Assembly: GCA_003134515.1 (NCBI GenBank) | Contig: PLBM01000043.1 | Span: forward strand, 194-38,142 | Length of the DNA stretch: 37,949 nt | DNA from: Acidimicrobiaceae bacterium | Lineage (GTDB): Bacteria; Actinomycetota; Acidimicrobiia; Acidimicrobiales; RAAP-2 | Direction of reading: 5' to 3' | Notes under the pieces: generated by a model | What the model was told of the DNA's origin: nothing | The model's input: only the letters and a program-made list of their open reading frames with translations | Database searches by the model: none | Translations under genes and position numbers: made by a program | Shown: positions 1-37,949 of the stretch, piece after piece | Layout: the number at the start of each line of letters is the position of its first letter | Position numbering within the stretch: the first letter of the stretch is position 1

Positions 1-947
1 AACTCCACCGCGCGCGCCGCGGCTTCGGCCACGAGTAGTCCCAGCGGCTCGGCGAGACCCACGTCTTCACTCGCGAGGATGACGAGACGACGAGCAATGA
101 AACGCGCGCTCTCGCCGCTCTCGAGCAAAGTGACCATCCAATAGAGCGCGGCGTCGGGGTCAGAGCCGCGCACTGATTTAATGAAGGCGCTGATCTGGTC
201 GTAGTGCGTGTCGGCGGACTGGTGATAGAGACGACCGTCTCTCGCTCGAGCGACGTGGCCGACCTCGACGGGCTCGCCGGGGTCTTCGATGTTTACGAGC
301 ACGATGGCGGTGTCGAGCGTGGTCAGGGCGCTTCGCGCGTCGCCATCGGCCGACGACGCCACCGCCGCCAGTGCGTCGTCGGAGATCGTCGCGCCTCTGA
401 GTTCGAGTCCGCGGCGAACGAGGGTCACGAGATCCTCTTCGCTGAGGGGGTGAAGTCGCCACAACGTGGACCTACTCATCAGCGCCGCGTTGACTTCGAA
501 GTAGGGATTCTCGGTCGTGGCGCCGATGAGCACGACTTCGCCGGTCTCAGTTGCCGGCAACAAGAGATCTTGCTGGGCCTTATTGAAACGGTGCACCTCA
601 TCGATAAAGAGCACCGTTCGTTGACCCTGCTCGCCCAGGCGCTCGCGAGCGCGCGCTATCGCTTCACGAACGTCCTTGACCCCGCTCGACACCGCCGAGA
701 GACTCTCGATGACGTAGTTCGCCGACGTCGCCAGAATCCGGGCCAGAGTGGTTTTGCCCGTACCCGCCGGGCCCCACAAGATCATCGAGGTCAACTGACG
801 CGCTTCGACTAGGCGCCGCAGGGGTCCGTCGACGCCCACCAAGTGGTCTTGGCCCACTACCTCGTCGAGCGTCCGAGGCCGTAGCAGTTCGGCCAGTGGC
901 GCCGATTCGCGCAGGCGCTCGTTGACGGCGTCGTCAAAGAGTGACGT
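1..947 (-). CDS. rarA: Replication-associated recombination protein A (RarA/MgsA AAA+ ATPase), 3' end runs off the window
   Basis: Manual translation of the minus strand gives SLFDDAVNERLRESAPLAELLRPRTLDEVVGQDHLVG...MILWGPAGTGKTTLA...VLFIDEVHRFNKAQQD...LIGATTENPYFEVNAALMSRS. Absent from the ORF track because no ATG/GTG/TTG precedes the conserved N-terminus; apparent start is ACG at 947-945. Confidence 0.9.
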
Positions 948-950
948 ACG

Positions 951-2699
951 TCACGATCCTTTCTTGGTGAAGCGAAGACGCAGCTCGTCCAAATGGCGCT
1001 CGGCAATACTCTTCGGCGCCCCAGTCATAAGATCGCTCCCCGACTGGGTCTTGGGAAAGGCGATGACCTCACGGATATTCTCCTCCCCGGCGAAGATGGC
1101 CACGAGCCGATCGATTCCGAACGCGAAGCCCGCGTGCGGCGGCGCGCCGAACTTGAACGCCCCGAGCAGGAAACCGAAGCGGCTTTGCGCCTCGTCGTCA
1201 CTGATGCCCAGAGCTCGAAAGATTCGCGATTGGATGTCGGCGCGATGCACCCGCACCGATCCACTGCCCAGCTCCCATCCGTTCAACACCAAGTCGTACG
1301 CCTGAGATCGAACCTTTAGCGGATCGCTCTCGATGAACTCAAGGTCCTCGGGATGGGGCATCGTGAAGGGGTGATGCGCCGCTTGAAGGTGGCCGTCTTC
1401 GTCAAAGCCTTCGAACAAGGGAAACTCGGTCACCCACACGTACTGGTGCGGCCCTTCGCTGACCGGCGGCGAGCCGAGGGTCACGCGAAGCGCCCCGAGC
1501 ACTTTAGAGGCGAGCGCGTACTCGTCGGCGACCACGAGTACAAGGTCGCCGACTTCGGCTCCGTCGACGCCTCGAAGCGCCGCCGCCTCGCGCTCGCTCA
1601 AGTAGCGCGCCAGCGGCGAGTCCAGTCCTTCACTCGTTATGCGAAACCACGCCAGTCCCTTCGCGCCGAGTTGCTTGGCGTGATCGATCAATTCATCGAG
1701 CTTCGCGCGCGAGAAATTGGCTCCGTTACTCACGCGCATTGCCTTCACCGTCGGCGCGGCGAACGCCTTCACGTCGCTCGTGGCGAACACCTCCGAGAGA
1801 TCGTGCAGCGTCATTGAAAATCGCAAGTCGGGCTTGTCTGTGCCGTAACGGTCCAGCGCCTCGGCCCAGGTCATGCTCGCAATGGCGCCGGGACGAACGC
1901 CCGTCGCCACTTCGGCGGCGTCTAAGACCGCCCGCGAAACGAAGCCCATGATGTCGTCTTGCGACACGAAGCTCGCTTCAAGATCAAGTTGGGTGAACTC
2001 AAACTGACGATCGGCTCGCAGGTCTTCGTCGCGCAGGCACCGAGCGATTTGGTAGTAGCGGTCGAACCCACCGACCATCAGCAGTTGCTTTGCGATCTGG
2101 GGGCTTTGGGGCAGCACGTAGAACTCGCCGGAGTGAAGACGTGAAGGCACCACGAACTCGCGAGAGCCTTCGGGCGTGGGCGCCCAGAGAAGCGGCGTCT
2201 CCACTTCACAAAATTCCTGAGCGTCCATGGCCCGACGTAACGCCGCGTTCACCTTGGCACGGAGGCGCAGATTGTGCTGCATCTTGTCGCGCCGAAGGTC
2301 CAAATAGCGATAGCGCAAGCGCACCTGCTCGTCGATGTCGAGACGATCGTCGAGTTGAAACGGCGGCACCTCGGCGAGTGAGAGCACCTCGATCTGACAA
2401 TCGCTTAACTCCACGGCCCCGGTCGACAAACGATCGTTGACAGTGCCTTCGGGTCGCGGAGTGACCGTGCCGGTGACGCGAACGACGTACTCACTCTTCA
2501 CCTCCACCGTGCCCTCGACCACCACTTGGACCACGCCCGAACGATCACGAACGTCGAGGAAGGCCAGATGCTCTCCGTGCTCGCGGCGCTTAGCGACCCA
2601 GCCACAGACGCTGACGCGTTCTCCCACGTGACTCTCGTTGACCGAGCCACACAGCAAGTCGCGCATGGTGGTGGCTTCAACGTTGTCAGGCATCGTCAC
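951..2699 (-). CDS. aspS: Aspartyl-tRNA synthetase (class II)
   Basis: 582 aa; RYRYLDLRRDKMQHNLRLRAKV, RCLRDEDLRADRQFEFTQLDLEASF, GFAFGIDRLVAIFAGEENIREVIAFPKT. Confidence 0.95.
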   Translation of the reverse strand: MTMPDNVEATTMRDLLCGSVNESHVGERVSVCGWVAKRREHGEHLAFLDVRDRSGVVQVVVEGTVEVKSEYVVRVTGTVTPRPEGTVNDRLSTGAVELSDCQIEVLSLAEVPPFQLDDRLDIDEQVRLRYRYLDLRRDKMQHNLRLRAKVNAALRRAMDAQEFCEVETPLLWAPTPEGSREFVVPSRLHSGEFYVLPQSPQIAKQLLMVGGFDRYYQIARCLRDEDLRADRQFEFTQLDLEASFVSQDDIMGFVSRAVLDAAEVATGVRPGAIASMTWAEALDRYGTDKPDLRFSMTLHDLSEVFATSDVKAFAAPTVKAMRVSNGANFSRAKLDELIDHAKQLGAKGLAWFRITSEGLDSPLARYLSEREAAALRGVDGAEVGDLVLVVADEYALASKVLGALRVTLGSPPVSEGPHQYVWVTEFPLFEGFDEDGHLQAAHHPFTMPHPEDLEFIESDPLKVRSQAYDLVLNGWELGSGSVRVHRADIQSRIFRALGISDDEAQSRFGFLLGAFKFGAPPHAGFAFGIDRLVAIFAGEENIREVIAFPKTQSGSDLMTGAPKSIAERHLDELRLRFTKKGS

Positions 2700-2700
2700 G

Positions 2701-3984
2701 TCACTTCGTCAGTAGGTTGGCCACCGTCGAAACGATCTCGCTCTGAGCTACGCGCAACTGCGTCTGCGCAAAGTCCCCGCTTCGAAGGTCCCTAATCGTA
2801 ACCTCACCGGTCTCAACCTCGCCGGGCCCCAAGAGCAGCGCTAAGCGAGCGCCCGACTTATCGGCCACCTTCATCTGGGCCTTCATGGAACGATGATCGT
2901 AGGCGCGAGCGGTCGCGAATCCAGCCTGGCGAAGCCGTTCGACCAAGACTGTCGCCACGTCGTCGCCGGTGGTGTCGATGACGAAAAGGTCGAGCGCGCG
3001 ATCGAGAAGATCGCCCGTAACACCTTCGGCGTGTCGAGCGAGCAAGATTCGCTCGACGCCACTGCCAAAACCAATGCCGCTCGTGGGCTTGCCGCCCAGC
3101 AATTCGGCCAACTTGTCGTAACGTCCACCGCCGCCAATCGCGTTTTGGGCGCCCTCGAGCGCGTCGGCAATGAACTCAAAGGTCGTGCGCGTGTAGTAAT
3201 CAAAGCCCCGCACCAAGCGAGGGTCGAGGGTGCACTCGATGCCGAGCGACCCGAGTCCCGCGAGCACCTGGTCGAAGTGCGTGCGACACTCTTCACAGAG
3301 GTGATTGATGAGGAGTGGACCGTTGGAAGTGACCTCCACGCAGCGATCTCGCTTACAGTCCAACACCCGCAGCGGGTTCTGCCGCCAGATTTCGCGGTGC
3401 TCTTCACAGAGCTCGTCATGGTGGGCGGCCAAGTGCTCGCTCAAAAGCGTCACGTACGCGCCCCGACACGCCTCGTGACCCATGGAGTTGACGAGCAGAC
3501 GCACCCGGCGCAGCCCGACGTCGCGGTAAAAGCCATGGGCCAGAGCGATGACCTCCACGTCCGCCGCCGGGTCGTCGGTGCCAAGCACCTCGACGCCGAG
3601 TTGGTAGTGCTGACGATACCGTCCGGCCTGGGGGCGCTCGTAGCGAAACGCGGGCGTGGCGTACCAGGCCCTCCACGGCGTCGTCGGCTGGTGTTGCACA
3701 AAGGCGCGCACCACCGACGCGGTACCTTCTGGGCGCAGTGCGTAGCGTCGCTCGCCGCGGTCTTCGAAGACGTACATCTCTTTGGTGAAGACCTCGCTCT
3801 GCTCGCCAATACCACGTAGAAAGACCCCCACGTCCTCAAAAAGTGGGTTTATTACCAATGAGAAGTCGTAGCGATACGCGCGCTGGGCGAACAGCGCGAG
3901 GAGTCCTTCCCACAGTGCGGAGTCGGGTCCGAGCACGTCGTGGGTGCCCACGGGGGCCTGAAAGGGCGCGGCCGGTTCGCTCAT
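2701..3984 (-). CDS. hisS: Histidyl-tRNA synthetase
   Basis: 427 aa; GTHDVLGPDS, ALRPEGTASVVRAFVQH, LVRGFDYYTRTTFEF, GGGGRYDKLAELLGG. Confidence 0.95.
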   Translation of the reverse strand: MSEPAAPFQAPVGTHDVLGPDSALWEGLLALFAQRAYRYDFSLVINPLFEDVGVFLRGIGEQSEVFTKEMYVFEDRGERRYALRPEGTASVVRAFVQHQPTTPWRAWYATPAFRYERPQAGRYRQHYQLGVEVLGTDDPAADVEVIALAHGFYRDVGLRRVRLLVNSMGHEACRGAYVTLLSEHLAAHHDELCEEHREIWRQNPLRVLDCKRDRCVEVTSNGPLLINHLCEECRTHFDQVLAGLGSLGIECTLDPRLVRGFDYYTRTTFEFIADALEGAQNAIGGGGRYDKLAELLGGKPTSGIGFGSGVERILLARHAEGVTGDLLDRALDLFVIDTTGDDVATVLVERLRQAGFATARAYDHRSMKAQMKVADKSGARLALLLGPGEVETGEVTIRDLRSGDFAQTQLRVAQSEIVSTVANLLTK

Positions 3985-6191
3985 GAGGTCTTGTTCTGGC
4001 CCGGCAACGAGCGAAACGCGTCAAAGACGCCGTCAACCCCTTTGAGTGCCGCCAAAAGACTCGACAGATGCACCGGGTCGGCGAGCTCGACATCAAAGAT
4101 CATGCGCACGATACGCGCCCCCGACGTCGTGGAGCTGCTCGAGATGATATTGAGGTGGTACTCCGCGACGACTTTGGACACATCGAGCAGCAGACGCGAG
4201 CGGTCAAAGGCCATGATCTCCAGGACCGCTCGGTACTGACCACCCGCGGAGCCGTCCCACTCCACGTCGATAATTCGCTCACCAAGGCGCTGGGCCAACG
4301 CCACGGCATTGGAGCAGTCATCACGGTGCACCGACACGCCGCGGCCCTGGGTAATGAAACCCATAATGCTGTCACCGGGCACCGGCGAACAGCAACGCGC
4401 CAGATGAACCATGACGTCGTCGAGCCCTTCAACGTAAATCCCCGCCGTGCGGCGCGAGGTGCGATACGCGCGCGGCGCCTTGGCCACGGTTGTGGGCATC
4501 TGTTCGGCGTCGCCGCCACGCAACTCGCGGTCGAGTCGCTGCACGACCGCGTGTGCTGAGATCTGATCGCTGTCAATCGCCATGAAGAGTGCGTCGTGGT
4601 CTTCTAAGTTCATCGACGTGATGACCGCGTCGAGGGCGTCCGAGGAGAGCGATGTCGCGATGGGCAGGCCTTCTCGGCGAAGGGCCTTAGTCAGTTCCTC
4701 GCGACCACCCTCGATGGCGTCGTCGCGACGCTCGCGCTGGAACCATTGGCGAATCTTGGACTTGGCTCGAGACGATTGGGCGATATTCAGCCAATCGCGT
4801 GAGGGACCGGCGTTGTCGTTCTTATTCGTGACGATTTCGACGACGTCGGCCGAGCGCAGCGCGGTGTCGAGTGGCACCAAACGGCCGTTCACCTTGGCAC
4901 CCACGCAGTGGTGGCCGACCTCGGTGTGCACCGCATAGGCGAAGTCAATGGGCGTCGCCCCTTCGATGAGGGGGATCACGCGGCCCTTAGGAGTAAAGAT
5001 ATAGACCTCGTCCTGGCCGAGGTCGAGCTTCAATGCCTCTAAAAAGGCGATGGGGTCGTTCTCCTCTTGGTCGACGTCGGCCAATCGCTGCATCCAGGCC
5101 ACCTCCTTGGCCGAGGCGCCCTCTTTGTAACTCCAGTGAGCGGCCACGCCGAACTCGGCTCGCCGGTGCATCTCATGAGTGCGTATTTGAACTTCGACCG
5201 ACTTGCCACGTGGACCGATAACGGTGGTGTGCAGCGACTGATAGAGATTGAACTTCGGAGAGTTGATGAAGTCCTTAAAACGACCCTGGACCGGCGACCA
5301 CAGCGCGTGAATCGCCCCCAATGCCGCCCAACAGTCGCGCTCGTCTTCGACGATGAGCCGCAGCCCCACCAGGTCGAAGATATCGTCGAACTCCTTGCCG
5401 CCGACCACCATCTTTTCGTAGATACTCCAGAAGTGCTTCGGTCGACCACGCACCTCAGCCTTGATTCCAAACTCGTCGAGCTTGGCCGAGAGCGTCGACA
5501 TCACTTCACGCAGGTAGGCCTCGCGTTCGGGCTGGCGCGCGGCGACCATCTGTTCGATCTCGGCGTAACGCTTGGGGTGCAGCGTGGCAAAACTTAGATC
5601 CTCGAGCTGCCACTTCACCTGTTGCACGCCGAGTCGGTGGGCCAAGGGCGCGTAGACGTCGAGTGTCTCTTGGGCGATAGCGCGCTGGCGATGCATGGGC
5701 ATCACCGAGATGGTGCGCATGTTGTGGAGTCGGTCGGCCAACTTGATCAAGAGCACGCGCCAGTCCTGGGCCATGGCGATGAACATCTTGCGGATGGTGG
5801 CGGCCTGCTGAGCCTCCTTCGAGTCAAACTCGAGGCGGTCAAGCTTGGTGACCCCGTCGACTACCGCCGCCACTTGAGCACCGAACTCCTTGGCCAGCCA
5901 CTTCGTCGTGACTCCAGTGTCTTCCACGGCGTCGTGCAACAAAGCGGCCGCGATCGTAGTCTCGTCGAGACCCAGATCGGCCGTAATCCCGGCTACCGCG
6001 ATGGGGTGGGTGACGTAGGGCTCGCCCGTTCGGCGCAACTGACCCTCGTGGGCGTTTATGGCGGCAATTCCCGCTCGACGAATCAGGTCCACGTCGCCGT
6101 CGACGTGGTGCTCGTTAAAGCGCGCAATCAGGCGCTCAATCGAGCTCAGCAGCACCGGGTCGGCGGTGGAGCGTGAAGTGAGGCTAACCAT
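3981..6191 (-). CDS. relA: Bifunctional (p)ppGpp synthetase/hydrolase RelA/SpoT family (HD, synthetase, TGS, ACT)
   Basis: 736 aa; HDAVEDTG (HD), GRFKDFINSPKFNLYQSLHTTVIGP (synthetase), VYIFTPKGRVIPLIEGATPIDFAYAVHT (TGS), C-terminal ACT-like. ATGA overlap with hisS. Confidence 0.95.
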   Translation of the reverse strand: MVSLTSRSTADPVLLSSIERLIARFNEHHVDGDVDLIRRAGIAAINAHEGQLRRTGEPYVTHPIAVAGITADLGLDETTIAAALLHDAVEDTGVTTKWLAKEFGAQVAAVVDGVTKLDRLEFDSKEAQQAATIRKMFIAMAQDWRVLLIKLADRLHNMRTISVMPMHRQRAIAQETLDVYAPLAHRLGVQQVKWQLEDLSFATLHPKRYAEIEQMVAARQPEREAYLREVMSTLSAKLDEFGIKAEVRGRPKHFWSIYEKMVVGGKEFDDIFDLVGLRLIVEDERDCWAALGAIHALWSPVQGRFKDFINSPKFNLYQSLHTTVIGPRGKSVEVQIRTHEMHRRAEFGVAAHWSYKEGASAKEVAWMQRLADVDQEENDPIAFLEALKLDLGQDEVYIFTPKGRVIPLIEGATPIDFAYAVHTEVGHHCVGAKVNGRLVPLDTALRSADVVEIVTNKNDNAGPSRDWLNIAQSSRAKSKIRQWFQRERRDDAIEGGREELTKALRREGLPIATSLSSDALDAVITSMNLEDHDALFMAIDSDQISAHAVVQRLDRELRGGDAEQMPTTVAKAPRAYRTSRRTAGIYVEGLDDVMVHLARCCSPVPGDSIMGFITQGRGVSVHRDDCSNAVALAQRLGERIIDVEWDGSAGGQYRAVLEIMAFDRSRLLLDVSKVVAEYHLNIISSSSTTSGARIVRMIFDVELADPVHLSSLLAALKGVDGVFDAFRSLPGQNKTS

Positions 6192-6445
6192 GGCCTCAGT
6201 CTACCGGCGCGTTCGCACATGTTACGGCGTGGTGATGCTGGCATTGACTCTTCGACCTATCACGAGCAACCATGTTTGCGCTCCGCGCCCCTCGACTTAC
6301 CGCACAAAGCTTTGGCGCGAAGTTTTGCTTGGCGACACGAACTTTATGTGTGTCCAATCAACCGCAGCGTGGTCAATACTCGTCAAAAACTCGTCCACCT
6401 CGGACCATCAACAGTGTTCGGCGATACGCTTGAATATCTTGACGA

Positions 6446-7912
6446 ATGCCCATGACTTCCATCGCTGACGTCCTCGGAGGGCGCTATCGTCTCGTCCGAC
6501 TGCTCGGTCGAGGGGGTATGTCTGATGTCTATGAGGCAGTGGACGAGCGCGACGGTACCTCCGTTGCCCTGAAGATCGTACGATCCGGCGACCCGGAATT
6601 CGTTCGGCGACTAACCCTGGAGGCCCAGGCCTTGGAGCGTTTCGAGCACCCGGGCCTCATCCGACTGCTGGACACCGGACTGGCCGGAGATGACGCGTAC
6701 TTGGTCATGCAGTTCGTCGACGGACCGACACTCGCCGAGTCACTCCAAAAGGGATCACTCAGCGCTCCGACAACGGCAGCGCTCGGGGCGAGAATGGCCG
6801 ATGCCTTGGCGTACGTGCACTCCCAGGGCGTAGTGCACCGTGACGTGAAACCGTCCAATATCCTGCAATCGGCCAGTGGCGACGCTTGGCTCGGGGACTT
6901 CGGCATCGCACAGCTCCATGACACGACGACGCTCACCGCGGCGGGGACAACCTTGGGAACCGTCGTGTACATGGCCCCGGAGCAACTCGAAGGTGGCCGC
7001 GTCGGTCCAAGCGCCGACATCTGGTCATTGGGCATTGTGTTGCTCGAATGCCTGACGGGACGGCGCGTCTACCAAGGCTCGCCGAGCGAGATCGTCGCGA
7101 GTCGAATGGCTGGGCCGGTGCCGGTACCAAAGGACTTACCGGTGCCATGGAAGATGGTTCTCGGTGGAATGCTTGATGTTCAACCCGAGCAACGCTTGAG
7201 CGGCGCTCAAGTCGCCGCCCTTTTGTCGACATCGGTATTCGCCACTCCGTGGCGAGCATCAAAGAACGATGAGACCGAACGCTTGTCGTCAGTGTCGGCG
7301 GAGGATTTCACGATACTCATGCCGGGCGAGGTCGTCGCCGGGACAAGATCCGGCGACGACACCCTCGTTGAAACGCCCCCGGAGCGCGTCACGACACCGC
7401 AACGAGGCGTCGCGTCTCACCGCTTTTCGCCGTGGCTGGTGTCAGGCGGTGTCATTGCCGCCGCGGCCGTCGTCGCCGCAATCTTCGTGTTCGCTTCGAA
7501 CCCTTCGAAAGCGCCAACCACGACTACACAGGCATCAACCACCACCACGTCAACCACCATCCTTTCCAGCTCCAGTGCACTCGCCCACTTGATTAGTGAT
7601 TTGGCGTCGGGCCAGACCACCGGTAGCGTCGACACTGGCTCTCAGCAAAGCATCTCTCAAGACGCCAACCAGTCACTTTTCGATGCCGAGTCGGGAGATT
7701 TGACTCAGGCCGGAAACGACCTCCAACAAGCGGCGACCGTCGTCGCCAACGGTGTACAAGGCGGACAAATCAGCCAACGCGAGGGCGCGATTCTTCAGAG
7801 TGATCTATCGGCGCTCGCCCTCTCGTTAGGCGTCAACGCGCCTAACGTAACGACAACGACGGCGCCTACATCACCGGGCAATAATGGCCACGGTCACGGC
7901 AAGGGCCACTGA
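6446..7912 (+). CDS. Membrane-anchored Ser/Thr protein kinase, PknB-like, without PASTA repeats
   Basis: 488 aa; GRYRLVRLLGRGGMSDVYEA, VALKIV, VVHRDVKPSNIL, LGDFGIAQL, MAPEQLEG; TM helix, then Thr-rich linker and extracellular helical region ending GHGHGKGH. Confidence 0.92.
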   Translation: MPMTSIADVLGGRYRLVRLLGRGGMSDVYEAVDERDGTSVALKIVRSGDPEFVRRLTLEAQALERFEHPGLIRLLDTGLAGDDAYLVMQFVDGPTLAESLQKGSLSAPTTAALGARMADALAYVHSQGVVHRDVKPSNILQSASGDAWLGDFGIAQLHDTTTLTAAGTTLGTVVYMAPEQLEGGRVGPSADIWSLGIVLLECLTGRRVYQGSPSEIVASRMAGPVPVPKDLPVPWKMVLGGMLDVQPEQRLSGAQVAALLSTSVFATPWRASKNDETERLSSVSAEDFTILMPGEVVAGTRSGDDTLVETPPERVTTPQRGVASHRFSPWLVSGGVIAAAAVVAAIFVFASNPSKAPTTTTQASTTTTSTTILSSSSALAHLISDLASGQTTGSVDTGSQQSISQDANQSLFDAESGDLTQAGNDLQQAATVVANGVQGGQISQREGAILQSDLSALALSLGVNAPNVTTTTAPTSPGNNGHGHGKGH

Positions 7913-7928
7913 GTTGACTCAATGGCCC
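7903..7928. terminator. Possible bidirectional hairpin between convergent kinase and secF genes
   Basis: GGGCCA-c-TGAGT-tg-ACTCA-a-TGGCCC near-perfect inverted repeat at the convergent junction; no clear T-tract. Confidence 0.55.
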
Positions 7929-7933
7929 ACGTC

Positions 7934-9076
7934 CTAGCGGCGCTTCGGCTTTCGCGCGCGAGGTTGAATCGTCCCACCCATGATGCCCGAGCGCGTCGGA
8001 CGAGCGCCCGTTATCTTGCCCTCAGTCAATAAGCGCGCCGCGCTCGTAGCCGTCAAAGTCTGACGCTCGGATCGCTGATTAACGCGCGCGGCGAGTTCCT
8101 TGTAGCGAGGTTCGCGCTCTTTCATCCAGGCCAGGATCGGGCTCGCAATAAAGATGGACGAGTACGCCCCGCTCATGAGACCAACGAAGAGCGCCAGGCC
8201 GTAGTTCTGCAGGGTCGTCGCACCTAAGAGGTCCGCACCAATGAGAAGTACCGCGAGCACCGGCAAGATGGCGACCAGCGATGTATTGATCGATCTCGCC
8301 AGCGTCTGGTTCATCGAAAGATTGACCATCTCGCTGTAGGTGAGGTCCCCGCCCTTTAGCACGCCCTGGGTGTTATCGCGCACCCGGTCAAAGACGACCA
8401 CTGTGTCGTAGAGCGAGTAACCCAGAATCGTCAGGACGGCGATCACCGTATCGGGCGTGATCTGGAAACCAAAGAGCGAGAACACTCCGACCGTGACGAG
8501 CAGGTCGTGCACCATGGCGATAAACGCGGCAACAGCCATCTTGGGCTCAAAGCGAATACTGATGTAAGCCACCACCGCGATGAAGAAAACGATGAGGGCT
8601 TCGATCGCCTTATTGGTGATCTGACCGCCCCACGTGGGTCCGACGTTGCTCGTGGACACCTGATTGTTCGTGGTATGAGCCACCTTCGCCATTGCGTCCA
8701 CCACGTTGGTGGTCAAGGTGAGCGCCTTTTTCTGGGAGAGTGAGTTGATGTTGGCCGTGACTTGATACGTGTCGGAACCCAACTTCTCCACTTTGGGATT
8801 CGTGAGTCCCGCCTTTTGTACCGCACTGGTCATGTGCGCAATCGACGTGTTCGGCGCGAGCACTTCCCAGGAGCTACCGCCCTTGAAGTCGATACCGAGA
8901 TTGAAGCCACGAATAGCCAGCGAGCCCATGCCCAGCACGATGATGATCACCGAGACGCTAAACCAGATCTTGCGCCGTCCCACGAAGTCAACGGTCGTGA
9001 GTCCATGGTAGAGACGACCGAGATGACCGTAGACCTTGGTGTCGGGAGGTGGCGCCATGTCGGTGTCGTTACTCAC
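7934..9076 (-). CDS. secF: Protein translocase subunit SecF
   Basis: 380 aa; FNLGIDFKGGSSWEV, ILGYSLYDTVVVFDRVRDN, multiple TM helices, directly downstream of secD. Confidence 0.95.
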   Translation of the reverse strand: MSNDTDMAPPPDTKVYGHLGRLYHGLTTVDFVGRRKIWFSVSVIIIVLGMGSLAIRGFNLGIDFKGGSSWEVLAPNTSIAHMTSAVQKAGLTNPKVEKLGSDTYQVTANINSLSQKKALTLTTNVVDAMAKVAHTTNNQVSTSNVGPTWGGQITNKAIEALIVFFIAVVAYISIRFEPKMAVAAFIAMVHDLLVTVGVFSLFGFQITPDTVIAVLTILGYSLYDTVVVFDRVRDNTQGVLKGGDLTYSEMVNLSMNQTLARSINTSLVAILPVLAVLLIGADLLGATTLQNYGLALFVGLMSGAYSSIFIASPILAWMKEREPRYKELAARVNQRSERQTLTATSAARLLTEGKITGARPTRSGIMGGTIQPRARKPKRR

Positions 9077-10586
9077 TGACGACTCCCGCGTGCATTCCAG
9101 CAGCCATCGAAAGCGCCGAGGTGCTCGACGAGCCCCGTCGCCCGAGCAAGATCACGAGGGGACGGGTGAAGTACCAAGTGATGACGACGTCCATGATGGT
9201 CGAAAGTCCAAGGAAGAAGGCGAAGCCCCTCACGTCACCCACCGCGATGATGTAGAGCAGGACCGCGGCGAGCAGGCTCACCGTGTCCGCGGCCAACACC
9301 GTGCGCCACGCGGAGCGAAAGCCCCGGTCCACGGAGGATCGCACCGATCGACCAGCTCGAGCCTCATCCTTTAATCGCTCGAAATACACGACGTAACTGT
9401 CAACCGTGATACCAATCGACACAATTATTCCAGTAACCCCTGCCAGGTCAAAACTCGGCGCGAAGGCCGTATGACCCAAGGACGAGATGATGGCCCACAA
9501 AAGCGCCGCCGTGACGGCCAGACCGAAGACGATGACCAGCCCCAGTGCGCGATAGTAGAGAATCGTGTAAAGCAGCACCAGCGCCAAGCCGGCCAAACCG
9601 GCTCCGAGACCCGCGATCAGGGCGGAGTGGCCCAGGGTGGGCGACACGGTCACGGTGTTGAGGGCCTGGAGGCGCACGGGCAGGGCGCCAAAGTTCATCG
9701 CCAGGGCCAGGTTCTTCGCCGACGCTTCAGTGAAGGAGCCCGAGATTTGACCGGTGCCTAGGAAACTCGAAAACGTCGTCTGCGTGGGCTGAATGATGGG
9801 CGCGGATTGCACAACGCCGTCAAGTTCAATGGCGAGCAGCTGATGGAAGTTCTGGCTGGCCACTTTGTCCCAGAGCGGGCTGCCCGGAGAAGTAAGTGTG
9901 TAGTTGACAACCCACGCGCCGGCCTGGTCCTGTTGGGCGATCGCCTTTTTGATCGAGTGGCCCGTGAGCTCTGATGGTCCCAAGACGTAGCGTACGCCGG
10001 GTTGGCCCAAGAGCGGCAAGAGCACGGGGTCTTTGGGTAAATCGCTCTTGGGTTGTGTGGACTCGATGTTCGTGAACGCGGGATCAGGTTGGAGGTTATT
10101 GCTCGTAAAGCCGGCCACGTTGTTCGCGGGCGCAACGGCGAGATTCGCCTCGGTCATCTGATAGTTCGCCGCACAAGTGGGCAACGGCTTCTTCCCGAGC
10201 GGGGCGAGTTTGGCGCCCACGCCGGCTTGGCAGATCACGGGACGGAACAAGAGTTGTGCGGTTTGACCGACCACCGCCAACACCGCGCGCGCGTCTTTCG
10301 CTCCGGGCACGCTCACCACGACGTCCTTACCCTGAAGATTTACTTGCGCACCGGAGACGCCCAGTCCGTTCACGCGATTGGTGAGTATCGTCACCACTTC
10401 TTGCATGTCCGCCGTGGAGGCGGGGGTCGTAGGTTTATAGACCACCGAGAGACCACCGGCCAAGTCGAGGCCGAGCTTGGGCCCCCAACCGAGCGACAAG
10501 GTCGCGGCAAGCGATCCAAAGGCGATCGCTACGGTAAGCACGAGACTGACGATCATTGATCGCCGTGAGCCAACCTGTGGCGGCAT
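9069..10586 (-). CDS. secD: Protein translocase subunit SecD
   Basis: 505 aa; GPKLGLDLAGGLSVVYKP, TNRVNGLGVSGAQVNLQGKDVVVSVPG, IGITVDSYVVYFERLKDE. Confidence 0.95.
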   Translation of the reverse strand: MPPQVGSRRSMIVSLVLTVAIAFGSLAATLSLGWGPKLGLDLAGGLSVVYKPTTPASTADMQEVVTILTNRVNGLGVSGAQVNLQGKDVVVSVPGAKDARAVLAVVGQTAQLLFRPVICQAGVGAKLAPLGKKPLPTCAANYQMTEANLAVAPANNVAGFTSNNLQPDPAFTNIESTQPKSDLPKDPVLLPLLGQPGVRYVLGPSELTGHSIKKAIAQQDQAGAWVVNYTLTSPGSPLWDKVASQNFHQLLAIELDGVVQSAPIIQPTQTTFSSFLGTGQISGSFTEASAKNLALAMNFGALPVRLQALNTVTVSPTLGHSALIAGLGAGLAGLALVLLYTILYYRALGLVIVFGLAVTAALLWAIISSLGHTAFAPSFDLAGVTGIIVSIGITVDSYVVYFERLKDEARAGRSVRSSVDRGFRSAWRTVLAADTVSLLAAVLLYIIAVGDVRGFAFFLGLSTIMDVVITWYFTRPLVILLGRRGSSSTSALSMAAGMHAGVVSE

Positions 10587-10909
10587 TACTTGGCGTCACC
10601 TTCCGAGGGGTGATCGTCGGAGGACCCGGGAACAACGGGGTCGTAACGGCGCGCAATCGCCGAGGGTATGAAGTCGAGCTCCACGCCACTGGAACTGCGC
10701 AAGGTCACCAGGTCGTCTTCGTTCTTCACGACTGTTCCTACGAAGCCGCCGATGGTCTGGGCGCGCTGGCCGACCTCGACCTTACGCGATTGTTGACGCT
10801 GGGCCTTCTGCTTCCTAGAGCGAGGACGCAGGTAGAAAAAGTAGAGTCCGCCGAAGACCACGACGTAAATGATGAGAATCGACGACGAACTGGAGCTGGC
10901 AACCAACAT
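10586..10909 (-). CDS. yajC: Preprotein translocase subunit YajC
   Basis: 107 aa; N-terminal TM, YFFYLRPRSRKQK, GQRAQTIGGFVGTVVKNEDDLVTL; upstream of secD. Confidence 0.9.
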   Translation of the reverse strand: MLVASSSSSSILIIYVVVFGGLYFFYLRPRSRKQKAQRQQSRKVEVGQRAQTIGGFVGTVVKNEDDLVTLRSSSGVELDFIPSAIARRYDPVVPGSSDDHPSEGDAK

Positions 10910-10964
10910 GGGGATTTCCTTCGTTAACGGACAGAGAAACTCTAGTCGCTAGGTGCGCAGTGCG

Positions 10965-12005
10965 TTAGAACAGGCCGCCGTGACGCGGCTGAATACCTAG
11001 GTGATCGTACGCCCGTTCGGTCGCAACGCGCCCCCGCGGCGTGCGCACCATCAGCCCGGCTCGCAATAGATAGGGCTCGTACGCGTCTTCAATAGTGAAG
11101 GGCTCTTCACCACAGGCGTGCGCCAGTGTCGTCAGTCCGACGGGCTGCGCCGCGAACTGCTCACAGAGCAACGTCAAGATTCGTCGATCGATCTTGTCAA
11201 GCCCAAACTCGTCGACCCCAAACAGCGCCAGAGCGTCAACGGCGACCTGCGCGTCGACCTTCTCGTAGCCCTTCACCGAGGCGAAATCGCGCACTCGCCG
11301 CAATAGTCGGTTGGCGATGCGCGGCGTGCCACGGCTACGCGACGCAATGATGTGGGCCGCTTCGGGCTCGAGTGCGACATTGAGCAGTCCGGCCGATCGT
11401 TGAGCAATGAGGGCGAGCTCGTCCACATCGTAGAGATCGAGTTGTCCGATAAATCCGAATCGATCTCGTAGGGGTGCGGCCACGAGTCCGGTTCTCGTGG
11501 TCGCACCGACCAAGGTAAAGTTCGCCAAATCTAGACGGATCGACCGGGCCGACGGACCGCGTCCGATCATGACGTCGAGGCGAAGCTCCTCCATCGCGGG
11601 ATAGAGAATCTCCTCGACGGCGCGCGAAAGTCGGTGGAGTTCATCAATGAAGAGCACGTCGCCGTCTTGTAGGTCGGTGAGTAATGCGGCGAGGTCGCCC
11701 GGACGTGCAAGCACCGCACCCGACGTCACTCGAAAGCCCGAGCCCATCTCACTGGCCACAATGCTGGCGAGCGACGTCTTACCGAGCCCGGGCGGTCCGG
11801 CAAAGAGCAGATGATCCGCGCACTGGTGACGAGCTCTCGCCGATCCAAGAACGACTTGGAGATGACCCACCAAGTCACGTTGACCGACGAAGTCCTCGAG
11901 CGTCTGAGGGCGCAACGACACCTCCGCGCGACGCTCTTGCTCGATCACTTCGGCCGATACGACGTGATCTCGAAGTTGCTCGAGGTTGAGTTCGTGCTTG
12001 GTCAC
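10965..12005 (-). CDS. ruvB: Holliday junction branch migration ATPase RuvB
   Basis: 346 aa; LRPQTLEDFVGQ, LLFAGPPGLGKTSLASIVASEMG, LFIDELHRLSRAVEEILYPAMEE, GATTRTGLVAAPLRDRFG. Confidence 0.97.
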   Translation of the reverse strand: MTKHELNLEQLRDHVVSAEVIEQERRAEVSLRPQTLEDFVGQRDLVGHLQVVLGSARARHQCADHLLFAGPPGLGKTSLASIVASEMGSGFRVTSGAVLARPGDLAALLTDLQDGDVLFIDELHRLSRAVEEILYPAMEELRLDVMIGRGPSARSIRLDLANFTLVGATTRTGLVAAPLRDRFGFIGQLDLYDVDELALIAQRSAGLLNVALEPEAAHIIASRSRGTPRIANRLLRRVRDFASVKGYEKVDAQVAVDALALFGVDEFGLDKIDRRILTLLCEQFAAQPVGLTTLAHACGEEPFTIEDAYEPYLLRAGLMVRTPRGRVATERAYDHLGIQPRHGGLF

Positions 12006-12574
12006 GATCGGCTCAACAGTTGCAGGGCGGTGCGAAGGGCTTCGGACTCGTCCGCGGGTAACTCGACGTCATTGAGAGCCCCGCGCACCTCGTGACTGGT
12101 GTAACCCAGTGCGCGCAAAGCGTCGTCGACGGCCGCGTTGACGTGCGTTACTGGTGCGCCGGGTTCAAGGGCACCGTCGACGAGAACCTTGCCTTTCAAT
12201 TCGAGCACGATCCGGCTCGCCGTCTTGGGGCCGATGCCGGGAATCGTGGCCACCTTCTTCGCGTCGCCGCTCTCAATCGCGCGAGCGAGTTCGCCCACGC
12301 TCATCGTTCGCAAAGCGCCCAAAGCGGTCGAGGGACCAACCCCCGGGGTGACGATGAGCAGTTCAAAGAACTCCCGTTCTTCAACAGTGCGAAAACCGAA
12401 AAGTTGGATGGCGTCCTCTCTCACCACGGTGAAGATAAAGAGTTCGACGAGTTCTTCGAACGGCAGTGGCTCACTCGAGGCGACCTGGACCTCGTACCCG
12501 ACGCCCTGCACGTCAACTACGAATGCCCCATTTCGCAACTGACGCAGAACCCGCCCATTCAGCCAGGCGATCAC
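12002..12574 (-). CDS. ruvA: Holliday junction branch migration protein RuvA
   Basis: 190 aa; MIAWLNGRV, VVREDAIQLFGFRTVEEREFFELLI, IPGIGPKTASRIVLELKGK. Confidence 0.95.
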   Translation of the reverse strand: MIAWLNGRVLRQLRNGAFVVDVQGVGYEVQVASSEPLPFEELVELFIFTVVREDAIQLFGFRTVEEREFFELLIVTPGVGPSTALGALRTMSVGELARAIESGDAKKVATIPGIGPKTASRIVLELKGKVLVDGALEPGAPVTHVNAAVDDALRALGYTSHEVRGALNDVELPADESEALRTALQLLSRS

Positions 12575-13083
12575 GTAAGGCTCCCGAGCGGGTAGCGGCG
12601 CTCGACGCGCACAATCATGAAGTACGCAATTCCCAGCGCCAACGCGTCGGCGGCGTCGGCCGGTCGAGGAATTTCGCTCAGTCCACAGAGCCGAGCGACC
12701 ATTCCCTGCACTTGGGACTTACTGGCCGCGCCGTAACCCGTCACCGCTAATTTCACCTGCTGGGGGGTGAACTGGCGTACCGCCACGTCCTCGCCGCCGA
12801 CGAGGGCGATCGCGACGCCACTGGCCTGGGCCACCGAAATCGCGGTCTTCGCGTTTCGCTGGAAGAAGACCTTCTCCACCGCGACCGCGTGCGGGGATGT
12901 TTCTTTGAGCAGTTGATCGAGTTCGAGGTGCAACTGACGAAGACGTTGCTCGACGGGCACCTGGGGGTCGGTTTCGATGGTGCCAGCGCGAACCGCTCGA
13001 AACGACTCCACTCCCTCAAATGACCCCTCGACGAGCCCGTACCCGCAACGCGTCAGTCCAGGGTCAATACCGAGTACGAACAT
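12571..13083 (-). CDS. ruvC: Crossover junction endodeoxyribonuclease RuvC
   Basis: MFVLGIDPGLTRCGYGLVEG, VAVEKVFFQRNAKTAISVAQASGVA, ADAADALALGIAY. Start set at MFVLG rather than the longer ORF start. Confidence 0.95.
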   Translation of the reverse strand: MFVLGIDPGLTRCGYGLVEGSFEGVESFRAVRAGTIETDPQVPVEQRLRQLHLELDQLLKETSPHAVAVEKVFFQRNAKTAISVAQASGVAIALVGGEDVAVRQFTPQQVKLAVTGYGAASKSQVQGMVARLCGLSEIPRPADAADALALGIAYFMIVRVERRYPLGSLT

Positions 13084-13123
13084 ACGTTCGATAGTACTCC
13101 CCAAAGGGCCCTACTGCTGGTAA

Positions 13124-13873
13124 TTAGCCCTCAAACGAAGCCAGCAACTTATCGGAGATGTCAAAGTTGGCGTACACGTTCTGCACGTCGTCGTGGTCGT
13201 CCAGGGCGTCCATGAGGCGCAGCACCTTTTTCACTTCGGCCTCGTCCGAGACGGGAATCGTGTTCTGGGCTACCAGGGTCAGTTCGGCGCTGAGTACCTT
13301 GAGCTGTTGCTGTTCCAAGGCTTCGCGGACCGACCCGAGGGCGTGGGGCTCGGTCGTGACCGTGTAGTTCTGGCCGTTCACTTCATAGTTCTCGGCACCG
13401 GCCTCCATAATCCATTCAAGGAGTTGGTCCTCGTCAAGGGGTCCCGCCACCTCGAGCACGCCCTTACGTTCAAACTGCCACGACACCGCCCCTGGCTCGG
13501 CGATCGCTCCCCCGTTGCGCCCAAAGAGGTGCTTGATCTCAGAACTCGTTCGATTTCGATTGTCGCTAAGGGTCTCCACGATGACCGCCACGCCGCTCGG
13601 GCCATACCCTTCGTAGCTGATGGATTCGTAGCGAACGCCTTCGAGCTCACCGGTGCCGCGCTTGATGGCGCGCTCGATCGTATCTAAGGGCACCGACGCC
13701 TCACGGGCTTTTTGGTACATCGTGCGTAGTGCGGCGTTGGTGTTGGCGTCCCCGCCACCCTCGCGCGCGGCGACCTCGACTTGGCGAATCAGTTTGGCGA
13801 AAACCTTGGCGCGAGCCGAGTCCTTGGCGCCCTTGCGGTGTTTGGTCGTTGCCCACTTGGAGTGGCCGGACAT
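13124..13873 (-). CDS. yebC: YebC/PmpR family protein
   Basis: MSGHSKWATTKHRKGAKDSARAKVFAKLIRQVEVAAREGG... Start trimmed from the longer ORF to the MSGHSKW methionine. Confidence 0.95.
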   Translation of the reverse strand: MSGHSKWATTKHRKGAKDSARAKVFAKLIRQVEVAAREGGGDANTNAALRTMYQKAREASVPLDTIERAIKRGTGELEGVRYESISYEGYGPSGVAVIVETLSDNRNRTSSEIKHLFGRNGGAIAEPGAVSWQFERKGVLEVAGPLDEDQLLEWIMEAGAENYEVNGQNYTVTTEPHALGSVREALEQQQLKVLSAELTLVAQNTIPVSDEAEVKKVLRLMDALDDHDDVQNVYANFDISDKLLASFEG

Positions 13874-13913
13874 AGTGCCTCCTGTCCTAAGGGCTTGGCT
13901 ATCGTAGCGAAAA

Positions 13914-14498
13914 TCAGAGCGAGTCGACGAAAAGCCGGTGCAGTCGTGGGTCACCGGCCAACTCGGGGTGAAACGAGGCGCCCCAGACGTTCTTCTGGCG
14001 TACGAAGACCGGATGCTCACCTCGCCCGTCCCCGGGATCGAGCGTCGCGAGCACTTCGACGTCGTTGTCCCACGCCACGATGCGCGGCGCGCGAATAAAG
14101 ACCCCCGACACCGACCCGACACCCGTCACTTCTATGGGCGACTCGAAACTCGCGATCTGGCGGCCGTAGCCGTTACGGCGAAGCGTCACCGACAACGCGC
14201 CGTAGCACCACTGGTCCGCGCGACCGTCGAGGATTTCTGCACTGAGAAGAATCAACCCCGCACAAGTGCCAAAGACCGGGAACCCGTCACGGAGTTTCTC
14301 TCCCAGGGCGTCTTTGAGACCGGCGGTGACGAGCAGGTGGGCAATGGTCGTGGACTCGCCGCCGGGCAGAACGAGAGCATCGATGCTCTCGAGTTGTTCG
14401 ATCGTTCGCACCTTCACCACGACGCTGTCGAGCGACTCGAGCATCATGACGTGTTCACCCACGTCGCCCTGCAGGGCCAGTACGCCGACGCGCTTCAC
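13914..14498 (-). CDS. pdxT: Pyridoxal 5'-phosphate synthase glutaminase subunit PdxT
   Basis: GTG start gives MKRVGVLALQGDVGEHVMMLESL; LVLPGGESTTI, PVFGTCAGLILL. Overlaps pdxS stop by 1 bp. Confidence 0.93.
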   Translation of the reverse strand: MKRVGVLALQGDVGEHVMMLESLDSVVVKVRTIEQLESIDALVLPGGESTTIAHLLVTAGLKDALGEKLRDGFPVFGTCAGLILLSAEILDGRADQWCYGALSVTLRRNGYGRQIASFESPIEVTGVGSVSGVFIRAPRIVAWDNDVEVLATLDPGDGRGEHPVFVRQKNVWGASFHPELAGDPRLHRLFVDSL

Positions 14499-15394
14499 TA
14501 CCAGCCGCGTTCGGCGAGTCGCTGTTCCAGCGACGACGTCTCCCAGCCTTTCATGGCCGAACCGAGTCCGGTCGAGACCTTCGCCACGACACTGGCGTCG
14601 AGATAGTGGGTCGTGGCTTCGACGATGGCGCACGCCATGCGCGTGGGGTCTTCACTCTTAAAGATGCCCGAGCCCACAAAGACGGCCTCGGCGCCGAGCT
14701 GCAAGACCAGCGACGCGTCGGCGGGCGTGGAGATGCCCCCCGCACAAAAGAGCGGAACCGGCAACTTGCCACTTTGGGCAACCTCTTGAACCAGGGGCAG
14801 CGGTGCTTGAAGATCCTTCGCCAAGGTGAACAGCTCGTTCTTGTCAGCGCTGTGCAGGCGGCGCATTTGAGCGTTGATCGTGCGCAGGTGTCGCACCGCC
14901 TCAACGACGTTGCCGGTGCCCGCTTCGCCCTTTGAGCGAATCAAGCACGCCCCTTCACCAATTCGACGAAGCGCTTCGCCCAGGTTCGTCGCGCCGCACA
15001 CGAAGGGGACAGTAAAGGCCCACTTGTCGATGTGGTACTCCTCGTCGGCCGGCGTTAAGACCTCGGACTCATCGATGTAATCAACGTCGAGTGCTTGGAG
15101 GATCTGGGCTTCGGCGAAGTGTCCGATGCGCGCCTTGGCCATGACGGGAATAGTGACCGCGGCCTGGATCTCTTGAATCATCAAGGGATCACTCATTCGA
15201 GCGACGCCCCCGTCACGGCGAATATCGGCGGGCACGCGCTCGAGGGCCATGACCGCGACGGCGCCGGCGTCCTCGGCAATCTTGGCCTGCTCAGGGTTCA
15301 CGACGTCCATAATCACGCCACCGCGCAGCATGTCGGCCAGACCGCGCTTCACGAGCGCCGAGCCGGTGACCGCGGGACTCTTTGAAGGACTCAT
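14498..15394 (-). CDS. pdxS: Pyridoxal 5'-phosphate synthase subunit PdxS
   Basis: 298 aa; [81 protein letters not shown]. Confidence 0.97.
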
Positions 15395-15417
15395 GGTCCC
15401 AGCCTAATGGCCGAGCC

Positions 15418-16320
15418 CTACCACTCTTCGAGCGCGCGCGCTCGAAGTTCGACGTCGTCGAGGTCGCCTATGTCGCCTTCGTGTCGGTCACTCCACTGAT
15501 TGAAAAAGACCCATCGCCACTGGGCGTAGGACGAAGAGCGGAAAAAGGAGTCTTCGCTGAGCTGTTGACGCGCGCACTTACGCAACGCCCCCGCGAGTCC
15601 TAAAGGGTAGCGAATGCTCGCCGCGGCGACTTCGTCGGCCCGATAGGTCTTGCCGTCACCGGCCAGGGCCTGGCGCTGGTCGTCGTTGAGCGAGATAACC
15701 GCCGCGAGGCTTTCGCGGTCCAAAAGTCCTAGTCGCTGACGAGCCAGGCAGTGGGCCACCACGCCCTCGAGTTCGATCAGTTCAAAGTCCTGGATGAGTG
15801 AACTCGTCACGAGGAGCGAGAAGCTGTTCCCGCTCGGCACGAGCGCAGCGTTGTAGCCCGAATCACGAACGATGAAGGCACTCACCGCGTCGACGCCAAA
15901 GGTAGCGGCCAAACGATCCAGCACCGTCACGAGACGCACCCGTTCGGCGGCGTCACCGCCGGGAGAAAACTGCGCGAGCACCGTGCCCCCGAGGCTTTGA
16001 CCGCGACGCGAGTAACTTCCGATCACCCGGCGTAGGTCCCAGGCGTACACCACGGCGAGCACGACACCGAGCGCGGGCAGCCACGGCACCACGACCACGC
16101 CCCCAATGAGCGCCACGGCCACGACCCCCACCACGATGGTCTGGGGCAGACGGCGCTTGAAGGCGAAACGGCGCACCACGCGCAGGTTGTGATGACGCTC
16201 GCTCGTCGAGGGAGCGTACGGGTTCTGCCAGGAGGGATCGAGCACGGGCGCCACGAAACGGGGCGCGCGATCACGCGAGAAATTGGAGCGGCGAGAACGG
16301 GATCGTTGCTTGGTAGCCAC
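15418..16320 (-). CDS. M48 (HtpX)-like membrane protein with degenerate zinc motif
   Basis: 300 aa; two TM segments; NAALVPSGNSFSLLVTSSLIQDFELIELEGVVAHCLAR resembles the M48 region ahead of HExxH, but the motif reads AHCLAR. Confidence 0.6.
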   Translation of the reverse strand: MATKQRSRSRRSNFSRDRAPRFVAPVLDPSWQNPYAPSTSERHHNLRVVRRFAFKRRLPQTIVVGVVAVALIGGVVVVPWLPALGVVLAVVYAWDLRRVIGSYSRRGQSLGGTVLAQFSPGGDAAERVRLVTVLDRLAATFGVDAVSAFIVRDSGYNAALVPSGNSFSLLVTSSLIQDFELIELEGVVAHCLARQRLGLLDRESLAAVISLNDDQRQALAGDGKTYRADEVAAASIRYPLGLAGALRKCARQQLSEDSFFRSSSYAQWRWVFFNQWSDRHEGDIGDLDDVELRARALEEW

Positions 16321-16329
16321 GTCGTAAGG

Positions 16330-17433
16330 CTACCTGTTCGCTCGAAATCGCTGTCTCGCCACTTCGTAACGTTCCCCGTAGGCGCTCATCAATGACGCCA
16401 TCGACCATCGCTCGGCGTGACGCCGCGCCGCAGCGACGCTCGCCTCGCTCTCTTCAGCCAGCGCACGGGCAATCGCCACGCCTAAGGACGACGAGCTCTC
16501 GGGTTGAAACAGTGTCGCGTGGCCACCGGCCGCCTCGCGGTACCCGTCGATATCGCTGGCCACGACCAAGGTCTCACTAGCCATGCCCTCGAGGAGCACG
16601 AGTCCGAAACTCTCGCCGCGTGTCGACGGCGCGATCAATGCGTCCACGCGACGAAGCCACGCGCGCTTGATCTCGTCGTCCACTCGACCGACAAAGACGA
16701 TTCTGTCGTCGTGAGCCGCGAGGGCTTCCAAGCGGCGCCGTTCGGGCCCCTCGCCCGCGATGACCAGTTGCCAGGGCTTTACGTTTTGAGCGTTATGCTC
16801 GCGCACCGCGTCGATCGCCAGGGCCACGCCCTTTCGCTCCTCGAGCCGGCCCACGTAGAAGAGCACCGGACCGACGGCCCGCTCTCGCGGCGTCGCCACG
16901 AATCGATCAACCTCAAAGCCGTTGAAGAGCACCACGCTGTCGAGGCCACAAGCGTGGCGCAACGTCGTCGCCGCGGCCTCACTGACCGACACGGCGTCGT
17001 CAAGCCCGGCGCCTAATCGCGCCATCAACGGCTTGGTGTAGGTCAGCGCCGGACCGTGGCCACTGCGATGAAATGTGCCGAGCGCGGGGTAATCGTGACT
17101 TCGCAGCGTCGACCAACCGAGCAGTGGTGCGAAGGGCTCGTGAAAGTGCACAATATCGGGCTGAAAAGTGCCGATGGCGGCTTTCGCTTTCCTCGCCGCG
17201 GTAAGCGAGAAGGTCAATGGGGCCCTCGAGCCGTTGGTCGGAATCGACCAACGCGTGCCCAGACGAAGCACCTTCGCCGGGGTGTCGTAGATCGTCTCGT
17301 CGCGAATATCGGGCGCAACTATAAGCACGTCGCGACCAGAGTCGCACAGCACGCGACTCATCGCCAGGACCTGTTCTTGGACACCGCCGAAGACACTTAG
17401 CGCGTAGGGCGACACGAGCGCGACTCGCTGCAC
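16330..17433 (-). CDS. pimA: GT4 glycosyltransferase, PimA-like phosphatidylinositol mannosyltransferase
   Basis: RVALVSPYALSVFGGVQEQVLAMSRVL, HFHEPFAPLLGWSTL, FYVGRLEERKG, VDALIAPSTRGESFGLVLLEGMA; adjacent to acyltransferase and pgsA-like genes. GTG start at 17433. Confidence 0.85.
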   Translation of the reverse strand: MQRVALVSPYALSVFGGVQEQVLAMSRVLCDSGRDVLIVAPDIRDETIYDTPAKVLRLGTRWSIPTNGSRAPLTFSLTAARKAKAAIGTFQPDIVHFHEPFAPLLGWSTLRSHDYPALGTFHRSGHGPALTYTKPLMARLGAGLDDAVSVSEAAATTLRHACGLDSVVLFNGFEVDRFVATPRERAVGPVLFYVGRLEERKGVALAIDAVREHNAQNVKPWQLVIAGEGPERRRLEALAAHDDRIVFVGRVDDEIKRAWLRRVDALIAPSTRGESFGLVLLEGMASETLVVASDIDGYREAAGGHATLFQPESSSSLGVAIARALAEESEASVAAARRHAERWSMASLMSAYGERYEVARQRFRANR

Positions 17434-17435
17434 GC

Positions 17436-18323
17436 TCACGACGATGGGAATCGAGGCTGCAACACGTGCCACTGTTCAGGCGCACGGCGAATGAGACCCT
17501 CGAGTTCTCGCGCGATCAGTTGGGTCACTCGGGTCACGTCGTCGCGGAACTTGGCCGTTCGCTCGACTTCGATCGGTGGGGTCACCACCGAAAAGTGATC
17601 CCGGCCCGGACCCGAGTAGCAGGCCGCCGCCACCAGCGTCGCACCGGTGCGCAGCGCCAAGGTCGCCGGACCGGCCGGCATCGTTACTCGCTCGCCGAAG
17701 AACTCCACCTCCACCCCGTTGCCCTGAAGATCGCGATCACAAAGCAGCCCGACCACCCCGCCCTCACGCAGCGCTGCCAACAGCGCCGCACCGGCGTGTT
17801 CGTTCAACGGCTCGATGCGAATGCCAATGGACTCTCGCTTCTCCTTAAACCATTCGAAGAGCTCGGGTGGGTCCAGCTCTTCGGCGACGGCCGTCATGCC
17901 CAGGCCCAGCGAGTTCAAAAATGCGCCGCCCCACTCCCACGAGCCAATGTGCGGCAGTGCGATGATGACCCCTTGCCCGCGCTCTTTGCCCCGGCGAAGG
18001 TGTTCGAGTCCTTCGGCCATCGTAAAGCGCTCGTAGATCGCTGGCTTAGCGAGCGCCGGTAGTTTCGCGCCCTCCGCCCAGTACTGACCGTAACTGCGAA
18101 AGCCGCGCGCCACAAAGTGCTCGAGCAACGTCTCGTTCGGTGCTGAACCAGGTGCAAAGAGGACGCGGGCGAGGTTACTGGTCAGGCCCTCTCTCGCGCC
18201 CCTACTTCGCCGTCCCACCAATCCCGCCAGAGCGCTCGCGACGGCAACATCCAACCGTTCAGGCAACAACTCCATGACGGCGCCCACGGACTTAAAAAGC
18301 GCGACGCGCGCCTTTCGGGCCAC
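17436..18323 (-). CDS. Phosphatidylinositol mannoside acyltransferase-like (LpxL/HtrB family)
   Basis: VIIALPHIGSWEWGGAFLNSLGLGMTAVAEELDPPELFEWFKEKRESIG, VVGLLCDRDLQGNGVEVEFFGE; GTG start at 18323 next to the pgsA stop. Confidence 0.85.
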   Translation of the reverse strand: MARKARVALFKSVGAVMELLPERLDVAVASALAGLVGRRSRGAREGLTSNLARVLFAPGSAPNETLLEHFVARGFRSYGQYWAEGAKLPALAKPAIYERFTMAEGLEHLRRGKERGQGVIIALPHIGSWEWGGAFLNSLGLGMTAVAEELDPPELFEWFKEKRESIGIRIEPLNEHAGAALLAALREGGVVGLLCDRDLQGNGVEVEFFGERVTMPAGPATLALRTGATLVAAACYSGPGRDHFSVVTPPIEVERTAKFRDDVTRVTQLIARELEGLIRRAPEQWHVLQPRFPSS

Positions 18324-18325
18324 GA

Positions 18326-18991
18326 CTAGTGGCGCGAAACGCGACTGAGACCCCGGCGAAGACGCCGACTGTGTTGGCGCGCGCGCAGCGCCGAGGTCGG
18401 CGACGGGGCCGGACGCGCGGCCACCCGCCAGACGCGCCAAAACCGTCCCCCCGCGGTCATTGCCGTCAGGCCCAGCATCAGCCAAAGCACGGGAATGAAG
18501 ATGACGGTCGCGATGAGCCCCACACCCAAGAGGATCATCCGCTCGGCCCGCTCCATCAGACCGCCCTTAGCGTCGAGTCCAAGACTCTCGGCCTTGGAGC
18601 GTTGATACGAGATCATGAAGGTCGTGGTGAGGATCGCGATTGGCAACAAGACGAGCTGGCCGTGATGGCGCGCCGTCAGGTAGTACGCGACACCCCCCAG
18701 AATGATGGCGTCGGCGAGACGATCCGAGACGGAGTCAAAGAAACTGCCCCGCTGGGAGGCGCGGTGGGACGCCTTGGCGACCGCTCCGTCAAAGATGTCG
18801 TGAAAACCGGTCAAGGTCAACAGGACGATCGCCCAAAAGTGCAGGCCGACCGCGATGGCCCAGGCCGTCGCGCAGGCGAACACCAGCCCCGAAGCCGTGA
18901 GCACGTCGGCGGAAAAACCTATTCGTACGAGCCAGCGCCCAATCGGCGCGGTCGTCGCGTCTAGCGACTGGCGGAACTTGCCGTCGAACAT
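18326..18991 (-). CDS. pgsA: CDP-alcohol phosphatidyltransferase (phosphatidylinositol (phosphate) synthase-like)
   Basis: 221 aa; CDP-OH-P motif DIFDGAVAKASHRASQRGSFFDSVSDRLAD, multiple TM helices. Confidence 0.85.
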   Translation of the reverse strand: MFDGKFRQSLDATTAPIGRWLVRIGFSADVLTASGLVFACATAWAIAVGLHFWAIVLLTLTGFHDIFDGAVAKASHRASQRGSFFDSVSDRLADAIILGGVAYYLTARHHGQLVLLPIAILTTTFMISYQRSKAESLGLDAKGGLMERAERMILLGVGLIATVIFIPVLWLMLGLTAMTAGGRFWRVWRVAARPAPSPTSALRARQHSRRLRRGLSRVSRH

Positions 18992-19046
18992 CGACCCTCT
19001 GGGTTCATGACGCTGAGTCTACCGGTCGGGCCAGCAAAGACGGGGC

Positions 19047-19547
19047 CTAGAGATGGGCGCGCACTTTCTGCCACGTCGCTTGTAGCGATTCGGGTAAAAC
19101 GCGCGTCTCGCCAATCGTGGTCATGAAGTTCGTGTCGCCACTCCAGCGCGGCAGCGCGTGCGCGTGCAGATGTTTAGGGATTCCCGCGCCTGCGGCGTGA
19201 CCGAGATTCATCCCGAGGTTCATCCCATCGGGCTCGTAGGCCTTCTTAAGTGCCGCGACCGCGTCTCGCAACACGAGAAAAAAGTCGGAGAACTCTTCGT
19301 CGTTCAACTCCTCGAGCGAGTCCACGTGACGAAACGGCACCACGAGGAGATGGCCCGAGCCGTAGGGAAAGGCGTTCAAGACCACGAAGGTATATTGACT
19401 TTTTTTCAGCACGCCCGTCGACTCGTCGACCGGCTCGGCGCCCAGGACGCAAAAGACGCACTCGGCTCCTTCATCCGCATTCTCCTTCGCGTTGATGCTC
19501 GCGACGTACCCCTCACGCCACGCGGCGGAAAAACGCTCTAGGCCCAC
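19047..19547 (-). CDS. HIT domain protein
   Basis: 166 aa; CVFCVLGAE, FPYGSGHLLVVPFRHVDSLEEL, GIPKHLHAHALPRW. Confidence 0.9.
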   Translation of the reverse strand: MGLERFSAAWREGYVASINAKENADEGAECVFCVLGAEPVDESTGVLKKSQYTFVVLNAFPYGSGHLLVVPFRHVDSLEELNDEEFSDFFLVLRDAVAALKKAYEPDGMNLGMNLGHAAGAGIPKHLHAHALPRWSGDTNFMTTIGETRVLPESLQATWQKVRAHL

Positions 19548-21529
19548 GTGGGCGCCTCGGGTGAGGCGTGTGCTCGAATCTCTTCGAGCAGCCGTTCGCG
19601 AAACGCGCTCACGCTCACGCCACGTTCGGGGTCGTTCGATCCGCGCGCGTTTACTCCGAGGGTCGCGTTCGCGACGTCCTCGTCGCCCACCACCACCACG
19701 TAGGGGATCTTTTCGAGTTTGGCCTTACGAATTCGAGCACCCAATGGTTCGCTCGCCACTTCGACGTTGACGCGAACCCCCTCGAGGCGAAGCAGCGCCG
19801 CCACCTCAAAGGCGTAGTCGTCATGGTCGTCACGAACGCCCAGCACGCGAACCTGCTCGGGACTGAGCCACGTCGGCAAGTTCCCGGCGTAGTGCTCGAT
19901 GAGAATCGCCATGAATCGCTCCACCGATCCAAAGAGCGCACGGTGAATCATAATGGGGCGCTGACGCGAGTTATCGGGCGCGACGTAGGTGGCGTCAAAA
20001 TTCTTGGGCTGTTGGAAGTCCAACTGAATCGTGGACATTTGGTGAGTACGGCCGATGGCGTCGCGCGCCTGCACGGAGATCTTGGGTCCGTAGAACGCGC
20101 CGCCCCCGACGTCGAGCACGAGTTCGAGCTCCGCCGCTTCAGCCACCGCAGCGAGAATGGCCTCGGCCTCGGCCCACTCTTCGTCGGTGCCCGAGGCCTT
20201 GAACGATGGTCGTGTCGAAAGCTCCAGGTAGAACTCCGACAGGCCAAAATCGCGCAGCAGATCGAGCACGAAGGTGAGGAGACTGGCCAACTCTTCGGTC
20301 ATCTGCTCGCGCGTGCAAAAGATGTGCGCGTCGTCCATGGTCATACCTCTCACGCGAGTCAAACCTTGGACGACGCCCGACTTCTCGAAGCGGTAGACCG
20401 AGCCGAATTCGAACATGCGCAACGGCAGTTCTCGGTAACTGCGTTGGCGCGCCTTGAAGATCAAGACGTGAAACGGGCAGTTCATGGGCTTGAGGTAGTA
20501 GTGCTGGCCCTCATCGAGCACCATCGGCGGATACATGCTCTCGGCGAACCACGCCAAGTGCCCCGAGGTCTCGAAGAGTTCGGCTTTGGAGATGTGCGGC
20601 GAGTACACGAACTCATAGCCCGACGCCTCGTGGCGTTGGCGGGAATACTCCTCGAGCACGCGTCGAATGATGCCACCTTTGGGGTGAAAGACCGCGAGTC
20701 CTGGCCCGAGCTCACTGGGGAACGAGAAGAGGTCGAGTTCGTGACCGAGGCGACGGTGATCGCGCTTCTCCGCCTCTTCCAACTGCACCAGGTGCGCAAC
20801 GAGGGCCTCCTTCGACTCCCACGCGGTGCCGTAAATTCGTTGCAGTTGCGGTTGAGACTCGTCACCGCGCCAGTACGCGCCCGCGACCCTGGTCAACTGG
20901 AAGTGCCCGAGGTGCGACGTGCTCGGCACGTGGGGTCCCCGACAGAGATCGATGAACGCGTCCGTGTTGGAATAGGTCGAAATGGTGTCGCCGCCGCCCG
21001 TCTCCGCCAGGTCTTCCTCGCCGGCCCCTCGCGCCACCGCCTCGATGATCTCAATCTTGAAGGGCTGATTCTTAAAGAGGACCAAGCCGTCACCAATGGA
21101 GTACTCCGAGCGAGTGAAGGGCTGGTCCTCCGCGACAATGGCGCGCATCTCAGCGTCGACTCGAACCAGATCGTCGTCACTAAAGTGCTGACCGCCCGGC
21201 AGTTCGAAGTCGTAGTAGAAGCCGTCTCGAATCGCCGGACCGATGGCGTAGTGCGCGCCGGGCCATAGACGGGTGACGGCTTGGGCCAGTACGTGGGCCG
21301 ACGAGTGGCGCAGCACCTCACGACCGTCGTCACTCGCGGGAGTCACGATCGCTACGTGGTCACCGTCGTGCAGGGGCGTAAAGAGATCAGTTAGCTGATC
21401 ATTCACGCGCGCCGCGAGGGCGTCTTTGGCGAGTCGCTTCCCGATCGCCTTGGCGAGGTCGAACGCCGTCGAACCCTCGGACAGGGTTCGCATCGAAGCG
21501 TCGGGTAGCTCAACTTTGAGATCAGACAT
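19538..21529 (-). CDS. thrS: Threonyl-tRNA synthetase
   Basis: MSDLKVELPDAS (TGS), HSSAHVLAQAVTRLWPGAHYAIGP, YLKPMNCPFHVLIFK, MIHRALFGSVERFMAILIEHYAG. Start trimmed to MSDLK. Confidence 0.96.
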   Translation of the reverse strand: MSDLKVELPDASMRTLSEGSTAFDLAKAIGKRLAKDALAARVNDQLTDLFTPLHDGDHVAIVTPASDDGREVLRHSSAHVLAQAVTRLWPGAHYAIGPAIRDGFYYDFELPGGQHFSDDDLVRVDAEMRAIVAEDQPFTRSEYSIGDGLVLFKNQPFKIEIIEAVARGAGEEDLAETGGGDTISTYSNTDAFIDLCRGPHVPSTSHLGHFQLTRVAGAYWRGDESQPQLQRIYGTAWESKEALVAHLVQLEEAEKRDHRRLGHELDLFSFPSELGPGLAVFHPKGGIIRRVLEEYSRQRHEASGYEFVYSPHISKAELFETSGHLAWFAESMYPPMVLDEGQHYYLKPMNCPFHVLIFKARQRSYRELPLRMFEFGSVYRFEKSGVVQGLTRVRGMTMDDAHIFCTREQMTEELASLLTFVLDLLRDFGLSEFYLELSTRPSFKASGTDEEWAEAEAILAAVAEAAELELVLDVGGGAFYGPKISVQARDAIGRTHQMSTIQLDFQQPKNFDATYVAPDNSRQRPIMIHRALFGSVERFMAILIEHYAGNLPTWLSPEQVRVLGVRDDHDDYAFEVAALLRLEGVRVNVEVASEPLGARIRKAKLEKIPYVVVVGDEDVANATLGVNARGSNDPERGVSVSAFRERLLEEIRAHASPEAPTWA

Positions 21530-21545
21530 CTCGTCCTTTCGTCGA

Positions 21546-22667
21546 CTACAGCGTAATGCCGAGCAACGATGCCGCCGAAGCGACACTCGATCCGGCGTGC
21601 GCGGCGGCGTCGATCGCGCGAAGCGCGTCGGGCGTGTTGAGGTCGTCGTCAAGCGCGTCGCGCACGTCCTCCAGCACCAACGAGACGCGACCGGTCGTCA
21701 ACGTCGAGCGCCACGTCGCGAGTCGCGATTGGGCGTGCGACAACAACTCGTCTCGCCACTCCCAATCGTCGCGGTAGAACTGATCGAGCAGCGCCAGACG
21801 AACCGCCGCCGGCTCCGAACGCCGCACCACGTCGTGCACGTAGACCAGATTGCCCAGTGATTTGCTCATCTTGACCCCATCCAGCGCCACCAACCCGGTG
21901 TGCATCCAGTGCTTCACGAACGGCGCGCCGGTCACCGATTCGCTCTGGGCCGCTTCACATTCGTGATGAGGAAACGCGAGGTCTCGCCCGCCGCCGTGGA
22001 CATCGACCGTCTCGCCGAGTTCGCGCAACGCCAGCGCGGAGCACTCGATGTGCCAACCCGGGCGACCCGCGCCCCAGCGAGACTCCCAGGCCGGTTCGTC
22101 CTCGAGAGAGGGCTGCCAGAGTACGAAATCGAGCGGGTCGCGCTTGTTTGGGTCGTCGGGTCGGCCCCCGTTGGCGCCGGCGAGTTCGATCATCACTTCT
22201 CGTGGTTGATGGCTGATCTGACCAAAGCGAGGGAACTTGGACACTTCAAAGTAGACGCTCCCCTCGACTTCGTAGGCCAGTCCCAGATCGAAGGTCTGAC
22301 CAATCAACGTGAGTATCTCGGGGATCGCGCCCGTGGCGCGAGGTTCGGAGTACACCGCCAAGAGATTGAGAAGTTTCATATCACGCTCAAAGGTGACCAT
22401 CTCTTGCGCGGCGAGGTCGAGGTAGTTGACCCCAAGCTCGCGGGCCTTTCGAAGAATGTCGTCATCGACGTCGGTGACGTTGCGCACGCAACGGGCCTCA
22501 TGGCCCGCGTCGAGCAGACGTCGGGTCAACACATCAAAGGTGAGATAGACGAAGGCGTGACCGAGGTGCGCCGATTCGTAGGGTGTGATGCCACAGCTGT
22601 ACAGCGTGGCGACGGGACCGATCTCGAGGGGAAACACGCCCCGGCGCGCACTGTCGTAGAGCTGCAT
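21546..22667 (-). CDS. mshC: MshC-like cysteine:GlcN-inositol ligase (CysRS paralogue of mycothiol synthesis)
   Basis: [82 protein letters not shown] signature favours MshC over CysS. Confidence 0.78.
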
Positions 22668-23329
22668 CAGTGCTTGAGTCCGGCGAGCTTTACGTAGCTG
22701 TACGACTTTTGACGAATATTGATTGAAATACACACCGCCGTAAAGGCCTCGATGGCACTGGCGAGCGACATCGATCCCGCGATCACCGCGTGCAATCCAG
22801 GCATCGAGTCGACTATCGCCGCGACCTCTTCACAAGCCCGCTCGTCGTCGGAGCAAAGGATCACGTCGGCATCGAGTTGGCTGTCAAGGTCTTCCATCTG
22901 CCTCGCCGGCAGATGATGAAAGGCGGCCACGATCGTGCTCTCGGGCAAGGCGAAGGCCAACTGAGCGGCCATCGAACCACGCGAGGGATAGAGCGGGAGA
23001 ACCTCTTTGCCTTCGCGCGCGAGCGCGTTGACCATCGAGATCACGGTCTTGTGAGCGAGTGAGCTTCGAAGCGCGCTGACCGTGGCGACGGCGGCGTCCC
23101 AGGGCGTCGCGACGATGACGAGCTCACAGTCCGCGGCGGCCTCGTTGGTGGCGCCGCGCACCACGCCGGTACCGCGCGGCAAAAGTGTGGTGGCCGTGAC
23201 CTCGGCGCGCGCCGCGTCGCGAGAACCAAGCATGACGTCGTAACCCGCACTCGCGAGACGAATCGCCACGCCCCTACCGGCCGGTCCGGTGCCGCCCAAG
23301 ATGCCCACTGTCGTCATCGTCGTCCTCAT
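22667..23329 (-). CDS. NADPH-dependent F420 reductase (Fno/NpdG family)
   Basis: 220 aa; TVGILGGTGPAGRGVAIRLASAGYDVMLGSRD Rossmann motif, AFHHLPARQMEDLD. Confidence 0.85.
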   Translation of the reverse strand: MRTTMTTVGILGGTGPAGRGVAIRLASAGYDVMLGSRDAARAEVTATTLLPRGTGVVRGATNEAAADCELVIVATPWDAAVATVSALRSSLAHKTVISMVNALAREGKEVLPLYPSRGSMAAQLAFALPESTIVAAFHHLPARQMEDLDSQLDADVILCSDDERACEEVAAIVDSMPGLHAVIAGSMSLASAIEAFTAVCISINIRQKSYSYVKLAGLKH

Positions 23330-23360
23330 TGGTCATAAAGCCTAGAAGTACGCTAACAAC

Positions 23361-24140
23361 ATGGCACTCCTGAGCGATCACCGCATCCTGGTCACCGGCG
23401 TATTGACCGACGACTCCCTCGCTTTTGGCATCGCCGAGCGAGCCCTGCAAGAGGGGGCGACGATTGCGCTTTCGGGCGCCGGGCGCGGCACCTCCATTAC
23501 TCGGCGTACCGCGAGAAAACTCGGCGACGTGGGCGAAGTCATCGAACTCGATGTCACCAGTCCCGGGCAGATCGCCGCGGCGGTAGCGGAGATCGAAGTT
23601 CGATTTGGACGTCTCGACGGACTGGTGCACGCCATTGGTTACGCCCCGCCGAGCTGTCTCGGAGGCGGCATGTTCGTCGCGCCCTACGAAGACGTGGCGA
23701 CCGCGATGCACGTTTCGACGTACTCGCTGGCGGCCCTGGTGGGTGCGTTTCGCCCGCTGTTGCAAAAAAGCGAAGCCCTCGGCGGCGCGTCGGTGGTGGC
23801 GTTGGACTTTGACGGATCGCGCGCCTATCCAATGTACGACTGGATGGGCGTCATGAAGGCGGCCCTCGAGTCACTCGGCCGTTATCTCGCGCGCGAAGTG
23901 GGTAAGGACAAGATTCGCGTCAACATGCTCGCCGCGGGACCGATCCGCACCACCGCCGCGAAATCAATCCCGGGGTTTTCGCTCTTCGAGGACACGTGGG
24001 GTGATCGAGCGCCCCTCGGCTGGAACGTGCACGACGCCAGCGCCATCGCCGATACCGCGGTCGCGCTGTTGTCACCGTTGCTGCGCGCGACGACCGCTTC
24101 GGTGATTCACGTCGACGGCGGCGCTTACGCAATGGGCTAG
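23361..24140 (+). CDS. fabI: Enoyl-ACP reductase (FabI/InhA-like SDR)
   Basis: 259 aa; RILVTGVLTDDSLAFGIAERALQEGA, HAIGYAP, YPMYDWMGVMKAALESLGRYLAREVG, INML-type AAGPIRTTAAKSI. Confidence 0.88.
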   Translation: MALLSDHRILVTGVLTDDSLAFGIAERALQEGATIALSGAGRGTSITRRTARKLGDVGEVIELDVTSPGQIAAAVAEIEVRFGRLDGLVHAIGYAPPSCLGGGMFVAPYEDVATAMHVSTYSLAALVGAFRPLLQKSEALGGASVVALDFDGSRAYPMYDWMGVMKAALESLGRYLAREVGKDKIRVNMLAAGPIRTTAAKSIPGFSLFEDTWGDRAPLGWNVHDASAIADTAVALLSPLLRATTASVIHVDGGAYAMG

Positions 24141-26011
24141 TCCTCTTGCGCGGCGAACTGCGTTTCGTAGAGATCGCGATAGAGCCCGTCGCGAGCGTGT
24201 AACTGAGCGTGCGTGCCGCTCGCCACGATGCGTCCCTCGTCCACCACGAGAATCTGATCGGCGTTTCGAATCGTCGAGAGCCGGTGCGCGATGACGAGCG
24301 ACGTGCGCTGGCTCATGGTCTCATCGAGCGCACGCTGCACCGCGGCTTCACTCTCGGCGTCGAGGTGCGCCGTCGCTTCGTCCAGCACCACCAGATGGGG
24401 TGACTTCAACAGCAGGCGCGCCAACGCGACACGCTGCTTCTCGCCACCCGAAAGCCGATAGCCCCGCTCGCCCACCACGGTGCTGAGGCCCAGGGGCAGC
24501 GACGCCACCAAGTCGGCGATCTGCGCCGATGCCAGCGCGAGGGCCACTTCCTCATCGGTAGCGTCGGGTTTGGCGAAGAGCAGATTGGCGCGAAGCGAGT
24601 CGTGAAAGAGATGGGCATCCTGGGTAACCACGCCCACGGTCGCGTTGAGCGACGCCGTCGTCGCCTCGCGCACGTCCACGCCATTGATCGACACCGATCC
24701 ACCGTTCACGTCGTAGAGCCGCGACACCAACATAGATATCGTCGTTTTGCCGGCGCCGCTCGGTCCAACGAGCGCTGTCATGGTGCCCGGTTCGACCACG
24801 AAGCTGACGTCGTGCAACACGGCGGTGCGAGGAGTGTCATCAAGGCGCGCCACCGCCTCGAGTGAGGCTAGCGAGACTTCCTCCGCGCCGGGGTAAGAAA
24901 AATCAACGTGCGAGAACGCCAGTTTCGCCGGACCCGGCGGAATCGAACGCGCGTGAGGACTTTCCTTGATCATCGGTTCGAGGTCGAGAACCTCGAAGAG
25001 CCGCTCGAAGCTCACCATGGCCGACATGTAGTCAATGTTGAGATTGGAGAGCTGCGTGAGGGGCCCGTACAGGCGGCCGAGGTACGCGGTCAGGGCCACA
25101 ACCGTACCAACGAGCAGCACGCCGTGCACGGCCTCCACTCCTCCAAAACCGTAGGCGAAGGCCGTGGCCAGCGACGCGGTCAACGACAACGAGATGAAAA
25201 AGTAGCGCTGGTACATGGCCTGATGAATGCCAATGTCACGCACCTGCGCGGCTCGGTGCTCGAATGCTTTGCGCTCTTCCTGGGGACGACCAAACAGCTT
25301 CACGAGCATCGCGCCGGCCACGTTGAAACGCTCCGACATGACCATATTCATCTCGGCGTTCAATTCCATGCCGCGTTGGAAAAGAGTACCCAGTCGCCGT
25401 CCGACACGGCGAGCGGGCAGAAGGAAGACCGGAACCAGAATCAGCGCGACCAGAGTGATGGGCCAACTTAGGAGAAACATCACCACGAGCACGATGACCA
25501 CGAGAATCACGTTGCCTACGACATTGGAAAAGAGGTCGGTGAAGGCTTGTTGAGCCCCGATGACGTCGTTATTGAGGCGACTGATCAATGCGCCCGTTTG
25601 GGTTCTCGAAAAGAACGCAATGGGCATCTCTTGGATGTGACGAAAGACTTCGGCGCGCAGATCGTAAATCAGGCCCTCGCCGATGATTGCCGAGATTCTG
25701 CGTTCAATCATCTGGAGCCCAGCGTCAAAGATGGCCAGAATTGCCGTAGCAACCGCGAGACCGACCACCAGGCCCGCTCGATGCTTGTAGATCCCCACGT
25801 CAATGATCTCGCGCAACAAGAGCGGTGAGACCGAGGAAATGATGGCGTCGACGATGACGACGGTTAAGAAGAATATCAACGCGGGCCGGTAGTGCGCCGC
25901 GAATTTCAAGATGCGAGGGAGCGTTCCCTTCTTTAGACGGTGCTCGAGAATCTTTCGGTCGCGTTGCATCCCGCGCATTCCCATTCGCCCGCCGGCGCCG
26001 TGCATGCTCAT
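24137..26011 (-). CDS. ABC transporter, fused permease and ATP-binding (ABCB/MsbA-like exporter)
   Basis: TM domain followed by GPSGAGKTTISMLVSRLYD, YRLSGGEKQRVALARLLLKSPHLVVLDEATAHLD. Start estimated at MSMHGAGG. Confidence 0.93.
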   Translation of the reverse strand: MSMHGAGGRMGMRGMQRDRKILEHRLKKGTLPRILKFAAHYRPALIFFLTVVIVDAIISSVSPLLLREIIDVGIYKHRAGLVVGLAVATAILAIFDAGLQMIERRISAIIGEGLIYDLRAEVFRHIQEMPIAFFSRTQTGALISRLNNDVIGAQQAFTDLFSNVVGNVILVVIVLVVMFLLSWPITLVALILVPVFLLPARRVGRRLGTLFQRGMELNAEMNMVMSERFNVAGAMLVKLFGRPQEERKAFEHRAAQVRDIGIHQAMYQRYFFISLSLTASLATAFAYGFGGVEAVHGVLLVGTVVALTAYLGRLYGPLTQLSNLNIDYMSAMVSFERLFEVLDLEPMIKESPHARSIPPGPAKLAFSHVDFSYPGAEEVSLASLEAVARLDDTPRTAVLHDVSFVVEPGTMTALVGPSGAGKTTISMLVSRLYDVNGGSVSINGVDVREATTASLNATVGVVTQDAHLFHDSLRANLLFAKPDATDEEVALALASAQIADLVASLPLGLSTVVGERGYRLSGGEKQRVALARLLLKSPHLVVLDEATAHLDAESEAAVQRALDETMSQRTSLVIAHRLSTIRNADQILVVDEGRIVASGTHAQLHARDGLYRDLYETQFAAQED

Positions 26012-26125
26012 TTCAACTCTCCCGTCGTAGGCAGTGTAGGAAGGCTCGCGGGCACCGCGCGCGCCCATCGGTCCTTCGAAGTCACGTTCGGCCTCGGGCT
26101 TGTCTTGATAAACGCGCGCCAGACG

Positions 26126-26767
26126 TTACGAAGTCACGGCACTTATCAAAATGACGACGCCCAAGGTCATCATCACGCACGCGCCAATCGTTCGTAACAC
26201 CACGAGGCGCGTCGGCGATCCCGAGAGCCACTCCCGAGCAGTGCCGGCGATGACGCCCCAGGTGGCGTCACTGCAAAAGGCCATAACGCTAAAGAGCCCG
26301 CCGAAGACCAGCAGCTGCCAGGTGACGTTGCCCTTGGCGCGGTTGACGAAGTGGGGAAAGACCGCGGCAAAAAAGACCAGCGACTTGGGATTCAAAATAC
26401 CGACGGTGAAGCCCTGGCGAACGACGCGCAGGTTCCTCGGGCGCTGACCTTCGCGCTTAATCATGGCCCGGGCGTGCTCGTGGCGTTGGCGCAGCGCGTC
26501 ATAACCGAGCCACAGCAGATACGCGCCGCCGATGAGTTGCAAGACCACGGCGAAGGCCTTGGAGTGCGCCAGCAAAGGGCCGAGACCAATGGCGACAATC
26601 ACTGAAAGGACCAGAGTGCCAATACTGTTGCCGAGCACGGTCAGCACGGCGACGCTTCGGCCCCACGCGACGCCGCGCGCCAAGGTGAAGAGCACGCTGG
26701 GCCCGGGCACGATGATGATCGCCATCGAGGCCACCACAAAGGTCGCGAGTTGGGCGCCGCTGATCAC
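26126..26767 (-). CDS. LysE/RhtB family translocator
   Basis: 213 aa; IIVPGPSVLFTLARGVAWGRSVAVLTVLGNSIG, LQLIGGAYLLWLGYDALR, GFTVGILNPKSLVFFAAVFPHFV. Confidence 0.88.
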   Translation of the reverse strand: MISGAQLATFVVASMAIIIVPGPSVLFTLARGVAWGRSVAVLTVLGNSIGTLVLSVIVAIGLGPLLAHSKAFAVVLQLIGGAYLLWLGYDALRQRHEHARAMIKREGQRPRNLRVVRQGFTVGILNPKSLVFFAAVFPHFVNRAKGNVTWQLLVFGGLFSVMAFCSDATWGVIAGTAREWLSGSPTRLVVLRTIGACVMMTLGVVILISAVTS

Positions 26768-27414
26768 GAGGTGAACCGCGAGACGAGCGACTCAGTCACT
26801 CTTAAACTGGCGCCGATACTAAAACCGATCGTCCCGGCAAAAAAGGCCGTGGCCACGCCAACAGTGCCCCCCATCAACCACCCGACGACGAGCACGATCA
26901 CCTCTAAGGTAAGGCGGATGTAGACCACGCTGACGCCGAGGCGCCGGTGCAAACTCGTCATCAGTCCGTCGCGCGGCCCCGGCCCGAGCCCGGTCGTGAG
27001 ATAGAGCGCGCTGCCCGCACCAATGACGAGTACGGCGCCCACGACGTAGATGGACTTGAGCCAGTAGGCGTGGGGCACGGCAAGATTCGTCGAGACCACG
27101 TCCAGCACATAGGCGATGACGATCAAATTCGCGATCGTGCCAAAGCCCGGTCGCTCACGAAGTGGAAACCACGCCACCAACACCACGAAGCTGATGATGG
27201 CCGTCGACCAGCCGAGCGACCAGTTCGTGTGGCGCGAAATACCTTGGGCGAAGACTGTCCACGGCGTCGCCCCCCATTGGGCTTGGACCAATAGTCCTTC
27301 GCCGAGGCCAAAGAGGGCGAGTCCCAGGAGCAGCGGCAGGGCCATTCGAGGACGAAGGGCCCAGGGACTAGCAGCTCGCCACGGCGTCACGGGAATCTTG
27401 TGGCTGAGTCTCAT
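26764..27414 (-). CDS. YczE/YitT-like integral membrane protein
   Basis: 216 aa; GLALFGLGEGLLVQAQWGATPWTVFAQGIS, LTTGLGPGPRDGLMTSLHRRLG. Confidence 0.78.
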   Translation of the reverse strand: MRLSHKIPVTPWRAASPWALRPRMALPLLLGLALFGLGEGLLVQAQWGATPWTVFAQGISRHTNWSLGWSTAIISFVVLVAWFPLRERPGFGTIANLIVIAYVLDVVSTNLAVPHAYWLKSIYVVGAVLVIGAGSALYLTTGLGPGPRDGLMTSLHRRLGVSVVYIRLTLEVIVLVVGWLMGGTVGVATAFFAGTIGFSIGASLRVTESLVSRFTS

Positions 27415-27493
27415 GATCGACGTAACGCTAGTGGGCCGACATTCATGGACTCACTTTGGAGAGTGACAGATTCTCGCAACGATCTCTTTTGGT

Positions 27494-29533
27494 TTAGACC
27501 AACTCCCAGCGATGTCGCGACTCGACCAACTGATTGATGGCCGCGGCGGGCATGGGGCGGGCCAGGAAATAGCCCTGACCTCGTTGACAGCCCATTGCGC
27601 GAAGGTGCGCGAGTTGACTCTCATTCTCAATTCCTTCGGCGGTCACCGACAGTTTGAGCGCGTTCGCCATAGCAACGATGGCCTCGACGAGCGCGGTGTC
27701 CAAGGGGTCGGTGCCGAGTCCCTTTACAAAGCCTTGGTCGACTTTTAGTTCATCGATGGGGTAGCGCTTGAGGCGCCCGAGAGACGAGAATCCCGTGCCG
27801 AAGTCATCGATCGAGAGCCTGATACCGAGTGACTTGAGATCGGTGAAGGTCTGACCGAAGTAATTAACGTCGTCCATTAAGACACTCTCGGTCAGTTCAA
27901 AACAGAGTCCCTCACCGGAGAATTTCGTGCGCTCCAACGTTTTCTCGGTGACTTGCACGATGTCCGCCGCCATCATCTGAAGCACGGAGACGTTGACCGC
28001 GACGTTCATGTCGTGGCCGTCAGCGTGCCAGAGGGCTAATTGTGCGCACGCCTGCTCTACGACCCACGCACCAATCTCATCGATGAGGCCTATCTCTTCG
28101 GCGTAAGGAATGAACTCCGCCGGGTTTACTGATCCGAGTTCGGGATGATTCCAACGAAGCAGTGCTTCGGCCGACGCCATGTAGCCAGTCGCCAGATCGA
28201 CGATCGGCTGATAGTAGACGGTGAATTCGTTTTGCTCCAACGCCCGACGCAGTCCGACCATTAAGATCGCTCGTCGCTCCGACTTCCATCGAAGTGATTC
28301 ATCAAAGTATTCAATTTGATTGCCGTCTTGCTCTTTACCTCGAGCGACGCCTACTTCCGCGTCGCGCAGCAACTCCTCGGGCGTTGATTCCGCGGTGGCC
28401 ATGACCACGCCAAGGCTCGCGGTAACCAGGATTTGGTGACCCATATGGAGAAACGGTGCTCGAATCGTCTCGATCACCAGGCGCGCGAGCGAAGCGGTTT
28501 CAGATCCGGTGCTGTCATCACACACGATGATGAACTCATCCGCTCCGATACGAGCGACCGAGTCGGAGGGGCGAATCACCCCGAGTAGTCGTTGCGCGAC
28601 TTGACGAAGGAGCTCGTCGCCAAAGTCGTGCCCCAGCGAAGAGTTGATGAGCTTGAAGTGGTCGAGATTGAGCGAAATCACGCCCAGCCAAATGCCCTGG
28701 CGTTGCGCGCGGCCCTGTGCGTGTTCCAGACGACTGGTCAGTAGTGTTCGATTGGCAACTCCGGTGAGCGGGTCATGGAGACCCTGGAAATCTCGGTGCT
28801 CTTCGATGTTCTTTTGATCGGTGATATCGGGTAAGTGCGCGACGTAATGCAGTGGTTGACCGTCCTCGCCTCGAACGATCGACACGTACGCCGAGGTCCA
28901 CACGAAGGTGCCGTCGGGTCGAACAAAACGCTGTTGTTCGAGATAACCATCTTCACCACCCAAAATCTTTGCGATGACCACTTGCCAATTAGCTACGTCG
29001 TCAGGGTGGGTGTAGTCCGTCCACTGGCGCCCAATAATGGCGTTCATCGGCTGACCAATCAACTGACACGCGGCTTGATTGACGTGTTGCATCGTTCCGT
29101 CGAGTGCGACAACGATGGTGGCGATACCTGACTGGTCGAAGGTCAAATCACTGTGGGTTTCTAACGCCTTACTTTGGAACGTCGCCAGCGACTCAAAGAA
29201 TGACTGCACTTTGACGTCGTGATCAATGGGTAGCCCTAGAAGACGGTTCGCTTTCAGTTCATAGACGTTTCGACGCCCCTCGTGGTGGCGCTCTAAGTAC
29301 TTGTTTTCCACGAGGTCCGCCACGATGCCCTGGGCGGTTCGCTCGCTGATTTCCAAGGACGCCGCGATATCGCGGATACGAATTCTCTGATCGTTCGCGA
29401 TGAGAAGTAGCGCGCTACCATGCTTCGTCAAAAGGGGATAGTCCAGAACCTTGCCCATCAGAACTTCCTTCCTAGACATCGTTACAGCCAGATTAGTGCA
29501 AGAATCTGCACTTATCATAAAACCTGTTAGCAA
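27494..29533 (-). CDS. wHTH-PAS-GGDEF(degenerate)-EAL protein
   Basis: 679 aa; wHTH ALLLIANDQRIRIRDIAASLEISERTAQGIVADLVENKYLERHHEGRRNVYEL; PAS; VARIGADEFIIV; ASAEALLRWNHPE, ELTESVLM, IDDFGTGFSSLGRLKRYPIDELKVDQGFV, TAEGIE. Confidence 0.92.
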   Translation of the reverse strand: MLTGFMISADSCTNLAVTMSRKEVLMGKVLDYPLLTKHGSALLLIANDQRIRIRDIAASLEISERTAQGIVADLVENKYLERHHEGRRNVYELKANRLLGLPIDHDVKVQSFFESLATFQSKALETHSDLTFDQSGIATIVVALDGTMQHVNQAACQLIGQPMNAIIGRQWTDYTHPDDVANWQVVIAKILGGEDGYLEQQRFVRPDGTFVWTSAYVSIVRGEDGQPLHYVAHLPDITDQKNIEEHRDFQGLHDPLTGVANRTLLTSRLEHAQGRAQRQGIWLGVISLNLDHFKLINSSLGHDFGDELLRQVAQRLLGVIRPSDSVARIGADEFIIVCDDSTGSETASLARLVIETIRAPFLHMGHQILVTASLGVVMATAESTPEELLRDAEVGVARGKEQDGNQIEYFDESLRWKSERRAILMVGLRRALEQNEFTVYYQPIVDLATGYMASAEALLRWNHPELGSVNPAEFIPYAEEIGLIDEIGAWVVEQACAQLALWHADGHDMNVAVNVSVLQMMAADIVQVTEKTLERTKFSGEGLCFELTESVLMDDVNYFGQTFTDLKSLGIRLSIDDFGTGFSSLGRLKRYPIDELKVDQGFVKGLGTDPLDTALVEAIVAMANALKLSVTAEGIENESQLAHLRAMGCQRGQGYFLARPMPAAAINQLVESRHRWELV

Positions 29534-29614
29534 ATACCTGATACAAATTGCCTCTTTTATCTAATCTCTCTTGGCTACTCTGATACCAGAGAAATTGGTC
29601 CGCCTTTTAGCAAG

Positions 29615-30346
29615 TCACGTAGCGAGGAACTCCGCGATGACTAACGCTGCTGCTTCGGGAAAATTGTCAACCGTCGCCACGCCCAATGGCGACGGGACGT
29701 CTCGATACTCACCTTGGCGCACTCGTATGACGGGCACACCCACTCGCTGCGCAAGGGCTACGTCTTTATCGACGCGATCACCAATGATGAGCGACTCGCT
29801 CACTTCGAGACCCAGCGCCCGAGACAGCGCCTCTAACCCCACAGGATTGGGCTTTCGACACGACCGGCCTCCGAGTTCGTCCGTGATCACCACTGCGTCG
29901 AAGTAGTGCGCCACACCGAGGGACTGTAACTTCGCGCGCTGTAGGTCGGGATTGCCGTCGGTTAGACACGCAAGGAGGGTCCGACGAGAGAGGGCATCGA
30001 GGCTCTCAATCACCCCGTCATAACACGACATGGAGAGTGGCCGAAAATTGATGAAGGCCTCAACCAGCGGACCCCTTGCCGTGAGAACGTCGTTCGACGA
30101 ACATCCCAATGCCTCTAGCGTGTCGTCAATCGTTTTTCCAGTGTCCGAGCCACGCTTGAGGACGGACGTAAAGGCGTCTGCGAACGTGTTTCGATCGAAG
30201 CCAAGTGACGTCGCTCGCTCCGCGACCGCGCCAATAGCGCCGACAAGGAACGAGCGTTGAGCGTAGAGCGTGTCATCGAGATCCACGACCACTACTCCGC
30301 CGCTACGCGACCCCACCACTACCCACTCACCACGGCAGCACGCCAT
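29615..30346 (-). CDS. HAD-superfamily hydrolase
   Basis: GVVVVDLDDTLYAQRSFLVG, CLTDGNPDLQRAKLQSLG, SCRKPNPVGLEALSRALGLEVSESLIIGDRVDKDV. True start may be a GTG slightly downstream. Confidence 0.88.
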   Translation of the reverse strand: MACCRGEWVVVGSRSGGVVVVDLDDTLYAQRSFLVGAIGAVAERATSLGFDRNTFADAFTSVLKRGSDTGKTIDDTLEALGCSSNDVLTARGPLVEAFINFRPLSMSCYDGVIESLDALSRRTLLACLTDGNPDLQRAKLQSLGVAHYFDAVVITDELGGRSCRKPNPVGLEALSRALGLEVSESLIIGDRVDKDVALAQRVGVPVIRVRQGEYRDVPSPLGVATVDNFPEAAALVIAEFLAT

Positions 30347-31496
30347 TCGTGAAGTCGGGTTCTGGCAACGTCAAGAGGGCGTCAGACTCCGAACTGGAGA
30401 GAATCCGGGCTACTCGCAGCCCGGTCGTACCATCGCCGTAAGGACAGGCCAGGGCCGCGATTCGAGACGGTGCCTCACCCGTGGTGAAGCCACGGGCCGC
30501 CTCCAGCGCGGCGGCCACGCCACGATCGTGGGCGAGCGAGACAAGCACGGCCGAACCGTTCTCCACTCCTTCCCATCTCGGTGTCGAGCCACGCAAGATG
30601 ATGACGGGAACACCAAAGTACGCGGCCTCTTCCTGAAGACCTCCCGAGTCGGTTACGACAAGTCGGGCGTGGCGCAAGCGGTCGATGAATTCAAAGTAGC
30701 CAAGCGGCGGGCACCGAGCGACCTCGTTGGAGAGTTGCGCCTCAGCGCCCGCATTTTCGAGCTGTTGCTCTGTTCTTGGATGAACGGGAAAGAGTACCGG
30801 ACCCACGTGTAGTGAAAGTTCGTTGATCAACGACGTCAATCGGCGCAGTCGGATCGGGTCGTCAACATTGGTGGGCCGATGCGCCGTGACGAGAACGCCG
30901 TCGCGTTCATTAAGTGGGACGCATCCGTATCCGCTCGCCACCAAGGAGTCGATCGCCGAGTTGCCCACGACGAAGATCCGCTCGCTCGAGATGCCCTCGC
31001 GCAGCAGAAAGTTCCGCGAGCGCTCGGTCGGCGCAAAGTGCATCGAGGACCCCGCGCTGGCCACGCGACGATTTAACTCTTCAACGCTTCGCTCGTTAAA
31101 ACTTCGAAGTCCGGCTTCGAGATGGACAAAGGGAACTGAGTTTCGCCGGGCCGCCAAAACGTACGCGGGCACGGTTTGGGTGTCACCCAACGCCAGCACG
31201 ACGTCGGGTTCATATTCGCGAACCAGTCGCATCGCGCTGGCATGAATCTCTCCCACGCGTTGATCAGGATCGATCGAGAGCACGTTCGCCACGTCCACGG
31301 AAAGTTCCAGCGCGTTCGCGATCTCACCACTCATGTTTGATGACGAGTGCTGACCCGTGTCGACCGTGACCACGTGGTGACCAACGTCGCGCAGCGCGCG
31401 CACGACCGGGGCGAGCTTGACTATTTCGGGACGGGTGCCAAAGGGCACGAGAATGCGGCGAGTCCGGTCTGCCGCGTTCTGCCCTCGCTCACTCAT
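30327..31496 (-). CDS. wecB: UDP-N-acetylglucosamine 2-epimerase (WecB family)
   Basis: 389 aa; ILVPFGTRPEIVKLAPVVRAL, DTGQHSSSNM, HLEAGLRSF, VTDSGGLQEEAAYFGVPVIILRGSTPRWEGVENGSAVLV. Confidence 0.92.
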   Translation of the reverse strand: MSERGQNAADRTRRILVPFGTRPEIVKLAPVVRALRDVGHHVVTVDTGQHSSSNMSGEIANALELSVDVANVLSIDPDQRVGEIHASAMRLVREYEPDVVLALGDTQTVPAYVLAARRNSVPFVHLEAGLRSFNERSVEELNRRVASAGSSMHFAPTERSRNFLLREGISSERIFVVGNSAIDSLVASGYGCVPLNERDGVLVTAHRPTNVDDPIRLRRLTSLINELSLHVGPVLFPVHPRTEQQLENAGAEAQLSNEVARCPPLGYFEFIDRLRHARLVVTDSGGLQEEAAYFGVPVIILRGSTPRWEGVENGSAVLVSLAHDRGVAAALEAARGFTTGEAPSRIAALACPYGDGTTGLRVARILSSSESDALLTLPEPDFTNGVLPW

Positions 31497-33931
31497 CAGA
31501 CACCACTCGTTTCAAAGATGTCTTCAAAGTACCGGGTCATGCGCACGCCGACGTCGAAGTACAGCGGCGCGATGCGCCGCTCGGGTTCGAGAATGGCTTG
31601 GAGGTACGCGCCCACCACATCCGCGCCGGCGGCCAAAGTCAACGGGAGGCCGCCGGAGAACCGTGGATTGAGCTCGATGATCGACACCGCGCCCGAAGGG
31701 TCGACCATGCCTTGAATGTTGATCGGTCCGGTGATCCCCGTCGCGGCCACCACCTCGGCGCACACGCGGGTGACTTCGATTGAATCGAAGGTCAGTCCCT
31801 TGACCGAGATTCCCCCGCGCGTCTCTAAGCGCCACCGTGGCACGCACGTCACCACTTGGCCGTTTCGATCGACCAAAACATCGGCCGTGAACTCCTCACC
31901 CATCAGACGCGACTGCGCGATGAGTTCTTTGTCGTGGCGCATGATCCGGCGAAGAACCCGACGGTCATCGACCAGAGCGAAACCACGACTCCCCCGACCG
32001 CGACGAGGTTTGACGATCCACGGACCCGGTAAACGTCGGCTACCCCGCGAGGTCGTCGCGGTCGGAGGGTGCGCAATGCCGTACTCCTCCATCGCGAAGG
32101 CAAAGGCGGCTTTATCGAGACACCGCGCCACCGCCTCGAGGTCGGGAATCCAGGTCTTACAACCAAGGTCACTGAGGTCCAATGCGATCGCGGCGAGCGG
32201 CGCGTACTCCTCGGCCACGGTGCAGATGAGGGCTTGCACCTTAGTAGCTTCAACAATTGAAGTGAGCCCATCGGCGAAACTCTCGTCGTCAAAGCGCGGC
32301 ACGACGCCCGTTTGAACACCGGGCAGTTGAAAACCGGCGGCGAAGGGATCGGCGTCGAGGGCGACGACGCTGTGACCCGCGAAGAGCAGGGCTCGAATCA
32401 CGGCCAGGCCGGCCGGACCTCCGGCGCCACTCACCGCGACTCGAAAGGGTCCCCCGCGCCCGACACCTCCGACGAACTGCGGTTCGGACAACTTCTCGAT
32501 CGCCAGTCGTTTACCGTGTCGGCGTTTACCGTTCGAATCTGAGCGCTCCGGTACGATCGGCGCGGACACGTTGAGTTCGGGCACGGACAGCACCTCCAGT
32601 CGATGGGACAAGAGCCACGCTCGTGCCCACAGACGTAGCGCCGCCACGCCCGAGTTCGAGACCGGTTCCCACTGGCGCTTGGCAATCGCCTCCACCAGGG
32701 CCTGAATAACGTAGTCGTCCTCTTCTTCCGCCGCGACGCTGAGCAACGAGTACGCGTGGTAAGCGAGACCCTGATCGCCCAACTGCGTCACGAGTCGGAT
32801 CTTGACAGAGGATCTGTCCGTCGTGCTCTGCAAGAGTCGTTGGCACTTTCTCTCTCGACGTTGAGCGAACGGTCCAGTGGCAAACCTCTTGAGAGCGAGC
32901 ACGTCGAATGGTGGCAACGGACCGACGCCCTCGATGACTCTTCGCGACGACCATGCCCGACACCATAAGAGCAGCGAAGCGGTGCGATCGGTGGTAACTG
33001 GATCGTGTGCGTGAATGAAGACGGCCCTCGCTAACGCGTCCAGCACGGTGAAGTCTTCCTCGAAGACCGCGAGCGCCATAAGCGACGCCCCCTGGGTTTC
33101 TAATCCGTTCGCGGAGAGTGTCGCGATGGCGGCACAGCGCTGTTCGACGTTGAGAAAGCCAATGCGAAAGTCAATCCGGTTGGACTCACGGCGTCGAGCC
33201 AGCCAACGGCGCGTTTTCGCTGGCACAAAGTAGCGAATCAGCCAGCCCGTCAACGATCGCCGATTCGAACGCACGCGCTGCACCGCCGGGATGCGGTACC
33301 CCAGCCCGGCGTGGGACCAGGATTCGGGGCGACGCGCGGTATGTCGCCCGTAGCGATCTTGTTCGGCCCGTTCAGCCGTTGGCAGCGTCAGATACAACAA
33401 CAATAAAAAGCCCAGCAGAGTGGCGACGAAATTCCATACCGTGCCAACCCAGTCGTGAAACAACAGCAACGCGCCACGGCCGAACCAGAGACCGGCGACG
33501 CTCGATGCGGCCATTCGCCCAAGATTCAAGACAAACAGCATCGAGGCCGACACGATGTAGGCGACCACGGTATGGCTTCGCCGCCCTCTAAGAACAGCGA
33601 TGGCGAGGGTGCCCAGCGCGAGTATCCCCATGAGCGATGAGCACGAGGGCGAGATGAACGCCAAGATCGGCCGATGGCCCGGCGAGGCAATAAGCAGATT
33701 GTCACCGACCGCCAGGGTGACCCCACGAGCGCCAAAGAGACGAAACAGCCACGCCAACGAATCCAGCTCGACCCGGCGCATCGGGCCAATGAGCGTTTCA
33801 AAGAGTACGAGATAGCCAACGGTCAGAGCCCACAGTTCGCCCAGCACCGCCCACCGACGGCGCCGCGTGCCCGCCCTCGTCGACGCTCCCTGGTCAATGT
33901 CGTGGCGCGCCCGGGGATCGATCGTCGTCAT
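31496..33931 (-). CDS. Fusion protein: exosortase/archaeosortase-like membrane domain, helical linker, ATP-grasp domain
   Basis: 811 aa from MTTIDPR. N-terminus has four TM helices with SPSCSSLMGILALG (Cys), VLNLGRMAA (Arg), LLFHDWVGTVWNF (His). C-terminus VAVSGAGGPAGLAVIRAL...PWIVKPRRGRGSRGFALVDD...INIQGMVDPSGAVSIIELNPRFSGGLPL is ATP-grasp. Confidence 0.85.
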   Translation of the reverse strand: MTTIDPRARHDIDQGASTRAGTRRRRWAVLGELWALTVGYLVLFETLIGPMRRVELDSLAWLFRLFGARGVTLAVGDNLLIASPGHRPILAFISPSCSSLMGILALGTLAIAVLRGRRSHTVVAYIVSASMLFVLNLGRMAASSVAGLWFGRGALLLFHDWVGTVWNFVATLLGFLLLLYLTLPTAERAEQDRYGRHTARRPESWSHAGLGYRIPAVQRVRSNRRSLTGWLIRYFVPAKTRRWLARRRESNRIDFRIGFLNVEQRCAAIATLSANGLETQGASLMALAVFEEDFTVLDALARAVFIHAHDPVTTDRTASLLLWCRAWSSRRVIEGVGPLPPFDVLALKRFATGPFAQRRERKCQRLLQSTTDRSSVKIRLVTQLGDQGLAYHAYSLLSVAAEEEDDYVIQALVEAIAKRQWEPVSNSGVAALRLWARAWLLSHRLEVLSVPELNVSAPIVPERSDSNGKRRHGKRLAIEKLSEPQFVGGVGRGGPFRVAVSGAGGPAGLAVIRALLFAGHSVVALDADPFAAGFQLPGVQTGVVPRFDDESFADGLTSIVEATKVQALICTVAEEYAPLAAIALDLSDLGCKTWIPDLEAVARCLDKAAFAFAMEEYGIAHPPTATTSRGSRRLPGPWIVKPRRGRGSRGFALVDDRRVLRRIMRHDKELIAQSRLMGEEFTADVLVDRNGQVVTCVPRWRLETRGGISVKGLTFDSIEVTRVCAEVVAATGITGPINIQGMVDPSGAVSIIELNPRFSGGLPLTLAAGADVVGAYLQAILEPERRIAPLYFDVGVRMTRYFEDIFETSGV

Positions 33932-33938
33932 CACGGCT

Positions 33939-35471
33939 CTAGGTCGACTTGACTCGGGCGAACGTGCGCGAGCCGACCGCACTGATTTCGTCGAGTCCAC
34001 CCGAGCGCATCACCAAGCCAGTGGTGGCCATCAAGGCGCCTTCACTGGACTTGGTCTCCACGCGGGCGGCGTCGCTCGTGCGGCGACGCATCAGGGGATT
34101 ATTGACAATGGTCGTCACCGAGTAGGACGAACCCACCTCGCTTGAACGCGTGGTCTTCACCCACGAGTACGGGCGACCGAGCATGCCGTCGACGTACGCC
34201 CAGGTCGTAATGACGATGGACAGCGCAAAGCTCGGCAGGAAACCAATCAGGTGCCACGCGCCGCGCCGTTCGACGCGGCCGAGTAAGAGCCCCACCGTGA
34301 GTTCGGCCAAGGGGCCCAAGAACAACAACAAGGTGAGGGGCAGTAGCGCCACCGCCGGGATGTTCCCGATGCCAAAAAGTCGCGCGGCCGTGAGCACAAT
34401 GCCCAGGCCCGAGAGAACTGGAATGTGATAGATGAAGAGGAACATCACGAACTCGGCCTTTTCGCCCCAACTCAAATTTGGGCTGCGCAACGTCGGGATG
34501 AGGTAGTCCCGCGTGCACTTTTGGTGGCCCCGAGCCCATCGGTAGCGTTGCTTCCAAAATCGACGAGCGACGAGCACGGCCTCTTCGAAGTCGACGGCCG
34601 TGGGGTCGTAGCGAACGCGTCCGCCGGCTAACAGCACGCGAATCGTTAAGTCGGTGTCCTCGGTCACGGTCTCGGTGTTCCAGCCACCCAGTCGCACCAA
34701 GGTCGAACGGCGTACGGCGCAGTTGGCCCCGCCGTACGCCGGGAGTTCGTAAAGCGCCTGGCGACCGTACTCGTTGACGAGGTAGCCAGAGAGAAAATCG
34801 ATGAACACCACTCCGGCGAGTTGGCTCTCGTTGCCGTTCCTAATGACGCAACGACCCATCACACAGTCGACTCTCTCGTCAAGAAAATGACGTACCAGGC
34901 GGCGCAACACGTCACCGGCCGGTTCGTGATCGGCGTCGAACACGCAGATAATCTCGACGTCGACGAGCTCGAGCGCCGCGTTCAACGCACCGGACTTTCC
35001 CCCACCGGCCCCCGAGGGACGGTGGACCACCGTCAGTCGGCCGTCCAGTTCCGCCCAGTAGTCGAGCCTTTCGCCGGTGCCGTCGCTCGACCCGTCGTCC
35101 ACGATGATCAGTTGCAAACTCTCCGCGGGATAGTCCAGTCGAAAGAGCGCTCGCACGAGCTTGTCGACCACCAAGACTTCGTCCTTGCACCCCACAAAGA
35201 CCGCCACCGTGGGCACGTAGTCGCTCAAGCCCACGTCCGCGGCGTAGAGGTCTTTTTCCACCCAGCGCGCCGCCGAGATCGCAAAGCCCAAATGGCGGAC
35301 GAAGAAGAAGAAGAACACCACCATGAGACCCCAGGCCATAAACGCGGCGGTACGTCCAAGGCCAAAGTAGGCAATGAATCCCGCCGTAATGGCGGCGTAG
35401 ACCAGAATCGCGACGAAGTGACTCTTGGGCCGACCAGATGACGTCGGGCGTACGGCGCGCATCAATCGCAA
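33939..35471 (-). CDS. Processive GT2-family membrane glycosyltransferase (BcsA/PgaC/HAS-like)
   Basis: 510 aa; IIVDDGSSDGTGERL, CVFDADHEP, VTEDTDLTIRVLLAGG, RRFWKQRYRWARGHQKC (QxxRW), flanking TM helices. Confidence 0.92.
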   Translation of the reverse strand: MRLMRAVRPTSSGRPKSHFVAILVYAAITAGFIAYFGLGRTAAFMAWGLMVVFFFFFVRHLGFAISAARWVEKDLYAADVGLSDYVPTVAVFVGCKDEVLVVDKLVRALFRLDYPAESLQLIIVDDGSSDGTGERLDYWAELDGRLTVVHRPSGAGGGKSGALNAALELVDVEIICVFDADHEPAGDVLRRLVRHFLDERVDCVMGRCVIRNGNESQLAGVVFIDFLSGYLVNEYGRQALYELPAYGGANCAVRRSTLVRLGGWNTETVTEDTDLTIRVLLAGGRVRYDPTAVDFEEAVLVARRFWKQRYRWARGHQKCTRDYLIPTLRSPNLSWGEKAEFVMFLFIYHIPVLSGLGIVLTAARLFGIGNIPAVALLPLTLLLFLGPLAELTVGLLLGRVERRGAWHLIGFLPSFALSIVITTWAYVDGMLGRPYSWVKTTRSSEVGSSYSVTTIVNNPLMRRRTSDAARVETKSSEGALMATTGLVMRSGGLDEISAVGSRTFARVKST

Positions 35472-35476
35472 CAGTT

Positions 35477-36175
35477 CTAGCCCGACGTCGTCAGCCGTTG
35501 CAGGATCTCTTCGGCCGACGCGTGCACGTCAATGTAATCGTCGAGAATCGAACGAGGCGAGCCCATGTCCCAGACGAAGCGCACGGGCACAAAGGCCTCG
35601 GCCAGAACGACGCGCGCGAACGCGCCCCAGTGGCGAGCCGAGGCCGCGATCGCGTCAAGTTGGACCGACTCAGCGTTTACTTGGGACTTGTGGCACGTCA
35701 GGGCCGAGAGCTTGGCGCCGAGATGGTCACTGATGTCGACGAAGATCGTTGGCTCAAATCGGGTGGTCGACGGCGACTGATAGTAGAGAATTCGAGACGT
35801 GCGTCGTCCCGCCGAGACGGTAGCCGCTGCCACGATTCGATGGTCTTGGTGGGCGTCATCGGGCGCGTGCACGTAGATGACGTCGGGGCGCACCGCGTCC
35901 ATGACGGCTTCGATGCGATCAATCGTCGTGTGATCGTCGGGAATCCCGCAGTCCACAAAGCCACCCCAGTAAAGCGATGCCCCCAGACTCTTGGCCGACG
36001 CCTCTTGCTCGAGTTCACGGAGATTGCCCAAGTAATTTCTCGACTGCTCGCCGCCGGACATGACGAGAATGCTCGTCGAATGACCCATCGCGCGGTGCGC
36101 CGAGAGCGCGCCGGCGCAACCTAGCTCCACGTCGTCGGGATGACTTCCAATTGCGAGCACACTTTTTACAGTCAC
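35477..36175 (-). CDS. PIG-L/LmbE family N-acetylglucosamine deacetylase-like
   Basis: GTG start: VTVKSVLAIGSHPDDVELGCAGALSAHRAMGHSTSILVMSGGEQ; HAPDDAHQDHRIVAAATVSAGR. GTGA overlap with the upstream gene. Confidence 0.9.
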   Translation of the reverse strand: MTVKSVLAIGSHPDDVELGCAGALSAHRAMGHSTSILVMSGGEQSRNYLGNLRELEQEASAKSLGASLYWGGFVDCGIPDDHTTIDRIEAVMDAVRPDVIYVHAPDDAHQDHRIVAAATVSAGRRTSRILYYQSPSTTRFEPTIFVDISDHLGAKLSALTCHKSQVNAESVQLDAIAASARHWGAFARVVLAEAFVPVRFVWDMGSPRSILDDYIDVHASAEEILQRLTTSG

Positions 36176-36675
36176 GGTGTTGCCTTCCTTTTCGCGGTGC
36201 GTCGAATCACGACCACACCGATAAGAACTCCGAGGCCGATCGCGATGACGAGACTCAGGCCTAAGGGATCGACCGGGAGCGATGAGCCAGAACACGCAGT
36301 ACTCGTCGCCGTCGCCGTCGCGGATTGACCTTCCACCGTCCAGGTGATCGATTGGTTGTGCGCCAGCACATTAAAGGCGTTCGTCACCGTACCGGTAATG
36401 AAACTCGTTGGCTGGTTGCCGTCGTACCTCGACGGAGTGACCTGATTGGAACTCCCGTCGGGGTAATTGGCGGCCGTTCCGGAATTTGAGTAGCCAAAGT
36501 ACGCGGTGAAATTGTGACCAGTATCCAGCGTCACGCACGTCACCGTGGGCACCACGTTCGCCGTAGCGGCGGCGGCTGGCGGTGACGCCGCGATGAGCGT
36601 CGCAGCCAACAGCAACGCCGTGACGCCCAAGAGACTGGAAACCTGCTTCGTTGGCGACAACCAGACTTGACTCAT
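36172..36675 (-). CDS. Secreted protein with C-terminal tripartite sorting-like tail; candidate exosortase substrate
   Basis: 167 aa; signal peptide (LLGVTALLLAATLIAASPPAAAA), central TAYFGYSNSG...NQPTSFITGTVTNAFNV region, tail LPVDPLGLSLVIAIGLGVLIGVVVIRRTAKRKATP (motif + TM + basic). Confidence 0.72.
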   Translation of the reverse strand: MSQVWLSPTKQVSSLLGVTALLLAATLIAASPPAAAATANVVPTVTCVTLDTGHNFTAYFGYSNSGTAANYPDGSSNQVTPSRYDGNQPTSFITGTVTNAFNVLAHNQSITWTVEGQSATATATSTACSGSSLPVDPLGLSLVIAIGLGVLIGVVVIRRTAKRKATP

Positions 36676-36958
36676 GTGTCTTCTCTCTGAAGACCCGGCC
36701 CAGATGGCTAGAGGTTCGTGATCTAACAGTTACTTAATCTCCTCATCCTCCTAAGTCCCGTTAGTTTCATTTCCCTCTGGAATAATCGCTCCAGGGCCAA
36801 AATGAACAATTGGAACTACGTGGTGTACTAGTAAACGGCGCCGTCCCTTCGACGTCTCGCCAATACTCAGGGTTTACGCAGGAATGGTTCAGAACCAATG
36901 CGAACTCCGAGGTAGTTTCTACATTGAAGATTCCCTACAAGATCGTCGGAGGTGTACC

Positions 36959-37558
36959 TTGCGCGCACGAATTCATCCCTTGACCATGACCCTCTGGAGC
37001 AGAGTCGTCAGTTCTTCCACGGCGTTGGCGATCGTCGCGGCGCTCGGCGTCTGGGGCCTCTCGGGACCGACGGTCTCGTCCGCTTCGACGTCGTCGTGCA
37101 CGACGTCGGACGTGGTGGTGTGGCTCAACACCTCGGGCAGCGGCGCGGCCGGAAGCGCCTACTACAACCTCAATTTCACCAATCTCTCGTCACACTCGTG
37201 CACCCTTGAGGGATATCCCGGCGTGTCAGGACTCTCGCTCGCGAGTACGCAACTCGGCAGTTCCGCCGCGCGCAACGCCGCGCACACCGCGACGCTCATC
37301 ACGCTGGCTAGTGCGCATACCGCGACGGGGCTGGCCGCGTCGAACAGCCACAACTCGGCCACAGCAATTCTTCAAATAACTGACGTGAGTAATTTTTCCG
37401 CTTCGATTTGCGGTCAAGTCACAGCCGCGGGACTACGCGTCTATCCCCCGGGTCAAAGCGTGGCGAAGGTGATTCCCTACCCCTTCGTGGGTTGCTCGAA
37501 GAGTGGATCACGTTACCTACACATCGAGGCCATCCAGAAGTACGTCGCGACGCAGTGA
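36959..37558 (+). CDS. Secreted DUF4232-like protein
   Basis: Signal peptide; LNFTNLSSHSCTLEGYPGVSGLSL, YPPGQSVAKVIPYPFVGCSKSG. GGAGG at 36948-36952 precedes an in-frame TTG at 36959; ATG at 36986 is an alternative. Confidence 0.7.
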   Translation: MRARIHPLTMTLWSRVVSSSTALAIVAALGVWGLSGPTVSSASTSSCTTSDVVVWLNTSGSGAAGSAYYNLNFTNLSSHSCTLEGYPGVSGLSLASTQLGSSAARNAAHTATLITLASAHTATGLAASNSHNSATAILQITDVSNFSASICGQVTAAGLRVYPPGQSVAKVIPYPFVGCSKSGSRYLHIEAIQKYVATQ

Positions 37559-37776
37559 GGATTCCCGTCTCATACCAATGAAATAACCGGCGTCCGTTCT
37601 CCAAGTGCTCGGCAGAAATGTTCGCCAACGCCGTCTGTTCCATCCTGAATTGACGGGGACACTATCGGCAACGAAGTTAATGTCGGGGTCTAACAACTAA
37701 CAGAAATTGCCCGATCCATCGATTGCGCGAAGCAACTCCAGAACTGTAGGAACGTGGCACTTCAGGCACCGTTTCG

Positions 37777-37818
37777 TGGGCGCTACAGGACTCGAACCTG
37801 TGACCTCAGCCGTGTGAA
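37777..37818 (-). tRNA. Truncated tRNA 3' fragment (anticodon loop to acceptor 3' strand, CAC anticodon, Val-like); probable integration-site remnant
   Basis: Reverse complement TTCACAC-GGCTG-AGGTC-ACAGG-TTCGAGT-CCTGT-AGCGCCC-A. T-arm pairs perfectly; no matching 5' anticodon stem, D-arm or acceptor 5' strand adjacent. Confidence 0.75.
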
Positions 37819-37949
37819 AGTGTTAATTCGCTTTTCACCAGACGACACGACACGGCGACAGACCACTTTGACCAGGATTAATGACAACACGAAACGACGT
37901 GAGAATACTGCACACGACGCGATTTGTGGAGCATTTTGTGGGGCAAGAT

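Follow-up and report, generated by a model that had tools for sequence, protein, structure and literature searches.

Exosortases sort secreted proteins, and the target to which they attach their substrates has been described as still unidentified (PMC7468200). In the actinobacterial locus analyzed here, a predicted exosortase is fused to an ATP-grasp ligase and encoded together with amino-sugar enzymes and a small secreted protein. What acceptor, if any, would such an assembly make and use? Positions below are those of the window, that is, the whole stretch of 37,949 nucleotides of Acidimicrobiaceae DNA that was analyzed.

The operon and its products

Six open reading frames were found on the minus strand, from 36675 to 29615, in the order substrate, PIG-L, GT2, fusion protein, WecB, and HAD. 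The first-pass annotation had described a six-gene operon with minute gaps and overlaps, and its frames, coordinates, and junctions were recovered unchanged. The features are the following:

36172..36675, minus strand: substrate, 167 aa, with a signal peptide, the C-terminal sorting signal CSGSSLPVDPLG, a membrane helix, and a basic tail
35477..36175, minus strand: PIG-L/LmbE-type N-deacetylase without a signal peptide; HPDD and HxxH conserved in relatives
33939..35471, minus strand: GT2 membrane glycosyltransferase; DDGS, DAD, TED, and QRYRW motifs conserved
31496..33934, minus strand: fusion of exosortase, HEAT-repeat segment, and ATP-grasp ligase; start GTG 33934 or ATG 33931
33356..33931, minus strand: exosortase domain of the fusion, four predicted membrane helices, C-terminus cytosolic
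32465..33355, minus strand: linker and HEAT-repeat domain of the fusion, a separate gene in many relatives
31496..32464, minus strand: ATP-grasp ligase domain of the fusion; ATP-binding and ELNPR metal motifs conserved
30327..31496, minus strand: WecB, non-hydrolysing UDP-GlcNAc 2-epimerase; catalytic residues conserved
29615..30346, minus strand: HAD phosphatase; DxDxT and GDR.DKD motifs conserved

The five junctions measure, in operon order, -4, 5, 4 or 7, -1, and -20 bp. Thus, the PIG-L start GTG (36175) overlaps the substrate stop TGA (36174-36172) as GTGA; 5 bp lie between the PIG-L stop (35477) and the GT2 start TTG (35471); the GT2 stop (33939) precedes the fusion start by 4 bp (GTG 33934) or 7 bp (ATG 33931); the fusion stop shares 1 bp with the WecB ATG (both at 31496); and the HAD ATG (30346) lies 20 bp inside the end of WecB (30327). 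On its 5′ side, the operon meets a divergent plus-strand gene at 36884; on its 3′ side, 81-156 bp separate it from a GGDEF/EAL gene. No promoter-like or terminator-like site exceeding the shuffled-sequence expectation was found in the operon region. From the gene overlaps and the conserved arrangement (see below), we infer that the six genes are probably co-transcribed. The GGDEF/EAL protein (27494-29533) has N-terminal winged-helix-like and PAS-like regions, and its gene is not kept beside the cassette among the relatives looked at.

The fusion protein is 811-834 aa long, depending on the start. Hydropathy and charge give its exosortase domain four helices with both ends cytosolic, as a ligase joined to its C-terminus and working in the cytosol would require. 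The domain scores 30-33 bits against the exosortase/archaeosortase signature TIGR04178 (cut-off 23), and this profile matches all 13 aligned exosortase members (E up to 0.01, best 1.2e-11). Residues C97, N136, R139, H159, and D160 (counted from the ATG) are identical in 13 of 13 aligned members and at least 93% conserved in an alignment of 66 rows. This modest signature score, the invariant residues, and the presence of cognate substrates place the domain in the exosortase/archaeosortase superfamily, with a correspondingly predicted activity. The nearest named NCBIfam subfamilies by profile score are XrtS (21-48 bits, cut-off 145) and XrtR (13-24 bits, cut-off 150); named Xrt subfamilies were rejected as its home, the scores being far under their cut-offs. 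Judged by these profiles, the exosortase is a new subfamily, lying under every named cut-off tested.

The middle segment, spanning roughly residues 230-450 when counted from the ATG, is a HEAT-repeat domain that the first-pass annotation had missed. The corresponding segment of relatives (L129, L050) exceeds the Pfam HEAT_2 gathering score, and the AlphaFold model of the fusion has a helical-repeat array here. The mean pLDDT of this model is 84.6, with values under 50 in the linkers 186-224 and 451-491 and a pTM of 0.49, at which the relative placement of the domains is not trusted. The ATP-grasp domain (Pfam ATPgrasp_Ter, 65 bits) has as its nearest solved folds 2pn1, a protein of no known function (Z 31.7, rmsd 2.3, 283 residues), and PylC (Z 26.7, rmsd 2.7, 286 residues). 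L-amino-acid ligases follow at a short distance, and the scores of further carboxylate-amine ligases and of carboxylases are only slightly lower. The ATP-binding Lys and the E-x-N metal motif (K664, E776, and N778, numbered from an upstream GTG at 34000) are conserved. By its modelled fold and its ATP and metal motifs, the domain can be assigned to the ATP-grasp carboxylate-amine ligases. A missed stop codon was rejected as the source of the fusion: L047, L048, L049, L077, and Micromonosporaceae keep an open Xrt-HEAT-ATP-grasp frame.

The sugar enzymes match Pfam PIG-L (82 bits), GT2 (83 bits), Epimerase_2 (264 bits), and HAD (64 bits). Solved relatives of the PIG-L protein deacetylate small sugars or oligosaccharides (BshB-like, diacetylchitobiose). 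The GT2 has about two N-terminal and three to four C-terminal membrane helices. Its closest solved relative by sequence, ahead of the cellulose synthases, is the family 2 transferase 6yv7, which we take to be an archaeal enzyme of lipid-linked glycans that has the cellulose-synthase fold in a minimal form. Its best NCBIfam match is the poly-beta-1,6-GlcNAc synthase (PgaC/IcaA, TIGR03937), at 111 bits against a cut-off of 422. WecB scores 246 bits against TIGR00236 (cut-off 210) and conserves D105, E127, E140, and H206. Since catalytic residues are kept in every enzyme, none of the cassette enzymes is a relic.

The substrate body (residues 41-121) is a beta-sandwich; this is the sole fold claim made for it, because no PDB match was found at E 0.001 or better. 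FGY and QPTxF motifs occur in the beta-sandwich bodies of most substrates. Across loci, the C-termini comprise a conserved Cys followed by a motif, one membrane helix, and basic residues. The motif is LPAxGNG in the substrates of Geodermatophilaceae and Micromonosporaceae, summarised as LPxxGNG, and LPVDPLG in those of the clade of the window; PVG-type variants also occur. In some lineages, unrelated bodies carry a tail of this kind, in keeping with a sorting signal. No NCBIfam CTERM model, PEP-CTERM included, was at or near its cut-off for the window substrate and four relatives. The tripartite signal is thus a predicted new sorting signal.

One or two small secreted proteins are encoded in the majority of loci whose flanks are intact, and with few exceptions their genes share the strand of the cassette. 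By profile search, which divergent substrates may escape, adjacent substrates were found in about 40 of the 65 loci having both exosortase and ATP-grasp, as well as in the window; the window genome has one copy, and other genomes have one or two strong matches. Genomes G006 and G122 gave only weak matches. In these two genomes, large secreted proteins of 732-753 aa with a sorting-type C-terminus are encoded (L050:13463-15661 and L051:12579-14840); their genes are transcribed divergently from the cassette, and they are probable alternative substrates. Taken together, the secreted substrate and the co-encoded exosortase with its full catalytic set make a self-contained protein-sorting cassette a well-supported prediction.

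Distribution and fusion states of the cassette

The cassette has eight parts: substrate, PIG-L, GT2, exosortase, HEAT-repeat segment, ATP-grasp, WecB, and HAD. It is scattered among actinobacteria of soil and fresh water and was detected in Acidimicrobiia, Geodermatophilaceae, Micromonosporaceae, Catenulispora, Pseudonocardia, Acidothermus, and Kitasatospora. When named genomes were scanned with the ATP-grasp alignment, 80 loci were obtained, all ascertained through that domain, including loci in Actinoplanes, Micromonospora, Pilimelia, Geodermatophilus, Blastococcus, and Klenkia. Exosortase and ATP-grasp occur together in 65 of the 80 loci and all eight parts in 36; the run GT2-Xrt-HEAT-ATPg-WecB is common to some 50. 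The fetched neighbourhoods repeat the order given above for the eight parts, and its recurrence in distant actinobacteria argues that the arrangement is more than chance. The gene order noted in the first-pass annotation is therefore not limited to one strain, and a one-strain oddity was rejected as an explanation, the same cassette recurring in other genomes as well as in distant actinobacteria. No paper linking an exosortase to an ATP-grasp protein or describing an actinobacterial exosortase locus was found in the collection of papers searched.

Because the loci were ascertained through the ATP-grasp, two checks were made from the exosortase side. Searched alone against 396 genomes of the phylum, the exosortase profile had three strong matches (E below 1e-40), all of them inside the cassette. 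For three ATP-grasp loci without an exosortase (L114, L117, and L135), the exosortase was found elsewhere in the genome, beside GT2, PIG-L, and HEAT-ATP-grasp. Among the remaining ATP-grasp loci without an adjoining exosortase, some lie at contig ends, one (L132) is decayed, and the others are L127, L133, and L136. The last of these is a short contig binned to Deltaproteobacteria with cassette GT2, HEAT, ATP-grasp, and WecB genes, which reflects wrong binning or else transfer beyond the phylum. In three genomes (G852, G853, and G854), a divergent second HEAT-ATP-grasp adjoins the exosortase (L184, L185, and L186), and the canonical ATP-grasp, HAD, and WecB are at a separate locus from it. Distant exosortase-like proteins of Acidimicrobiia (L177 in G152 and L178 in G169; E 1e-8 to 1e-10) apparently belong to other sorting systems.

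Exosortase, HEAT segment, and ATP-grasp were found in four architectures: all separate, Xrt-HEAT with ATP-grasp, Xrt with HEAT-ATP-grasp, and Xrt-HEAT-ATP-grasp. Their occurrence as separate, half-fused, and fully fused proteins points to one pathway. The full fusion was found in 4 of 61 related genomes, the window included. Some long frames in GC-rich loci (L075 and L122) are ambiguous and were left out of the full fusions. In the congener G006, exosortase and ATP-grasp are adjacent separate genes. A class-wide search raised the number of cassette-bearing genomes further.

In an ATP-grasp tree built by a quick method, the five-member clade of the window joins Micromonosporaceae with the full fusion and Geodermatophilaceae with a partial one (support 99), apart from the congeners G006 and G122. 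The system is present in 7 of 99 genomes of the genus of the window. This occurrence and the grouping in the one quick tree point to a possible spread of the cassette by horizontal transfer.

Across the 65 loci with exosortase and ATP-grasp, there is no conserved gene for a flippase, a polymerase, or an exporter. A flippase or polymerase as a hidden ninth component was also rejected, since no further gene is conserved across loci. Gene families shared by 5-10 loci reflect partly lineage synteny; in Catenulispora and Pseudonocardia, such a family consists of alternative substrates.

A putative linker and the alternatives

In the proposed mechanism, WecB would supply a 2-epimerised UDP-HexNAc, GT2 would transfer HexNAc to a membrane acceptor, and HAD would take off a phosphate. 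Cytosolic PIG-L would expose the amine of the sugar, to which the ATP-grasp domain would join an amino acid (or a similar acyl group), giving an aminoacylated amino-sugar linker. The substrate would be exported by Sec and retained by its C-terminal helix; the exosortase Cys would then cleave the LPxxGNG-type motif, and the new C-terminus would pass to the free amine of the linker. The HEAT segment and the gene fusion would hold the ligase beside the sortase at the membrane and so couple the making of the acceptor to its use.

We consider it an even call whether the deacetylase, epimerase, GT2, ligase, and phosphatase make such a linker for attachment of the substrate by the exosortase, and the linker chemistry taken on its own stands at about the same level. 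The closeness of the ATP-grasp fold to PylC and L-amino-acid ligases and the T9SS and ArtA precedents (see below) count for the linker, and the conserved order, the four fusion architectures, the kept catalytic residues, the searches from the exosortase side, and the shared substrate signal count for a cassette combining it with sorting. The recurrence of much the same enzyme set in loci lacking an exosortase, described below, also speaks for this reading. Against the linker count the lack of a flippase in the cassette, the QxxRW motif of GT2, which is common to polymer synthases, and the nearest ATP-grasp structure being 2pn1, of no known function. Slightly short of even is our estimate for the wider proposal of an undescribed exosortase class, patchy but widespread in Actinomycetota, with a complete acceptor pathway anchoring LPxxGNG-type proteins on Gram-positive cells.

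The first-pass annotation had suggested a different product, a deacetylated amino-sugar polymer. In this model, GT2 would make a partly deacetylated, PNAG-like polymer, and the exosortase would only co-display or attach a protein binding it. The poly-beta-1,6-GlcNAc synthase match and the QxxRW motif favour this reading, and one GT2 of this type is able to polymerise in principle. However, the PIG-L protein is cytosolic, unlike PNAG deacetylases, which act outside the cell; no PgaD/IcaD, polymerase, or exporter is conserved; and the obligatory ATP-grasp fused to the exosortase is left unexplained. The exosortases of proteobacteria, which are located in exopolysaccharide clusters (PMC1569441; PMC12188702), are a further point for a polymer. 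What holds of the earlier reading is that this actinobacterium has a compact exosortase locus in which amino-sugar enzymes are encoded next to a sorted protein and in a conserved order; the making and deacetylation of a polymer is weakened by the missing PIG-L signal peptide and by the absence of flippase, polymerase, or exporter genes in the 65 loci, and we regard it as unlikely. The linker fits better, because of the relatives of PIG-L, the lack of conserved export or polymerase genes, and a core ATP-grasp fused to the exosortase.

A little less likely still is that the free amine of the deacetylated sugar is itself the exosortase acceptor, as in a GPI-like glycolipid anchor, with the ATP-grasp otherwise employed, e.g., in acyl ligation elsewhere on the linker. 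In GPI synthesis, PIG-L acts on GlcNAc-PI. A CDP-alcohol phosphotransferase, an acyltransferase, and a GT4 in a row at 16330-18991 of the window resemble a phosphatidylinositol mannoside cluster, which suggests that PI is available as a lipid acceptor. The archaeosortase ArtA, too, needs enzymes of an amine-bearing lipid (PMC7157517). Yet of all the parts, the ATP-grasp is tied most closely to the exosortase, as would befit an enzyme of the final step before sorting. It seems improbable that the exosortase is a mere protease releasing the substrate, with the sugar genes making an unrelated envelope metabolite in the same operon, since several fusion states and near-strict co-occurrence argue for one pathway. 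In favour of such a separation, much the same set of deacetylase, ATP-grasp, phosphatase, and GT2 recurs without an exosortase, which suggests that these enzymes may form a biosynthetic unit with a function of its own. One exosortase-free operon (L144:8911-13441) encodes a response-regulator receiver-PIG-L protein, an ATP-grasp, a PHP-like protein, a GT2, and a small membrane protein; here, receiver and PHP are names based on sequence motifs. This operon was also found in L138, L140, L141, L145, L146, L061, and L063, from Blastococcus and two Acidimicrobiia.

Comparison with known systems

The cassette resembles the Gram-negative PEP-CTERM/exosortase system (XrtA/EpsH) in the Cys, Arg, and His residues of the exosortase and in substrates with a signal peptide, a C-terminal motif, a helix, and a basic tail. 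Genes for a deacetylase and for amino-acid transfer are reported to neighbour PEP-CTERM/exosortase loci (PMC7468200), as those for a deacetylase and a putative amino-acid ligase do the cassette exosortase. In contrast, the cassette has monoderm hosts, another sorting motif, usually one or two substrates, a sortase-ligase fusion, and no conserved polysaccharide export genes, and its PIG-L and ATP-grasp replace a polysaccharide deacetylase and a FemAB-type protein.

In the type IX secretion system (T9SS), cargo C-termini are amide-linked to 2-N-seryl or 2-N-glycyl amino-sugars, the making of which is ascribed to an amino-acid transferase together with a putative deacetylase and, for one species, with an epimerase that is predicted; such a linking compound was proposed for exosortases too (PMC7468200). 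PorU with Wbp/Vim and the cassette would share the logic of deacetylating a HexNAc-type sugar, aminoacylating it, and amide-bonding it to a protein C-terminus, with a 2-epimerase predicted in T. forsythia as WecB is in the cassette. The enzyme families differ for sortase, deacetylase, and aminoacylation, and the cassette has no sign of LPS or uronic acid. Its enzymes match the PIG-L, ATP-grasp, and exosortase families, and the likeness to Wbp/Vim and PorU is one of functional analogy.

ArtA with PssA/PssD is a second precedent for acceptor-synthesis genes tied to a sorting enzyme: sorting is linked functionally, and in Methanosarcina genetically, to the synthesis of an amine-bearing lipid, whereas its acceptor is a phospholipid in archaea, made without sugar enzymes. 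The pathways of mycothiol and bacillithiol use a glycosyltransferase, a phosphatase (mycothiol), a PIG-L-type deacetylase, and an amino-acid ligase. The cassette follows the same order of logic, but has a membrane GT2 instead of a GT4, an ATP-grasp in place of MshC/BshC, and a coupling to protein sorting. The cassette suggests that deacetylation, aminoacylation, and conjugation form a recurring solution reached through unrelated enzymes.

As far as sequences allow, what is new here would be the exosortase subfamily, its sorting signal, and an acceptor pathway that is encoded alongside the sortase and in part fused to it. The likely acceptor pathway, the sortase, and one substrate share an operon, the last ligase of the pathway is fused to the sortase, and cultured, genome-sequenced Geodermatophilus, Blastococcus, and Actinoplanes carry the cassette, which makes the question of the exosortase acceptor directly testable.

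Follow-up and report, generated by a model that had tools for sequence, protein, structure and literature searches.

Gene Content of the Locus

The window analyzed here, a 37,949-nucleotide (nt) stretch of DNA from an Acidimicrobiaceae bacterium (GCA_003134515.1 PLBM01000043.1:194-38142), derives from a soil actinobacterium whose draft genome measures 2.0 Mb and is 83% complete. It contains an operon in the order SURF, PIG-L, GT2, fusion, WecB, HAD, with all genes on the minus strand. The features are as follows.

36172..36675, minus strand: SURF, a secreted 167-residue candidate substrate, three genes upstream of the fusion in the same operon
36259..36279, minus strand: LPVDPLG sorting-signal motif of SURF, in which P134 and G139 are invariant in the family
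35477..36175, minus strand: PIG-L type de-N-acetylase (PF02585, 82.3 bits), with a GTG start and a 4-nt overlap (GTGA) with the SURF stop
33939..35462, minus strand: GT2 glycosyltransferase with motifs DAD, TED, and QRYRW; PgaC/IcaA-like, below cut-off
31496..33931, minus strand: 811-residue fusion gene encoding exosortase, HEAT-like, and ATP-grasp domains; ATG at 33931, stop at 31496
33377..33859, minus strand: exosortase/archaeosortase domain of the fusion, residues 25-185, with four transmembrane (TM) helices and the TIGR04178 match
33641-33643, 33515-33517, and 33455-33457, minus strand: triad codons for C97, R139, and H159, respectively
32582..33256, minus strand: all-helical HEAT-like domain of the fusion (MID), residues about 226-450, with the signature RQWEPVSxxxxAALRLWA
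31517..32446, minus strand: ATP-grasp ligase domain of the fusion, residues 496-805, with conserved K607, K641, E680, E753, and N755
30327..31496, minus strand: WecB, a non-hydrolysing UDP-GlcNAc 2-epimerase (TIGR00236, 245.9 bits against a cut-off of 210.15)
29615..30346, minus strand: HAD phosphatase (PF00702, PF13419), which follows WecB in relatives too

The original prediction had described the 811-residue reading frame as an exosortase-like membrane domain fused to a cytoplasmic ATP-grasp domain; the reading frame was confirmed, the residues, codon positions, and motifs given for it all proved correct, and both ATP-grasp motifs were found in it. The HEAT-like third domain between the two, as well as SURF, are additions of the present analysis. 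WecB and the fusion share 1 nt, at the start of the former and the stop of the latter. The nearest NCBIfam model of the PIG-L protein is BshB1, with a score under that model's cut-off, and the three GT2 motifs are those that we take to mark processive synthases.

A scan of genome contigs retrieved 22 relative loci, across which this gene set is strongly retained: GT2 and PIG-L occur in all 22, WecB and HAD are found in 21, the remaining contig being cut short, and SURF is present in 20. The operon has further neighbors. A PAS-GGDEF-EAL-like protein (window 27494-29533, minus strand) adjoins it, and EAL-like reading frames occur no more than a few kb away from it in the Geodermatophilus loci L035, L042, L047, and L051, a possible sign of c-di-GMP control. 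On the other side, upstream of SURF, a divergent secreted protein (window 36884-37558, plus strand) bears a DUF4232-type resemblance by eye.

A Three-Part Fusion Protein

The N-terminal domain of the fusion matches the TIGR04178 exo_archaeo model with 30.3 bits over residues 93-180, above the curated cut-off of 23, and in a whole-genome search the fusion is the sole TIGR04178 match in the draft (34.8 bits). The Pfam EpsH model, PF09721, gives the fusion protein 14.4 bits against a gathering cut-off of 25.7, and is passed by the relatives L031 (26.0), L039 (28.9), and L023 (30.7 bits). All three residues of the predicted Cys/Arg/His triad, C97, R139, and H159, are invariant in 30 of 30 aligned relatives, together with S98, N136, G147, G151, and F158. 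There is thus little doubt that the domain belongs to the exosortase/archaeosortase superfamily. Assignment to a named Xrt subtype was rejected, as the scores of 22.4 for XrtS and 13.2 for XrtR compare with NCBIfam cut-offs of 145 and 150 bits. The classical sortase family PF04203 was not among the Pfam hits of the fusion protein, and the exosortase domain found no useful match when its sequence was searched against the PDB.

Hydropathy analysis delineates four TM segments, and positive charge is found in the N-terminus, the loop joining TM2 to TM3, and the segment that follows TM4. By the positive-inside rule, this distribution would place the triad outside and the ATP-grasp domain in the cytoplasm, in agreement with the topology originally predicted. 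An AlphaFold2 model of the whole fusion, built from a 48-row alignment, has a mean pLDDT of 84.2 and comprises a helical membrane part with long helices and a beta element preceding C97, a HEAT-like block with pLDDT mostly of 75-94, and a confident ATP-grasp domain at residues 496-800; its pTM of 0.50 means that the mutual placement of the three parts is not fixed by the model. The HEAT-like domain is flanked by disordered linkers (residues 186-225 and 454-490), and no family was matched within residues 196-490 in the Pfam search of the protein. In relatives, this domain is also found fused to the exosortase or to the ATP-grasp.

The C-terminal domain passes the cut-offs of two ATP-grasp families, with matches within residues 604-785 (PF15632, 64.9 bits against 29.1; PF02655, 50.0 bits against 23.2), and is the sole PF02655 match in the draft genome. 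K607, K641, E680, E753, and N755 are conserved across 26 ATP-grasp rows. The PylC-like_N model yields 17.7 of the 27 bits required for the window fusion, and 27.8 for L035. A Foldseek search with this domain places 2pn1 at the top (TM 0.82 by target), followed by the L-amino-acid ligase 3vot, with PylC among the matches; we know of no established function for 2pn1.

More distant ATP-grasp homologues adjoin HAD or PIG-L genes in loci devoid of an exosortase, and the ligase chemistry is therefore not exclusive to sorting. In six such remoter homologues (L117, L118, L126, L128, L129, and L130), the exosortase is absent and a HAD phosphatase follows directly; the recurrent ATP-grasp/HAD pair may hint at a phosphorylated substrate.

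Degenerate copies of the ligase form a separate class. In genomes G103, G123, and G154, the exosortase adjoins a HEAT-like protein carrying a degenerate ATP-grasp in which the residues matching E753 and N755 are lost, as is the lysine of VKP (alignment read by eye), and an intact ATP-grasp is also present, elsewhere or adjoining. Proteins joining MID to a degenerate ATP-grasp were observed at L067:219-2090(-), L073:7693-9420(-), L078:9895-11247(+), L081:5069-6559(+), and L082:7851-9650(+), three of the five adjoining an exosortase. Having lost the lysine and metal-binding residues, these proteins are candidate pseudoenzyme partners. Several of them, by eye, start with a hydrophobic segment ahead of the HEAT-like repeats, and their layout suggests that the HEAT-like domain may dock the ligase at the membrane. 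A further reading frame, L078:8430-9170(+), ends in a MID-like QWEP repeat and follows or overlaps a large membrane-protein reading frame (6160-8556); MID may be a docking module common to the cluster.

Fusion and Separation Among Relatives

The complete fusion is present in three further Acidimicrobiia metagenome-assembled genomes (L030, L031, and L032), with 85, 59, and 57% identity to the window protein, respectively. Geodermatophilaceae encode the exosortase and HEAT-like parts as a single protein, to which the ATP-grasp is also fused in L035 and L036 (G. pulveris and G. obscurus). In the other 16 Geodermatophilaceae loci the ATP-grasp gene is separate, and in 16 of 16 a start codon is placed such that exactly 4 nt are shared with the exosortase gene. 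Within the window's own order, exosortase and ATP-grasp reside in the same operon as split genes in G110, G040, G152, G259, and G154; another such split operon occurs in the same phylum (G475). The concern attached to the original prediction, that orthologues might be split, is thus borne out in part, as they often are. The suspicion that the fusion is a local or assembly artefact falls, because the split genes are adjacent, mostly with 4-nt overlaps, and two lineages carry the fusion. Nor did any other outcome named beforehand as refuting the prediction come about. A frameshift or artefactual origin was likewise rejected on its occurrence in four Acidimicrobiia genomes, including that of the window, and two Geodermatophilus species.

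A tree of 21 concatenated exosortase and ATP-grasp sequences requires three parsimony state changes, from which it follows by parsimony that the Acidimicrobiia and Geodermatophilus fusions probably arose independently; one ancestral fusion that was then split repeatedly is the less parsimonious history. Patristic distances of the two domains correlate closely (r = 0.92 across 21 taxa).

At the level of the order, a census of 296 genomes found 26 TIGR04178 loci in 24 genomes; the present exosortase type occurs in eight genomes (G154 included via protein search), and the remaining loci are of other exosortase kinds without this ATP-grasp. Reciprocally, in a 298-genome sample of the order, close ATP-grasp homologues (at least 44% identity) occur in eight genomes, each with this exosortase, which is absent alongside the next-best homologues. 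In the drafts G103 and G123, the close homologue and the exosortase lie on different contigs.

SURF, a Probable Substrate

SURF carries an N-terminal signal helix (residues 17-28), followed by a beta-domain (41-128), a disordered stretch bearing LPVDPLG, a TM helix (140-163), and the basic tail RRTAKRK. The beta-domain is confidently modelled and contains two cysteines invariant in the family; searched against the PDB with Foldseek, SURF returned nothing at E <= 0.001, only generic beta-sandwiches. Its C-terminus constitutes a tripartite signal of LPxxxxG, TM helix, and Arg tail, and in Geodermatophilaceae the motif mostly reads LPxEGNG or LPxDGNG. From its genome context, SURF is the probable substrate of the exosortase. 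In other operons of this type, secreted proteins encoded near PIG-L or GT2 have at the C-terminus TPVPVGGIAGG, VTPIGAVGG, STVPVGAVGG, or TVVPVGTIGV, and then a TM helix with basic residues after it. An independent link between the SURF family and exosortases is provided by L064:2-673(+) (genome G178), a SURF-family protein encoded immediately upstream of another kind of exosortase, a 552-residue reading frame that has a C-terminal extension and is followed by a GT2; the signal of this SURF-family protein lacks LPxxxxG.

SURF is single-copy in the genome. LPVDPLG-like signals elsewhere in the genome amount to one DNA match (contig C32), a reversed control pattern gave similar counts, and no reading frame of at least 50 residues at the C32 match reads LPVEPVG. 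In a phylum-wide search, the only full-length SURF match was in G381, where the stretch concerned has none of the operon genes; the remaining hits were to the beta-domain alone in larger proteins or were weak terminal matches.

A Proposed Anchoring Pathway and Its Rivals

Gene linkage and fusion support the coupling of sorting outside to ligation inside that the original prediction put forward; its chemistry, that is, the reactions, their order, and the acceptor, we infer as follows. WecB and PIG-L would provide an aminosugar bearing a free amine, to which the cytoplasmic ATP-grasp would join an amino acid or similar carboxylate. GT2 would then assemble and export a glycan bearing the aminoacyl-sugar. 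On the outer face, C97, assisted by R139 and H159, would cleave SURF at LPxxxxG to form a thioester, a step proposed because of the invariant Cys and the tripartite substrate. The aminoacyl-sugar amine would resolve this thioester, and an amide bond would then join SURF to the glycan. The ligase that makes the acceptor would be kept directly beneath the sorting enzyme, whether by fusion or by 4-nt-coupled co-translation. We give about even chances to the general proposition that one operon anchors a protein to a glycan and also encodes the enzymes that synthesize the acceptor. The stricter version, a bifunctional membrane machine whose cytoplasmic ATP-grasp adds an amino acid to an aminosugar and whose exosortase links a surface-protein C-terminus to that same amine outside, is held more tentatively, at somewhat short of even.

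The same genes could also serve two unconnected ends. The exosortase would sort SURF, and the product of ATP-grasp, PIG-L, WecB, HAD, and GT2 would be a separate surface polysaccharide, to which SURF is no more than an associate; linkage and fusion would reflect co-regulation only. The exosortase family was reportedly first defined by its association with exopolysaccharide loci, with no known chemical coupling, and ATP-grasp homologues do accompany GT2, HAD, or PIG-L in exosortase-free loci. Yet the recurrent fusion or strict adjacency of exosortase and ATP-grasp in several lineages exceeds what co-regulation would need, and we consider this reading unlikely. More improbable still is an ATP-grasp product that is an aminoacyl lipid or peptide acceptor rather than an aminosugar. 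Lipid anchoring of this kind has been proposed for ArtA, with archaetidylethanolamine as precedent, and amino-acid ligases are among the fold neighbors of the ATP-grasp domain; the conserved partners, however, are the sugar enzymes WecB, PIG-L, and GT2, and a phospholipid gene is absent from the conserved set. That SURF is processed by a classical sortase, the exosortase-like domain having another role, is a weak rival with very little probability, since the one PF04203 sortase in the genome lies on another contig, SURF genes adjoin exosortases, and, LPXTG-like as the SURF signal is, the C-terminal signals of other operons (TPVPVGGIAGG, STVPVGAVGG) are without LPXTG.

Returning to protein-to-glycan anchoring, the combination of a deacetylase, an epimerase, and a sorting enzyme fused or 4-nt-coupled to a ligase points towards one particular acceptor chemistry. 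The compound that receives bacterial exosortase substrates has been described as unidentified (PMC7468200); if true, a bifunctional machine making its own acceptor would identify the acceptor class. With a compact operon, one or two substrates, and culturable Geodermatophilus, this chemistry is open to a purified-enzyme and mass-spectrometry test.

Relation to Known Systems

What appears to be undescribed is the architecture, together with the operon type and the LPxxxxG/SURF pairing; the component enzymes all belong to known families. As the original prediction had supposed for the fusion, no description of an exosortase with ATP-grasp, Geodermatophilus, or PIG-L was found in the open-licence literature searched, which is not proof of absence. 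With the exosortase/archaeosortase superfamily, the fusion has in common Cys/Arg/His in TM helices, a partner protein with a tripartite signal, and a glycan-synthesis neighborhood; it differs in its added HEAT-like and ATP-grasp domains and in a signal of LPxxxxG or PVGxxG, not PEP. Its nearest named subtypes are XrtS and XrtR, far under whose cut-offs it scores. PRK12767/2PN1, the BL00235-type L-amino-acid ligase, and PylC share the fold and ATP/Mg residues of its ATP-grasp, which, unlike these ligases, is tethered to an exosortase via the HEAT-like domain.

A functional parallel may lie in type IX secretion (T9SS), where mass spectrometry led to the deduction that the C-termini of cargo form amide bonds with 2-N-seryl or 2-N-glycyl aminosugars, in whose synthesis VimA and the putative deacetylase VimE take part (PMC7468200). 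If the model is right, the outcome is the same as that of the Wbp/Vim linking-sugar pathway, a C-terminus amide-bonded to an aminoacylated aminosugar, reached with an unrelated sortase and an unrelated aminoacylating enzyme in the absence of the outer-membrane secretion system. Amino-acid-modified sugars have also been proposed for exosortase loci with FemAB-like proteins, and in PEP-CTERM/XrtA systems a deacetylase and a predicted amino-acid-transferring enzyme likewise adjoin the exosortase (PMC7468200); the window operon employs PIG-L and ATP-grasp, which are not homologous to these, and its ATP-grasp shares a polypeptide with the sorting enzyme. In archaea, cleavage by Haloferax ArtA requires PssA and PssD, the presumed suppliers of archaetidylethanolamine; the genes are juxtaposed in Methanosarcina (PMC7157517). 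There, too, a sorting gene sits beside enzymes for a presumed amine acceptor, but the acceptor is a lipid, the genes are juxtaposed rather than fused, and ATP-grasp is absent.

Follow-up and report, generated by a model that had tools for sequence, protein, structure and literature searches.

A compact actinobacterial exosortase operon and its probable dedicated substrate with an LP-x4-G tail

Introduction

Work on archaeosortases and exosortases describes cleavage of the substrate near a motif and transfer to a nucleophile (PMC11980579; PMC1569441). The original exosortase paper leaves this nucleophile unknown (PMC1569441), and the acceptor of bacterial exosortases is a long-standing question that is awkward to test in PEP-CTERM genomes with their many targets. 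The C-terminal linking sugar of type IX secretion, a product of the Wbp/Vim pathway, is an amino sugar that is deacetylated, amino-acylated and joined to the C-terminus of the protein by an amide bond. A deacetylase and an amino-acid transfer take part in this pathway, as does, in T. forsythia, an epimerase that is so far a prediction; the authors of that work proposed that PEP-CTERM systems might operate along comparable lines (PMC7468200). In Firmicutes, for example Lactiplantibacillus plantarum, the XrtG/Firmicu-CTERM system (PMC12854382) combines a Gram-positive exosortase with a CTERM-tailed target and glycosyltransferases, as does the locus analysed here, which lies within a 37,949-nucleotide stretch of an Acidimicrobiaceae genome (the window). 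The system is compact, pairing one to few substrates and a fixed motif with a constant set of sugar enzymes, and culturable members of Geodermatophilus, Blastococcus, Actinoplanes and Micromonospora carry it. The exosortase subtype and the LP-x4-G tail documented here are covered by no NCBIfam model, and a literature search of incomplete coverage found no account of the operon.

Results

The substrate gene is located on the minus strand of the window (36172..36675), where the sequence and the list of open reading frames give an ATG start and a product of 167 aa. By inspection of the sequence, residues 1-39 (36559..36675) form a Sec-type signal peptide with K10, a hydrophobic core and a predicted junction of AAA with TA. 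The ectodomain is an Ig-like beta-domain with conserved Cys47 and Cys128, which AlphaFold, run with 24 homologues, models as a beta-sandwich at residues 41-127 (pLDDT mostly >90), followed by a linker that carries the motif at low confidence and a helix at 137-164; a fold search with the beta-domain returned no match below E 0.001. The tail reads LPVDPLG-LSLVIAIGLGVLIGVVVI-RRTAKRKATP, such that the core LPVDPLG (residues 133-139; 36259-36279) is followed by the transmembrane (TM) segment LSLVIAIGLGVLIGVVVI (residues ~140-157; 36205..36258), placed from the sequence and the model, and by the basic cytoplasmic tail RRTAKRKATP (residues 158-167; 36175-36204), which extends with its stop codon to 36172. 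The signal peptide, the short extracellular domain and the LPVDPLG-TM-RRTAKRK tail described in the initial annotation are therefore all present, the tail at exactly 36175-36279, and together they make up the architecture of the CTERM class, as judged from sequence and model with the signal peptide assigned by eye. A divergent gene for a secreted DUF4232 protein is located upstream of the substrate gene (36884-37558, plus strand).

The TGA stop of the substrate gene overlaps the GTG start of a gene for a PIG-L/LmbE-type N-deacetylase at 36175, making the substrate gene the first of an operon. The deacetylase gene (35477..36175; all minus strand), whose HPDD and HQDHR motifs are intact, is followed by genes for a GT2 membrane glycosyltransferase (33939..35471; DDGSSD, DADHEP, TEDTDL and QRYRW), an 834-aa fusion of an exosortase, a helical HEAT-like middle part and an ATP-grasp ligase (31496..34000; assigned by profiles and AlphaFold), a non-hydrolysing UDP-GlcNAc 2-epimerase of the WecB type (30327..31496; above the curated cut-off) and a HAD-family phosphatase (29615..30346; profile matches). 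The QRYRW motif of the GT2 enzyme is of the processive-synthase type, and the nearest NCBIfam model is PgaC, which the enzyme matches below the cut-off.

The exosortase-like enzyme that the initial annotation had placed in the same operon is indeed encoded there, but constitutes only the N-terminal ~200 aa of the fusion, ahead of the helical repeats and the C-terminal ATP-grasp domain. It scores 30.2 bits with TIGR04178, for which the cut-off is 23 (relatives, 30-44 bits), and falls short of Pfam PF09721 (14.3 versus 25.7 bits); we therefore used TIGR04178 together with our own profiles, as PF09721 misses the window enzyme in the genome. In addition to this signature, the enzyme has the conserved Cys, Arg and His of the exosortase superfamily within membrane helices (Cys at 33641-33643, Arg at 33515-33517 and His at 33455-33457 by alignment, minus strand), and C104, R146 and H166 are invariant in exosortase alignments of 15 and 21 sequences. 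The AlphaFold model of the fusion is credible for the helical middle and the ATP-grasp part and has low confidence for the exosortase part, for which a profile search found no related solved structure. We note that a conserved linker, RAEQDRxGRHTA, comes after the exosortase in several families.

Alignment of the tails from orthologous loci establishes that the motif is conserved: the 12-residue block SSLPVDPLGLSL (36250..36285, minus strand) is the longest invariant run in five orthologues from five species. Invariant columns amount to 30 of 86 (~35%) in the ectodomain and 2 of 16 in the TM segment, and an invariant run this long was reached in 39 of 100,000 column shuffles. The codons of SSLPVDPLGLSL have many synonymous differences among the orthologues, which indicates that the constraint acts on the protein. 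A search for further tails of this kind found the LPVDPLG tail to be single in the window genome; as this genome is 83% complete, additional substrates could be missed.

The congeneric genome G006 (L017) also has a TIGR04178 exosortase, in an unfused operon that has one gene each for the exosortase, the ATP-grasp ligase and a relative of the middle part, and a neighbouring secreted protein of 802 aa ends ...TVDEPLAGAIG-TM-KRR; the arrangement is the same in a second congener, G146, with the neighbouring tail TSIDAPLAGSIG. A secreted 278-aa protein ending SAGGALGLLTMGALGAGIFAVGMWSARRRHRR is also encoded near the G006 operon (L017:5907-6743) and may be a second substrate. Another genome, G048, which has another exosortase type, encodes a secreted protein with the tail VPEAPFAALLPV-TM-RGRK (L018:11189-11803).

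Co-occurrence of the substrate with the exosortase gene was evident at two scales. Among 37 genomes of the window's genus, TIGR04178 was found in five, and the substrate in four of these five (the exception being G006) and in none of the 32 negative genomes; a lone weak substrate match (E 0.006, in G012) spans just residues 19-46, the signal-peptide region. One contig labelled Acidobacteria (L048, JABBNY010000151.1) has an Acidimicrobiaceae-type operon; it appears identical to contig C225 of G035, a genome of the window's genus, and its label probably reflects a mislabelled bin. Since a phylum-wide even sample was too thin for co-occurrence, with three clear enzyme matches, we used as an independent sample 200 genomes of the order of Geodermatophilus obscurus, 17 of which match the exosortase profile. 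At E<=1e-6, the tail profile matched 13 of these 17 genomes and none of the 183 exosortase-negative genomes (Fisher p 2.7e-17, relatedness ignored). Some of the genomes counted are related to one another, and the two genes, being linked in an operon, are not gained and lost independently. Weaker tail matches (1e-5 to 1e-3) in exosortase-negative genomes cover mostly the helix part only, and tails number one to a few per genome. In the phylum-wide sample, further proteins contain the beta-domain, and those inspected are without the tail.

With the GT2 alignment as query, 80 named actinobacterial loci were fetched. The exosortase is found beside GT2 in 77 of them, and where the contig is long enough, almost all of these also have the genes for PIG-L, ATP-grasp, epimerase and HAD. 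The operon ranges over Geodermatophilaceae, Micromonosporaceae, Catenulispora, Pseudonocardia and Acidimicrobiia, and a tailed protein is usually encoded next to it; in three operons (L098, L102, L122) the detectors used found none. The substrate gene is nearly always directly 5' of PIG-L, even where the pair sits at the other end of the operon. Tandem substrate duplicates precede PIG-L in L060, L064, L067 and L075, where both copies have the motif or a close form.

Across homologous substrates, C47, Y62, N77, F92, G95, W112, P134 and G139 are invariant (P134 and G139 in the 24-row substrate alignment). These homologues carry tails such as LPADGNG, LPEEGNG and LPAGGNG, and 54 of the 57 that reach the tail fit C-x(3-6)-[LMV]P-x4-G. 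The motif had been called novel, and neither PEP nor LPXTG; it is neither, but it is not isolated, as the LPADGNG and LPAGGNG tails of the homologues identify PVDPLG as the form that a wider [LM]P-x4-G tail takes in the window's genus. In distant operons the ectodomains are unrelated (one is a 'choice-of-anchor P' domain) and the tails are of the xPVGAVGG type, and the P-x4-G spacing is kept. Substrate paralogues with LPADGNG or LPAAGNG tails also occur with no operon nearby (L168-L173, from Geodermatophilus, Modestobacter and Actinoplanes), and in Geodermatophilus saharensis the sole detected substrate-type protein is encoded on a different contig than the exosortase. Since these copies far from the operon keep the tail, it is very likely that the exosortase acts in trans.

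The tail class follows the enzyme. The four tail classes require three changes on the exosortase tree, which is the possible minimum, and the window enzyme groups with those of Geodermatophilaceae and Micromonosporaceae and not with most other Acidimicrobiia loci. The enzymes of G006 and G146 belong to a different lineage and accompany a different tail, which fits two separate acquisitions. Moreover, in G513 a homologous beta-domain protein (L174:7345-9686) overlaps the gene of a different, EpsH-like exosortase, part of whose 3' end is masked, and has the tail VPDVPAAVLGG. Thus, the motif follows the enzyme rather than the domain.

Discussion

The restriction of the tail to genomes with the enzyme and the sugar-enzyme operon across actinobacteria makes it very probable that a distinct actinobacterial exosortase has the 167-aa protein as its dedicated surface substrate. 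The initial annotation had proposed it as the target of the exosortase-like enzyme of its operon, a proposal that gains support from the operon overlap, the conservation of the motif, its co-occurrence with the enzyme and the agreement of tail class with the enzyme tree.

By analogy, the substrate would be exported by Sec and held in the membrane by its C-terminal helix, and the exosortase, with its Cys, Arg and His, would recognise LP-x4-G just outside the membrane and cut there, passing the new C-terminus to an acceptor, as expected from what is known of exosortases and archaeosortases. Judging from the operon content only, the operon itself might supply this acceptor in the form of a sugar or glycan that bears an amine: the epimerase would provide a ManNAc-type sugar, which GT2 would polymerise or transfer, PIG-L would free the amine, and the ATP-grasp ligase may attach an amino acid. 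The beta-domain would then be displayed in covalent linkage to a glycan or glycolipid. PIG-L is the deacetylase of eukaryotic GPI-anchor synthesis. We tentatively suggest that the six-gene operon might be a full bacterial equivalent of GPI anchoring, in which the enzymes build an amine-bearing, perhaps amino-acylated sugar acceptor to which the exosortase joins the substrate C-terminus. If true, the nucleophile of a bacterial exosortase would be the product of its own operon.

A rival that concerns the mechanism alone, and is rather unlikely in our estimate, is that the exosortase only cleaves and releases the substrate, which would bind the polysaccharide of the operon non-covalently. Such an arrangement would agree with Methylobacillus, where the genes next to the exosortase gene epsH do not require it to make their exopolysaccharide (PMC1569441), and the acceptor is unproven for bacterial exosortases. 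Archaeosortase substrates, by contrast, become lipid-linked (summarised in PMC11980579), and the tightest linkage of the substrate gene, even in reordered operons, is with the deacetylase gene, which may point to a chemical step in common without proving it.

We regard as improbable the reading in which the tail is the plain anchor of an ordinary single-pass membrane protein and the exosortase has another target. A C-terminal TM helix followed by Arg and Lys is also a common anchor design, but a plain anchor leaves unexplained why a 12-residue block is invariant beside a helix that varies (2/16 columns invariant), why P and G are invariant across families, and why the tail is absent from the 183 exosortase-negative genomes. 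A divergent LPXTG-type signal cut by the one sortase (PF04203) of the window genome is very improbable, despite the resemblance of LPADG and LPAGG in relatives to LPXTG, and we reject the sortase as cognate enzyme, since it does not track the substrate (25 of the 37 genus genomes have a sortase, most of them no substrate, and G035 has the substrate with no sortase detected), the tails in related exosortase operons, xPVGAVGG or VDEPLAG, do not resemble LPXTG, and the substrate gene sits in an exosortase operon rather than a sortase operon.

Among known systems, the best-scoring NCBIfam subtypes after the generic signature are exosortases S (NF033767), R, P and X, and none of the S, R, P, X and G subtype models reaches its cut-off (XrtS, <=43 bits versus 145). 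The tail models for CTERM proteins gave no match to the substrates of the window, Geodermatophilus or Actinoplanes, for which the only match was to a MYXO-CTERM protein family (12 bits versus 65). As in a CTERM class, the motif is conserved and co-distributed with its enzyme. The XrtG/Firmicu-CTERM system differs in that its model is matched weakly and by one relative (16.8 bits versus a cut-off of 102.75), whereas the window operon has PIG-L, ATP-grasp, epimerase and HAD genes and an LP-x4-G motif. LPXTG substrates of sortases share an LP-containing motif, a TM helix and a basic tail with the window protein, which is set apart by the lack of Thr-Gly in LPVDPLG, by an unrelated enzyme and by the independent distribution of sortases. 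PorU of type IX secretion is an unrelated sortase. The type IX linking sugar is an analogy for the acceptor only, and its pathway has a CE4-type deacetylase (PMC7468200) where the window operon has PIG-L and ATP-grasp. With PEP-CTERM/EpsH (XrtA) the window system shares the tripartite tail, a Cys-Arg-His exosortase and nearby polysaccharide and deacetylase genes, but it falls outside this class: it has LPVDPLG in place of the PEP motif, its substrates number one or a few and not many (the window genome has one such tail), the host is of Gram-positive type, and the exosortase domain is short (~200 aa) and, in the window, joined to ATP-grasp. The system is an exosortase/tripartite-tail variant that occurs in culturable actinomycetes and has one or few dedicated substrates, and its operon may build whatever the substrate is attached to.
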